NCBI RefSeq assembly: GCF_033473495.1
Contig: NC_088941.1
Span: 1,302,001-1,366,000, forward strand
Length of the DNA stretch: 64,000 nucleotides
From: Cercospora beticola
Taxonomy: Eukaryota > Ascomycota > Dothideomycetes > Mycosphaerellales > Mycosphaerellaceae
Direction: 5' to 3'
The position numbers and the translations under genes were made by a program. Below are positions 1 to 64,000 of this stretch, in pieces. The notes beneath the pieces are model-generated. The model was not told the origin of the DNA. It worked only from the letters and a program-made list of their open reading frames with translations, and made no database searches. Numbering within the stretch: the first letter of the stretch is position 1; every line of letters begins with the position of its first letter.

Positions 1-3000
1 TCATCTTGGATGTTACAGGCACCCTCAAACACCGCGTCGATATTCCTTACCAGGACTGCCACGACATCGTGCTTGGCACGTCCGATTTTCCCTCTGTGAC
101 CTTCACCTGCTATACTGCACCAAAGATGTATGAATTCGACATGTTCGACGACCACGATGGCCTTGGTACTCTGCTCGCACAGATGGCCGCAGCCAATCTC
201 GGGAACCGCACGCCACAGCAGACCAACCAGCCAGCAAGAAAGCACCGTATCTCCTCTCTGAACCCCGCACATGCACGCGCCGTCGGCCATTGTTTCGTCT
301 ACAGGATCGGACTGCGTGATAGAACCAAGCTGTCCAACATCCGAACGATCGTGTCCCGCAGTGAGAAGTGCGCTGTCCTCGGCCTGAAGACGGCCGTGGA
401 CATCCCACGGGAGACCATGGATGCAGCTTTCACTCGCCTCAATCACGAGCTTTCTGACCAGAGCAGATATGGTAACCGACCTTTTCAACTCCTCTTCCAG
501 ATCGACCGGCTGGCGCGAAACGGATTTCTGCCACCGGACAAAGTCGCAGATCTGCTGCCACGCATATCCAGAATCCACAGGGCGCACGGCTTGCACGAGA
601 CTGTTTCTGGACTGCGTCTGTTCGCTCGAAATCTACCGATGCCAGGCCCAGAGTCTCAAGCTCAAGACTTCTCTATCGGTGCTCTCGAAGAAATGCTGGA
701 AACCTGTGTCGCCGGCTATGATGCGTATGCGCCTGACAACCCCTACGAATTGGCAAAGCGCTACAGTCATATCAACCTCATCCACAAGGTCATCATCACA
801 CCAACGTCTATTCGACTAGCAGGGCCTGAACCGGAACCAACCAATCGCGTCTTGCGACAGTATTCCGACAAGACGGATCACTTCGTCAGAGTCCTGTTTC
901 AAGAAGAGTCTGGTGGCAGAGTAAGCCACGACTGGAACAGCAATTACAGTCGAATTTATCACGAACGCGTCAAAGGCATCCTTGATAACAGTATCCTCAT
1001 CGCTGGCAAGGCTTTCTCTTTTTTGGGTTTCTCGCACTCGTCATTGCGCAGTCAGTCATGTTGGTTCATGGCTCCCTTCGTCAGAGATGGCACTCTCATG
1101 CTCGCGGAGCATGTCCTCAAAGCGCTCGGGGACTTTTCGAAGATCCGTACTCCCGCGAAATGTGCCGCCCGTATTGGCCAGAACTTCACCGATACCAACA
1201 CGAGTGTGCGCATAGAGCAGGAGCAAGTCTTCAAACTCGATATGGTTGTACGGAATGGTCGTGATTTTGCAGATGGCGCAGGCACAATCTCATTGGACCT
1301 GCTGCGAGAGGTGTGGCAGCGTTATGGTACGAAGCGGATGCTGAAGCCTACAGCTTTGCAAATTCGGTTTCAAGGCGCAAAGGGCATGGTCGCTCTGGAC
1401 TCCCGGCTGCGTGGCAAACGCCTGATGCTACGGGACAACATGACAAAATACATCACCGAGTCAGTGTGGGATTTTGAGATCTGCGGCGCGGCATTTCGTC
1501 CGCTTCCTATGATTCTCAACCGACAGTTCATCAAGATCCTTGAAGGTGAGTGCTCCACACGCACCACTCAACCAGTTGTATTGACACAGTGATGACAGAT
1601 CTTCTGGTGCCACTGGAAGCGTTCACGACGCTACAAGACGCAGCAATGCGGCGACTGAAAATGATGACGCAGTCTTCAATCAATACCGGCCACTTCTTGG
1701 ATGAGGTCTCGCACAGCAAGGCCAGTGGCTTGCCCATGTTGATTCGATACCTGGGCCAGATCGGACTCGACTACCACACCGACGAATTCTTGTACAAGGC
1801 CGTGGAGCTCGCAGTGATCGCTGAACTTCGTGACATCAAGCAGTAAGTGCATCTCAGAATCATCGCTGCAAGGCATTCTTTCATCCGCAACTACAGATGG
1901 TCGGCCGCTCAAAGGCTTGACCTCGAGCAAAAGTCCGCTGCAAAAGCCCCTCTGATACCCAATTGCCCTTCCTCCGCCGGCAATTATGAAAGCAGTGCAA
2001 TACGGCACCAATATGCATAGTAATATACTGACATCTCGCAGCCGCGGCCGGATCCCAGTCGAGAAAGGTGTCACACTTTACGGTCTGCCAGATGAGACCG
2101 GATACTTGAAAGAGGGTGAAATCTTCGTCATTACCGAGAAGGCGCCTGAAGGGGGAAAGCAGGTGCTCGTGAGGGACAACATCGCCATCACTCGATCGCC
2201 GGCACTGCACCCTGGTGATATCCAGCTCGTTAACGCCGTTGACGTCCCAGTCAACAACCCCAACCGGCAGCTGTCCAATGTCGTTGTCTTCAGCAAGTGG
2301 GGAACGCGCGACCTGCCCAGCATGCTCAGCGGCGGAGATCTCGACGGAGATCTCTACAATGTCATCTGGGATCCCTCGTTGATCCCTCGCGTAACCTACA
2401 TGCCTGCAGATTACCCACGAGTTCCGCCGGTCGAATTAGCGAGAGACGTGACACGAAAAGACATGAGCGACTTCTTTGTGACATTGTACGTCTAGATTCT
2501 CGAAACTTTTACATCTGCTGACGTGTGTGCAGCATGGAGAACGATAAATTGGGCGTAATTTCCAACCAACACCTGCAGCTTGCAGACCAGCGCCAACGAG
2601 GCACACTGGATCCGGACTGCATCAAGCTTGCCGCGTTGGCATCTACGGCAGTGGACTACAGCAAGACTGGTGAACCAGCTAACATGCAGGGTGCACCAAA
2701 ATTTCCCAGGTTCAAGCCTGATTTCATGGTGAGTGAAAGCGAATCAGTTGGGGTGGTTCCGATGTTGACGAATCCCAGGCTCCGAATCCTCGCGTTACGG
2801 TGTCCACAGAAGGTCTACTCGCTCTCGAGGAGGAAGACGATGGGCAGGACGAAGCCTTCGATAGAATCGACGCAGAACGCCGCCCAATGCGGTACTACGA
2901 AAGCCAGAAGGCGCTCGGCAAGTTGTACCGGCGGATCGACGAGCGCCAGTTCCTGGCAGACATGCAAAAAGATTTTCGGGTCGCCAACGGCGCTCGCTCT

Positions 3001-3619
3001 CGCAGAGATCTAATGCCTCAGGTGTTACAATACGCTGTGCACACTGCTACAGTCACTTTCGGTGGCAATCTGTACACACAGCACAAAGATCTGGCGCGAG
3101 ATATCCGTGCCAGGTGAGTAACCCATTCCTTTTCTGCGGCCAAGCGCTAACCCACGTGCTAGCTACGAAGAAAGTCTCGCGAATCTGATGTACGACTGCG
3201 AGCCCACTCCCCAAAAGGCACTTACTGAAAGCGAAGTCTTCGCCGGCGAGATCCTGGGACGCCACAATGGACCCGATGGCAAGCAACTTCGCGAACTCGG
3301 CGAGACCATGCGCAACCGCTTCAAGCATATCGTCGACTACTGCAATCTCCGCATCACGCATGGCGATGACCTGATGGAGCAAGTCGAGGACCTTGACGAC
3401 TTGTACGGCGAAGAGTACAGTGATCGCGAGATCGAAGCTCTTCCTCGCGCACTTGCCTGTCTCGAAGTCGCTGTCACGGAGTCAGGCTACCAGGACCTGC
3501 GAGTGGGAAAGCTGCAGAGCTTCAAGTACATCGCTGCTGGTGCGGCTTTACGAGAGCTGGATCGTTACAAGGTCACTACTCTCGGCAGCTACTCTGGCTT
3601 GCCAAGGGCCTTTGAGTGA
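1..3619 (+). CDS. Cellular RNA-dependent RNA polymerase (QDE-1/SAD-1 family), 5' partial
   Basis: Copies single-stranded RNA into double-stranded RNA for RNA silencing (quelling or meiotic silencing in related fungi). Exons read as <3-1545, 1590-1842, 2042-2485, 2533-2728, 2779-3113 and 3163-3619, giving 1075 residues in one frame; the frame is already open at the left edge, so the N-terminus lies outside. The catalytic loop of cellular RdRPs, GGDLDGD, is encoded near 2330-2350, after the RGRIPVEKG and DETG segments that precede it in the family. The second intron (1843-2041, 199 nt) is long for this locus; joining 1842 to 2042 restores the LRDIKHRGRIPV segment, whereas the apparent extra exon at 1897 does not keep phase. 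Sub-family (QDE-1, SAD-1 or RRP-3 type) is not resolved. Confidence 0.95.
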
Positions 3620-3808
3620 GGCTGAAAAATGACGGAAAGAAGTATGAGACTGATGACTGTGTGCATTGACGAGCCATCACGACATAAATAGCCCATACTG
3701 CTCTCTAGCATACGATCCTAATCGATGCGGAGCAATAGAAACTGTAATTGACGAACCGAGCCTTGCCGTATATCAGAGCGCTTGATGAATAACAACCCAA
3801 GCGGCACT

Positions 3809-4363
3809 TCATCCCGCGTTGCTGTCTGTGTCTCTCCTGGCAGCCGACCTCCTCTTCGGTGGAAGGCCCGCGATCTTTTTCAAGTACTTCCACTCGTTCT
3901 CACCCTTCTTTTCTGGTTTGGGACTCGCTGGTTCTGGTTGAAGCTCGCCATTTTCATCATCGACTTGCTCATCAACCTCACCCTGCACGTCCTTCTCTGC
4001 GCTTGCGTTCTCCTTTCCCCTCTTTTCATCGGCAGCCCTTTTCGCCTCCTCCTTCTGCTTCTGCTCCTGACGACTCCTCTCCCTGAAAAATTCACCATCT
4101 TGCTCGTCTTCGGTTTCTCCTCCAGCTCGCCAGAATTCGGTTGTGTCTACTTGTTCCACGTCGCGAGGGTTCACGAATCTGTACGGTGCGTTGCTGGAAG
4201 CGCTGGGTTGAAGTGTTGGTCTTGGAAGCCCAGTGCTGTTGAGATTTGCGAGGCGTTCTTTGTTGATTTTGGCGAGAGCTTCTTGGATGGAGAGGGACGG
4301 TGGTTTGGGGGCATTGTTGTCTCTGGGATTTTGAGAGGGAGGGGGAGGGTTGGAACGGGACAT
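3809..4363 (-). CDS. Hypothetical disordered, charged protein
   Basis: Not recognised. The open frame extends upstream to 4438 but only from a GTG; the first ATG is at 4363, giving 184 residues. The product is Pro/Ser-rich at the N-terminus, then has a possible helix (IQEALAKINKERLANLN), a short segment with Trp (TTEFWRAG), a Glu/Lys/Arg-rich probable coiled coil, and a Lys/Arg-rich tail containing EWKYLKKIAGLPPKRR. The composition suggests a nuclear or RNA-associated protein, but that is inference only. It is convergent with the RdRP gene, whose stop is 190 nt away. An additional 5' exon within the repeat block upstream cannot be excluded. Confidence 0.6.
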   Translation of the reverse strand: MSRSNPPPPSQNPRDNNAPKPPSLSIQEALAKINKERLANLNSTGLPRPTLQPSASSNAPYRFVNPRDVEQVDTTEFWRAGGETEDEQDGEFFRERSRQEQKQKEEAKRAADEKRGKENASAEKDVQGEVDEQVDDENGELQPEPASPKPEKKGENEWKYLKKIAGLPPKRRSAARRDTDSNAG

Positions 4364-4479
4364 CTGGGGGCAGGGAGTGGGGTTTTTGGATGGAATGGAT
4401 TGACTGAGTGTGGTATGGGGTACTTGCGAAGGCTTCACGGTTTGTGTCTTGTGTAGATGGGAGGAGATTGGGGTTGAGG

Positions 4480-5460
4480 CTGTGGTTATATCTATTGGCT
4501 ACGTAGAGTGAATGGAATTGGAGAAAGAGCTAGCACGAGAGTAGACTACAATCACATGTGAGGGGTTCTAGAAAGGCAAGCAGTGCGTTCTTACAACACT
4601 AGTGAACCGTTTCTGCCAGATGATGCTAGTGAAAGCCATTACGTGCTGGTGTTCTGTGGGCTTGCGGAGGGGATCGGTGTTGTCAAAGGAAGGAATTGGT
4701 GTCGGAAGAAGGAGTTGGCGTGGAAGGGAGAGATTGGCATTCCGTTTCTTGTAGAGGACAGTAGCTGAAATGCATTGTAACTTTGGACCCAGTGGCTTCG
4801 CACAGTGAACTGCAAGCAGAGAAAGCAAAATATCCTCCAGAATAGAGTTGCCAAAATGGACCTCCTGGTTACCTCCATTTGGCATTGTAGAGTAAATTGA
4901 AATTAGAGATAGGCAGAAAAATGAGCTTTCTGTGGCAGAAAGAAGTAGTTATGTAGGAGCTCTTGTCGTCCTTCATTGGCTTCGATGACAAGATTGAAAT
5001 TGGAGAAAGTTAGGGACGTAAATTGTCTCCAGCAGAAGGAAGCAGCCCGATTGGAGATCGTGTTCACTCTCGTTGGCGTCAACGCAGTAATTGGAGCTAG
5101 ATAAGGAGCATAAGCAAGACCATGGCTGTTCGGGAGGTGTTGCCACGCCGGGAAGATATGGGGAAGGGAGAGTGTCTTCAATAGCAGCAAGTAAATGGAC
5201 TGGAGCTCGGTTTTGCGTTCGTTGCCGTGGCAGAGTGAATTGAATCAGAGAGAGGCTAGCACAGCGACTGTCTCCAGTAGCTGATTATGGCTGAGCTGCG
5301 TATCGTGTTAATTCTTTTTGGCTACGCAGAGTGCACTGACATCAGAGAGGAGTAGAATTACAGCTCGCCTCCAGCAAGAAAAGGTAGCTGGGTTGCATGT
5401 CGTGTCTGCATCCTTCAGCTTTGCGGGGCCAAGATCATCGGAGAAGAGCGGGTACAGCGA
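4480..5460. repeat. Degenerate 97-bp tandem repeat, left block
   Basis: Diverged copies of a unit recognisable by TTGGCTTCGnAGAGTGAA followed by a GGAGARAG box. Anchor positions (first base of the TTGGC-like motif) are 4495, 4792, 4879, 4976, 5073, 5222, 5318 and 5415. Steps of 97, 97, 96 and 97 occur, broken by steps of 87 and 149 and a three-unit gap with no clear anchor between 4495 and 4792. The block lies upstream of the minus-strand gene ending at 4363. Units share a period, not a reading frame, because 97 is not a multiple of three. Confidence 0.7.
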
Positions 5461-5823
5461 CCAGAGTATCGAGTGTGGACGCAGGTGCCGTAGTCGTCGT
5501 TGTGCGATAGCTGGGTGTCGTCGTGTCGCCTTGAAGTCACTTTGGTGTGAACTTCGCAGTCGTATGCTGTGATGTGCGAAACCACACCTGCTAGAAGCGA
5601 GGTGGGTAGTAACCAGGTGCTACTTGTTCGGACAACGCAGCGGACGAACGACAAGGGGCGGACGAGAGAGAGGCATATGAACATCTGCAGACAAACCAGT
5701 GAGGCGAATGGAATGCCCTGATCTGCACCGCATATCTACACCCAATGGCTCCGTGGGGTGGAAATGATCTGAGACAGGGTCAGCGCAGAGGAAGTCCTGG
5801 CGAGTGGTAGGTATACTTACCTT
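5461..5823. other. Spacer between repeat block and small gene
   Basis: No gene seen. One isolated copy of the 97-bp unit is recognisable around 5705-5790 (anchor near 5745, with a CTGATCTG and ACCGCATAT segment before it). A GTAAGT donor-like site for the minus strand lies at about 5819, just downstream of the stop codon of the gene at 5824-6123. Confidence 0.5.
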
Positions 5824-6123
5824 TCAAACGTGCGTTGCATTCTCTTCTTCGGCAGCCGCTTCTTCTCCGCCGTCATCCTTGGATTGAGCAGCATCTTCAG
5901 CCTCCTGCTGCTGTCGCTTGGCCTCCCGCTCGAGATACTCGGCTTTGCGCTTCATCTTCTCCTCAACATGCTTTGAATCTTTTGCGGCAGGTCTGTTCGT
6001 CATCGCCGATAACGGGTTGTTTTGTGGATTCTCGACGACGATGGAAGAATACTGGGCGTCAGCGGTCCGAGCAATCTTGAGCACTAGCACTACCGAAGGT
6101 ATTTGGCTGTTGGCGCTGTTCAT
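5824..6123 (-). CDS. Small charged coiled-coil protein, hypothetical
   Basis: Not recognised. 99 residues from the ATG at 6123. The first 40 residues are mixed; from an internal Met (MTNRPAAKDSK) onward the protein is a highly charged Lys/Glu/Arg/Gln helix (KHVEEKMKRKAEYLEREAK) ending in an acidic Ala/Glu-rich tail. Coding-like composition and third-position bias support a real gene, whose true start may be the internal Met. The stop TGA is followed within 6 nt by a good minus-strand donor (AAG|GTAAGTAT), so either the transcript has a 3' UTR intron or splicing variants exist. It interrupts the 97-bp repeat array. Confidence 0.55.
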   Translation of the reverse strand: MNSANSQIPSVVLVLKIARTADAQYSSIVVENPQNNPLSAMTNRPAAKDSKHVEEKMKRKAEYLEREAKRQQQEAEDAAQSKDDGGEEAAAEEENATHV

Positions 6124-6164
6124 TGAGAAGCGAACTCCACATGGAATCTTCTCTTCTTTTGGGC

Positions 6165-7025
6165 CCTGTGTGCTGCTTCATAGCTTCTTCACACATGTTG
6201 GCTGCGCAGAGTAAATGTATTCAGAGAAATGCCGAGCAAGGCGGATGACTCCGACAACTTGACTGACCTGAAGTGGCTCGCATGTCGAGATTCATTGGCT
6301 TGAAAGGGTGACTGCACTCGGAGAAAGGGTTGGCAGAGACATCATCTCAAACCAGCGAATCGACCTAAGCTGGGCCGCGTGTTGGTCTTCAGTGGCTTGG
6401 TAGGGCGACGATGATCAGAGTCAGAGCTAGCATTAGGGGTCACTCCGGCGAATGGACTGGGCTGAGCTGGGCTGCGTGTTGATATTCGTTGACTTCGAAG
6501 ATTTATTGGCATCGGAGAAAGGGTTAGCAGAAGGGACGACTCCGGCGGATGAACTGATCTGAGCTGGACCGCGTATTGAGACCCGTTGGCGCGGAAGAGT
6601 AAATGCAATCGGAGAGGGTGATAGCAAATGGCGTCTCTCAGGCAAACGTACTGACCTGAGTTGGGCCGCTTGTTGATATTTGTTGGCTCTGAAGAGTGGA
6701 AGCAATCGGAGAGAGTGGTCGCATATGAGACATCTCAGACAAATGGACTGACGTGGACTGGCCGGCGGGTTGACATTCAGTGGCTTCGAAGGGCGACGCT
6801 GACTGGAGAAAGGCCCAGAGTTGGGTATGTTTCTAGTAAATTTACCGACCTGACGTGGGCAGCTCTTTGATATTCGATAGCTTCGGAGAGTGATTATGAG
6901 CGGAGAAACACCAGCAAAAAGGGTGTCTCGAGCAAATGGACTGACCTGAACTGGACGGCATATTGACATCCATTGGCGAGCAGAGCGAACTGGAATCAGA
7001 GAGAGGGCTAGCACAAAAGGACTTA
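6165..7025. repeat. Degenerate 97-bp tandem repeat, right block (exact register)
   Basis: Nine consecutive units with anchors at 6198, 6295, 6392, 6489, 6586, 6683, 6780, 6877 and 6973: seven successive steps of exactly 97 bp, then 96. Conserved pieces within each unit, in order, are TTGGCTTCGnAGAGTGAA, an AATCGGAGAGAG box, GTTAGCA, CAAATGGACTGACCTGA, and GGACCGCGTATTGATATTC, all with many substitutions. By eye adjacent units agree at roughly two thirds of positions, yet no indel is seen over seven units. A 208-codon minus-strand frame crosses the block but reads the unit in rotating frames and is not considered coding. Confidence 0.85.
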
Positions 7026-7282
7026 GCGAAATTTTTGCATAAGAAGTGAGCGTTTTCATGTAAATTATGAGTCAAACCGTTCCTGCCAAATCCAGCTGGC
7101 CCAGCCAGTTCGGCCTTCACTTCACTTCACCTACCCCGCAACGCCGGTATCAGTTTGCAAAAAGAGGGCTGAAAGTGAAGAATCATGTGCAAATCGTACC
7201 TTCCAATACCATTCTATTTGCCTTCATTTAACCCTCCAGCCACCCAATATCGCCATCACTTCATGCACGTGCCCCTCACTTC

Positions 7283-8347
7283 TCATGGCTGCACATCGCC
7301 AAGCCCCATCTGCTTCACTAGATCCTTCCTGCCCTGACCACCCACCGCCAAGAACTTCCACCACTTCTCAGTAAAGAGGCGCGTATCGCCGTAAAACTCC
7401 ATCAGTTCCGAACCGCGCTCAATGTAGCCGTACCTGCCGTCAAGCATCGGCACCTTGCCGAGTGGCTTGATGCTCGGGTAGCCGTTGTGTGGCGGTACAG
7501 CCTTGATTTCGTTGACTGAGCAGAGAACTGTGGCTGGAATGGGCTCACTGCCGGCAGTGAAGGTGGCGTTTGATGGAGGTGAGGTTGGCGGAGCGGGGCG
7601 GGTGTATCCACCGCGAGGGCCACGTGCAGGCGAGCCGGTGAGTGAGGGTGTTGCGGTGCGCGAGCGTATTGCGCGGCGCGGAGTTGCCTGCTTGCGAATG
7701 CCTTGTGGCGACTGACCTTGACCTTGTGATGGCAGGCGCTTCGAAGCGGTGGCAAAACGCGAGCGCGAGTTCTTTGGTCCGGTCGTTCTCAAGTTGAGGC
7801 GCGAGTCGGTACGGGCGATGTCACGGTCGGTCTCTTCTTCGTCGGCTTCGTACGCGCCATCCTCTTCGTCGTCGGTGCCGATGGCCTCGTTGATTTCCGC
7901 CTCTGTGGCGGCCTCATTCTGTCTCATCGACACTGCCGTCTGGACTCCAGTGGGCCGCAATCCAGTAGGCTGCGATTCAGGTAGTGCAATGGGGTTCTGG
8001 CGTTCGTTGTACATGGCGCCTTGCCATGTTGTGGCTCTGTACGATGCCTATGGAGCAGTGAGCGGCTGTCTAGTTGCTCAACAGATTCCTTGACTTACAT
8101 TGTTGTTGCGGAATGCGGTCCAGCTGCGGTATGGATATGGTACCGGGGTGTTGATCTCATACTCGAATCTCTTCTTTGCGAATTCGATCTCCTGCGGAGT
8201 GCCCGCCTTCTTTACCGCGTCGCGGTATCGCTGATGCGATGATTCATACTCCGTGCTTCCCGCCGCCGCCGCGCCCGCCCGATTCTCGCTTGCAGGGGAA
8301 GGGAATGGAACATACTGACCAGTGGAGCGATCGAGGCTGACTCGCAT
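7283..8347 (-). CDS. Hypothetical protein, conserved-looking, two exons
   Basis: Not recognised. Exons 8347-8099 and 8047-7283 with a 51-nt intron (GTAAGT at 8098) preserve phase and give 337 residues. The N-terminal part has a Gly/Ala-rich stretch, then a helical segment (YRDAVKKAGTPQEIEFAKKR). The middle is acidic (EAEINEAIGTDDEEDGAYEA), then Ser/Arg/Pro/Gly-rich and probably disordered. The C-terminal ~60 residues look folded (LDGRYGYIERGSELMEFYG ... FTEKWWKFLAVGGQGRKDL). No signal peptide or membrane segment is seen. The 3' end faces the 97-bp repeat block. Confidence 0.75.
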
Positions 8348-8756
8348 TGTGAAGAGTTTGCGATGTTGTAATTGCGGATTGTGTTGTGTAGACAGTTCGA
8401 AGGCGATGTTGACGTTGGTGTAGGTTGATGTTCGTGGGTGAGTTCAATGAGGGAGCAATGTCTCTTAAGTGGCTGGGAAGACGTTTCGCGCAGTGAATGA
8501 GGCGTGGTGAAGGAACGCTGCATGGCCGTTTTCTTCATGTGTCACCAGGTATGCAAGTGAATGAGGTGCAATGTCACATGTTCCTCGAGCACATCTACCG
8601 CATGTGGATTCCAATGTGGCATTGAAGGGCCCAAGACCCTACCAAATTATCCATTTGTCCCCATTTGTCGATAAATCCAGGGCGAATGTACGCTCAATGT
8701 GAGAGCAGCTGCCGCAAATGGAAGGAAATACAGAGACCGGTATCACAGCTCTCAAA
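8348..8756. other. Intergenic, no gene seen
   Basis: Separates two minus-strand genes: 5' flank of the 7283-8347 gene and 3' flank of the FAD monooxygenase. Nothing recognisable. Confidence 0.5.
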
Positions 8757-9977
8757 TCATGTCTTTTGAGAACCTACTTTGGTCATGTTCGGATACTCAG
8801 GCAGGGTATACTTCCGCCCCTTGAGATTGAAGAGCTTCCAAATTCCAGTCCAGGCAATGATCCTGAAAGCTAAACGTGCGCCCCAGATCCCGAGACTGGT
8901 AAGTGGATTAGCTAGCCTGGGAGCCTTTCCATTCAATGGAATGTATTGCATCTTTTCCACATGCGTCCGAAGCCTGGCCTCATACGCCCTGAAGGCTGCG
9001 ACTGAATCCTGAGGGTTCTCAGATAGCTCGCCTGCAATCGTGTACGCTCCCAAGACTGAGAGAATGACTCCTTGTCCAGAGATTGCGGAAGGGGCGTACG
9101 CTGCATCGCCAACCAGAGCCACGCGACCTTCCGACCATTTGTCCAGTTTGATCTGCGATATCGAATCGTAGTAGAAGTTCTCGCTCTCGAGCATGCCTTT
9201 GACAAGTCGTGGTGCCAAGCCGCCTACACCTTCAAAGGTCTTGGCTATTGCTTTCTTCTGCACGTCTTTGGGGGCACGACATGCTGCTGCTAGCTCATCG
9301 GACTTGTCCATCTGCATCAGATACGCTGAAGATATTGTGTCGGTGTGAGGTCGAAGAAGAATGCTTCGTCCGCGGGTTGCATGCTGCCAGCGTGAGTTGG
9401 GCCTGTCACTTTCCTCTGCCGGGATGGAGAAATATGCACAATAGTGGTCGCGAGCTCTGAAGGCATTGGCTTTCGTCTTCTCGTCGAATGCCAGATCACG
9501 AGTTCTCGATCTCATGCCATCAGCTCCGATCACTGCATCATACATGCCCTGGGTCCCATCATCAAAGAACACTTCGACCTGGTTTTCGGTTTGTTGAAGC
9601 TCGGTGATCTTGGTCTTGTATCGAAATGAGACATTTTCGAATTTGTCCGCAGCATTGCACAAGACCTCGCACATGTCTCCGCGCATGATCTCAATTTCCT
9701 GCGTGAGACCTCCTGCAATCGCTGCGATAGGTTTGCCGTCATCGTCTGCAAACGCAAAGCCTCCTTCGTTCGTGGCTCTGGCCTTCATCTCTTCCAGGAG
9801 CCCCATCTTCTCAACGATGTCTCTAGCTGGGCCTTCGATATCGATTCCTTGTCCAGCTTTAAGGAGACCAGGAGCGCGCTCGATAATGGTGACATTGTGA
9901 CCAGCTTTCGCTAGCCAGAATGCTGCGGCTGGGCCAGCTATGCCGCCGCCAACGATGAGGACATTGATCGGAGCCAT
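8757..9977 (-). CDS. FAD-dependent monooxygenase (PHBH/UbiH-like, FAD_binding_3)
   Basis: Single-exon flavoprotein of 406 residues, predicted to hydroxylate an aromatic or polyketide-like substrate using NAD(P)H and O2; the substrate cannot be told. The N-terminus carries the dinucleotide-binding motif GGGIAG followed by the strand-end acidic residue in TIIERAP. The second FAD motif appears as VALVGDAAYAPSAISGQG near residue 290. Length fits the class A group. The open frame continues upstream to 9995 only through a TTG; the ATG at 9977 puts the Rossmann strand at residues 4-8, as is usual. The C-terminal ~30 residues include a hydrophobic Trp-rich stretch that could be a membrane contact. 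Confidence 0.9.
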   Translation of the reverse strand: MAPINVLIVGGGIAGPAAAFWLAKAGHNVTIIERAPGLLKAGQGIDIEGPARDIVEKMGLLEEMKARATNEGGFAFADDDGKPIAAIAGGLTQEIEIMRGDMCEVLCNAADKFENVSFRYKTKITELQQTENQVEVFFDDGTQGMYDAVIGADGMRSRTRDLAFDEKTKANAFRARDHYCAYFSIPAEESDRPNSRWQHATRGRSILLRPHTDTISSAYLMQMDKSDELAAACRAPKDVQKKAIAKTFEGVGGLAPRLVKGMLESENFYYDSISQIKLDKWSEGRVALVGDAAYAPSAISGQGVILSVLGAYTIAGELSENPQDSVAAFRAYEARLRTHVEKMQYIPLNGKAPRLANPLTSLGIWGARLAFRIIAWTGIWKLFNLKGRKYTLPEYPNMTKVGSQKT

Positions 9978-12900
9978 AATGTAGTATAGAGACAAGCTTT
10001 ACTAAGTGATTAGCTTCATGTTCCTTCACTCATTAGTAGCGTAGCGCAGGTCACTCTATCATAAGCTGTTTCCTGATTGCCTGTTTGCGGTGAATTTTCG
10101 CCGTAAATTGCGGCTCGATCTTTGCCAACTTAGGATGACGGGCCGCATTGTGTAACCAGAACGTTCTGAGAGCGTCATTTCTGTCGATGGCCTCGATGCT
10201 GCCGATGCTCAATTCCAAAGCAATGACGACGCATCGCGGTCGCTGGAGTTTAGGACTGGACCCCAGCAGGAATGGACTAATGTGCACGAAGCTGGCGACC
10301 ACTTTCTATGCCGTCATTGCAGAATGCGATGATGACTTTCGTCGAACAGCTTTACCCACAACTATTGCCGAAAGTGCCCTTTTCTTGGTGAAGGTGAGGT
10401 GCGAGATTCGTTGTCGTCTTCTCGCTTTCGGGAGGAGAAGGAGAGGAAAGGACGGCGGGAAATTGTGACGGTGCTTGGCTCGGGCCGTGATTCTCCGCCA
10501 GCAACTTGAACTCGTCCTCCGACTGAGTTGCCCACATGTGCCCACCTTCCGCCTCTACAACAATCCTGTGCGTCTGAGATCATGCCATCGACTTGCAAGA
10601 TAACAACTTAAATATCGAGATACCGGGAAAGACTGCAAATGACCACTGCTGACCTCGCCGGGCGAGACTCTTGGCATTTCTTCAATCGCGTCTTCCCCTG
10701 ACGATGCACGCAGACAACCTGACTGCTCATCTACAAATACGTCTCGCTGGTCCGCCAAATTGAGCTCAATCCTCCGAGCATTCGCATGGCGTGCCAAGAA
10801 GCAAAATTGGCCCTTGGAACTCGTCTGCCGCAAGACGCCGAGGCCATTGACTTTGGTACGTGCATGTGGCGCGACGCTGCATCTTCCGATGACCAATCTC
10901 TACCAGATCGCCGCTACTGCAATGTCGCTTTCGCAAAAGGACTTGGATTGACGGTGAGGAAAAAGCTTGTGATTTACCCAGGCCATATTCCTTTTGCCTG
11001 GGACAGAGTACCGATTAGGGACTGTGTCAGTGGATTTGATCACGTTTGCACAACTGTGGCCGTGCGCCTTATCTTACCACACCAACTTCACTTGCTCTTC
11101 GGGTGTTCGCTGATGGGTACTGCGGTCACAACGAAGCCCGAGCTCATAGCGTTGAGGGAAGCCACAGTGGTTTTGAAAACACATGATCTGACGATACCAT
11201 ACATTTACTGCGTCTGCCACGAAACGATGCAAAGTAAGAACGATTGTTGGACGATGCACATGAATCAGCGGCGTGTTATGAAGTAGGCCCTTGGCATTTC
11301 TGACCAACAGCATGATGAGCATGGAAGAAGGTTGGAGGCCATTGACCACTCCTCCACAGTTCTCCTCACCTGACTACTGTGCCTGGTACGTCCAAATCTG
11401 GCACCGAGACAAGCCGGAAGTTCGAGATCGTCACGATCTCTTGGCCGGCAGTTCTTTTGGAACCGCCTTGCCGCTGGCGTCGGAAGGAGAAACCTTAATG
11501 AGACTTCTCGTTCGATCCACCTGTTGAGGGGTGGTGCAGCTTCATTACTAGGATGGGATAACATTGTGACAACGTGTCAGCAAAAGTGTCAGTGCACAAG
11601 AGCTTTGCAAGAGCGGACAATAGGATGCCAGCGCTACGTGGACGTGTGGTAATCGCCAACTACTTCTAAAATATCGTACGGTGCCGCCGAGCGATCTTAG
11701 GCTAACACATAAAATACGCCAGCACTCTAGCTCCGAGGACCTGCACTCTGGCCTGATCATCAGCCACCGAGAAGCTGCAGCCACAAGGGAACACATCAAC
11801 CCACGTGAGACGGGCTATCCTAACACGGGCTGTATATGCATTGACAACAAATGCCCTAGCCTTCCTGGGAAACTACAGAGTCATGTCTCTGCATGCAAGC
11901 CGCAGCGATACATGGTCTCGAAGCTACAGCATGGATGTGATCATAATGCGCAAACGCTCGATCCGAACTAGCCTCGCGGCATAGAGAAGATGGCGTGTCT
12001 AGGGCAGACGCGCAACATTGTCAGAGAATTGATTTGCATTCACGCAAGCGGAAGCCTCAGCTTCGCCCGACTGTGTCTAGGAGATGAGCTAACTGCGCTT
12101 CTTCTTGCCATGCCTCGCCAAATCGGTCCGGGGAAACTGTGTGACAAGCGCGCATGGCCCGAACCTGTACACAAGACACGGCACATCTTTGCAGCACCCA
12201 ATAGCGGCAGTTCGGCAGCATGCGTGTTCCTGCCGTAGCTTCAGCCTTGCGCAGATTTCCTGTCGTTGTCTTTCCAAAGGTAATTCACACGTCATCACTT
12301 TGCTGGAGCTTCTGTTCATTGTAAATCAAGTTGTGGTGGCAGCTCTGCACAGCCATGTCTTCTTGGAAATGGCGACGTATCAATTGACTACACAAGATCT
12401 AGGGACCGACCTCCCTCTCAAAGAAGACCTCTCCACCCTGTGCAAGATTGCGAATCGCGGCATGAAACGATCTGGCCCGAATACGAGTGTCCAAAAACAG
12501 CGGATTGCTCACTATGCTCCGCGTCAGGACAGCTAGCTGTGCCATGGAAGTCAATCCAGTCATGCCCTTCTTGGCTCACTTCCTCATCAAGCTCACTACA
12601 TCCCGATATGGCCGATCTGCGACCACGTGTGGCTGTTTTGGTACCTAGTCAGAGAGGCTGCCAAGACGATCAACGACTCTTTTTCACTTCTCCTTTCCTT
12701 CTTCACGCGCGATATAGCTGCATCCTGCCGTCTGCATCTCATCGAGCAAGCCGACTAAGCCTTATCCGCGGGCCCTTGTCTCTCGCGTTCGTTTCTACTG
12801 GACCACTCGCGCTCTTAGATAGCGGTAGACCAGGCGACGAGCTCCCGCCATCGCATGAACAACGCAGCAGGCGTACGGCAAGAAGGCCAAGTTGCGAAGA

Positions 12901-13026
12901 CGGTGCGAACAAGCAAGATCTCTGGCGTCTTGTCATGATCTCGAGACTGGAGTCGTTCATGCGGGGTAAGAATCGACGCTCTGAAGCAAAGTAGCCATCG
13001 ACGATGAATGTAGGAGCAGCACATTG
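9978..13026. other. Gene-poor stretch of about 3 kb
   Basis: Several open frames of 60-184 codons occur on both strands, but none shows a recognisable domain, coherent composition or splice signals that join into a gene. No terminal inverted repeats or transposase remnants were recognised. An unannotated non-coding transcript or a very diverged gene is possible. Confidence 0.45.
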
Positions 13027-13034
13027 TATAAAGG
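13027..13034 (+). promoter_or_regulatory. TATA box of the secreted Cys-rich protein gene
   Basis: TATAAAGG about 100 nt upstream of the ATG at 13130, in a C/T-rich leader (multiple TCATCCATCC-type runs follow), as is common for highly expressed fungal secreted-protein genes. Confidence 0.5.
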
Positions 13035-13129
13035 GCAACAACTTTCCATACTGAAGTCCTCATCCATCCTACCATCATCACATCCATAGCTTTCCAGCAC
13101 AGCTCACCCCTCCAAACACATCCTTCATC

Positions 13130-13768
13130 ATGAAGTTCTCCATCATCGCTATGGCCACCCTGGCCGTCGGTGTCATCGCCGCCCCAGCTCCAGAGGCGGA
13201 TGCCTCCGTCGACCTTGTCGAGCGCACCTGGAACAAGTGCTCCCACTACAAGAGCAAGTGGGAGAAGTGCCAGAAGGAGGAGTACGAGGAGGAGCACGAG
13301 TACAAGGAGTGCAAGAAGGGCGAGCAGAGTCCTAGGACTGTGTAACCATTTCATCGCTGACTAGATTTACAGAGGAGGACCACTACAAGCACGGCTATGA
13401 TCAATGCGAGAAGGACAACAGCTACAACAAGAAGAACTGGGATGTGAGTTCTATTAACATCTATCCCCTTTTCTCATCTCACACACTGACCTGCTACAGA
13501 ACTGCAAGACCAAGTGGGGTCACCAGCACAAGAGCAAGTGCACGAAGGAGGAGAAGGCCTGCAAGGACAAGGATGATCAGTGTAAGTTGACTCTCGTGTC
13601 TCACGTCTTGAAATGTCCAGATATTGATCACATCTTCCTACAGGCAAGAAGGACTACAAGAAGTGGCAGCACCAGAAGAATGAGTGCGACGACGAGTACA
13701 AAGAGTGGCAGAAGCAGAAGAAGGAGTGTGCAGATGACAAGTACAAGTACGAACATTACTGCCACTAG
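13130..13768 (+). CDS. Secreted Cys-, Lys- and Glu-rich repetitive protein
   Basis: Predicted 158-residue secreted protein, function unknown. Exons 13130-13328, 13373-13443, 13500-13581 and 13644-13768 preserve phase. Residues 1-18 form a signal peptide (MKFSIIAMATLAVGVIAA). The mature part is almost entirely Lys, Glu, Asp, Gln, His, Tyr and Trp with 11 cysteines. Several cysteines are 14 residues apart (13 residues between), with Trp/Tyr at intermediate positions (for example CKKDYKKWQHQKNEC, CDDEYKEWQKQKKEC), suggesting a helical repeat tied by disulfides. The first intron is the weakest call: 44 nt with a GTCCTA donor, chosen because it alone restores the frame. Small size, secretion and Cys content are effector-like, but this is inference. 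Confidence 0.8.
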
Positions 13769-14048
13769 ATTTTCCTTGGGCATGCTTGAGTAGCAATGCT
13801 GGGTTCGTCGCTGATGGAAGTGATGAGACGAAGATGGAAAAGAGCATGGCTGTACATAGGGAGGACAGTATCAAGTGATAAGTGATAATCACAAAGAAGG
13901 CTGCCATGTCGCGAACAATTTCGACATGTCAATGTTGAACTCCTGTCTTTGCAAGACCTTCGGTGATCTACATCTGCACTTTTTGGCCCTTCCATCGTTA
14001 TCTCGGCGAACTCAGCCAAACACTTGTACCATGACCGATCAGCACGCC

Positions 14049-15505
14049 TCAAGTCTCAATCTTTGTGTCCAATACTCGCAAGTCCTGCCTAAGATTCGCG
14101 TCCCCTCTACCCAGCGCCGCCAGAGCATCGATTAGGCGAACCAAGATCGGCTCCAAGTTCAGTCCCAGCGCTAAAGGATTCAGAGTCTCATCCAGCTTCG
14201 TCGAAGTCGTGCAACCCGACCCCAAAGTGCCAGCAAAGGCCTTCTCGAGAAATTGGAACGCGCCCACAAAGCCAACAATTTCCGTTGTGGCGTGACCACC
14301 AGCCGCGTAGGTGACATAGTCGACCGACACGCCTTTGGAACACCAAGAGTTGACGAGGGTAGTAGCGTCAGCGTAGGGAATGATCTCGTCGTTGGAGGCG
14401 TGGAAAACGTAGACTGGGGCGATTGGTTTCTCGGTGTTGCTTTGGCCCATGGTTTGTTGAGCGAGGACAGATGCGATATCTGCTTGGTAGAGGACCTGGT
14501 CACCGAGGGATTGGAAGTTTGTGCTCAAGACGGATTGCTCGGCAAAAGTGAACAGCTGGGTGGCGCAATTCTGGTTGACGGAATCGAGCTGAGCTTGTCC
14601 AGCTGGTGTGATGATCCGGTCGATGACAGGGTCAAGTCGTGCGGCATAGGAGCTAGGCTTATTCAAGCCTGCGAAAGCGACAGGGAGGAAACCGCTGAAC
14701 AAGGTGTTGTCGATGAAGACTGCAGTGCCTGTCAGGTTTGCCACGATTCCGCCTGCAGCCCAGCCTGAGACTTTCACGTCTGGAGCGTAAGTGGGATTGA
14801 GTTGCGCAGCCCAGCCGGAAGCAATGGAACCTCCGGAGTAGCCATATCCGACGATCTTGGGGTTAGAAGTCGACAACCGCAGTGTGGTACGGAAGTTCTT
14901 CACAGCTCGCATGCTGTCCAGAACGGCTGTACCAGAGAGCCGCCCCGCGCTGAATGCTGCGTCTGGTCCTTCGTAGTCCGGGCTGGATACGATGTAGCCC
15001 GACGCGAGGAAAGCTTGCAGGAGCAGGTATTCGACGCTGGTGATCAAGTTGAACGGAATTGCGCCAAGTTGGTAAGTGTAGCTGGGATTGCAGATTGTTG
15101 CAGCAGCATCGTAGGCTGTGTGAAAAGACACGAACCGGTCCGCCTTGGCTACGAGCGGTCTGAAGACAGTCGTGACGGCGGCAATAGCAGAGCCTGCATA
15201 TTGTTGTGAGTGTCATGCTCAGTTGCGAGAGGCTGTCATCACTCACCATCGATCGCTGTTGTTCGATACAGCAATTGATGTGCTTCGACTCCCAGTGTTG
15301 GAATGAGGCCAAATGTCGCAGGAATAATACGGCGGGTGCGTAGGATCTCTCCTGGAGCTGCGGATTCGATTCCAGCAGGCGGCTTGTAGAAAGGATCAAT
15401 CGCAGGAATGATTGCTCTCTTCTGAGGATGGCCAGTAGCCAAAACGAAGGTCAATGCCAGCAGCGCAATGACATGAAGCCATTTCTTCCCAAACGAGAGC
15501 ATCAT
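14049..15505 (-). CDS. Secretory lipase (LIP family, alpha/beta hydrolase)
   Basis: Extracellular triacylglycerol lipase of the fungal LIP family. Exons 15505-15247 and 15193-14049 (53-nt intron, GTGAGT donor) give 467 residues, the usual size. The N-terminus is a signal peptide (hydrophobic VIALLALTFVLATG). The nucleophile elbow is GYGYSGGS; the acid follows in HASNDEIIP and the catalytic His lies in AGGHATTE. Cys in NQNCAT, WCSKG and GSGCTT may form disulfides. Two ATGs are adjacent at 15505 and 15502; the earlier in-frame codons lack ATG. A TATAAA lies about 85-90 nt upstream. Confidence 0.93.
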
Positions 15506-16606
15506 GAAGAACAGCAGAACTCGACTCTGCACTGCAATAGCAAGGTGAGTCCAAAGCTATGTTGGGATATAGACCATGTCTATGCATCTTTATACGTCGT
15601 ACAGATTCCATTACTTTCCCAAATCCGCAAGTACTCCGGCTCAGGTACCAATATTGCGGAGGAGGTCTAGGAAACGTTCCTGCATGCATTTGTCCTCGTG
15701 CTCACGAGTCGTATGCCTCTGCTCGTACGGTTGCAAGGATGTCCCGCATTCCGGACAATGCTCCTGGCTGTAGCCGAGATCCATTTGGTTTTCTTCAGCT
15801 GATAGTCCAGATGATCGTTCTCTTGATAGGAACGTTCGTTGAGGTCGGACTGAGCGTCTCTCCTTCGCTTGCAGATTGTGGGTGCTATACTTTCTGAGAT
15901 CCGGAGGAAAGCTGGAGAACGAGGTAATGCGAGCCTCACGTCGTCTTCAATAGGTCGAAGAATGTGTCTCGTAGTCAATACGAAGGAGATCGACAACGAA
16001 CTAGAGTGAAGCTTAAATGCCTCGGTAGAACTTGCACGCGGAGTGCATCTGAAAATGCTTGGCGTGGCGGAACAATAGATTCTCCGCCCAAAGGGCTCGT
16101 GCTTGACAACATCGTATTTGCTCCTACCTGTTCGAGGAGTCCACGACCCGTTCCACAACATGTGCGCTCGATTCACTCAATCGGCTATGTCTGGTTGTAA
16201 CGAATGTCCAGGGGTATCTCCCCGAGCAGATCGTGCTTCGGTGCCAAGGCCAACGAGGCTTTTTGGATGTCGCAAGGACCATGGAGAGCGGAGCATTGCG
16301 ATAAGTGTGAGGAGGGTCGCGCCCAGTGCCGCTGACGATGAGGATACTACTACAATGCACATATGAGGCCCGTGGAGCGTGCGAGCATGACCGACCAAGA
16401 ATCTCCAGGGTCGATCTGCACCATCATGCAAGAAACTGGATGCAGCGGTCATATGTGCATCATAACAGACCCGTGGTGCCAATCACATCAGCTCATGTCT
16501 GTACATATGCCATCAAATCTGAAGAGCGTCGCCAGTCTCAAAGACCCATAAGATTTATCAAGAGTTCCCTTTCCTGCCTTCCACGAACACCTACACCAGC
16601 TCAACC
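15506..16606. other. Divergent intergenic region, no gene seen
   Basis: 5' flanks of the lipase (minus) and the NTF2-like gene (plus). Apart from the TATA-like site near 15589 nothing recognisable; the open frames here look like chance. Confidence 0.45.
15589..15594 (-). promoter_or_regulatory. TATA-like box of the lipase gene
   Basis: TATAAA on the minus strand about 85-90 nt upstream of the first lipase ATG. Confidence 0.4.
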
Positions 16607-17239
16607 ATGACTTCCACAAACATCACGGGCCGCCAGCCCAGCGCCTCAGAACAGACCATCATCAACGAAGTCCTCTCATTGTACCAAATCAACCCAACTG
16701 GTAGACTCGTTCCCGTATTACCACACTATCAATCCCCACAGCTGACCAGCCCTGCAGACGAATCATACACCCACTACCACCCCACAGCAATCTTCCATGA
16801 CCCGGTGTCAATCGCCAAAGGCAAAGAAAGCATAATGTCTCAATTCAACGGCATGCCGAAATTGTTCTCCTCTTCGACGACTCAAAAATGTGAACTCCTT
16901 CCGAGCACAACCTCTTCCATCGCGTCGATCAACAACTCGGACGGGATTCCCACAACTTCTGTTGCCGGGCCCGAAAATGGCGGATCAGTAATTGTATTGG
17001 ACTTGACACAACACTACGTCTTCAAAGGGGACAAGACACCCGAGAAGACACTGAATAGCAAAGTGACTTTGCTGTTGGACAAGGATGGCTTTATCAGGCA
17101 TCACGAGGAAGAATGGGACCACGAACCGAACAAGACTGGAGAGCACAGTGGTTTCATGGGCAAATTGCAGGAATGGAGGAAGAAGGTTGACGCGAAGTTG
17201 GTCGAAGCTGGCGTTAGCAGTGACCCGAAGAAGGTCTAG
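16607..17239 (+). CDS. SnoaL/NTF2-like fold protein
   Basis: Single exon, 210 residues, probably cytosolic. The sequence has the layout of a stand-alone NTF2-like (SnoaL-type) domain: N-terminal helices (EQTIINEVLSLYQ), a HYHPTAIFHDPVSIAKG segment typical of the pocket entrance, and a curved-sheet C-terminal half (DLTQHYVFKG, VTLLLDKDGFIRHHEEEWDH). A low-complexity Ser/Thr insert lies in the middle. The C-terminal helix is rich in Lys. Fungal relatives are mostly uncharacterised; no catalytic residues can be assigned. Confidence 0.75.
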   Translation: MTSTNITGRQPSASEQTIINEVLSLYQINPTGRLVPVLPHYQSPQLTSPADESYTHYHPTAIFHDPVSIAKGKESIMSQFNGMPKLFSSSTTQKCELLPSTTSSIASINNSDGIPTTSVAGPENGGSVIVLDLTQHYVFKGDKTPEKTLNSKVTLLLDKDGFIRHHEEEWDHEPNKTGEHSGFMGKLQEWRKKVDAKLVEAGVSSDPKKV

Positions 17240-17500
17240 ATGTGTCAGTAACACTGCAGAATGCCGAGGCTCGTCGAAGGAAGACAATGTGTCGTTCAGC
17301 CAATCGAAGAAAGTTCGATACCTTCGGAGTTCATTACTCATTCTAATTCTCTATCGTCTATATCAGGTGGGGCTCCATGGCCCATGAGTCGAAGCTGCAG
17401 GCAAGTATTGCCTGGATTGTTTCGCTGATCGCCAGCATCTCTCTCGGCCTCCAGCCCGCGTTGGCCAGATCGTCACGTCGTGCATCCGAGTCCAGTTCCA

Positions 17501-18575
17501 TCAGTCTCTACGGCTCTGGTCATCCTCATCCTCGAATGATTTCCCACGTGCAACGGAAGTCCCGGCTCTCTGCGAAAGCTCGATTCCGTTGTCATCATGC
17601 TTGCTTTTGTTCGACCAGCTTGATTCGACCCATTGCTCTTTGAACGCGGGTCCCGGATGCAGGGCTGTCATAATCACAACAGACAAACTAATCATCGCCC
17701 CGTCAAGCACCATGAAATCGACTTCATCGTTCCATAGGTCGCCGCTGAAGCCTCCCCAAAGCTCGATCACTCTGTAAATTGACCGAATGATGATGAGCAC
17801 AGTCGACAGTAAGAGTCCGCACTGGAAAGCCTTGAACAACGTCCGCGAACGCGTAGCAACTCGATCCGGTCTCTGATCTGTCGGGCCTTTGAGGACCCGG
17901 AGTTGGAAGAATGCCCATGCCGCTGCGAAGACGCAGAGCGAGATGGCTTGGAGAAGGAGACCTGCTATCATGATATCCGTACCTGTCTGTTGTTCGTCCG
18001 ATCCATCGTCTGCGGTCTCTGCTACAGCACCTCCGGCGGCTTGGAGCACGAGTGATAGGAAGTCAGAGCACATGAAGGAGATCGCCACGGTTCGAGCTTT
18101 GATCGGAGACAGATGCTCGCCGTATAAGATGATGATGCGGGAGAGGCAGACGTAGATTGCGGCTGTAAGGAAGACGGGAGCGATGGTGAGCATGATGAGG
18201 TATCTGTTCGAGAGGTCAGCGTTACTCGTTCGCAAATCGATGATAGGCAAATTGGGATGTTTCTTACACCAAGAATGCATCGTTGTTGAAAGGGTTGTCG
18301 TTCAACTCCAGCCTGCCCACATATCCTCCAACTTCCACCCCGAGCCCTAGAATGACGGCGGCCATGTAGGTCCATGTCTTGTACTTGAACCCCAAAACCA
18401 ATTGCGGAAGCACAAAGAACGCGAAGAATATAGTGTAGAAGAGGTTCCCGGCATAGTCTGGTATGTAGAGGAAAGAGGACTGTGCTAAACAGCATGTCTC
18501 CAATGTGCATAGGTTCTTGTCCGTGATAGTGGCATTGCAGCCAATGTATGCCTCTGGAAACGAGGCTCGTGACAT
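17501..18575 (-). CDS. RTA1-family seven-helix membrane protein
   Basis: Member of the fungal lipid-translocating exporter family (RTA1/RSB1), which protects against sterol-biosynthesis inhibitors or moves sphingoid bases across the plasma membrane. Exons 18575-18268 and 18203-17501 join through GTAAGA and a CAG acceptor to restore the segment DAFLVYLIMLTIAPVF, giving 336 residues. Seven hydrophobic spans can be followed, with the family hallmarks NLFYTIFFAFF, the EVGGYVGR turn, LTIAPVFLTAAIY, and SDFLSLVLQAAGG. The N-terminal extracellular part has Cys residues (GCNATITDKNLC). The C-terminal tail is hydrophilic and acidic. Exact substrate unknown. Confidence 0.92.
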
Positions 18576-19626
18576 GGTAGACTACCCAGGACAGGGCTTG
18601 ATTTGCAGCTTGTAGAACTTTTGTTCGATACTATCGGCAGTCAGTCCCGCGCGCTCCAAAACACAGACGCCAACCGCACCTCGATAGAACCAAATAGCTC
18701 AGACAGTTCGCGGCTAAAGCTGTCGATCGCGCTGTACTACAGAAAGGCACTGTACAATATGAAAGTCTAGAACAGAAGTAGAATGCAAACTCGATCCCTC
18801 GTCCCAGACTGCCACGCGAACAGAAGCTAGGGCATCCACTACAATTAATACTTAGCATAGCATCGGGCACCAAAAGGGTCCGTTGCCCGCATATACGAGC
18901 AGCAAACCTCTTCGCCGGGGCGACCGGGACCGTATCGTCGCGGAATGACGACAAAAGATAGCGCATTCGAGAAACAGAGAACGACCTCGCACTCGTAAAG
19001 CATCGGGCGAATCTCGGGCCCGGTGTTTCGAATCATTTATAAGAAGACCACGGAATCCGCGCGGTTTGAGGCTTCTTCGATTACGCGTTCTGCTCTGCTC
19101 GTTCACAGTGGATCTGATCCCTTGTATAGCAACTGGCGTGTGATCCACGGTGAGGGCTTTCAAAAGGCGGCTGGGCTCTTGCTCTTCGCTCTGGGCATTT
19201 CTAAGCTTTTTCCAAGTTACAAGGAGAGGATGGACCTAAGTGGAGATCCTCCGGTCCTCAACAACAGTCTGAAGGCCAAGCAAGTGAGCTAGAACCACGC
19301 TGGAGTCGATCCTAGGTCGTTCGCTGCATTCAACTCAGGCACGTCATTCGGAAACTCGGATTGACCGGAACTGCCTCGTTGCCGTCCTGGTAGGCTGTGC
19401 TGGATGGCTAGGTCTTTCGCATGCACTCTCGACTACTCACGCCAGCTTGGTAGTTTCGTCCAGAGAATTCAGTCTCTCACTTGTCGATAACGGCGTACCG
19501 GAAGAGGTAGGGGACTGCGACAAATGAAATCTTTTTCTCCGTCGATAGTATCATATATACAGCGCCTGTCTCGGAAACAGAGCCCAGGCGAGTCTAATCG
19601 TTCACATCAACTCACCAGTACAACCG
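18576..19626. other. Intergenic, no gene seen
   Basis: Contains the 5' flank of the RTA1 gene and the 3' flank of the complex I subunit gene. Short open frames only; nothing recognisable. Confidence 0.45.
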
Positions 19627-20856
19627 CTATTGGTCATCAAGAACGTGCACATATTTCTTTTCCTCGCGCTTCTCCTTCTCCGTCATTGGTGGCAAGTCGT
19701 AGTATGATGAGCTTCGGTAGTGTTGCTGCAATCAAGTCAGTACAATGCGAATGTGAAAGTGAGAAGAAGGACGCACCAGATATTGGTAAGTGAAGTTGGC
19801 AATGTCACCAGGTTCAATGCCCAGGTCCTTGAATGTCTTGGCGTTCTTGTCAATGACTTGGTCCAAGAACTCGCGCTCGACTTCGTCAGTGCTTCCAACA
19901 GGCCACCAGAGAAGCTTGTTGAGTGTGCCGAAGAATGGCTTGAGGAAAGCCTTGGGCAAGTTGATGTGTCTTCGCTTCTTGATCATTTCACGGTCCACAA
20001 GCTCTGACACTTCCTTCATTGTATACTCTTTTGGTCCATACAACTCGTATGTCTGACCAGCAGTGCTGTCGTCCTCGCACATGACTTCCAGGGCACGGCC
20101 GATATCAATGGAGTGGACAGGTCGGAAGGTTTCTTCCATGTTGTTGGCAGTGAGAATGTTGGTAGCCTTGGCCAAGCGGTGCAACAGGCGATCCTCAAAG
20201 CCAAACGCGGGAGCCGGTCGGACAATGGTGGTTTCGGGGAAGATCTCGCGTGCAATCTGCTCACTGTTCCATTTCGTGCGGTAGAATTCTGAGGGTGAGT
20301 TGGGCGAGACCGAGTGGGATGAGACGTGAATGAAGCGGTCGATGTCGTATTTGGCCACTGCGTTTGCGATTCGGCGAGTGCCTTCTTCGTGGACGTCTGC
20401 AAGGTCGAAGTTCTTCGTTGGGTAGTCGCGACCGACCATGTTGATCACGATATCCGAGTGTCGCACGGCCTCGTCAATGGAGGCCTTGTTGCGCAGGTCA
20501 TATTCAATGAAAACCACTCTACCCAGATCGCCCGTAACTTTGAGATGTCGCTTTGCCATCTCCTCACGGAAGGGAACCACGACCGTGTTTCCATTCTTCG
20601 CCAGCCGATTCACGATATATCTGCCCAGGAAGCCCGTTGCGCCGAAGACGGTGGCGGTATGGCCGCCGAGGGAGCTTCGTCCACCCGGTAGCCTGATGAT
20701 TGGCTTGCCAGTACGTGTGATGACAATGTCCTGCAGGTTCCTTCGACATTGCGTGGGCGCGATGGCGGACTTTGTGAGTTTGGTGGTGAGGGAGGATGCA
20801 GTCGGGCGGCAGAGTTGGCGTTGCAGAGCCATTGCGTTGGTGGGAAGGCCCGCCAT
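19627..20856 (-). CDS. NADH:ubiquinone oxidoreductase 40 kDa subunit (NDUFA9 type)
   Basis: Accessory subunit of mitochondrial complex I with an atypical short-chain dehydrogenase fold that holds NADPH. Exons 20856-19777 and 19725-19627; the second exon is required and encodes the family C-terminus (SYYDLPPMTEKEKREEKKY ending in LDDQ). 392 residues from the first ATG (20856), 384 from a second ATG (20832). The N-terminus is Arg/Ser/Thr-rich without acids, a mitochondrial targeting sequence. Then TRTGKPIIR, GGRSSLGGH and the nucleotide motif GATGFLGR. Upstream in-frame sequence to 21018 starts only with GTG. Divergent from the Rpn9 gene. Confidence 0.96.
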
Positions 20857-21237
20857 GGCCACAGAGCGGAGAGGGATGTTCGGTGGAAGGGTGGCGGCGG
20901 AGGAGATCACTCCATGGGCCGGCGGCGGTGGTGTCAGGGCGTGAGCGTGAGGTCGTTGCTGGCGTTGCTGAGTTGCGGAGGTTGTGATTGGAAGGAGCTC
21001 TGTCGCTCTCTCATCCACGCCAAGAAATGAGGCTCTGCCGGAGCATCACGTATGCCGACAGCTGCTGCCATCACAGCTCCATCTTCAATCAACAATCACG
21101 CAGCGTCACCACTTTGTTTCTATCTGTCCGGCGTACGATTCCACTCCACTACAACCAAGGGCCATCAGCGACAGAATTGGAGTTGTGTGGCAGCAGGCAC
21201 CAAACGATCACGACAGCGGCACGGCGGGACAAACACG
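20857..21237. promoter_or_regulatory. Shared divergent promoter, complex I subunit / Rpn9
   Basis: 381 nt between the two start codons. Both genes are constitutive housekeeping genes. No convincing TATA box; in-frame sequence upstream of both ATGs is most likely leader. Confidence 0.5.
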
Positions 21238-22439
21238 ATGGCGACGGACAACGAGAAGATCGCCGACTTTCTGCAGGAGGCGCGCGATAATGCTCCCGAT
21301 GATTTGCAGCACTACTTTCTGAGCTTCGAGGATTACTGGGAGCGCAAGCTGTGGCACGAGTTGACCGACATCCTCGTCACATACTACAACGAAGCCGACA
21401 GCAAGCCTTCACGGATACCCATCTTCGAGAACTTCGTCACCAAGTTCGCTGACAAGATCAACCAACTGAAGCTGGTGCGCATAGGACTGAGTACTGCCAA
21501 TCAGTATCAAGGTACAGCAAGAGCGATGAATGAAATGGGAAGATGGAACTGACTTGGGTCGCAGATGATGAGCAGCGTCTGAACTTCCTCTCCGCTCTCG
21601 CGAAGCGTGTCGATAAGCCGGCCTCATCAGACGCGCACGTCTACGCCCTCACAGCAGTTGCCAACACACGGCTCAGCTTGAAGCAGATTGCTGAAGCTCG
21701 CAAGGACCTGGATAAGTGCGAGTCTGTCCTGGATACCTTCGACTCCGTCGAGACCGAAGTGCACGCCAACTTCTACTGGGTGAGCGCCACCTACCATCAA
21801 CATCAGCACGAGTTTGCCAAATACTACCGAACTGCTCTGCTCTACTTGGCGTGCGTCAAGCTAGAGGACGTGACCGAGCGCGACCGACAACGCATCGCCT
21901 ACGATCTTTCCATTGCCGCACTCGTCAGCGAGACCATTTACAATTTCGGAGAACTTCTGCTTCACCCCATTCTGGACAGCTTGAGCAAGACGCCGCACTC
22001 ATGGCTGCGTGACCTGCTCTTTGCTTTCAACCGTGGCGACCTCCACGCATACAACATCCTCCAACAACACATCGACGCGAACGCGCTACTTAAGCAACAT
22101 CAGCAATTCCTCTACCAAAAGATCTCGCTGGCTGCGCTGACTCAGCTCGTCTTCTCCCGTCCACCACAGGACCGCAGCATGACCTTTGCAACCATTAGTC
22201 AAGAGACCAAGGTACAGCCCAACGAGATTGAGCATCTCATCATGAAGGCATTGAGTTTGGGCTTGCTGCGCGGCAGTATCGATCAGGTGGCAGAGGTCGC
22301 GCGCATCACATGGGTGCAGCCGAAGGTGCTGGACAAGACGGGCATCGAAGGCATGCGCTCGAGGCTGAAAGAGTGGGACAGTGGAGTTGAGAGGCTGGGC
22401 AACTGGATCGAGGGCGTCGGACAAGACGTTTGGGGCTAG
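21238..22439 (+). CDS. rpn9: 26S proteasome regulatory subunit Rpn9 (PSMD13)
   Basis: Lid subunit of the 19S regulatory particle. Exons 21238-21511 and 21565-22439 (53-nt intron) give 382 residues, close to the family length. Helical repeats fill the N-terminal two thirds (for example EDYWERKLWHELTDILVTYY, HEFAKYYRTALLYLACVKLE). The C-terminal PCI winged helix covers about residues 190-350 and includes ISLAALTQLVFSRP, MTFATISQETKVQPNEIEHL and MKALSLGLLRGSIDQVAE. A longer frame from an ATG at 21052 exists, but the family starts at the 21238 Met. Confidence 0.95.
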
Positions 22440-23173
22440 ACCGAGACCATTACGCCCAACACTGCCGATCTGTGCATGGTGCGTAAACGCATACCACAAG
22501 CAGCGCACAAGGACTACCGGCCATGGCTGCACTGGGTTTCACCTCGGACGGCGGATCGTCAAGAGGCAGTTCCCAGCAGGAGATCGATGAGATGTGCGAC
22601 AAGCATCGTTTTGTCCACATGTTGCAGAGCATGAGTGCAAGGCTCATTCATTGAGGTTACGTTAGGTGACCGCAACAACCATGACTGCAGCGCTGTCTCC
22701 TTCGCCTTGGAGGCCCGCACAGCCGCTGACTAATCCCCCGACTTCACCTCATGGCTTTCGTAGCTGTGCGTGACGACGCAATGAACATGAACAAAATGTA
22801 CCACTATCAACACTTTCCGTCCACTCTTCTCGCATGTTTCATTCCCGGTGCATATGACTGTTTTTCATGTCCTAGGCAACAGGAAGGCAGAAGTAGTTTG
22901 ATGCCTGATGTTGCCTGACGCTGTGCAAGCTGCATAAAAGTGCGTCACCTTCACCTTGCCCAATACGCAGCGCACAGAATCAATACGATACACATCACGA
23001 CCTTCAACGGCAGAAAATTCGAATCGCAGTTTCGAGTTTCACATAACAAGACCAGCTGCGCGTGTGCAAAAGTCAAAGACTTGCGCGAACGAAAGGAGTT
23101 CCCTGCCTCAGGCCAAAGCAGCCACCGTTTGCAAAAAAGACCGAACAATAACCAGAAAACAAGAGTTCACGCA
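22440..23173. other. Intergenic, no gene seen
   Basis: 3' flank of rpn9 and promoter region of mog1. A GCATAAAAG element lies near 22930, about 240 nt upstream of the mog1 ATG. Nothing else recognisable. Confidence 0.45.
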
Positions 23174-23883
23174 ATGGCCTCTGCCGCTGGTCACCTGAGT
23201 TTCAAGCCTGTCGAACTATTTGGTGGAGCCATCACAGCGGAAATTCCCACTGGATGGGAAGATGTCAGGTAAGCTCATCATCCCTCGGCTCTTTCATCAA
23301 CTATGAGAAATGCTTTTGAAATAGCTTGCCTCTCACATTGATCACATCCGATACTAACGGAAGACGCTTTCACAGCCAAATCCGCCAAGTCCCAGATACC
23401 CAAGAAGTCTTCCTCCACACTGAAGGCTTCTCTTCGCTCGTATTCGATATCCTCGAACGAGTCGAGAATGCATCAAATGATGACATCGAAGCGTTGAAAT
23501 TCCATCTTTCGGATATTATTGATTCGGAACCTGATGCGGCGAGTTCGACAATTTTGGAAACTGCGTCGGAGTTTCAATTGGGGAAGATGGCAGGGACGAA
23601 ATGTCTGAGCCTTGTGGCGAGGGTTCCGGCTGGGGAGAAAATGAGAGGGAGAGCGAATGAGCCGAAGGGAGGGGTTGTGGTTTTTGTGATTTTGGTGAGG
23701 TTGGAGAGGGTTGAGACGGATTTTGTTGTGAGTGTGAATTTGCCGGTTATGAGGGAGGGGGCTATGGGGGAGAGCGGTGATGCGGCAGAGGTGGAAGGGT
23801 TGTTGGAGGTGGGGAGGAAGGTGAGGGAGAGAGTGGTAGGGTCGTTGGAGGTGAAGGATTGGAGGTTGTTTGGAGAAGAGTGA
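23174..23883 (+). CDS. mog1: Ran-binding nuclear import factor Mog1
   Basis: Binds the small GTPase Ran and promotes nucleotide release during nuclear protein import. Exons 23174-23268 and 23376-23883 give 200 residues. The join yields DVSQIRQVPDTQEVF, the signature region of Mog1. The intron (107 nt) has a consensus TACTAAC branch site at 23352-23358. The preceding LFGGAITAEIP is also characteristic. A second acceptor at 23324 (AATAG) is in frame and would add 17 residues just before IRQVPD. The C-terminal half is unusually rich in G/T on the coding strand (Glu/Val/Arg codons GAG, GTG, AGG). Confidence 0.9.
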
Positions 23884-25202
23884 ATGGGTGGCTCGGAGAG
23901 CTCGGCTGGGCAGGTTGATGATGGATGTCATCAGTGATAAGAGTGCTGAGTAATCAAATCGTACTTGATCGAGACCTACAGGTTAGCAACCATGCATTGG
24001 CGCTGGGAGATACTTGTCCTCAGGGGGCGACTACTCAGGCTGGTAAGAAAGGGCAATAGCCTGTTTCATCTCTACAGATCCATGGGAGTCTCTCTGCTGT
24101 GGACCTGCGGCCTCGTTCAAGGATCCTTGGTTCAAGTGCGCGACTGCCCGATCACGGAAGTAGAAGGCGAGCAGAAATACGGTATGAGAAGCTGGAAAGG
24201 AAAGAATGTGAATGTTTGTAGTTTCCAATTGAGAATTCCATTTGAGGTCCTACGGAACCCTACGCAACAAATGTTTCTCGAACGTGCTATAATCTTACCT
24301 TTTCTTGTAATCGCTCCACTTACCGTTGATCGAGCTCCTCTGTAAGCACTCAATGTGATCTACAGCTCTTGATCCGATTGCAGGTCCAGTTTGTTTCTGG
24401 TACGACCTTCGGGGGAGATCAGGCTCTGCATGGTCATGGTAAAATCTAGAATGTCAGCTGAACACCTGTAATTGGTTGTGCAAAGTACTCGTGGTGGCCT
24501 GGGGGATACTTCTCTCATATGTAGAACATGTTTCCTTGGGATGCGTGGGGATTCAGTCGGGATGTAAGCTCTTCCATGGGTATCGATCGTGTCTTGAGGC
24601 CTTTGTGGTCAATTCTTGAGCCTTGTTGTGGGACATCTCGGCATACCGGCGAGTCTCTCGTGGCCAGATCGATTGCTATATCTGGCTCTGGAACGAGCGA
24701 TGCCTACTGCCGTTAGTGGAGAATCGGATCACGATTGGCTTATACGTTACTTTTTAGTCACATTTGGGAGGTGCTCGTCTAGTGCCGAATCTACAGCTAC
24801 CGCCGACACAGAGCTGCCTCGAAATTGTATGTTTTTCGGAGGTTTGTTGTGTTGCTGACACTCCTGATCTCGAGCATTTGAGTTTGTTTGTTGTAACTCA
24901 AAACTCTCGTGCAGTCTTCCACCTCTTCCGCCATGAGGCACAACATCCGCCTCCGTCCCCTCGTGTCTTGGCTCGGCTCTATTGCCCATGCTTCAGTATG
25001 GTGACTGACAGCATGAGTCGGGCTTCCATCTCTTAAGAGTTCCGGCCATAGACAGGCTGCTTAGACTGGGTTGAGGATGAGTCGGAGACTCATTTCCCAG
25101 TCGTCCGCGCTCCGTTCTTGTGACTGCGCATTAATTCATGGCAGAGAAAGGAGTGAATAGTATACGGTGCCAAGTGGTCTTCAAAACCACATCCAAGCAC
25201 GT
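23884..25202. other. Intergenic, no gene seen
   Basis: Between the 3' ends of mog1 and the RRM-YTH gene. 1.3 kb with only short frames; long for a convergent pair in this window, so an unrecognised non-coding transcript is possible. Confidence 0.4.
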
Positions 25203-26612
25203 TCAGCCGGCTTCGTTATAGATCGCATGCGAGCTGAAATTTCGGTGGGGTCTCGAGTAGTCTACGCTAACAGAATTCATCAGCGCCAGGAGACGCCTAC
25301 CAGCAGTCGTCTCCAATTCAGTCCCATCTCGCGCCACCTTGACCTCTTTGTTCAAATTCCACGAATTTCTGAGACCCCTAACCCTGTCAAATGGCAAAGG
25401 AGAATTCGTGATCCATTGGACCCTGAATGGCCTCAAATCATCAGGGCCCTCTGTCTCGCTATCGGGATCTCGAACAGCTTCCCAGAATCTAGTATTGCGA
25501 GCAGGATCATAAGTGATCTTGCCGGCAGGGACCCTTTCTGTCTCTGGGGTCTGTAATACTTGCAGTCCTGCGAACAGGTTACCATCAAAGATTTCTCTTG
25601 TTGCCTGCTGACCTTTGCCTGGTGAGCTGAGCATTTTGGCGTAGCCGAAATAAGTGCCGCTCTTGTTCACTGAGAAGATGAGAAAGACCGACTCAGATGT
25701 CTTGAAGGCCTTATGCAATTTCTTTTGAACGTGTAGTTGAGTCGTCCAGGTCCCGGTGCGATAGCTTTCCTGAAGATCTTCGGTGTTCAGCGCTTTCAGG
25801 ATGAAGTAACGTGCCTCCCATTTTTCAGGAGTTGTTTTAGTTGGGTCGCTGTCCGTACGCGGTAAGTTTTCCGGGACTGTATCCTGCGCTTCCGAGGCCT
25901 CAGGTTCGTCGACCTTGAGGTCTTTCACCGCATCGCTGAGCGCATTGGCTTCCACATCGGCAGCCCCAGAATCCTGTCGGCCATGTCCCTGCCGCTGGAA
26001 CATTTCATCCTCGTCCGATTGCTCTTTCTTCACTCGGCACAGTAGAGGATTGCCGCCCAGGAGCTTTCCATTCAGGCGTTGGACGGCTGCATGGCATGCG
26101 CTCTCAGTCTTATAGTTGACGAAGGCGCAATTGCGCACCATCAAGAATATGCTCTCGATGTCGTCTTTCGCCCCGTCGGCAAAGTGATCTCTAAGCATCT
26201 CCACAGTTGCGTTCGGCGGTAAGTTGCCCACCCAGCAGGTGTAATCTGTCCTTTTAGGGAGAATTGGGGGGCCTGATCGGGATATTCTTGATAGCGAGGG
26301 TCCGTTGGCACAAATGCCAAAATGCGGGACATAATTAAACGGTGGCGGAGGGTCGGATGCTTGTGGAACCTGGGGATACCGATAAGGAGACTGCAGGGCT
26401 GGCGGGTGTACGGGTGCTGAAGGGTATACGAATGAATTCATGAATGGGTTGTGAGCTGGGGCCATGTCTCGATACTGTTGAGCATATGTATATCCCCAGC
26501 TGGGCCCTGTGTCCATATCCCCTTCCATTTCCCCGCGCCAGTCATCCTGGTATTTGGCCTGATTCGGAAATGATTGCTGCTTCGGCAACATTCCTGATGG
26601 ATTGTTGAACAT
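25203..26612 (-). CDS. RRM plus YTH domain RNA-binding protein (m6A reader type)
   Basis: Predicted reader of N6-methyladenosine in RNA. Single exon, 469 residues. A Pro/Tyr-rich N-terminal third is followed by an RRM at about 123-195 (RNP2 CWVGNL, RNP1 NCAFVNY). The YTH domain at about 265-445 includes ARYFILKA, a cage Trp in TGTWTTQ (W289), VFLIFSVNKSGTYFGYAKM, FRVQWI (W400) and the LPFDRVRGLRN and EVKVARDGTELE segments. Between residues 330 and 395 the domain carries an insert that includes a Trp in RFWEAV, where animal YTH domains have a short WSQDKW loop. RRM-YTH fusions are known in filamentous ascomycetes. Confidence 0.92.
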   Translation of the reverse strand: MFNNPSGMLPKQQSFPNQAKYQDDWRGEMEGDMDTGPSWGYTYAQQYRDMAPAHNPFMNSFVYPSAPVHPPALQSPYRYPQVPQASDPPPPFNYVPHFGICANGPSLSRISRSGPPILPKRTDYTCWVGNLPPNATVEMLRDHFADGAKDDIESIFLMVRNCAFVNYKTESACHAAVQRLNGKLLGGNPLLCRVKKEQSDEDEMFQRQGHGRQDSGAADVEANALSDAVKDLKVDEPEASEAQDTVPENLPRTDSDPTKTTPEKWEARYFILKALNTEDLQESYRTGTWTTQLHVQKKLHKAFKTSESVFLIFSVNKSGTYFGYAKMLSSPGKGQQATREIFDGNLFAGLQVLQTPETERVPAGKITYDPARNTRFWEAVRDPDSETEGPDDLRPFRVQWITNSPLPFDRVRGLRNSWNLNKEVKVARDGTELETTAGRRLLALMNSVSVDYSRPHRNFSSHAIYNEAG

Positions 26613-27249
26613 GTTGTGTCAGGTGGACGAAGCATCTGTACCACGCGGAAAAAGTTCTTCTCGAAAGGTATCGGTTGTACAGAATGTTGAGAAGAAAGAA
26701 AGATGCTGCTAGGAGGCGAGCGGGCAAGATATATCCCTCTCATGACCAACTTTCAGTAGAGCCACGGAAAATTCAGGTCGCCACTGCCAAGGGAACGTGA
26801 AAGGTAATTCACTGGCTGCACACTTTTGATGGGGAATACGTCGACACATTTGTGGCTATGTTGAAGCGTAGGCGTTCTGTATTTGGCGCGTAGCTACCTA
26901 CACTTTCAGGTACTCGGTATGTCCACAACTCATCTGAAGAGGAGCTCGTATGACTGTCGCAGAGCCTGAGAATCTGATGAGACGCTCTACCAGATGGAGT
27001 TCATCGGAGCCCAGAGGTCCATGAGCTTTGGTAGCTCCAGTGCATTACCAACGGGAGGACGAGAGTATAATTGCGCGCCTATCGCAGAGCACGCAGTGCT
27101 TATTGACAGCCACTGCGATAGGATACGTGCGGCCATCTACCTGAGCCGGCGATTGGTAGATAGCAACAGGTCCCCGCAGCGTACCTCCGGGTCGGATGTG
27201 ACCAGAACCCAAACACGTGCCCGGACAACATTTTGTCCTAGAATCCTCC
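26613..27249. other. Intergenic, no gene seen
   Basis: Promoter side of the RRM-YTH gene and 3' side of the Zn2Cys6 gene, both on the minus strand. Nothing recognisable. Confidence 0.45.
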
Positions 27250-29961
27250 TCAAGGTTCCAAAGCAAAGGTCGGCAACCAAGCGTCCAGTCCGACTTCGAG
27301 TGCTCGCGACTCCCAGGGCGGCAGACTGCCGCTCTCAGTCCTCGATCCGACAGCAGTTTCCGCAGGCTGCCAAGTCCACCCGGTAGGATCGCTTGAGAAG
27401 AGTGATTGCAGCTCTTCGAGGTTGATCTGGTCAGACGCCACTCCCCCAGCTCGCAGTCCTGGGTCAATATGTGAGTCGGCTCCAACCAAAGAATAGTGTT
27501 GACCAGCGGACAAGGGCCTCGAGGCCAGGCTCTGAACACCTGCAGATGTCGGCGCCGGCTGCCTTTCAGGTGCATGCTTCTCCGGTATAGATTTGCGTGC
27601 CAATCGGTATATCGAAAGCGGGTTCAGGATGTAATCAGGCGCACTCTGCGCCGGAGAGCCTGGGGCTGAAGCAGGAGGCTCTTGCTCTTCAGCGTCGTTG
27701 TTGGCGTAGGGGTCTTCCTGAATGAAGTCGGGATTCCTTGATTCGCTGTCCAGCTCTATGCCGATTTTCTCGACCATCGTCTCTGCAGCCTTGGAAAGTG
27801 GCATCGCGGCAGCGTACATGGAGCGCATGATTTTCAAAGCTCTGACATTGTTCTGCACATGCGGGATTGTCTCAGCAAGTAGCGCCTTGCTGCTTTCTAG
27901 CTTTGGGTCAATGATCTGCGTTAGGTAGAACAGCATAATTTTGCAGGAGTCGTAGAGAATAGTTGGCAACCAAGAGTCAGCTATGGCATGAGGACCATGC
28001 CGCAAAGCCTCCGCCATGATTGTCGCCAGGCTTCTGGCGTGCCCAAAAAGTGTGTTCTGAAGATGGCGATGGAAATCTTGCTGCTCGGGTCCATACGTGA
28101 ATGATGCGCGCAACTTGTACAGGCTGGGTGTGCCTATGCGATAGAGATCACACATCGTCTGATGATATGCGTAGTGTAATGCGCATAGCGCACCAACCTG
28201 TGACGTCTCTTGCCGAATGTACAGCGTTGTTGGAGTGAATTGCAGATTTGCGGGTAAGTTATCGTACCAATGCCGCAATTCAGCATCGAGCTGAGCGAAC
28301 TCCGAATCTGGAAACCACGGCGGTTTGGCGCTATCCAGGTGCTTTATATATTTCAGCACCTTTCGTCTGGTAGAAATATGCCGCAGATAAAATGCGGTCA
28401 TTCCCATGCAGTCTTGTGGAAACGTCGGCAGGAGCTCAGGTGGAAGAAACTTCAGCATATGACCTTCTTCCAAAGTCTCTGTGATGCAGGGCTCCTCCAG
28501 CACGAAATTTCGCTCGTTACATGGTAGTTGTATTTTGATGTCGGCCTCATCGATAAGCGTTAGCTGATCAATACCGCTTCCAACGAGTGCGTCAGTGATG
28601 TAGCACGCCCACATGAGCCGGCGACGAGACTCCTTGACGCTAGCCGAGGGGCCATTCCCAGGCTCTCGACAAAGCACATCTGTCGAGTGCTCCAGATTTA
28701 TTTGCAGCGCTTGTGCCATCCGTGCGGTGATTGCGCTCAACATGAAAGCATTGGAGTAATTGCCCATGCGAATCTCGTAGTCGTGCAGTAGAACAGCCGC
28801 CATCAAATTCTCGACCGAAATGCGGTTCAGACGTGCAAGAATCAGGTTGTTGGCATGCAATGCCCAGTGCTTTCCAGAGTCCAGCGGATTGATGGGCAGG
28901 GCGATATTTCGGGACGTCTCGTATTCGACAGCGTAAAACAGCGCTCCTAATGCGCACACAATGTGCAGCAACGCATTGCCTTGCTGCATCTTCTCTCCAT
29001 CGTTGTCCAGCTTCTGCAGGAAGGATGGTTTGTGAAGGAAGGCAAAGCAACGAAGATGGTGAACATTGGCAAAGTAACGCTCAACCAGCACTCTTGTCCT
29101 GTGGCGATCAGGAAGATGTGGTGCAACGAGCCAGTACAAATCGTCGCCAGCTGGGGTGGTAGTTGCGTTGTGGACAGATACCACTGGGGATCCTAGGCCT
29201 AGACTGCCCGCTGGCGTGACTTCCGGCCTCCTGACCGGACTGGTGATACTTTCTGGGGTGAGGCCACTGTCGCTTCGTAGCGATTCAGATTGGGGGGTGG
29301 CTTGGTCTTTGGGCAGAACTGTGGCCGCCACTCGCTGTTTCCAGGCGGGTTCAGATTCGTCCTCATACCTGCACTTCAACGACTTGTCGCGACATCGAAC
29401 GCAAACCGGCTTGTGGCCCGAGCATCGAGTTTTCGAGGCTCGGCAGTCGCTGCATGAGCGATATGTCCGTTTCCGCTTCAGACCAGCGGCATTGTTGACA
29501 GCGACCGCCGCCGTCACGGGCTGCTGCGGTGAGTTCTGCGTCGACGAGCCATTCTCGGCGGCGCCTTTACCACAAGGAGCACATATCAGACCCAGCCGCT
29601 CGCAATTGAAGCCTGTCGAAGACATGTCAGTATGAGGCAAGCCGAAGGTCGGCGGAAGCTGAAGATGCGCGAGGCGAGGCCGCACGTCCAGACGTCTGAA
29701 TACACTGCTGGCCCCGCCGCCATCGTGGTGGATCTCCGCAAACTCGTGCAGAGGTTGCTGAATATTACCGTGCAGAGCGGGTGCCAAGAAGTGTAGGCGA
29801 GGAAGGGAAAGAACAAAGGGCAACTCACACCTGCCGGGTCGCTCATCGCATCGCACTTTCCGCGCTCGACACGTCTCGCAGCCATGTCTGGACCTGGTCA
29901 CTTTCCGGATGCTCGGGGCGGATTTGGCGTCGCTGGAACGTCGTTCGGCGGCTGGAGCCAT
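27250..29961 (-). CDS. Transcription factor with two Zn2Cys6 clusters and fungal MHR domain
   Basis: Nuclear DNA-binding regulator. Exons 29961-29829 and 29612-27250 give 831 residues. The 216-nt intron splits the first zinc cluster; with the GTGAGT donor at 29828 the ligands become C28, C31, C38, C45, C48 and C55 in canonical spacing. A second complete cluster follows at C98, C101, C108, C115, C118 and C125, preceded by basic LKRKRTYRS. The central region (about 250-650) has the fungal-specific transcription factor domain pattern (RVLVERYFANVHHLRCFAFL, RRRLMWACYITDALVGSG). The ATG at 29961 was chosen because upstream frame sequence has no coding character. It lies next to a run of metabolic genes that it may regulate. 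Confidence 0.93.
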   Translation of the reverse strand: MAPAAERRSSDAKSAPSIRKVTRSRHGCETCRARKVRCDERPGRCELPFVLSLPRLHFLAPALHGNIQQPLHEFAEIHHDGGGASSVFRRLDVRPRLAHLQLPPTFGLPHTDMSSTGFNCERLGLICAPCGKGAAENGSSTQNSPQQPVTAAVAVNNAAGLKRKRTYRSCSDCRASKTRCSGHKPVCVRCRDKSLKCRYEDESEPAWKQRVAATVLPKDQATPQSESLRSDSGLTPESITSPVRRPEVTPAGSLGLGSPVVSVHNATTTPAGDDLYWLVAPHLPDRHRTRVLVERYFANVHHLRCFAFLHKPSFLQKLDNDGEKMQQGNALLHIVCALGALFYAVEYETSRNIALPINPLDSGKHWALHANNLILARLNRISVENLMAAVLLHDYEIRMGNYSNAFMLSAITARMAQALQINLEHSTDVLCREPGNGPSASVKESRRRLMWACYITDALVGSGIDQLTLIDEADIKIQLPCNERNFVLEEPCITETLEEGHMLKFLPPELLPTFPQDCMGMTAFYLRHISTRRKVLKYIKHLDSAKPPWFPDSEFAQLDAELRHWYDNLPANLQFTPTTLYIRQETSQVGALCALHYAYHQTMCDLYRIGTPSLYKLRASFTYGPEQQDFHRHLQNTLFGHARSLATIMAEALRHGPHAIADSWLPTILYDSCKIMLFYLTQIIDPKLESSKALLAETIPHVQNNVRALKIMRSMYAAAMPLSKAAETMVEKIGIELDSESRNPDFIQEDPYANNDAEEQEPPASAPGSPAQSAPDYILNPLSIYRLARKSIPEKHAPERQPAPTSAGVQSLASRPLSAGQHYSLVGADSHIDPGLRAGGVASDQINLEELQSLFSSDPTGWTWQPAETAVGSRTESGSLPPWESRALEVGLDAWLPTFALEP

Positions 29962-30336
29962 TGCGTCGCAGTGGCGGAAAGGTACGAAGGGTGTGAAGCG
30001 ATGAGCCGACAGCGGACGCTGGACCTGTTCACTCAGTGCATATCGCTTCGCCGGGATTGATAAGGCACAATCGATACGCGGCCGTGACGCGTGGAGGCAG
30101 TACTTCTTGCTGATTGAGACGCGGCCGTCTGACGATGATGATGTACAAAGGCAATTTTCGGCGGCAGTTGCGCAAGCGACAAAAAAGATATCGAGGCGTG
30201 GAGGCACAACAGCGAAAGCGCACACGCACGTGCAGTGTGAACGGATCGGCACGCGCGCCGACGCTAGCAGCGGGATTCGGCCGAGCTTTGTGCTTTCGGA
30301 CAGGAAAGAAGCGTCCACCATTGTTCATTCATGCAA
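29962..30336. other. Promoter region of the Zn2Cys6 gene
   Basis: 375 nt between the regulator start and the 3' end of the TauD-like gene, both minus strand. No motif recognised. Confidence 0.45.
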
Positions 30337-31667
30337 CTACTCAGCATCTATCGGGCATACCGGAGCAGTATCATTCACTTGAATGCCGCCCCTCTTCCTC
30401 TCGTTGCTATCGTGGAATGGGAGCTTCCATCCGCCCTCGTCCTCAGGCACGGCAAGCCACAATCGCATCAAATGTCTCCGTACTCTTTCACGCCCCTTCT
30501 CATCAACCGATCCCGGAGGATAGTCTTTGTATGCCGTCCGCGCATGGAAGACGTGTGTGTTGGCCAACAGCTGGATATCTCCAGGATCCAGAATCATGTG
30601 CAGCGACAGCCGTGTACATGTCTCCTCAAAAACTTTCAACGCCTCCTTCTGCTCTTCTGAGAGCGGTGGAATCCTCGCATCGGGTCCAGAGTTGAAGCGA
30701 GCCAACGACGTCACGTTGTTGGGGTCGAACTTGGCCCAGACTCGAGGAGAGCCGCTCGGATCGTTTTCGAGATACACAATGGCCGACTTGTACCATGGAT
30801 CTTGCCCTTCGCTGACCTCTCCTTTGCGATCGAAATACCAGTTCGGTGTGACCAGAGTCTTAACCACATCCGGTCGCTCCTTTTGGAGGACGTTGAACAC
30901 ATGGTGGGTGCTAACAATGTCGCTCTCACCACCTTCCAGCGCTTTGGCCATGCATAACAGACCGACCAGGTCGGCGCCGTCCGTGTGAAAGTACTGCCTT
31001 CATGTTCGTCAGTATGAAGCTTGCCCTCACGACTTCTCCTTCAAACTTACTTCGCGTTTGTGCGATAGATCCGAACTCTGTCTTTCTGCGTGGGATCTTC
31101 GCCAAGGTCCTTGACGTGTCCAAGCACGTGTCCTTTGCCATTCTGGGAGACGAAATAGCCAAAGTAGGCGCCGAGACCCATATATGCGACCTGCCGATTG
31201 TCAGATTATGCTTGCTACTCTCGAAACATCCTCCCTACCGCCGACTTGTGCAGACCCCACTCTTCCACAGGCACATTCTTGAACAGAATGAATCCTTTGC
31301 CATTAACGATCTCGTTTCGTACAGTTCCAAAGAAAGGAGCAAGCTTGGGCAGCGGGAACAACTCTTTCTTCATCCCGGTCAGTGGATGACCCGCCGCAAT
31401 GTATTCATCTGCAGCTTTTCCAAGCTCTGCAATCTCTTCCTCGCTGAAGCCATGAGTCCATCGCTCAGGATTGTTGCGATAGTCCTCAGCCTTCCAGACG
31501 GTTTGGCCGACAATCTCTTTGGGAAACTCCTCGTATGGCCGAATCAGCTCCGGTATCGGGTTGTGCTGGCCAGATGTTTTGTGGCCATCTGGAAAGATTG
31601 CTTTGCTGACTTGTGATAAATTGTGGGCAGTGCTCGGAGCTGCGGATTGCGTGAGAGCGGGAGACAT
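30337..31667 (-). CDS. TauD/TfdA-family Fe(II)/2-oxoglutarate dioxygenase
   Basis: Alpha-ketoglutarate-dependent hydroxylase, substrate unknown. Exons 31667-31239, 31190-31051 and 30997-30337 give 409 residues. The iron triad is visible: H194 and D196 in QYFHTDGAD, and distal H341 in HVFHAR, with a following Arg for 2-oxoglutarate. The third exon uses the AAG acceptor at 30998, not the nearer CAG, since only this keeps the frame through TNAKQYFHTD. Fungal relatives include taurine, sulfonate and secondary-metabolite hydroxylases. A minus-strand TATAAA lies about 100 nt upstream of the start. Divergent from the FAD oxidoreductase at 33168. Confidence 0.93.
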
Positions 31668-31767
31668 TGTCGACTTTCTCCTCAGAAAGGAAGGATGAAA
31701 CTTCGAACGACCACAATTTCGATCTAGGAAATCGCTGGAGACGCGCCTCGCCTAAGATCCGTATGCA

Positions 31768-31773
31768 TTTATA
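31768..31773 (-). promoter_or_regulatory. TATA-like box of the TauD-like gene
   Basis: TATAAA on the minus strand, about 100 nt upstream of the ATG at 31667. Confidence 0.4.
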
Positions 31774-32332
31774 TGCCTCGATAACGATCCATTGCGCCAT
31801 CGCGAGCTCGGCTGAAGACGTGCTCGGCCGTTGTTTCGCCGCGGAGAGCATCGAGGGACAAAGGACCCCGCATCGCGGGGCCATCGCTTCGAAGCCGACG
31901 TGCCAGTTCAACGACTTCAAAGCACCAGCATCTTCCCCCGAAAGCCATTAGAGACCCATAGCGTCGAGCTCAAGTCAAGAGACTGTGGAAAAAACCCGCT
32001 CATGGCCAAGATGCATGGATTTTGGCCGCTTCGACGAATCTCAGCATGCATCGCGGTTGAGGCTTGGCGACTCTGATCGCAAATTGAAGAAACCGTAACG
32101 AGAGGAGAATTTGTAAACAAGGTCTCTGGGGAAGAGATATACTTATGCTTCTGCAGGATGCGGCTACTTGTAGCTTTGTGCTGGCCCGCAAATCATGCAA
32201 CTACCGTCCAGCCACAATTGGCTATGGTCATGGCGAGAAGCCAGCTCCAGATGGCGTGATTCTTTGGTGAGGAACAGAAGCACTATATGAAAAGGAATTG
32301 TAGGCTTCTTTCTTGATTGGCAATACACGAGT

Positions 32333-32375
32333 CAGTCGCTGTAGAAAGACCCTACAGCTTTTTTTGTAACGACTG
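32333..32375 (+). repeat. Small hairpin followed by a T run
   Basis: Perfect 7-bp stem GCTGTAG / CTACAGC with a 7-nt loop, directly followed by seven T. An outer CAGTCG / CGACTG pair brackets the whole element. This resembles an RNA polymerase III type 3' end or a folded RNA, but no A or B box was recognised upstream. Confidence 0.35.
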
Positions 32376-33167
32376 ATCTTATTACCAACAGAGTGCCGAA
32401 GATTGGAAGTTGGCTATCCTTAGCAGGGCGGATGCCTGCGAGAAATACTCCCTCAAGCTCTCTCAGAAAGTCCATCGACCTCGGAATGAACATGAACCCA
32501 GTATTCTCGCGCAGTTCAGAAGGTCCTAATCATCCAGACTGCTGCAGAGACACATTCTGATCAAAATCTCGAAAGGAGGCTCGAACGCAGAGTACGAGAC
32601 CCGCGGCTAGACACAGGGCTCAACATCACGCGGTAAATAAGCTGCGCGTATGTAAATGCGTGCGTACAGCCGCCCAAACGCATGTCTTCGAACTTGATGT
32701 TGCTGACTTGCGTATGACAGCCAGAAATATAACTTCGAGGCCGCTTACACCTAAGTGGAACGAAGTGTGACACACAAGATCTGTATCATTTTGGTACTAT
32801 TTGCGTAGAGCTTGCTTGGCTGTATACTTCATGTCTCATGGGCCTCCGGATTTGCTTTGACGTTAACACCGCCGAGCTTACGAATACTCTCGAACAACGA
32901 ATAATACTAGCAACCATGCTCCCTGCAGCTGCCGACTGCCGACTGCTTCCGTTCGGTCTCCAAGATCTTCACGTGGAAAGCGTGATGGCATATCACTCAC
33001 TTCGTCAGCTAATGCCTAGGTGAGCCGAGGCACCTACACTCCATGCCGTGGGAGTCAATGTTTAAGAGGATGCCAATCTGGACGCAAGGCATTGTCTTGA
33101 CCTATCCTTTTCGAACATCTACAGGTACTCAACTACTCTTTCGAAGTCCTCTTCTCGCTCACTGACC

Positions 33168-34666
33168 ATGGCATCGCCGACGCGAATCGATGTCGACTAT
33201 TTGGTCGCTGGTGCTGGAGCGATGGGCATGGCTTTCGTTGATACCATTCTGGCCTCGAGCGTAAATGCGACAGTTGCGCTGATTGACCGGTATGGCCGTA
33301 CTGAATGAACATCACCTCAGCAATCGCGCACCAGACTCGCTGACTATGGTCTCTGTGACGTAGGAACTCTCGCCCTGGGGGTCATTGGACAACAGCCTAC
33401 CCCTTCGTCCGCCTGCATCAGCCCTCGAGTTTCTACGGCGTCAGCTCCAGGCATTTAGGAACAGGCAAAATCGACCAGATCGGCCTTAACAGAGGACATT
33501 ATGAGCTTGCGACCGGCGACGAAGTAAGCGCCTACTATGCACAAGTCCTCCATGAAACATTCTTACCTTCGGGAAGAGTGCAATATTTTGCCAGATGTAT
33601 CTGGAAGGGCGACACAAGCTTCCAGTCCATCCTCACTGGTGAGGCGTTCCAAGTTGGCAGCAGGACCAAAATCGTCGATGCGACGTATATGAAACTGGAA
33701 GTGCCTTCTATGCGACCACCTCCTTATCAAGTCGCAGAAGGGGTGACGGTAAGAACACCGAACGACTTAGTAAATCTCTCTCGCCCGTATGCGAATTACA
33801 CCGTCGTTGGAGCCGGTAAAACAGGAATGGACACCTGCATTTGGCTATTAACGAATGGCGTTGATCCAAATCGAGTCACCTGGATTATGCCTCGTGATTC
33901 CTGGCTCTTCGACCGAGCTTTCTTTGGAAAGGACAATGCCGAAGCAATCAAGAAGCGAGTTCAAGCTACAATGCTTGCGACCGCTCCGGATGACATGTTC
34001 CGTCGTTACGAGGCCAGCGGACAGTTCCTGCGACTGGATCAAGAAGTCTGGCCGACCATGTTCCGATGCGCAACGGTATCTAGGGCTGAGCTTGAGGAGC
34101 TTCGACGAATCAAGAACATAGTGCGGCTGGGCCGCGTGCTCTCTATCGACGTCGAGAAAGTCACTCTGCAACACGGAAGCTATACTACTGTACAGGATAT
34201 AGTATTCGTCGATTACACCGCAGACGGCGCTGGAGTACGACCACCTGTCGCAGTCTTCAGTCCTATAAGAATCACATTACAGCCCGTCCGCTACTGTCAA
34301 CAAGTCTTCTCAGCAGCTTTCATTGCTCATGTGGAAAGTGCTTACGATGATGAACAAGTCAAGAATGAACTTTGTCGACCAGTCTTGCAGCCAAGTGCAC
34401 CGATCGATATGCTCGTCGTGTCCTATCAGGACAATCTCAATGCTTTGCGCTGGTGCTTGGAGTCAAAGACTGTGGCATGGCTGAGTAACTGTCGTCTGGA
34501 TTTCTTTTCGAAGACTTGGGCTCCGCTACTAGCTGAGGATCCAGAGGAGAGGGAGGCAGCGAGACAGAGATTTCGAGCGCAACGTCGCGTACTTTGTGAT
34601 AAGCTGCGAGAATTGCTCCGGGAAGAGCCTGCAGCTGAAGCCAAAATTGCTTTGGCAAAGTTCTGA
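33168..34666 (+). CDS. FAD/NAD(P)-binding oxidoreductase (FMO-like)
   Basis: Flavoprotein, probably a monooxygenase or oxidoreductase of small organic substrates. Exons 33168-33289 and 33364-34666 give 474 residues. First dinucleotide motif GAGAMG in the N-terminal strand (DYLVAGAGAMGMAFV), ending in the acidic residue of ALIDR. The intron join restores DRRNSRPGGHWTTAYPFVRL, followed by LHQPSSFYG, the typical FAD-contact region of these proteins. A second nucleotide motif, VVGAGKTGMDT, lies near residue 205. The C-terminal ~60 residues are an Arg/Glu-rich helix. Substrate unknown. Convergent with the ABM-fold gene. Confidence 0.88.
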
Positions 34667-35000
34667 AAAATCTATACGACTACCGATCCTCAAATTGAAC
34701 ACTAGACGTCCGATATATTGGCAGAAACGGAGAGCGAGAACCAAGCAATCTTGTACAAAGCCGAGCTTCCGCGCTGTACTTTGCATCGTCCTTTTGTCTT
34801 ACGCTCTTTCATTCCAATCCGACATGCCAGTACTACTTCTTCCATCCGACAAACCAAGACTGATCGACGGAAATATGCTACTGACTGAGTTTCATTTAAG
34901 ATTCGCCTCCTTCTGCACGACATATCGCGGCCCCAATCGCTTCAAAATCCGGAATTGACGATCTTTGATATACATCGGTATCGTGGCCTCAAAGTACGGC
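34667..35000. other. Convergent 3' flanks, no gene seen
   Basis: Separates the ends of the FAD oxidoreductase and the ABM-fold gene. Nothing recognisable. Confidence 0.45.
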
Positions 35001-35312
35001 TTATAATAATCTTTCTGCATCTGGACCTACAAGGACCTCAACACCAACACACTTCGAAGCTTTGCTCATGAATTTCTCGAGACTTACATCCTTAAACCAC
35101 TGCGTCGTAGCATCCCAATTCTCGACCCAAGAAATCGTACCCGGACTCGTTGGGTCTTGATAAAGCTCGAAGTACAGACATTCCGGTTCTGCTGCTACGG
35201 CATCGAAGACTGGTGTCATTGCTGCATAGAAAGCTTCGAGATTTTCTGGTGCGATGTGGACTGTGACGTGGAGGCTGAAACCGTTTAGGTCGGGGAATTG
35301 GAGGTCGGACAT
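35001..35312 (-). CDS. ABM-fold (antibiotic biosynthesis monooxygenase-like) small protein
   Basis: Single exon, 103 residues, matching the length of a stand-alone dimeric alpha+beta barrel domain. Strand VTVHIAPENLEAFYAAM and the motif ECLYFELYQDPTSPGTISW followed by WVENWDA are characteristic of the family, whose members oxidise or cyclise polyketide-like or quinone substrates without cofactor, or bind heme. The ATG at 35312 was chosen; the longer frame to 35363 starts with TTG. A TATAAA is 63-68 nt upstream. Its neighbours are oxidoreductases, which suggests a joint pathway. Confidence 0.85.
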   Translation of the reverse strand: MSDLQFPDLNGFSLHVTVHIAPENLEAFYAAMTPVFDAVAAEPECLYFELYQDPTSPGTISWVENWDATTQWFKDVSLEKFMSKASKCVGVEVLVGPDAERLL

Positions 35313-36259
35313 TTTGACGAAGATGGAGAAATCTGTCTCTGACAGGTTTCTTGTGAGAGTCAAGGTCTCTGGTGTTTATATGTCGATGTGGCTGTTACAC
35401 ACGATGACAAATCTGCGTGGAGCTGAAGGATTGTAGGGTTTCTTAAGCCAGAAGGATTCCGCTCGCTTGGCTATTATGGGCTGAGCTTCCTGCATATGCG
35501 ATAAACATTTCTTCGGCCGCCTGCGTGAGTGTCGACTGAGGCATGACCGTGATGGAGAAAATAGGTTGCGACAAACCATTGTTAATGACTCGAATGTCGC
35601 AACTGAGAATTTTCTTGCAGGAGTGTCCATCAGAAAACCAGAAGATTTATCAATGACATGAGACATATCGTTGAGAGAACTAGTTACCATACAGCATATC
35701 TCGTTCAGATGAGGTCTGGGGGCACATGGTGTCGCTGTATGGAGTGGTGGACCTCAGGGCCAGCAAGAAGAGTAGCGGACAGCTGCTGTTGGATTGTTAG
35801 AGCAGCAGCGACGTTTTCGAGGAGGTCGAACTGCCGAAGGCTCCTGCTTAAGTTTCTTGTCAGTCAAGGAAAGCATGGCCAACAACACGGACTGCTTGCT
35901 TGGCATCGCGGCTGGAAAGCTTCGCGATCCTTGATGATGCCCTGGTTCCCTTGTTCCATTACGGCAGAACTAATTACTTTACGCTTCCACAGATCAGAGG
36001 ATAGCTACAGGCTTTGAACGACGCTCCAGCGCAACAAATTTCATCCTGACTCAGGACACTTTTGCCTTTCCAATTACCAAAAATGGACTTCACTCAAGGA
36101 TACATGCGTTCAAAGCATTCATGGTCTATTTCTTACAGCATGGCGTTCAGGCCTCGAAGGGGGCCTCGATCTTTCTGTACTTCCCTGCCTCACGTTGCTC
36201 GGAAACGTTAACATGAGTAGAATTCGCATCGATCAAGATGTCTGATTAGTCGGACAATC
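35313..36259. other. Divergent intergenic region, no gene seen
   Basis: 5' flanks of the ABM-fold gene and the kelch gene. Only the TATA-like site at 35375 is recognisable. Confidence 0.45.
35375..35380 (-). promoter_or_regulatory. TATA-like box of the ABM-fold gene
   Basis: TATAAA on the minus strand, 63-68 nt upstream of the ATG at 35312, implying a very short leader. Confidence 0.4.
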
Positions 36260-37288
36260 ATGTCATTGAAGCCACGACGATTGGATATCATGGTCGATCT
36301 TATTTACTTGCTCATATTCGGGACCTTGGTCTATTCTATCGCTGTACCACAAGGCCAATCCGGTAGTGGAAGTTGGAGAACACTTCCTTCGATCGCTGGT
36401 GGTCCTCGTCAAGAGGATGCCGTCGTCGCAACATCGGACGCAGTATGGGTGCTTGGAGGGACCATGATCGATCCCTTCCGAACCGTGGACGCAGTCGAAT
36501 ACTACAGCCTCAGAGACAACAACTGGCACACAGCAGCACCTTTTGGAACGCCATTGAACCATCTCAACGCTGCAGCTGTAGGCGAAACCATCTACATCCT
36601 TGGCGGCCTGTCTGAAGGACTACAATGGCTCGCTCAAGGCATCTCTTTGGCATATTCTCCTGCTGCCAACGCTTGGCAGCAAAGAGCTCCAATGCCGCAA
36701 GGCACGCAGCGTGGAGCTTGTGCAGTGGGAGTCTACGGAACCACAATCTACCTCGCTGGCGGCATGACGATCCTCGATCTGGAGTCGGGCGACCAAGATG
36801 TTGTGTCTACAGTCACTGCGTACGATACAACAAGTAATTCATGGAACACCAATCTTCCTCCTCTGCCACAGCCTCGTCAACATGTAGCTGGTGCTGTCGT
36901 CGGATCGATATTCTACGTACTTGGAGGAAGAACGAACGGACAAGAGAAAATACAAAACAACGTCTACGCACTCGATCTGAACAATCCAATGTCTGGGTGG
37001 AGAGAGATGGCTCCAATGCCGACAGCTCGTGGCGGGTTGGCTTGTGCAGCTATTGGAGTGATCATTTACTGCTTGGGAGGAGAAGGTGATCAGCAGACTC
37101 AGTCACAAGTCTTCCCGCAAGTGGAAGCGTACAATACTGTGACGAATCAGTGGAGCAGGTTGCCAGATATGCCAGTGCCGAAACATGGATGGGGAGTTGC
37201 GGCAATCGATGGAACGATTTATTCACCGGGTGGAGGTATTAAAGCTGGAACAGAGCCTACAGATGAGTTTGATTGTTTCACACCGTGA
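36260..37288 (+). CDS. Secreted kelch-repeat beta-propeller protein
   Basis: 342 residues from 36260, or 332 from the second Met at 36290, which places a signal peptide (MVDLIYLLIFGTLVYS) at the very N-terminus and is the likelier start. Five to six kelch blades can be followed by their double Gly and downstream Tyr/Trp: VWVLGGTM, IYILGGLSEG, IYLAGGMTIL, FYVLGGRTNG, IYCLGGEGDQ and IYSPGGGI. Each is followed by a W in DNNW, NAWQ, NSWN, SGWR or NQWS. Related to the propeller of galactose-oxidase-like proteins, but no copper-site sequence is evident, so enzymatic activity is not claimed. Confidence 0.88.
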   Translation: MSLKPRRLDIMVDLIYLLIFGTLVYSIAVPQGQSGSGSWRTLPSIAGGPRQEDAVVATSDAVWVLGGTMIDPFRTVDAVEYYSLRDNNWHTAAPFGTPLNHLNAAAVGETIYILGGLSEGLQWLAQGISLAYSPAANAWQQRAPMPQGTQRGACAVGVYGTTIYLAGGMTILDLESGDQDVVSTVTAYDTTSNSWNTNLPPLPQPRQHVAGAVVGSIFYVLGGRTNGQEKIQNNVYALDLNNPMSGWREMAPMPTARGGLACAAIGVIIYCLGGEGDQQTQSQVFPQVEAYNTVTNQWSRLPDMPVPKHGWGVAAIDGTIYSPGGGIKAGTEPTDEFDCFTP

Positions 37289-37337
37289 GTCTGAAGCAAC
37301 AGAGGCAGCCCACCTGTATGGACATGTCGAACGTGTA

Positions 37338-38400
37338 CTATGGTAACGCTCCTCCGTTTCCACCTGCTCCATTCCCAACATACTCCATTGGATGGATCAC
37401 TGTCGGATCTATGCCCACACTTATCCATGCCAGCACACCGTCTTCTGGTCTTTGTCCCATCCAAACATATCTCGCATAAGGATCGGTCACTTGTGCTTCC
37501 TGATTCAGCACCACGTCCTGACTGTTCAGCGTCAACGGTTGCTGGTTCGTGTTGTAAGGATATGTTCCTTCCACCTGAGAAATCAGATCCTGCTCGAAGA
37601 ATATGCGCCCGTTGTGTGTCGCTTGCACGTAATTTCTGCCTTCTCCACTGGGCGCGACGGGTTGTGCTGAGCTGTGCGTGAGGATATGGATGTGGGGTGC
37701 GACGCCGTAGTAGTGGCCCGGAAATATGCCTTTGGATGTTACGACGCTGTTAATGTTAGAGAAGACTGAGAGTTATCCTTGAAACGTCAAGCACATACCC
37801 TTCGCCATCAGTTTGCTGGATGCCTCGTCCATGTGTCGCGTACAGGTTGGATGCATCGTTTGCATTGCCGTTACCCTCCGCCTGTACACCAGAGTAGACA
37901 CCTGTGGCATTGCATTGGTAGACCTCAACGAAGACTCCTGGGATTGGTTGACAGTTGCGAACATCCACGATCTGAATCTCGAGTGTGAGAGGCACGCCGG
38001 GTTGACCTTCGCTGATGTCCGATCGTATTTGCTCGCCAGCAATGAAGTGGCCTAAGCCCTGAACTTCCGGAGTGAGGATGCAGCTGGAGTTATCGGTGAA
38101 GAGAAGTCGCTCATCAGTCGGATTCGGTGGGAAGGCAAAGTTTTTGGCGGACTGCACTCCAACAAGCGAATCCTGAGCATTACGCTGGAAGAGATCTCTC
38201 CGTCTCTCGATCGCGTTTGAAAGGAGCCCGCGTCGCTCAAGTTCGTTGCTGCAGGACTTGACGCTTCTTGGTTCTGTATCCAGCCAACGTTTGCGCTCCG
38301 TCAACTCGACAGTAAGATCATGTCCAGTGTGTGCAAGGGCGCATGGAATGGTGAGTTGGATGCCCAACAAGATCGCTGAGATGGTGGACACCAGCTGCAT
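37338..38400 (-). CDS. Extracellular intradiol ring-cleavage dioxygenase
   Basis: Cleaves catechol-type aromatic rings between the hydroxyls using non-heme Fe(III). Exons 38400-37799 and 37746-37338 give 336 residues. Starts with a signal peptide (MQLVSTISAILLGIQLTIPC). The iron ligands are in place: Tyr in NATGVYSGV, Tyr in GHYYGVAP, and two His in APHIHILTH. The glycine-rich HGRGIQQTDGEG precedes the second exon. Fungal secreted members act on phenolics or lignin-like material outside the cell. The ATG at 38400 was chosen, as the upstream frame has only GTG. It is convergent with the kelch gene, 49 nt apart. Confidence 0.93.
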
Positions 38401-39958
38401 TCTGAAAGATGATCTCCAAATATGCCGCACTTGAGGTCAGATCATGATCAAGAGCATATATGATCATCGGCGCGAGAGGAATAAAGACCTGGATGGCGGA
38501 AGAATCAACAATCCAGAACGGTCCGACCTGCAATACGATGTTTGCGATTTCTTGGAGCAACCACAGAAATGCTGACATCTCGACCGCATGTGGGTGGTCA
38601 AGTGCTGAGAGGGGACTCGCTGCTGTTGGAATTGCTGACGCCCCAGGATTGCCATGTCATGGTCCGTGTTCAAATCTCGAATGAGTTTGGGATCCTGACG
38701 AACTCAAATGAGGCTTGATGATTCTCTTGCTAGGAGATCCTGGTCGAGTACAACTTCGTCTCGTTCCCCGCAACTGCAGTTTTGTTGGACGAAGAATATA
38801 AATGACTGACGAGCCTGGCACTTGCTGGCTGCTGTCACAACCCTTCCTGATCTTCGCACCGACTTCGAACGACCGATCGCTTCTCAACAGACCGGGGCGT
38901 GCGATCTGATTATTCTTCGAGCATGCGTATTGTGAGGAGGCAGCGGTCCAAGTGTCCAAATAGTTACGAGTCTCTTCGGGCAAGGCTTTTGGGATCGTTG
39001 TTGAACATGCCTTTGTCAGCACTCCGAATGGCACCACCGAACACTCGGTCGAAGCAGATATTGTTCAGGGTGAAGAAACCTGTTGATTGAAAGCTGCTTC
39101 GACCGAACGTTCGGTGGTACCATTCTGAGTGCTGACAAGGCATGTTGACCAACGATCCAAGATACTCTGTGAACGCTACCCGCCACACAGGTCTTTGCCC
39201 GAGTGTCAGCCTGGATAAGAGCAGACTGAGATGGTGGAAGAAGTTATGAAGAGAGCACCGCAGCCAGCTGATCACCAAGACCATCGCATTCGTGACCCGC
39301 CTCTCGATGAAGAAAGCAGAATCAAAGTCCTCATCGCTGGCTGGGGGAACCATGATCTGCCATCCGCAGCTCGTCTGATCGAGGCTGGTATTGATGCTGG
39401 TCTTAGACATCGTGAATTTCGATGAGGCTGGTGGCTTTGATGACACTTGGTATGTCGTTCGCATTGCTTCGTATCAAAATTTTGTCCTTGTAGATGTTGA
39501 CTGAGAGCATTATTCAGGTATTGAAACCGCTATCCGTAACTCATGTGTAATGCCGAAGGCTCGAGTGACTGCATGTTCTGGATGGGCAGCCGTGAAACCC
39601 AGTTGGAGAGAATCTTTCGCCGAAGAAATGGCTTCGACCACACGATCTTTATCGCCTTTCATACTGCTTGTGTACTGCACATTTACCTTGGAGACAAACA
39701 TCTGATGATAGTTGGAAACGACGAACTCCGCAGAACAGAGAAACCCTGGCTCGTCAGTACTGCTGGAGGACGTTGGGCCGGAGTCCGTCCGCTAAGTGCA
39801 TAGTCCTGCCGTAAGACATGCTGTAGTCATGCTGACATGATACGAGAATGTGCCGTGCCTGGACCTGTAACACATACGGATAAGCATATACAGCCAAGGT
39901 GAAGATTGGCGTACTCTATTTCGACTTCACGGCGTGAACATCCTGTGCAGCGACTATC
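38401..39958. other. Divergent intergenic region with long hairpin
   Basis: 1.56 kb between the intradiol dioxygenase and P5CR starts. Besides the inverted repeat at 38992-39158 it holds a palindrome GATCATGATC at 38440-38449 near the dioxygenase start. Short frames on both strands (for example minus strand 39701-39510) have some coding character but no recognised domain. Confidence 0.5.
38992..39158. repeat. Long inverted repeat (65-66 bp arms, 36 nt loop)
   Basis: Left arm 38992-39057, right arm 39094-39158. Aligned as reverse complements the arms differ at six positions and one single-base gap over 66, about 89 percent identity. The right arm contains the perfect palindrome ACCGAACGTTCGGT at 39102-39115, which is mutated in the left arm. 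No target-site duplication or transposase was recognised. Could fold as a long RNA hairpin if transcribed, or be a miniature element. Confidence 0.9.
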
Positions 39959-41051
39959 ATGATGGATTCCGGTCCCTCGGCTACCGAACATCGTATCTCG
40001 GCTGCAACAAACACATTGGCAATTCTCGGATGTGGTACGAGCGGTTTGCACGCCAGGAGGTGCAGTTTGTAACATTTGTCTAACATCTGTAGGCGCGCTT
40101 GGAACTTCGATCCTTCTCGGTCTCCTATCACAGTCCTCGAAACCAGATGGCAATGCCGAAGCGAATCAAGATGCTGGTATACCTACGCGCTTCGTAGCAT
40201 GTGTCCGGTACGAGAGAGACTGAGCACCATGTCCTACATTCGCTCCCTTCATGGCTGATGAAAATAGTCGTGAGGCCGCCGCCGATTCAATCAAGCTGAA
40301 AGCAACAGAAGCCGGCTTTTGCGACCAGTCAAAGATAGACATCAAGGTCCGCAGCAATGTCGAAGGGGTCACAGGAGCTGATATTGTCGTTCTGGCCGTT
40401 CAACCACATTTGCTGGACCAGCTCTTCCAGGAACCGGGCATGAGGGCGGCGCTAAGTGACAAAATCATCGTAAGCGTCATAGCGGGTGTAACAGTGCAAC
40501 AAATCCGCTCGAAACTGGAGCGAGGTTCGGAGTCAAAGGATGCCAGGGCAGGGTACTCCGTCGTCAGGGTAATGCCCAACATCAACTGTTTCGTCAGGCA
40601 GTCAACCACGGTCATAGAGCGAGGGTCTGTAGGCGAAGATGTTCTCCAGATAGTCAGTCGCTTGTTCGAGTGCGTGGACAAAGTCTTCTTCACAGAGCCA
40701 TCCACTATGGATGCCTGTACGGCATTATGTGGTTCGACTCCAGCGTTCTTCACAGTCATCTTGGAAGGACTGGTTGAAGGAGCCATTGCGACTGGGCTGA
40801 AGCCGGATGATGCGTTGCAGATGGTTTCTCATGCTATGATGGGTACTGCGTCTCTGGTTAAAGGAGGATGGTCAACGAGAGCTGTGCGGCACGGAGTGAC
40901 ATCTCCTGGAGGATCCACTATCCAAGGGGTGTTGGCATTGGAGGAAGGTGGAGTGAGGTGGACTTTTGCCAAGGCATTGAGGGTGGCAGCCTCCGGGGCA
41001 GCGAAGCTGGGGTCTAAAGAGAACGTGAGTGATCTAGGCCATAGCAATTGA
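39959..41051 (+). CDS. Pyrroline-5-carboxylate reductase family protein
   Basis: NAD(P)H-dependent reduction of pyrroline-5-carboxylate to proline, or a related imine. Exons 39959-40034, 40093-40207 and 40268-41051 give 324 residues. Nucleotide motif GCGALG in LAILGCGALGTSILLGL. The family signature appears as SPGGSTIQGVLALEEGGVR, and the mid-domain as LCGSTPAFFTVILEGLVEGA. The usual MPNTP loop is altered to MPNINCFVRQS, so substrate range may differ from the housekeeping enzyme. Introns have good CTAAC and CTGAC-like branch points. Its position beside secreted and oxidative genes suggests a paralogue with a specialised role (inference). Confidence 0.9.
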
Positions 41052-41673
41052 GATGCCTCGTCAATCGTTCTCGTGTATTTTGACGTCCGTGATGGGGACA
41101 GGTGAATGGTGATTCTTTCTGTTCCGCTCCGGCTCAACTTTCTTTCTGATTTACCTACACAACACACGCGGAGGAGAGCCTGCGAAGTATCAGATGTATG
41201 GAATTGAGAGGTTCTCGAACGAATGATCATCAGGATGTTCAATCTTCCATGTCGGTGGCACGGTGCCAGTGAGTGGACAAATACTGCCAGGCGGAGTGCC
41301 AAGACTCGGACCCTTAGCGTGCCATCGTATGCGACGCAGACATGATCACACCTTGCGCGTCCATCATACCAGTTTTCCGAGCACCGGGCACGGGAAGACA
41401 GACCTCATCTCATCAAAGTACGTCCGCTTCCATCACCTCCACCTCCATATCTGCCCTGGTAGTGGCTATACAAAGTGGCAGGCATGTCCGCCGCCTCACG
41501 CCGCCGCGCGCTGGCCGGATGACAGTCTTATCTTTTGCTTGATCATGCACTAGGCGTGATTCACTTGCATCGCCGCTGACATGGGAGACAGAATAGATAC
41601 AGGCCCACCTGGCGCGAAGCAGATATCGTAGCACTCCCGCCAGGCTTACAGAGCCACCACATAGCCACCCACG
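41052..41673. other. Intergenic, no gene seen
   Basis: 3' flank of the P5CR gene and promoter of the Spt10-like gene. Nothing recognisable. Confidence 0.45.
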
Positions 41674-43233
41674 ATGCCTGCGATGCTGGACGACCCAACT
41701 TCTCCAGCGATTTACAGAGTCTCAGGCCAGCCGCCATTTCCTGAACCATATGGCCCGCTTCCCTACGAGATCACGCCGAAGCAGGTCACACTGCGTGATA
41801 GAACCACTATCGCCACGATAGTCCCCTTCTCGTCGCCCGGCCAAGTGCCGCCACATCTGACTGCGTACCTATGCGAGCTTCTGAACCGCGAGATTGAAAA
41901 AGGTGACACGTACCCGATGATGGATGGGCTGGCACTCTCTGCATTTGCACCATACTGGTTCGCGAACTTCGGAGCAATCATGGTGATGGGCGACATCTCT
42001 TCGCCAGAGGAGATTACACAAATGGAAGAGCGAGGCGTAGATTGGGCGAAGCTTTGTCTCGGCAGTTTCTACGTCAAGCCAAACTATCCAGGCCGCAGCA
42101 GTCACGTCTGCAATGGTGGATTCTTGGTGACAGACGCTGCTCGTAATCGTGGTGTCGGTAGGCTCATGGGTGAAGTCTATCTTGAGTGGGCTCCGAAGCT
42201 CGGCTACACTTACTCTGTCTTCAATCTGGTATATGAGACGAATGTCGCATCTCTTCGCATATGGGACGCTCTCGGCTTCAAGAGAATCGGTCGAGTCAAG
42301 GGATGCGGCAACCTCAAGAGCTACCCAGATGCCATGATCGACGCAATCATCTTCGGCCGAGAGCTTGGTGGAGAGAATGAAGAGTACCAGAGCGAGGAGC
42401 GTTTCGACAAGATTCGATACTATCTGAAGTCAGGTGCATATCCAGCAGGCTCTGATCGCGCTGAGAAATCTCGTTTGCGATCGGCAGCGACACACTACAG
42501 GTTGATTCCAGGCGCTAATGGCGAAGACGACAAACTCATGTTGAAAGGCAAGGAGGTAGTTTCTGATCCGCACAAACAGTACGAGATCGCACGCGCGATG
42601 CATGCTCAGACACATGGTGGCATCAACAAGACTACAGCCGGCATTGCCGAGAAGTATCACTGGGTGCGCATCAAGGAGACCGTAAGTGCCGCCATACGTA
42701 ATTGCACGGAATGCAAGGAGTCCTCTGGACCAAAGAATCCTGGGATCATGCCGCCAACTACGGGCCGTCGAGGACCAGTACCCGGCAGCACGAAGTCTTC
42801 GTCCAGCTCGTCACGACAGGTGGTGACTGCCAGTCCCGACTCACCAATGTCGAACACGATCGTTGGAGCATCGTCAGCACAAACGGGACGAACAGAGCAG
42901 AGTCTAAGCCGTTCCCACTCTGACGACCAACAACTCTCCCAGCAGCTAGGTCAAGATCTCCTCCAGCAATCCGCTCCGACTGCACGCATGGGCGGAAATG
43001 GCGATTATCACGACGGCTCTCATACCAACTATGGAGACATCGGACCCGTTGATCCTCAACTGATGTGGCAGACCGGACAGGATGATACACACATGCAACT
43101 CGATGGCGATGACAAGACTGGTGTTGCAGAGGACGAAGATTCTCGATTGAGAGAAGTGCTAGGCGCCCATGCCATGGCTGGAGAGATCTCATCGTTTCTT
43201 GGCGAGGACCCACAGCGTCAGTCGGGTCGTTAG
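41674..43233 (+). CDS. Spt10-like: GNAT acetyltransferase plus integrase-type HHCC zinc finger
   Basis: Single exon, 519 residues. A GNAT fold covers about residues 40-230; acetyl-CoA motif A is RNRGVGR at 157-163, followed by LVYETNVASLRIWDALGFKR. A zinc-binding HHCC module like that of retroviral and retrotransposon integrases follows with H310, H314, C344 and C347. The same two-domain order is found in yeast Spt10, an activator of core histone genes that binds their upstream elements through this finger. The C-terminal 170 residues are Ser/Gln-rich and disordered. The family comparison is known; the role in this fungus is inferred. Confidence 0.85.
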   Translation: MPAMLDDPTSPAIYRVSGQPPFPEPYGPLPYEITPKQVTLRDRTTIATIVPFSSPGQVPPHLTAYLCELLNREIEKGDTYPMMDGLALSAFAPYWFANFGAIMVMGDISSPEEITQMEERGVDWAKLCLGSFYVKPNYPGRSSHVCNGGFLVTDAARNRGVGRLMGEVYLEWAPKLGYTYSVFNLVYETNVASLRIWDALGFKRIGRVKGCGNLKSYPDAMIDAIIFGRELGGENEEYQSEERFDKIRYYLKSGAYPAGSDRAEKSRLRSAATHYRLIPGANGEDDKLMLKGKEVVSDPHKQYEIARAMHAQTHGGINKTTAGIAEKYHWVRIKETVSAAIRNCTECKESSGPKNPGIMPPTTGRRGPVPGSTKSSSSSSRQVVTASPDSPMSNTIVGASSAQTGRTEQSLSRSHSDDQQLSQQLGQDLLQQSAPTARMGGNGDYHDGSHTNYGDIGPVDPQLMWQTGQDDTHMQLDGDDKTGVAEDEDSRLREVLGAHAMAGEISSFLGEDPQRQSGR

Positions 43234-43876
43234 GACCAGCACGAATTGGACGCGCTTTGGCGGAAATATCTGCTTGGGGAATGCAACAATTCAGGCATTC
43301 GCTTCGGAAAGCTATCAATCCGGCTCTCGTGACGGTGTCGAATGAGTGACAGGGACACCAGAGAGGCGCATTCTAGTCTGACATTGGCAAGCATCTTGCC
43401 TTGGGTCATGGAGCACGAGAACATGTCCGACCTTGATACTTGTGAATATCAAGAATATGATAAAGCATGCAGAGAACAGACTGGGGGTCCTCAGACGTTG
43501 CACAGGCTCAGTTGCACAGCAAAGTTCACAGAGAAGCTCATAAGAGGAAACACTGTGAGTATTGAGATCCTGATCGTTGAAAGATGCTCACGTGAGCTGC
43601 ATATGGTGTTGCATAGCATAGTCAACTGAGCTTACATACCATCACCTTGCTGGACGGTGCGTTCTTCGGCATGTAGTGACCGCATGGCTTTCACATGCAG
43701 CCCCACTGCACATGGTGTGCCCAGCCACATGCAGAAATGTCATCCAGTACCACACAAGTCATTCTCACAATAAACATCAACAAGGCACTGAAACAATTGT
43801 CTCGCCACCGGACTACTTCCTCAACACAGCAGCAATCTCGAGAGCAGCTTGTCCGCGACAATTATCCAAAAGGCCG
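43234..43876. other. Intergenic upstream of the first BTB gene
   Basis: Short frames only. An additional 5' exon of the BTB gene may lie here but could not be placed. Confidence 0.4.
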
Positions 43877-44623
43877 ATGCCAAAGACCGGCGCATCGAGA
43901 CTGAGGATGGAAATTTTGCTGAGTATGTAGCTCATTCTTTTGGTTCATGACCGAATATTGACTTCTTGGAGAATCGACTGCAGCACCATTGTGGTGCTGC
44001 GCATCGGACCTCGCAAAGAGATCATGCACGTGCATCCGGCGACTCTTAATTGGCGCGAAGATGAACTGCGAAAGTTGTCTACGACTACCGGCGACATCAC
44101 ACTGCCCAACTTCGATATCAGTACCTTCAGGTATTTCACAGAGTATCTTTACACCGGAAGGTTCCGCTGTGGAGTGTACGTGGAAAATTCTCCGCTCAGA
44201 GATTGCGAAGAATTTGTCGATGTTTACCTCCTTGCAGAGAAGGTATCAGATGAAGACCTCATGGACGCTGCACTTAGCGCAATTTTGAGCATCGGCAGAA
44301 CGGAGCATGAAACTGGAGATTACTGGCTGCCAACGGCTAAGGCCATTGAGAACGCGTACAAGCAGACGAACAAATCCTCGAAGCTACGAAAGCTGCTTGT
44401 GGACTTGTGGCTCTGGCGTTGCGACCTCGACGACCCCGACGACCCAGCAGACTTTCCAAAAGAATTTTTGTGGGACTTGGCTGCGACTGCCATCAAGAAG
44501 GTTCGCAAGGTTTCTAGCAACGAGTTCTTGCCGGCGAGCATGAAGTGCTGCGACTATCACCAGCATAAGAAAGGCGAACCGTGTGCTAACCGGAAGCGCA
44601 AACGGGACAAAGCTGATGAGTGA
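43877..44623 (+). CDS. BTB/POZ-domain protein, start uncertain
   Basis: The exon 43984-44623 is secure: it encodes the second half of a BTB fold (ITLPNFDISTFRYFTEYLYTGRF), then helices ending in LRKLLVDLWLWRCD, a CCDYHQHKKGEPC Cys/His segment and a basic tail RKRKRDK that could be a nuclear signal. The first exon is unclear. One model uses ATG 43877 and a GTAGCT donor at 43927 (229 residues); a better donor, GTATGT at 43923, fits a frame giving DGNFAD, closer to the BTB consensus, but has no ATG. Resembles the gene at 45468 in order and C-terminal motifs; the two are probable tandem paralogues. Confidence 0.65.
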
Positions 44624-45467
44624 GCGAACTGCGAAGATCGCTGTCATGCGTCAGACTCAGGCTTGGGTCACAAACGTCAGAATGGCGAAGAGCGGCTCGA
44701 GGCCAAGCATGCTAGGATTGGAGATTCAAGGACTTCTGGAGATGTGCAAGAGCAGATGCGTCTTCTCACAAAGGAAGAATTCTTGGCACCCACATCTACG
44801 GTAACAGGAGCCTCATCAACAGTATGGCCAGACAGAGATTTCGCGCGACCCGTCGAGCTAAGATGCAGTTTGCATCTCAGGCATGGCTATTCGGCTGCAA
44901 AAAGCACTATCTGCATTACAATGTAGGTCATGGCATACGGAAGTGCGGCAATTGATCTCAATTTCATTTCATGTCCTAACGGCGCTCCTCTTCACCCTTC
45001 TTCAAATGCGTTCGTTGCGTGCGCTCTTTGTGGAGGTGCGACTGTACTATCTACTAGCAGTTCAAGGGTTCGGATGAAGCGTCTCATACAATAGTTCTGC
45101 ACTGACTTGCTCCACAGTTCCTTATCACTAGAAGAACGTAAATGTCCAACCATGCACAACAACACATGCGCGCTGCATTAGAGCGCATCGAAGCGGCCAT
45201 GGTGTCCTCGCGGGGGGCTTCGCAATTCTGAACATCGATCTTAAGTGGTGTCAGCCTGAGTTCGAGCAGACAACAGGAAGGTGGACACGCGGCGGCACTT
45301 ACTCGAATGGCGCTGCTGTCATCACTCCAGCGGAAGGAGCTCACTTTCTAGTTTCGCGTGGAAATAGGAGCTAGCCGCTCCTGCTGCTCCTTCCATCTCA
45401 ATCTTCAGCGACCTTCAGGCAACCTCTCAGAGGCTCTGTACCACACCGGTCACAAAGCACCACCATC
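44624..45467. other. Intergenic between the two BTB genes
   Basis: No gene seen; may include decayed sequence from the duplication. Confidence 0.4.
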
Positions 45468-46535
45468 ATGGCGCTCGCTGATCGCCTCATCGTGGCTCGC
45501 GACGAGCAGCCAAAGTACGTGCCTCACTTTGCGCCGACTTCTCAACCTCACTGACATTGTTCCAGACTTGAGGATAGCATCATCATCCTGCTCATCGGCA
45601 AGGAGGAATCTCGATACTCCATCCATGGAAAGACACTCCTTGAGAGGTCTGGAGGCAATTTTGATGAATCAGTCTTGTCTTTGTCCGGCGATGAGCGCTT
45701 CATTGCTCTTCCGGATATTACAAGATCAGTCTGCGAGCTGTACCTGCACTACCTCCATGTTGGCAACTTCCCGCTGCGACAATACAAGACTACGATTCGG
45801 CAACAGCGTCAACATAAGGAGGACGTCGGCGTCGCCCTGATCGAGATCTACAGCATGAGTACGACCCTTGGCGATGGACAAGGCAAGGACGCAGCAGTCA
45901 GCGGTCTTGTAGAGATCTTCGACATGCCTGGTCTCAACACCACAACGGGTGTACCAGGAGCTACCATTGTCACCAGAGTGTATGCCGTCACGGAGCCAGG
46001 ATCGAAGCTGCGGCAACTCATGGTTGACCTGTACGTACGCAAGGCTCGCGGTATTCGTATTGATGGCCCCTTGCCTCACCATTTCGTGGCTGATCTGGCA
46101 GGAGCTGCATTGGATGCTGTTGAAAGTGTGGACAGAGACCAGCAACTCCTCAGCCCTGCTCTCGACCAATGCCTGTACCACGAGCATGAATTCCGCGAGG
46201 GCTGTCCGAATCACACAAGGAAGAAGCTCAAGCGCGCGGAAATTGACGTTGGGCCAATAAACTTGCCAGAGAGTGACGATCCTGATCTTCCCGATTCGCC
46301 GCCCGTCAAGCGTACACGTATGGATCCCAAGGCTGGCGAGATGGGAAGCCCAGCAATGAGGCCAAAGACGAGACCAGCGTCGGCCGCCACATTGTTAGGC
46401 TGCTACAGCAGGCGGTCACCGCCTGTCCCAAAAGCCCGCACTGATTCAAGGACCGACTCGTTCACCGACTCGCTCACGGATGCCGGACGCGCATTTCGTG
46501 ATAGCGTCGCCAAGATTGCGTACGTGGCGAAATAG
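45468..46535 (+). CDS. BTB/POZ-domain protein
   Basis: Exons 45468-45514 and 45566-46535 (51-nt intron, CTGAC branch point) give 338 residues. BTB region about 15-90: SIIILLIGKEES, then a HGKTLLERSGGNF loop, FIALPDITRSVCELYLHYLHVGNF. A helical middle part has KLRQLMVDLYVRK and a Cys/His-containing CLYHEHEFREGC, both paralleled in the preceding gene. The C-terminal 100 residues are disordered with a Lys/Arg motif (TRKKLKR) and a short TDS repeat (SRTDSFTDSLTD). Fungal BTB proteins of this kind serve in protein interaction, sometimes with Cul3; no specific function can be given. Confidence 0.8.
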
Positions 46536-47101
46536 TCCTGGATCGGTCGCATAGTGCGTAGCTGGTGCATCTGGGAACGGAGAGATAGCGAGGACAGAGC
46601 AAGAGTTATCTGTGTGCATTTCTGTAGACTTCTGTTGATGGAGTAAGCGACCCGTGACAACAAGAGTGCGCTGATGCTCGTTGACCGGAACTAATGCGGC
46701 CATGATGTCTACAAATGGGTTAAGCACAGCGCAGAGAATCTCGATATACCCAGAAGAGTCGTCGAGTGCATGTGCCTTAAACATACTCCGCCAGAATTGG
46801 TCGCGTTTGCCCTTGTGCTCTGCCGTGGTCAAGATTTCTGCTTGGACCGTGTTACCTCTCACTGAGACCAGTATCATTCCGCGCGACACGATGAGCGACT
46901 GTGGAGCGTGCCGTCCTCCATGCGATGTCAAGCGATTGATATTGTTGTTGGTAGGGTTATGACGAGGTCAGCGAGGGGGTGTAACTGGCGTAGTGTCAAG
47001 TTTCGAGTAAGGGTTTGATTGAGCAGCATCAAATTCATCTCGCGCGTCACGAACACGTCTCCTCGCCGTTCATTGACGGCATCCCAATGCGATAACACAA
47101 C
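46536..47101. other. Intergenic, promoter of the Gaa1 gene
   Basis: 566 nt; nothing recognisable besides short frames. Confidence 0.45.
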
Positions 47102-49115
47102 ATGGCGCTCTGTAGGTATTCATAGTAGACAAACCTACAGCTTATGTTACTGACAGATACATACAGCAGCGCGCCTTTTGACCTTGCGGCGGTCCCCCAT
47201 TCTGCTCAAATTACCCCCATACCTTTCAGCCATATGCATCCTGGTCGGCATAGTATGGGTCCTGCTTCTTCCGCTGAACGACTATTCGCGACAGACGTAC
47301 ATTTCCGAGAACGCGATCCTACCTGGACAGGTCCATACATACTTCGGCGGCAGCGAGCATAACATCTTCCGCGCATATCGACAGGAAGTCTACAACCTTG
47401 GTCAAAAGAGCAGAGAAGAGAGGCTGGCAGGCATAGAACAGATCATTAAGGAAATAAAACTCAAGTGCGCGACACAGGAATATGCATTCGAGGTCGCGGG
47501 CGAGAAGATCGAGGGCAAGAATGTCTATGGGTTGCTTCAAGGGCCGAGGGCAGATGCCACGGAAGCAATGGTTCTGATCGCAGCTTGGAAGAACTTCGAA
47601 GGAGAGCTCAACTATTCTGGTGTCGCGCTGGCATTGACTCTGGCGCGATACTTCAAGCGTTGGAGCATCTGGTCCAAGGATATCATTCTGCTCATACCTG
47701 AGGACAGCACCTATGGGTCCGAAGCATGGGTCAGCGCATACCACAGCACAGGCACAACCCCCACATCGAGCCGGAACGTCAGCGATTTGCCTATCAAAGC
47801 TGGTGCGCTTCAGGGTGCTATTGCGCTGGACTATCCTGTTGGGCCTTGGGGAAAGCGTTTCGAAAAGTTGGATGTGCTGTATGATGGCATCAATGGCGCA
47901 CTGCCCAACCTCGACCTCATCAATACGGCAGTACAAATCGCGTCTGGCCACATGGGCATGGGATGCTCTCTGCATGGCTTCACAAAGCACTCTGACAAAT
48001 ATCCGGACCGACTCCGCACGATTGCCTCTGGCATCCTATCTCAAGCCCAAGGTGTAGCCACTGGTCCTCATTCAGCATTCATGCCATATCATGTCGATGC
48101 CATCACTCTCAAGACAGTCGGAGATGGCTGGCACGATGAGATGAGTCTTGGGCGAGTGACTGAGAGTATCTTCCGAAGTATCAACAACTTGCTGGAGCAC
48201 CTGCATCAAAGTTTCTTCTTCTACATCCTGCTCAACACGCACAGGTTTGTGAGCATTGGCAGCTATCTCCCAGCAGCTATGCTGGTTGCTGGCAGCTTCA
48301 CGATCAATGCCCTTGCGCTCTGGATCTTGAGTGGGAAAGGACCTGTGGAGAAGCCTGGGAAGCTGGAAAGTGCAGGTAGCCAGAAGCCGAAGGGCGAAAA
48401 GATGGTCAAAATCAAGGAGGGTGACAAAGTCGCAGTTGTCGCAAAGGAAGAGCTGCAAAGTGTTGAGAGAAAGATGTTCCTACCTGCGGTCGTGGCTTTG
48501 GCAGTGCATCTTATCAGTCTGGTACCACTTTACCTGCTCACGCATACGAGTAAAGCAGTAAGTGAAATCGATTGAGCGCAAGTTTTCCAGCTGACATCGT
48601 TGCAGAATTTGCCGTATGTGTTTGGTATTGTGACAACGAGCAGCTACGTACTTCCCGCCTACATCTCGATCCTGCTGGTACGATACCTCAAAGCGACATC
48701 CCAACAGTTGCAGACCATGCAGGCATTTTCGCTACTCTTCCTTGGGGCAACTTTCTCGACTTGGGCTACACTCAACTTTTCATTGGCGCTGACAGTGGGC
48801 CTGTTGGCATGTCCGCTTGGATTTGTGCGTCCATTGCCCTTGAGATCAACCAGCAGCAGTGACAATCAGCGGACTCTTGCTATCGCGCTGAGCATTCCCT
48901 CGGCATTGCTATGGCTGGCACTCTCCCCTGCGACTGCTGTCTATGCATTCAGCTGGTTTGTCAAGATGGACGTCAGCGCGGTACTATTTGAGATTGCCAA
49001 AGGCTGGGCTGCGCAGGGCGTATGGAGCTGCCTTGTGCTGTGGTGCGTCTGGTGGCCTGGATGGACGTTAGCCGGAGTTGTGCTCGTCAGCGGTGCTGTG
49101 ACCACCAAGCGATAG
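47102..49115 (+). CDS. gaa1: GPI transamidase subunit Gaa1
   Basis: ER membrane subunit of the complex that attaches GPI anchors to proteins. Exons 47102-47111, 47167-48557 and 48606-49115 give 636 residues. The first coding exon is only 10 nt (ATGGCGCTCT) and joins to give MALSARLL. One transmembrane span follows at about 20-40, then the luminal M28-peptidase-like domain starting at YISENAILPGQVHTYFGG and including WSKDIILLIPEDSTYGSEAW. Several C-terminal membrane spans follow (HRFVSIGSYLPAAMLVAG, MFLPAVVALAVHLISLVPLY and later). A Lys/Glu-rich loop separates the first two of these. Confidence 0.95.
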
Positions 49116-49360
49116 CACTGCAGAATATCGAAATGCAGCAATTTAATGATGAAGAGGGACGCGTAGCAGAATGGCGGGAATGTGGCAGTCGCGACTCAGC
49201 GAGACGTGATCTAGGAAGGCACGCGCGTCGTCGCCTGCACCCTCATGCCAAGGTCACGTCAAGTCTCACCACTTCAACTTGACCTCCGCACAGCAACACT
49301 TCACTTCAACCTAACGGATACATCGTCTTTCATACAGGTCGCTGACCGGAATCTGTCACG

Positions 49361-50058
49361 ATGGGCGCCACCAAGGAGGTCAAGGAGAAGAAGCTGACTC
49401 CCGATGAGTCGTCCAAGCTCATCCTCAATTACCTACGCAAGACCAACCGCCCGTACTCCGCCACAGACATCAGCACCAATCTCAACAACAAAGTTACCAA
49501 AGCCGCTGCCACGAAGCTGCTGAAGGACATGCATGAGCGAAACGAGATCGATGGCAAAGCTTCCGGCAAGCAGATCGTCTACTTTGCTATCCAGGCATGT
49601 CCCTTCATTCACCACTCTACATACATCGCTGACTTGGGTCCATTCCTCAGGACGAGGTAGACGAGCACTTCGAGGAGACGATGCAAGCCAAAGAAGCCGA
49701 GACCGAACGCCTCAGAACTGAGATCATATCGCTGAAGACCGAAGAGAAAGAGCTTCGCCTCGCTTTGCGAGCTGAATCTACGATCGTCACGACGGCAGAG
49801 CTGAGGAGTAATGCCGAGAAGCTGGAGCAAGAAAAGGTCGAACTTCAAGAGAGGTTGGCGAAACTGAAGAGTGGGAAAGTCAAGCCTGTAGACCCGGAGA
49901 GGAAGGTACAGATTGTTGCGGCGAGGAAGAAGTGGGCAAAGATCGTGGCGAACAGGAAGAAGATTCGGAAGGAGTTGTGGGGTATGATCTTGGATGCTAC
50001 GGAGAAGGATAAGGTGGCGGAGAGAAAAGAAGAGGTGGGAATCGAAGGGGATATCTGA
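49361..50058 (+). CDS. hop2: Meiotic homologous-pairing protein Hop2 (TBPIP)
   Basis: Partner of Mnd1; stimulates Dmc1/Rad51 strand exchange between homologues in meiosis. Exons 49361-49594 and 49651-50058 give 213 residues, close to the yeast length. An N-terminal winged helix spans about 15-78 (SSKLILNYLRKTNRPYSATD, GKQIVYFAIQ), followed by a long coiled coil and a basic C-terminus. The 56-nt intron starts with GC (CAG|GCATGT) rather than GT and ends CTCAG; no GT donor nearby keeps the frame. A CTGAC branch site lies at 49629-49633. Confidence 0.92.
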
Positions 50059-50761
50059 GCCGATGAGATGTTGGGGACAAGGTCCTGGCAAAGACGTCAG
50101 TAAGATGGAGTGGTGCATTACCTTGAAGTGGAATATTGGCAGGGCTACTGTCTCGCAGACGTTGCCTGTACTGGCCCTTCGACCGATGTCCTGTTCCTGT
50201 TTCGCGTTGCGACGGCTCTTATACTGTAGTGGATGCTATTCTACACCGAGCGATTCGCGAAGTTTGGAAGCTATTCTTTAGCAAGATTCACAAACCTGGT
50301 AGTCTGCCTGCTGGTAATGTCTTAGATGGCGTTTGTTAGCGTCGGTGTTCTTCACGACCCTTGCCAATGTTTCGGTGCTTTTCGCAGGTAACTGGGAGAT
50401 ACGGATCGTCAATACTATTCGACGCAAGATCGAATCTTTGTTATCGAGCGGTTTTCGACCGGAATTGCTAGTCGATAAACGATGTTTGCCAGACGTGTTG
50501 GTAGCTCCGCATGAGGACAGAAGCGGCTTTCGAGTAAGGAAGTCAATCTGACACCGTGCGCTTGGCCTCATCTTCGCGAGATACAAATCGAGTTGTGGTT
50601 GAATTATGAAGCCATGAAACTGGCTACGAAGTTGAAGCTGTTCTGCCCGAAACGCGCTTTGCTGCGTTTCCGTCCCATCATTTTCGCGCTGATTCATCAA
50701 TTTTTCCCTTCCACTCTCACACGCACGCGTCGCGTTCCTCCTTCTGCAACCTGCCGCAGTA
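50059..50761. other. Convergent 3' flanks, no gene seen
   Basis: Between hop2 and the heme-thiolate peroxidase. Short frames on both strands only. Confidence 0.4.
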
Positions 50762-52292
50762 TTACATCGCGCTGCCACTCTTGTTCGCCCCCGGGAATTC
50801 TTCGCCCAACGACTGCCAAAGTGGCTTTCCGTCACGCGTGATCTCGCCCAGCTGTGGGCAGCTCATGTTCAGAAGCGGCGCAGCGATGGCATCGGTGAGC
50901 ATCTTCAGAGGCGCCGCGAGCGTGCTGACGAGGTTGTTGAGGTAGTTCGGCGCTGCAAAGTTGACCACTTCGAGGGCAAAGCACAGCAGGTTATTGCCTT
51001 CCAGTAATCGGGGCACATTGAGGACGCCATCAACAGGATCTCCGAGATTGACGCCAGTGAAAGAGTTAACCTCGCCGGTGTTGCCGCCAACACTGCCAAA
51101 GATCGGGTAGCGCAGGACCATGGCCACGATATCCAGGTTCAGATTTACGAGGCCGTACGGAGCCGGATTGGGCACCAGGTTCGCTGGGATCCGCTCGTGG
51201 CCCTTGGTATACGTGAAGTTGTCTCGATCGCCCGTCACCGAGTACCAGCTCTTGAAGATCTCATGTGCTGCGTATCATTAGCCTGCGGACCTCGAATCCG
51301 ATGGTTTCAGTACTCACTGAACTCTTGCTTGCCCGAGGAATAATTGGCGAACAGGTTCCTCATGAAGCAGTATCCAGTATTCCGAGCGATCATCCCAGTG
51401 ACCGGCCCATAGTAAAAGTATGGATTGGTCGCAACCGTCTCATTCCAGCGAATCATCGCGAAATCGGTCATGACCTCCGCAGTAAATACCTGCCCTTCCG
51501 GAATCAAATCATACAATGTCTCGAACTTAGTCAAGTTCATGGTCACTGGATCGTTGGTAACGTATAGGTCGTCTCTCGTCGGTGATGAGTCTGCTTCGAT
51601 GAAGTTGTGGGAGTGGTCAATTCCACGAGGCTCGCCTGACTGCATGTCAGTATAAGCTCCAAGATAGCAGAAAGAGCCTGGGACATACCGAGAAGCCCGA
51701 GAGCGTTTCCAAGCAGATTCTGCACCTCTGGTGTTGTGCCACCGATGGAGAAGGAGGGGTCGAGCGAGACTGGATTGCCAGTCCATACCACACCCATCAC
51801 GGCCAGAAGTAGCGCCAACTCGACGCTCATATTGACGACACTGGTTATGGCGTTCACTGCTCCAAGCAAAGACACGACGCCATTCTGCGACTGAGGGTCA
51901 GCGTCATTCTCGTTCGTGCCTGTACAGGCTGTTGCGTGCACTCACTCGTGGGATGTAGCCATGATTGGCCATTGCTACTACTGTCAGCTGCCTCTTCGTG
52001 AACAGCACCCGAGTTGAGCATGCTCACCATTCAGACCTGGACATGGACCTCTCTGGTCACCTGGACCTGGCGCTTGCCATTCATGCTCGCCAGTAACCTC
52101 GATTGCTGCTCCGCTGCCACCAGGACCACCGCCGCCACCTAGGCCACCAAGGCCTTCTAACAATCCGAGAAGGCGCTTTTCATGAAGTCCAGCATGCACG
52201 TGTCCATTGTGCTGGAGATTTAAGAAGGCCCACGCGTTCCGTGGAAGCAGGCTCACGAGTGTCGTCAATAGCTGCACGCGGAATAGATACAT
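50762..52292 (-). CDS. Secreted heme-thiolate peroxidase (chloroperoxidase/peroxygenase family)
   Basis: Extracellular heme enzyme that halogenates or oxygenates organic substrates with H2O2. Exons 52292-52028, 51974-51946, 51884-51689, 51635-51318 and 51267-50762 give 437 residues. After a signal peptide and a Gly-rich segment (about 43-60), the heme-ligating Cys is C84 in RGPCPGLN. The second exon is only 29 nt and encodes most of AMANHGYIPR, the conserved segment after the Pro-Cys-Pro motif. EADSSPTRDD and NPYFYYGP follow in the family order. All four introns have GT donors. The start ATG at 52292 gives a typical signal peptide (MYLFRVQLLTTLVSLL). Confidence 0.93.
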
Positions 52293-52992
52293 GGCGTATA
52301 GGCACTGGCATGCATAACACTGTAATAGGAACAACCGGTCATCAATAGCTTAGTTTTGACTGGATTGCCCCTTTCCGCCCTACAAACCTCGCCGCACCTC
52401 CACTCCCACCGAGACTTGCAGCGATCCGTCAGCTTATGGTCCGTGGACACACACCATCATTTCTTTGATGGAGCGATCTTGCCTGCTACGAACCAAGCCT
52501 TTTCGGGCCTGAAAGCCGCTCCTCGCTTCAAAGGTCAAACATCGGCACATCATACGCTAACTTCGCCGGTGCTCTCTAGCAACTCGGGCCCGCGGCTGCT
52601 GCCCTCCTTGCTCTCATGCATGGCCCTGCAAACTGGGACTCCTCACACGCCGTCCCGACTGTCGGTGCTTTCTATCGGAAAATGGCTACGCGTTAAGGCT
52701 GCGGTTTCACGGCTGTTCTGCAGTCAGCGTGACTGCCGCCGGCAGCTTGCGTGCGCGCTTCTTCACTCACTAGGCGATTAGAAAATCTGCGATGCTGGAC
52801 AGGGCTCCTGGACGATCAGCGTTATTCTGCGCACTTACGCTTTGTGCACGCGTGGCCGTGTTGCGGAGGTTCAAGACCCTATCTCGTCCTCAGAGAGATT
52901 CCGAGATCTATTCTATGAATCACTGCCGGCCACATACGCTCCTCCATGCTCTACGGATCTAATCACGCTCTTCGTTTCTCTGGGCACGAAGT
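52293..52992. other. Divergent intergenic region, peroxidase / CFEM receptor
   Basis: 700 nt with no gene seen; possibly a shared control region for two surface genes. Confidence 0.4.
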
Positions 52993-54802
52993 ATGAGGTT
53001 CTTCTGGGCTCTGGTCGCTCTCTTTGCGACCCTGTGTGCCAGTCAAGATGCGGGGCAGTCGGACCTTCAGCGTGCTCTGGGAATTGTGCAGCAGATGCCA
53101 GAATGCGCCGTGCGTATACTTCAGGTTGCTCATACTGGAGCTTCACTAATCATCCTGCTGTAGCGAACTTGTCTCGTGGAAGCGGTAGCAGCTTCTGGTC
53201 AAAGTGCTGGCAACATCGACATCGCTTCAAGCTGTAGCAACACCACAGCGACGGCAGGCATTGAAGCATGCGCCTTGTCGACTTGCAAGATCCGAGAGCA
53301 GCTGGGTATGAAACTTCAGAAAGTTCAGAATCTGCAAGAGGTGCAGCTGACAATGGATCCCCAGTTGCAAAGAACCTCACGGAACAGCTGTGTCAGCGAC
53401 CTGTTCGCGATGCCGAGAGCTTTTCGATTGCCAGTATCGTCGGTATTGCATTGGCTGCAGTGGCATACATCATGCGACTTCTGTCCAAGGTGCGCTTTCC
53501 ATGCGAGAGAGGTGCTCGAATCGATACCGACTTCTGGTGGGACGACTTCACGATCACCGTCGCGATGGCACTTCTGATTCCAATCACTGCACTTTCCAAC
53601 GTCTGTGAGTGGAAGTTTGGTGCACGGGTATACTAAACAGACCGCTGACGGCGTTCTAGTGACCGGATTAGGTGTGGGCAAGGACGTCTGGACAATTCCG
53701 TTCGACAAGCTTCCACAGATTCTCAAAGTGCGCTTCCTCAGCGGATAGTACAGCAAAGCTATAGCTAACCTTGGGGCAGGTCTACTATGTCGACGAGATT
53801 CTTTACCTGACCGCTCTGCCGACGATCAAGATAGCAATCTGCTGCACCTATCTTCGCATTTTCCAGCACAAGAACTTCAAAATGCTTGCCTACATCGCCA
53901 TCGCCCTCAACGTGGCCTACGCCATCACCTTCATTTTGATCACAGCATTCCAGTGCACACCGGTCAACTTGGTGAGTGCAGGTTACAGATCTTTATTGAT
54001 AGACAGAAGGCTTACGACAAGTGCAGGCGTGGGACAATTGGGACAAGTCGCTCCCTGGCAAATGCAACAACATCAATGCCCAGTCATGGGCCTCGGCCGC
54101 TTTCAATATCGCCCTGGACCTAGTTGTCGTCGTCTTACCAATGCCTATGTTGTGGAGGATGAATCTCAATACTCGCAAGAAGATCTTGGTCATGCTTATG
54201 TTCAGTGGGTCAATCATGGAACCATCGCGTTGATGGGAATGCTAACAATGGATTCTGTCAGGCGTCGGATCCTTCGTCACTTTCGTCTCCATTCTGCGAC
54301 TTCGACTTCTGGTCAGGTTCGGCAACTCCCAGAATCTCACACGTAAGTCATGGAGGAAAGAGCGTTGCGCTGCAACTAACGAATGGCGACAGATGACTAC
54401 AAGCAAGTAGGAGCATGGACCGTCATCGAGGTCGACACAGCAATGGTTTGCGCTTGCATGCCTGGCATTCGTAACTTGATCCGAAGAGCTTTCCCTAGAC
54501 TGATGGGACAGAGTACGGCCGGAACTGGAGGCAAATCTGGATCTGGAGGCTTATCTGGAGGGACGGCCGTAAACAGTGGTGTCGTCGACAAAAATGGCGC
54601 TGAGATCTACGTGCGACCCAGGCACAGCGACGATGGCCACTTCATTCCACTCGAGAACATCAGCACTCAGGAGGTTCACACATCGCACGCCCGTCAAGTC
54701 AGCAGCAGCAATCAAACTACGAACTTTTCGCGTCCAGTCTCGCCGCTGGAGACCATTCAATGGGAAGGAGAGAAGAAGCAAAAGTCGGCATATCCAGCTT
54801 GA
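52993..54802 (+). CDS. CFEM-domain seven-helix receptor-like protein (PTH11-like)
   Basis: Predicted plasma-membrane receptor-like protein of the PTH11 class. Eight exons (52993-53109, 53164-53305, 53365-53604, 53660-53727, 53780-53971, 54027-54204, 54262-54342, 54393-54802) give 475 residues with phase kept at every junction. Signal peptide, then a CFEM module with Cys at 38, 42, 63, 75, 80 and 95. The two cysteines expected at 52 and 61 are Gln and Ser. The membrane region starts at SIASIVGIALAAVAYIMRLL and includes the family motifs DDFTITVAMA, GVGKDVW, YYVDEILYLTALPTIKIAI and FVTFVSILRLR. The hydrophilic tail is Ser/Gly-rich. Confidence 0.9.
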
Positions 54803-55625
54803 GGTTGGCCGGCTGGCATAATCACAGTATCACGGAAGGCAATGGCAGCGACAGAGCCGAGAGTGAAGCAACGGAAGATCGCAGCATAAGATTCAGGAGA
54901 AGGAACCGTTCATGATCCGACGGTTGTTAGAACTACCGCACGGGATGTCTCGCACGAGCGTGCGCACGAGCATTCAAACTACCCACAGCCTCAGCACGAC
55001 CGATGACATATTTTGCATCTGAGCCTCACGAAAAATCAATCTTGATGGATATTTGCCTCGGCCTACTCGTATCAGTCATTGTCGAAGCACGATCGATCCT
55101 TGAAACGAGTCAAAGGGCGCGACAAAAGTCAATGATCGCACTGAATGCGCCGAAGCCAGGCGTGTGCCTATCGTGCACTAGTTTCTGAGCATCACTTTGC
55201 CCAAGGTGACATGCAAGGGACAACCATGGACGCGGTTCAGGGCTCATAAAATCACGAATCAGGTTTCACTGCCCCAGTCTAAGCACTAAGGTGCGGGTAG
55301 AGCTTTGTCCTTGCGCCTGGGCAGGTACCCGAACAAGCCCCAGAGAGACCCCGGTCCGCCGAGCCTTCGACTACTCTATGCCCAAGCAACTAGAACCGTC
55401 TAGTGTCTCTATAAGAGCTCGCTTAAGCAGCACCTAAGCAAGTAATTTGCGAGGCGGACAGCTCGTGGGATCGTGCGCAGACATGGGAGACTCCCTGACG
55501 ATTGCGCGTTCGCGTACGGTCCCAATGCGCGATTAACTCCATGTCGATGTGCAGCTCGAGCTGTATCGTAAAGCGTGGCCGCACGCTCTGATCGCATTCG
55601 AGTCGTTCAGCGTCTGGACTTCAAG
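54803..55625. other. Intergenic, promoter of the GMC gene
   Basis: 820 nt with no gene seen. A CTATAAGAG element near 55409 could be a TATA box about 215 nt upstream of the GMC start. Confidence 0.4.
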
Positions 55626-57673
55626 ATGCTGGCCAAAGCCTTCGTTGCAGCTCTATCGCTCGTAGCGTCTGTTAACGCGATTCCCAGCAGTCATCTCAAA
55701 TTCCATCAACGTCGAGCGATCGATAATGCCACGGACTACGAATATGTAATCATCGGTTCAGGGCCAGGAGGAGGTCCGCTCGCGTCTCGGCTTGCTATTG
55801 CTGGGCACAAGGTCTTGCTCATCGAAGCTGGTGGCGACTATGGCGACAATTACAACCAGTCGGTTCCGACTTACAGTTTGAAGTCTGCCGAAGATGACTC
55901 AATCAAATGGGACTATTGGGTCAGGCATTATGAGGACTTGGAGAGGCAACAGAAAGATACCAAGATGACATACAGGAACCCGGATGGGTCGCTTTATGTT
56001 GGGTTGTATCCTCCGGAAGGAGCAGAGCCGCTTGGTATCTTGTACCCTCGAACGGGCGCGCTTGGAGGCTGCTCTGAGCATCATGCGTTGATTACAACGT
56101 ACCCATGGCGTGCTGACTGGACATACATCCAGCAGCTCACTGGAGACGATTCTTGGGGACCCGATGAGATGCGTCAGCATTTTGTGAAACTTGAGAAAGC
56201 TCAATATCCAGTGGGCGCGGGACATGGCACTGATGGTTGGCTCCGGACCAGTTTGACCAACTTACTGCTTGTGGCCCAGGACTTCAAGGTGCTCTCTATC
56301 GTACTGTCGGCGGCCGCAGCCATGGGCAAGGTGAGACCTCGATGCACTTGGAACCGTATGTCTTTCGTACTGACAAGCTGCAGGATGGTCTCCTAAGCAG
56401 TCTCCTAAGTACAGTCACTTCGCTCACCAACGTTCTTCTTACCGACGTGAATGCCAATACGGACCCCGAGGAGAACATTTATCAAGTTCCACTCTCGATT
56501 GACGCTGACACCTCCAAGCGCAGCGGTACCCGCGCATTCATCCTCGACACTGCCAACGCCAAGAACGACGATGGGAGCCGCAAATATCACCTTGACATCG
56601 CTCTGCACACTTTGGCCACCAAGATCCGCTTTGATGAGAGTGGTGACGTGCCAAAAGCAATCGGCGTCGAATATCTCTCAGGCGAGCGTCTCTACAAGGC
56701 AGACCCGTATCCTTCTGCGTCCGATGGCACAGCTGGATACGTGGCCGCAAGCAAGGATGTGATCATCTCTGGTGGTAGCTTCAACACTCCACAGCTTCTT
56801 AAACTCAGCGGCATTGGCCCCAAGGATGAACTCGACCAGTTCGGGATCAAAGTCATCAAAGATGCTCCTGGGGTCGGCAGTAACATGCAAGATCGCTACG
56901 AAGCCGCTATCGTCGCCGAAACAGCCGAGAAGTTCCCCATCTCCGCCGATTGCACTTTCGGGTACGACGGGCAAGCAGATCCATGCCTCGAGAAGTGGAT
57001 CAACGGGAAGAGTGTTCTCGACAGAGGTCCATACACGACTAGCGGAGCAGCTGTAGGAGTAGTGCTGAAGACCTCCGTTGCTCAAGATCACCCAGATATC
57101 TTCATCATCGGCACACCTGGTGTGTTCAACGGCTTCTATCCCGGCTTTGCATACGACAGCGTCAAGAGCGGAAAGAAATGGTCGTGGCTAGCACTCAAAG
57201 CGCAGCCCCAAAACAACGCCGGGACAGTCAAACTCCGATCTACAGATCCTCGCGACGTACCTGAAATTCTCTTCCGATCGCTGGACACAGGTAACACGAC
57301 CGGCGGCGGTGATGAACGAGACCTGCAAGCACTCTACGAGGGCCTTCTCTGGGGGCGCGAAGCTTTCGATAAACTGATTCCTCTCGACGGAACTTTCACT
57401 GAGGCAAACCCTGGTCGCAACGTGAGCTCGGAGGCGGATCTGAAAGAGTATATCAAGAATGAGCTATGGGGACATCATGCTTGCTGCACCGCTGCCATTG
57501 GCCCCGACGGCGATCCCAATGCTGTTCTCGACTCCAATTTTAAGGTACGAGGTGTCGAAGGTCTGAGGGTTGTGGATGCTTCGATATTCCCAAAGATACC
57601 GGGCACGTTCATTTCGTTGCCGATCTATATGATCAGTGAAAAAGCTGCTGAGGCGATTATCAATGGCGATTAG
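55626..57673 (+). CDS. Secreted GMC-family oxidoreductase
   Basis: FAD-dependent alcohol, aryl-alcohol or sugar oxidase/dehydrogenase, probably extracellular and a source of H2O2. Exons 55626-56330 and 56384-57673 give 664 residues. The apparent frame break near 56330 is a 53-nt intron (GTGAGA donor, CTGAC branch, CTGCAG acceptor). Signal peptide MLAKAFVAALSLVASVNA, then the FAD motif IIGSGPGGGPLASRL with LLIEAGGD. The GMC signature lies in SGGSFNTPQLLKLSGIGP, and the catalytic His pair in LWGHHACCTAAIGP. The C-terminal FAD segment is VVDASIFPKIPGTF. The start at 55626 is the first ATG; the frame upstream has GTG only. Confidence 0.94.
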
Positions 57674-58036
57674 GAAGTGGCGCCGAGGATTCAGTCATGC
57701 GAGGGATTCTTCCCTTCCTTGAAGCATTGGCAAGAACATTGCAGTAGGTCCAAGATTCATGTGTATAATATCTCTCTGTACGATTTCGCAGAACCGGTGA
57801 CTATACATAGCAGAGATTGTATCATCATAGCATGAATTTCTTCCAAGATCGATATCAGTGCTTCAGGTGGTTCACATCACGAGAGGTAGATTTAAAGTTC
57901 GGCCCGTGCTTTGTGCATGTGTCAAAGGGCGCAAAGTGGAGAAGCTGCGATCTATAAAATGTTTACTCATCAGTCACAGCTTCTTCCCGTTCAAAACCGC
58001 TTCCTGCTGTGGATCAGACTGTAGCAGATCAATGTC
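57674..58036. other. Intergenic, promoter of the MetAP2 gene
   Basis: 363 nt between two plus-strand genes; nothing recognisable. Confidence 0.45.
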
Positions 58037-59574
58037 ATGGGCTCCAAAACCCCAGAAGGACATCAGCAAGGACCAGATGGCAATGGCCAAGTGGAGAAGC
58101 CGTGCGACTCGACTGCTGCCCGACCGCGAAATGGCTCCAGCTCTGGAGATCTGGACCGTGGTGTCGTTGGTGAGGATGAAGATGGCGACGATGACGATGG
58201 AGAAGCCGGGTTGAAAATTGCTGGCACTCTGGGTAAGATCACGGTTACCGTGAAAACACGGTGAGAGAAAAGCCAATTTGCTGATCGCACATTCCAGAGA
58301 AGAAAAACAAGAAGAAGCGCAAATCGCGCAAGAAGAAAAACAAAATCGGACAGGGCAATGACAGCGTTGGAGTCCAGACCTCACCTCCGACGATCGAGCT
58401 CTCTGTCCTGTTTCCCTCCGACTCTTATCCTGCTGGCGAACGTATTACTTACGACAATACATCTCGCACAACCGCTGCCGAAAATCGCTACAACGCTCGA
58501 ATCAAGGATCAAGATGAGACTTTTCTTCCATCCTACCGCAAGGCTGCCGAGATCCATCGTCAAGTGCGTCAATATGTCCGAAAATCCGTCATCAAACCTG
58601 GCGTCACACTCCAGACCATTGCCGAGAGCATCGAGTCTGGAGTTCGCAATCTGACAGGTCAGCAAGGCGTTTCGCCAGGCTCTGCCCTCGAAGCCGGTCT
58701 AGCATTTCCAACAGGTCTCTGTCTTAACAATGTTGCAGCACACTGGACTCCCAACCCCGGCGGTAAAGACATTGCGCTGCAGTCCAACGACGTCTTGAGC
58801 GTAGACTTCGGTGTGCACGTCAATGGTCGGATCGTAGACTCCGCTTTCACAGTTGCGCTCGACCATAATGAGAGATACGATCCATTGCTGGCAGCAGTCG
58901 GAGAGACGACGAACACCGGTCTTTCCCTTGCGTGTGTCGATGCGAGGATGCAAGACCTCGGAGCGGCGATGCAGGAGGTGATGGAGAGTTATGAGGTCGT
59001 AGAGCAAGATGGCAAAACACGACGCGTGAGAGCCATGAAGAATCTATCCGGACACGACATCCTACGATACCAGATTCATGGTGATAAACAAGTTCCGTTC
59101 GTGAAGAATGATAGTGAGCAGAAGATGGAAGAGGGAGACATCTTCGCGATTGAGACTTTTGGAACTACTGGAAGAGGACACACTCGAGACGACGTGAGTT
59201 GAGTTCCCTTCGCGCTTCGATTCTGCTTCAAAACTGACACATGGACGCATGCTAACATTTTCCAATAGATCGGTGTCTACGGCTACGGACGACAGAATGT
59301 TAAGGTCCACCCCCAGCACTTGCAATTAAGCGCTCGATCCCTTCTCAAGACCATCGATGAGAGTTTCGGGACTTTGGTCTTTTGCCGCCGATATCTAGAG
59401 CGCTTGGGAGTCAAGAACTATCACTTCGGCATGAAGCAACTGATCGATCAGGAGATTGTGGAGTCCTATGCTCCGCTGGTCGACGTCGAGGGCAGCCATG
59501 TGGCACAGTTCGAGCATACTGTCTTGATTGGCGGAGCTGGCAAGGAAATCATCAGTCGCGGGGAGGATTATTGA
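58037..59574 (+). CDS. Methionine aminopeptidase 2
   Basis: Cytosolic dimetal enzyme that removes the initiator Met during translation. Exons 58037-58232, 58298-59193 and 59269-59574 give 465 residues. The N-terminal extension is acidic ([12 protein letters not shown]), then a poly-basic run at 67-81, typical of the type 2 ribosome-associated form. Metal ligands are D235, D246, H318, E351 and E446, with the active-site His at 214 (AAHW). The type 2 insert lies between E351 and E446. Intron 2 has a GCTAAC branch site. Fungi often have two MetAP2 copies, so which paralogue this is remains open. Confidence 0.96.
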
Positions 59575-59812
59575 GTCGCAGCCTCAAGGCCGGGTGCAGA
59601 GGAGAAGCCATTGAATGGTTGGAATGGTCGGAGTGGAGGTGGCACAACTCTTTGTACAGGTAAGGTCGTCTGACATGCCTTGGCTGGAATACGGGAGATG
59701 ATGCGGAATGTGACTTATTGGGAGTCCATGTTATGCGCGATAGTCTCTCTTTCAAGTCCCATCGCTGGAACTTCTCATGTTGAAAAGTTCCGTGCAACAT
59801 TATCGTGCTCCA

Positions 59813-61996
59813 TTAATCCTCGCCTTCCTCATCCCTCGGCATCTGCACACCTAATGCCTTCATCAAATTCCCAGCAGGCCCACTCATTCCCGCCTGACCT
59901 TTGAATGCTTCGAGCATATTCTTCGCAAGGCCCAGATCAACATCGTTAAACCCGTCGTCCTCGTCCGAAGAGAGCTCTGCGCCTTCTTCAATGTCTTCTG
60001 ACTGATTATCAAAAGGACCTGATCGGGCGAAAGCGGGCGGCTTGGGTCGAATCGAGGCGTTTTTACTACGCGAGGGATTGATCTCCTCATCGGCTGATTC
60101 GTCCTCCTCCTCCTCCTCTTCTTTTGTGCTTGTCGTTGAGGCAAATTTGACGGATTTACTATTTGTCTTAGATGGCTGATCGCTGGAGGTCGAAAGCATG
60201 TGCGGCGGTCGTGGTGGTCCAAAGACAGGCTTAATATTGCCGTGCGAAGCCACGTCCGCTGCGGCCTTGCCTTTCGATTTGACTTTCTTGTATGTCCCAT
60301 TTTCCAGATTGAGTGCACCATGGCCTTTAAGCTCTTGCTCCATCAGTTCCATGACTTTGCGTAGCTCTTCAGATTCATCCACAACGCCATCGCTCATTTC
60401 GGCGTCGTCCTCAAGGGCAAGCCGGCGAGCTTCATCTAGCAGACCAGATTTTTCGATATGCCAGGCTGGCATTGCGGCAGTGTCATGTATGGCTCGTTCG
60501 AACTCCATGTCTTCAAGTGCCTCAGGGGCATTGAATTTCGTTTGTGGCTCCTCATGCTCGTTTTTATCCCCTGTTGCAGCAAAGTCCTTGACTTTCGGTT
60601 CCTCTGATTCTTGTTTCTCGGCTTTGCTCTCTTGGTCGTCTTTTACGTGAGAGGAAGACTGAGCATCATCGTCATCATCGTCTTCATCCATGTCATCCAC
60701 ACCATCCACGCCAGCCTCATCATCTTCTAAGAAGTCCTCAAAGCGCGACACCATTTTCCGAAGATTTTCCTGAGCGCCTTGATCGCCGAAGCCACCTTTG
60801 CCACCACTTGAGTTGGCTTTGCCATCGAGCTCCTTCTCAAAGTCTTTGAAGTCGATGTTCAGCCACTTATCGTCGTCTTGCACATGCGGCCACAGCTCGA
60901 TCTCATCATCGCCAGGTAGCTCTTCTTCTCCACTCTCCAGGTCTTCCAATAACAAGTTCATCTCCTGCACTGCCCGCTTGTCCTGGTACTGCTTGTCAGT
61001 GACCAGCATCTCGAAGCCGCATGTAAGTTTCATGCCCAGCGCCACCTTCTCATCTTGCATACGAGGGATTATACCGGTCCATGCTGGTGGAGGATCGAAA
61101 ATTTGACTTCGGAGCTGAGCAAACCCGACTTTCGTGAATTTGACCCTTACTGTCACAAAGTCCTCGGGAGCAAAGCGAAGAGTGTTGGTGTCTTTCGTCG
61201 TAAGCGGTTTCAAGCTCACTGGGTCACGCAAGTAGAAAGACTCGATCGCTGGCGAAATGTAGGCCGGGTTGCGATGTAGCAGGTATGCTAGCTTTCGCGG
61301 GATCGTGATGAGAGCATGGTGGAATGAGGAAGAGATAGCTGAAGGATACTCCCGGAGCCTATGAAACGCTTCTTGTTGAATATCCTGGTCTACAAGAAGA
61401 TCACTCGGCGTTCTTTTGATGAAGGATAGAGCCTCCTCTGAGGTCAAGTTACGCGGAAGCGAGCTTTTGTCGACCGGAATGATTTTGATTCGACCATCGT
61501 TGATCCAGACACGATTTTCACAGATTTCGGGGTTCAGCCACTTGGGAAGAGCGTTCGCTGCCTCGATGAGCAAGAATTCGCCGTCGGTATCGTAGACACG
61601 TATCCAGGCATCAGGATTTCCTTTGCTCAGCTCGGTGAGCAAATATACGATGAGCCACTCATCCGCGATTGAGTCACCAAAGTCTGTTCGCCCTCGTAAA
61701 TGTGACACTGTTTTCGGTGCACTTTTTGCAGAGGCTGTCGCGACATCAATTTTGGGGTGTAACGCGAGATTGAAGTCTTGCCTTTGCCAGATGTAGTCCT
61801 TGAGTAGCTTCTTCTTCAGCTCGTTTGCCGCCTTCAATATCTCGTTTAGTCTTGTTCGCAGAGCGGCATTGGAGTTCAGCCCGCCGTGAATGACATGGAT
61901 AACGTACTCTACACAGTCATCGGGAAGGCGTTTGGGAAAGCCATCGAAGCCTTCACCGAACCATTTCAAACCATCGTCTGGCAGCTGACCTTCCAT
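59813..61996 (-). CDS. SGT1/ecdysoneless family protein
   Basis: Single exon, 727 residues. N-terminal half matches the SGT1/ECD family (human ecdysoneless; not the Skp1-binding Sgt1): DDCVEYVIHVIHG at the start, IADEWLIVYLLTELSKGNPDAWIRVYDTDGEFLLIEAANALPKWL is the family block around 105-155 (seen here in pieces), and WINDGRIKIIP follows. The C-terminal half is strongly acidic and disordered, with Asp/Glu runs and a short KGFGDQG-type conserved stretch before them. Family members act in transcription, splicing or cell-cycle control. Convergent with the MetAP2 gene, 238 nt apart. Confidence 0.9.
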   Translation of the reverse strand: MEGQLPDDGLKWFGEGFDGFPKRLPDDCVEYVIHVIHGGLNSNAALRTRLNEILKAANELKKKLLKDYIWQRQDFNLALHPKIDVATASAKSAPKTVSHLRGRTDFGDSIADEWLIVYLLTELSKGNPDAWIRVYDTDGEFLLIEAANALPKWLNPEICENRVWINDGRIKIIPVDKSSLPRNLTSEEALSFIKRTPSDLLVDQDIQQEAFHRLREYPSAISSSFHHALITIPRKLAYLLHRNPAYISPAIESFYLRDPVSLKPLTTKDTNTLRFAPEDFVTVRVKFTKVGFAQLRSQIFDPPPAWTGIIPRMQDEKVALGMKLTCGFEMLVTDKQYQDKRAVQEMNLLLEDLESGEEELPGDDEIELWPHVQDDDKWLNIDFKDFEKELDGKANSSGGKGGFGDQGAQENLRKMVSRFEDFLEDDEAGVDGVDDMDEDDDDDDAQSSSHVKDDQESKAEKQESEEPKVKDFAATGDKNEHEEPQTKFNAPEALEDMEFERAIHDTAAMPAWHIEKSGLLDEARRLALEDDAEMSDGVVDESEELRKVMELMEQELKGHGALNLENGTYKKVKSKGKAAADVASHGNIKPVFGPPRPPHMLSTSSDQPSKTNSKSVKFASTTSTKEEEEEEDESADEEINPSRSKNASIRPKPPAFARSGPFDNQSEDIEEGAELSSDEDDGFNDVDLGLAKNMLEAFKGQAGMSGPAGNLMKALGVQMPRDEEGED

Positions 61997-62269
61997 GTCG
62001 AAGGATTCAGGACGAACCAGTAGAGCAAATTATCGGAGAAGCCGTGACGTTGGGCCCTGATGTCAAGTCGAGGGCAAAGTGAAGATGGGATTTGTCTTGG
62101 CGCGCGGCAAAAACTTAATCCGATGTTGACGAACGTAAACACTGGAACGCGCGGGCTCGCTACGCGTGGGACAAGCACTTCTTACGGCAGCATTGTCGAC
62201 GACACATGCACCCAGCGCATGTCGCATACTAACTCCAGCTGAGTGGCAGTGCGCGATCGATTGCCCATC
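61997..62269. promoter_or_regulatory. Shared divergent promoter, SGT1/ECD / centrosomin-motif gene
   Basis: 273 nt between the two start codons, so both promoters must overlap. No TATA box recognised. Confidence 0.5.
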
Positions 62270-64000
62270 ATGGCGCATCACTACATCAACACGCCGGGCA
62301 CTGAACGAGGGAACGAGACGTTTCTCAGTCCCAGCAAGAATGGCCTCGTGGACATGTCGTTCAACCAGCCTTTCCAGTCGCCCAGTAAAGATGCCGGCCA
62401 GGATATTCGAAGTCGTATGCGAGGACTTCGCGGTGGACCAGGACCAGTATCTGCGCGAACACCGCGACCTCGAACAGCGTTGGTCGACAAGCGCAATCCG
62501 ACGGGCAAGCAGGAATTCACACCGCTCCTCAAGAGCGCGAAACGAAACCAGCTGATGCGACAGAGCATAATGGAGGAGAAGGAGAACACCATAAATGGCG
62601 ACTTGAAAACGCCCGCTGGACTGCGTGAAAGCTTCGGCAGCAGAGCAACGCCTGGCTTACCGATCGAAGCGTCGATGCTGGACGATTTCACTGGTAGTTC
62701 CGGTGATCGCGAGAATACGCCAGTGGCACCTCAAGCAGTCAGCTCATCCATGTACGACTCGACGCCTATGCCGCACCTGCCCACGAACAGGAATGGAGTG
62801 CTCGAGACGGGCAATGTTTTGACTCTACGCGACCAGGAAGCCAAGCTGGACCAGATTCAGAAGGACAACTTTGGTCTGAAGCTGAAGATCCACTACCTCG
62901 AAGATGCAATGCGCAAAAGTGGCACCGAATTCCAGCAGCAGACTTTGAAGGAGAATGTCGAGCTCAAGACAAACAAGGCGCAACTGGAAGTAGATTTAAA
63001 GAAGCAGCGTAAGCGGTTACAAGATGCGGAGCAACAATTAGAGGAATACAAGTTACACCTGCGAGAATATCAAGAGAAGGTCAAGAAGCGACATACGAGT
63101 GAACGCGATCAGGAAGAGTATGAGCGTCTGCAAAGGATGGCCGAGGAGTCGCAGAAGATTGCAGATGAACGGGAGCAAGAGTTGGACCGAGTACGCGAGA
63201 AGCTTGACCAAGCGGAGCAGTTACAGAGCGACGAGAGCGAAGTGCAGCGTCTCAAGGATCAGCTACTCGATGCAGAGCAAGAAGTACGTGACAGGGAACG
63301 TGAGCTGGACGAGAAGGACACAAAGCTTGAAGAGTTGCAAGAGAAGCTGCAAGCGGCTGAACAAATGGAAGGCGATGCAGACAAGATCCAACAACTGCGG
63401 GACGATATTGGTGATCTGGAGGCCGACATTCGAGATCGCGAACGACAGCTCGAAGAGAAGGACGACAAGCTGGAGGAATTGCAGCAGCAGGTCAAAGCGC
63501 TTCAACAAGACAATGCGAACGTGGACCATATGCAGCAGGACATCGACGACATGGAGAACGAGCTCAAAGAGAAGGACGAGGAGTTGGACAGAAAGAATGC
63601 TCGGATCGCTGAACTCGAGGAACGCGTCAATAGTTCGTATGATCGCGAGAAATCGACCAAGAAGCTACGTGGCGATGTTGTTGACCTTGAGAACAAGCTT
63701 CGACAAAAGGATCAAGAGCTTGACGAGTTCAGAGATCAAACACGAGCGTTAGAGAAGCGTCTGCAAACAGCGGAATCCAGCCAAACAGCAGAGCTGCGAC
63801 AAAAGGATAATGAGCTGCGCAACATTCAGCGCGAATTGGCTGACAAGGATGGCGAGATCAAAGCCCTGCAGGAACGACTGCAGACAGCGCGAGGCAGTTG
63901 GGACGCCGAGGCAGAGCAGACCGATGCTCGACTGAGAGAAAAAGACCGCATTATTCAAGAGAAGGAAAGCCAACTACGAGACAAGTCGCGGGTGATTGAG
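62270..64000 (+). CDS. Centrosomin N-terminal motif coiled-coil protein, 3' partial
   Basis: Open from the ATG at 62270 to the right edge (577 codons, no stop), so the 3' part is outside. The first ~180 residues are disordered with Ser/Thr-Pro sites (TERGNETFLSPSK, SPSKDAG). Around residue 183 the Cnn_1N motif begins (LTLRDQEAKLDQIQKDNFGL, then KLKIHYLEDAM), which recruits gamma-tubulin complexes in spindle pole body and septal organising-centre proteins. The rest is an unbroken heptad coiled coil rich in Glu, Lys, Gln and Arg. Candidates are the PcpA or Mto1/ApsB type; the missing C-terminus would decide. Confidence 0.9.
   Translation, partial: MAHHYINTPGTERGNETFLSPSKNGLVDMSFNQPFQSPSKDAGQDIRSRMRGLRGGPGPVSARTPRPRTALVDKRNPTGKQEFTPLLKSAKRNQLMRQSIMEEKENTINGDLKTPAGLRESFGSRATPGLPIEASMLDDFTGSSGDRENTPVAPQAVSSSMYDSTPMPHLPTNRNGVLETGNVLTLRDQEAKLDQIQKDNFGLKLKIHYLEDAMRKSGTEFQQQTLKENVELKTNKAQLEVDLKKQRKRLQDAEQQLEEYKLHLREYQEKVKKRHTSERDQEEYERLQRMAEESQKIADEREQELDRVREKLDQAEQLQSDESEVQRLKDQLLDAEQEVRDRERELDEKDTKLEELQEKLQAAEQMEGDADKIQQLRDDIGDLEADIRDRERQLEEKDDKLEELQQQVKALQQDNANVDHMQQDIDDMENELKEKDEELDRKNARIAELEERVNSSYDREKSTKKLRGDVVDLENKLRQKDQELDEFRDQTRALEKRLQTAESSQTAELRQKDNELRNIQRELADKDGEIKALQERLQTARGSWDAEAEQTDARLREKDRIIQEKESQLRDKSRVIE

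Follow-up and report, generated by a model that had tools for sequence, protein, structure and literature searches.

A 97-bp tandem array with an indel-poor core, probably an old intergenic repeat decaying mainly by substitution

Described repeat systems and the 97-bp locus

Among described systems, those to be compared with the array reported here are minisatellites, satellite DNA, fungal repeats mutated by RIP, and introner-like elements. Textbook minisatellites are more homogeneous and more length-variable than this array; old satellites carry decayed monomers at their edges; RIP is the known fungal example of length-sparing mutation in duplicated DNA; and introner-like elements are units with splice signals that are inserted as introns in genes. 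The titles and abstract openings returned by a literature search for such arrays make no mention of this one, which is a statement about those titles and openings and not about its absence from print.

The array lies about 1.31 Mb along contig 7 (3.00 Mb), within the 64,000-nucleotide stretch that was analyzed (1,302,001-1,366,000 of that contig, hereafter the window; positions given without a prefix are counted from its first base). It shares with a minisatellite, or fungal single-locus tandem repeat, its noncoding units of about 100 bp, laid head to tail at a fixed period on one strand, and its restriction to one intergenic locus, at least as seen by BLAST, which could miss decayed copies. 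It differs in that neighbors in the array are only 53-70% identical, in that the units are related in a star-like manner, and in that turnover has apparently ceased. With satellite DNA it has in common tandem monomers of about 100 bp and decayed copies at the array edge, but satellites form long arrays at many sites, often at centromeres or in subtelomeric regions, whereas BLAST finds no further genome copies of this one, and its extent is only about 2.5 kb, at one locus between coding-like frames. Like RIP-mutated fungal repeats, it is duplicated DNA that is rich in substitutions and poor in indels; unlike them, it has neither a CpA/TpG-directed excess of changes nor a loss of GC. With respect to introner-like elements, the units lie between coding-like frames.

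The genome search behind these comparisons was run with BLAST, which skips common words, on all 36.07 Mb in 10 contigs, with queries taken from the core (a part of it, all of it and a consensus dimer), from the outer block and its insert, and from the open reading frame region. The only match off the locus was a copy of the insert on C3, described below. Since the searches with the core also failed to return the outer units of this very array, they would not detect arrays elsewhere that had decayed as far.

Core and outer block of the array

The tandem repeat of 97 bp claimed in the original prediction was recovered by TRF, by lag identity and by repeat finding without anchors. On the window TRF gave a period of 97 and, under looser scoring, a single array at 6197-7022 with 8.5 copies and 61% matches. 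Over 6180-7025, identity was 0.561 at a lag of 97 and 0.541, 0.526 and 0.539 at lags of 194, 291 and 388, with values of 0.30-0.35 at the next lags. In a periodicity scan of 24 sources (293,702 distinct bases, comprising the window, twenty 10-kb stretches of contigs 1-4 picked by position before inspection, and three others), z for the window was 16.1 (lag 194) and 14.3 (lag 97); comparable values were found in two other stretches, L015 (14.7, lag 96) and L013 (14.6, lag 243). The features of the core are as follows.

6183-7020, plus strand: array core in register, from wrap-around profile alignment, lag identity, repeat finding and profile search
6183-6204 and 6980-7020, plus strand: partial units at the ends of the core, from wrap-around profile alignment
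6205-6883, plus strand: seven full 97-bp units, abutting without a gap
6884-6979, plus strand: eighth core unit, 96 bp, one base short

Where nine units had been predicted, with seven steps of 97 and a last step of 96, the unanchored search returned eight copies with steps of 97, 97, 97, 97, 97, 97 and 96, to which the partial ends must be added. Full units next to each other agree at 53-70% of positions, so that the earlier estimate of about two thirds was slightly generous. Wrap-around profile alignment over 6183-7020 scored 805, against 13.9-18.1 for shuffles (n = 8), and opened a gap of one base near 6908, besides a -1/+1 pair at 6979/6990. When each core unit was aligned to the profile of the remaining seven at four gap costs, units 1-7 were free of gaps at three of the four; the cheapest cost introduced a compensating +1/-1 pair in unit 2 and another in unit 7. 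Unit 8 carried its 1-bp gap at all four costs and, at three of them, a second gap at its end (6978). The sole core run of at least five equal bases, at 6916, lies beside the one deletion in the core. In some units (4887-5400, 6979-6990) shifts of +1 and -1 stand close together and the length stays near 97 bp; such pairs, which two of the outer units carry, may be compensating indels or a matter of how the alignment was chosen.

The array is larger than first noted, in that decayed copies on the same strand reach left to 4502. A profile built from seven core units only detects 5230-5323 (E 3.6e-7), 4502-4547 (E 4.7e-4) and 5702-5750 (E 0.0012), with weak matches at 4993 (E 0.12), 5756 (E 0.13) and 5328 (E 1). 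When the 5229 unit is included in a sequence model as well, 4887-4981 is also detected (E 0.013) and the other outer matches become stronger; this model gives E 6.6e-18 for 5230-5323, which is itself in the model, and 4.4e-6 to 0.013 for the others. Alignment to the 97-bp unit is only weak at 5173-5228. Identity at lag 97 rises to 0.59 around 4900, while other outer steps are off. The outer block and the frame that separates it from the core comprise the following.

4502-5808, plus strand: decayed outer block of the 97-bp array, from sequence-model and profile hits and alignments
4502-4547, 4887-4983, 4984-5080, 5229-5324, 5325-5421, 5702-5751 and 5752-5808, plus strand: outer units and part-units with small indels and phase breaks
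5117-5169, plus strand: insertion of about 51-53 bp within one outer unit, with an 89% identical copy at G000:C3:3127041-3127092
5827-6177, minus strand: coding-like frame between the array blocks, 117 aa from stop to stop, in-frame hexamer score 0.322

The distance from 4984 to 5229 is 245, or 2 x 97 + 51, and this phase break is explained by the insert at 5117-5169. The C3 copy (L012:4542-4593), which shares 52-53 bp at 89%, is the sole off-array match found, and the shared segment is possibly a templated insertion from break repair. As a statement about the array, the claim that spacing is held is not supported, for the outer copies show small indels, an insertion and phase jumps out to 4502.

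The score of the frame at 5827-6177 is to be read against held-out coding pieces, with a median of 0.229, a 5th percentile of -0.098 and a 1st percentile of -0.273. A Pfam search with it returned no match, its best matches in the genome had E 0.105 and 0.632, and its best match to a solved structure had E 0.09. Continuation of the 97-bp units across 5809-6182 was considered and dropped, because neither the core profile (E up to 100) nor the extended model (E up to 5) matched anything there; as far as can be detected, then, the frame is not derived from the repeat. It may have been inserted into the array, or the array may have grown to either side of it. A second coding-like minus-strand frame lies at 3809-4363, and the array is upstream of both. 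About 2 kb to the left of the array, at 1956-2495 on the plus strand, is an RNA-dependent RNA polymerase domain (PF05183, E 2.5e-56), presumably of the RNA-silencing type. Together with the size of the genome and genes that appear to be split, this domain points to a filamentous fungus as the likely source.

The scarcity of indels and its possible explanations

Identity between core units does not fall with their distance apart (0.61, 0.62, 0.61, 0.65, 0.60, 0.56 and 0.67 at distances of one to seven units, the last being one pair). A maximum-likelihood tree of the eight units is star-like, with internal branches making up about 11% of a tree length of 2.21-2.67 substitutions per site. From the flat identities and the star-like tree we infer a single burst of amplification, after which the units decayed independently and neighbors were not continually homogenized. 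The reading that we favor, with a probability of roughly 0.7, is that this is an old noncoding tandem array between genes, made in one local burst, not recopied since, and decaying mainly by substitution. An ordinary old repeat in decay is judged most likely because the outer copies have lost the exact spacing. On this account unequal exchange or replication slippage would have multiplied one 97-bp unit, homogenization would have stopped because the units had become too diverged to pair, and each unit would then have drifted on its own. The register of the core would have been kept because small indels amount to only a few per cent of point changes and the core has few simple runs, and also because the stretch singled out in the original prediction was one that had escaped indels. 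Since every unit replicates one sequence, the array would serve as a small natural record of indel versus substitution rates in intergenic DNA.

Even so, the core is genuinely short of indels: the tree length corresponds to about 214-259 inferred substitutions, against one indel. How unusual this is depends on the yardstick. Compared with the core consensus, the eight core units have 190 differences and 1 gap, while ten outer segments have 249 differences and 10 small gaps, a count that includes the partial units at the core ends (6183-6204 and 6979-7020, with 19 of the 249 differences and 1 of the 10 gaps), omits the 51-53 bp insert together with the larger breaks of phase, and comes from one gap cost, rising as gaps are made cheaper. 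Pooled over outer and core units, gaps amount to 2.5% of differences. Fisher's test of core against outer gaps gives P 0.028, which becomes 0.048 without the end part-units and 0.068 when the core is taken to include them. If the 11 gaps are placed at random, 8.1% of placements leave a stretch of 162 differences free of gaps, and 2.6% leave one of 190. All of these values ignore the fact that the stretch was picked for its regularity.

External ratios give a different impression. PMC4704713 lists indel rates of 0.05e-10 for diploid and 0.2e-10 for haploid S. cerevisiae and 1.74e-10 for S. pombe. For point mutations it gives 1.70e-10 in S. pombe, a rate that it describes as essentially the one of S. 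cerevisiae too, and it places most indels in low-complexity sequence. The indel/substitution ratios that we derive from these figures are about 3% for diploid S. cerevisiae, 12% for haploid S. cerevisiae and 100% for S. pombe. The probability of at most one indel in the core is 0.004-0.012 at a ratio of 3%, below 1e-4 at 6%, and about 1e-8 or less at 10%. Judged by the internal control, then, the deficit is mild, while some external ratios make it strong; the internal control is given more weight because its sequence and neighborhood are the same.

The original prediction took the regular step as a sign that spacing itself may be under constraint. Relative to the outer copies the deficit is mild (Fisher P 0.028-0.068). 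Such a constraint is possible and is not needed: on the favored reading the core register would not require selection on spacing. One form of constraint would be a regulatory or chromatin array in which protein-binding boxes are set at a 97-bp step and selection removes indels, and we regard it as unlikely. Its likely target would be the two minus-strand frames at 3809-4363 and 5827-6177, both of which have the array on their upstream side. Besides the single core indel among so many substitutions and this position upstream of coding-like frames, what mainly keeps it alive is that site rates are unequal in a manner common to core and outer units and that invariant columns are better kept in the latter. 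The fit improves when site rates follow a gamma model (lnL from -731.06 to -724.78), and the outer units match in 106 of 133 cells at columns that do not vary in the core, compared with 255 of 406 at columns with a support of 5-7. Such unequal conservation may stem from mutational context or from some selection. Against a constraint on spacing, the outer copies beside the same two frames carry indels and phase breaks, and the conserved columns cluster only weakly (lag-1 P 0.028; 10-column blocks P 0.11). Moreover, the motif ATTGG (plus strand), which we take to be CCAAT-box-like, is found at its consensus place (columns 89-90) in just two of the eight core units, and elsewhere in one more.

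More doubtful is the notion of an enzymatic or error-prone process by which duplicated DNA gains substitutions but no indels. It would account for a core that is rich in substitutions and nearly free of indels, and it is consistent with G>A being the commonest change (24 of 114 scored, with C>T at 8) and with the gap-free core of the 96-bp array in L015 described below, though the latter may be coding. But the changes do not have the context expected of RIP: C>T occurred at 1 of 16 CpA, 1 of 8 CpG, 3 of 40 CpT and 1 of 8 CpC sites, G>A (for the opposite strand) at 8 of 72 TpG, 6 of 48 GpG and 1 of 40 ApG sites, and transitions stand to transversions at 69:45. At CpA the test has low power, as the consensus retains just 2 CpA sites. 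Nor has GC been lost: its value is 0.521 for the core, 0.503 for the outer block and 0.524 for the window. Hence neither an excess in RIP-like contexts nor a loss of GC is seen in the core, and indels are present in the outer copies.

One long open frame crosses the core.

6433-7071, minus strand: 212-aa open frame through the core, hexamer score -0.204, judged a chance frame

This frame was rejected as a gene for its low hexamer score, which falls below the 5th and above the 1st percentile of the held-out coding pieces, for its departures from consensus, which are highest at the first and not the third codon position (52 of 181, 37 of 181 and 37 of 182), and because a frame of at least 212 aa arises in 10.6% of 2,000 shuffles of unit order. 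In each of its six frames the core scores like off-frame sequence (-0.27 to -0.45), no coding-like open frame runs in step with the period, and 97 is not divisible by three; the original statement that this is not a protein repeat is therefore sound. For RNA, a consensus fold of nine aligned units has six predicted pairs at -1.28 kcal/mol, with no conserved fold; ARAGORN finds no tRNA; and Rfam gives no match in the window at gathering score and, at a lax threshold, two weak ones (E 0.58 and 4.8), both outside the core. Expression of the array, now or formerly, as a repetitive protein or RNA is thus very improbable, even though the 212-aa frame is of a length seen in only 1.7% of 300 dinucleotide shuffles.

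A second array of similar period

The stretch that scored next to the window in the periodicity scan, L015 (C1:100,001-110,000), contains an array of its own.

L015:5118-5414: array of three gap-free 96-bp units, 66-77% identical

Decayed copies extend rightward from these units to about 6177 (G000:C1:105118-106177 overall), and one pair carries gaps. The array was found at one place in the genome only, and it lies downstream of a frame with a bZIP-like end, which we take to resemble a GCN4-type bZIP domain. That its unit belongs to the same family as the 97-bp unit was considered and rejected, since shuffled controls did as well in cyclic alignment (P 0.98 forward, 0.36 reverse). The flank at 5415-6177 scores as non-coding, while the best frame of the core scores 0.031, between coding pieces (median 0.229) and off-frame pieces. 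Because of that score, and because 96 is a multiple of three and an open frame crosses the core, the use of this array as a clean noncoding control was dropped, and it bears on the 97-bp array as a hint and not as a control.

One could suppose, from the two loci together, that the genome carries unrelated single-locus arrays of about 96-97 bp, given their length by one mechanism, with cores whose spacing is spared by mutation or selection; this too we think unlikely. If unrelated arrays of similar length do prove common in the genome, of which the 96-bp array gives no more than a hint, what sets the length of a newborn repeat would become testable by a genome-wide count.

Two further periodic signals were noted in passing. 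At L015:7229-7429, two copies with a period of 102 bp and about 75% matches are coding-like on the minus strand (0.233) and are therefore probably a protein repeat. In the window, a period-144 signal at 63020-63700 (plus strand) sits in an open frame with charged heptad-like sequence, and is thus probably part of an ordinary coiled-coil protein.
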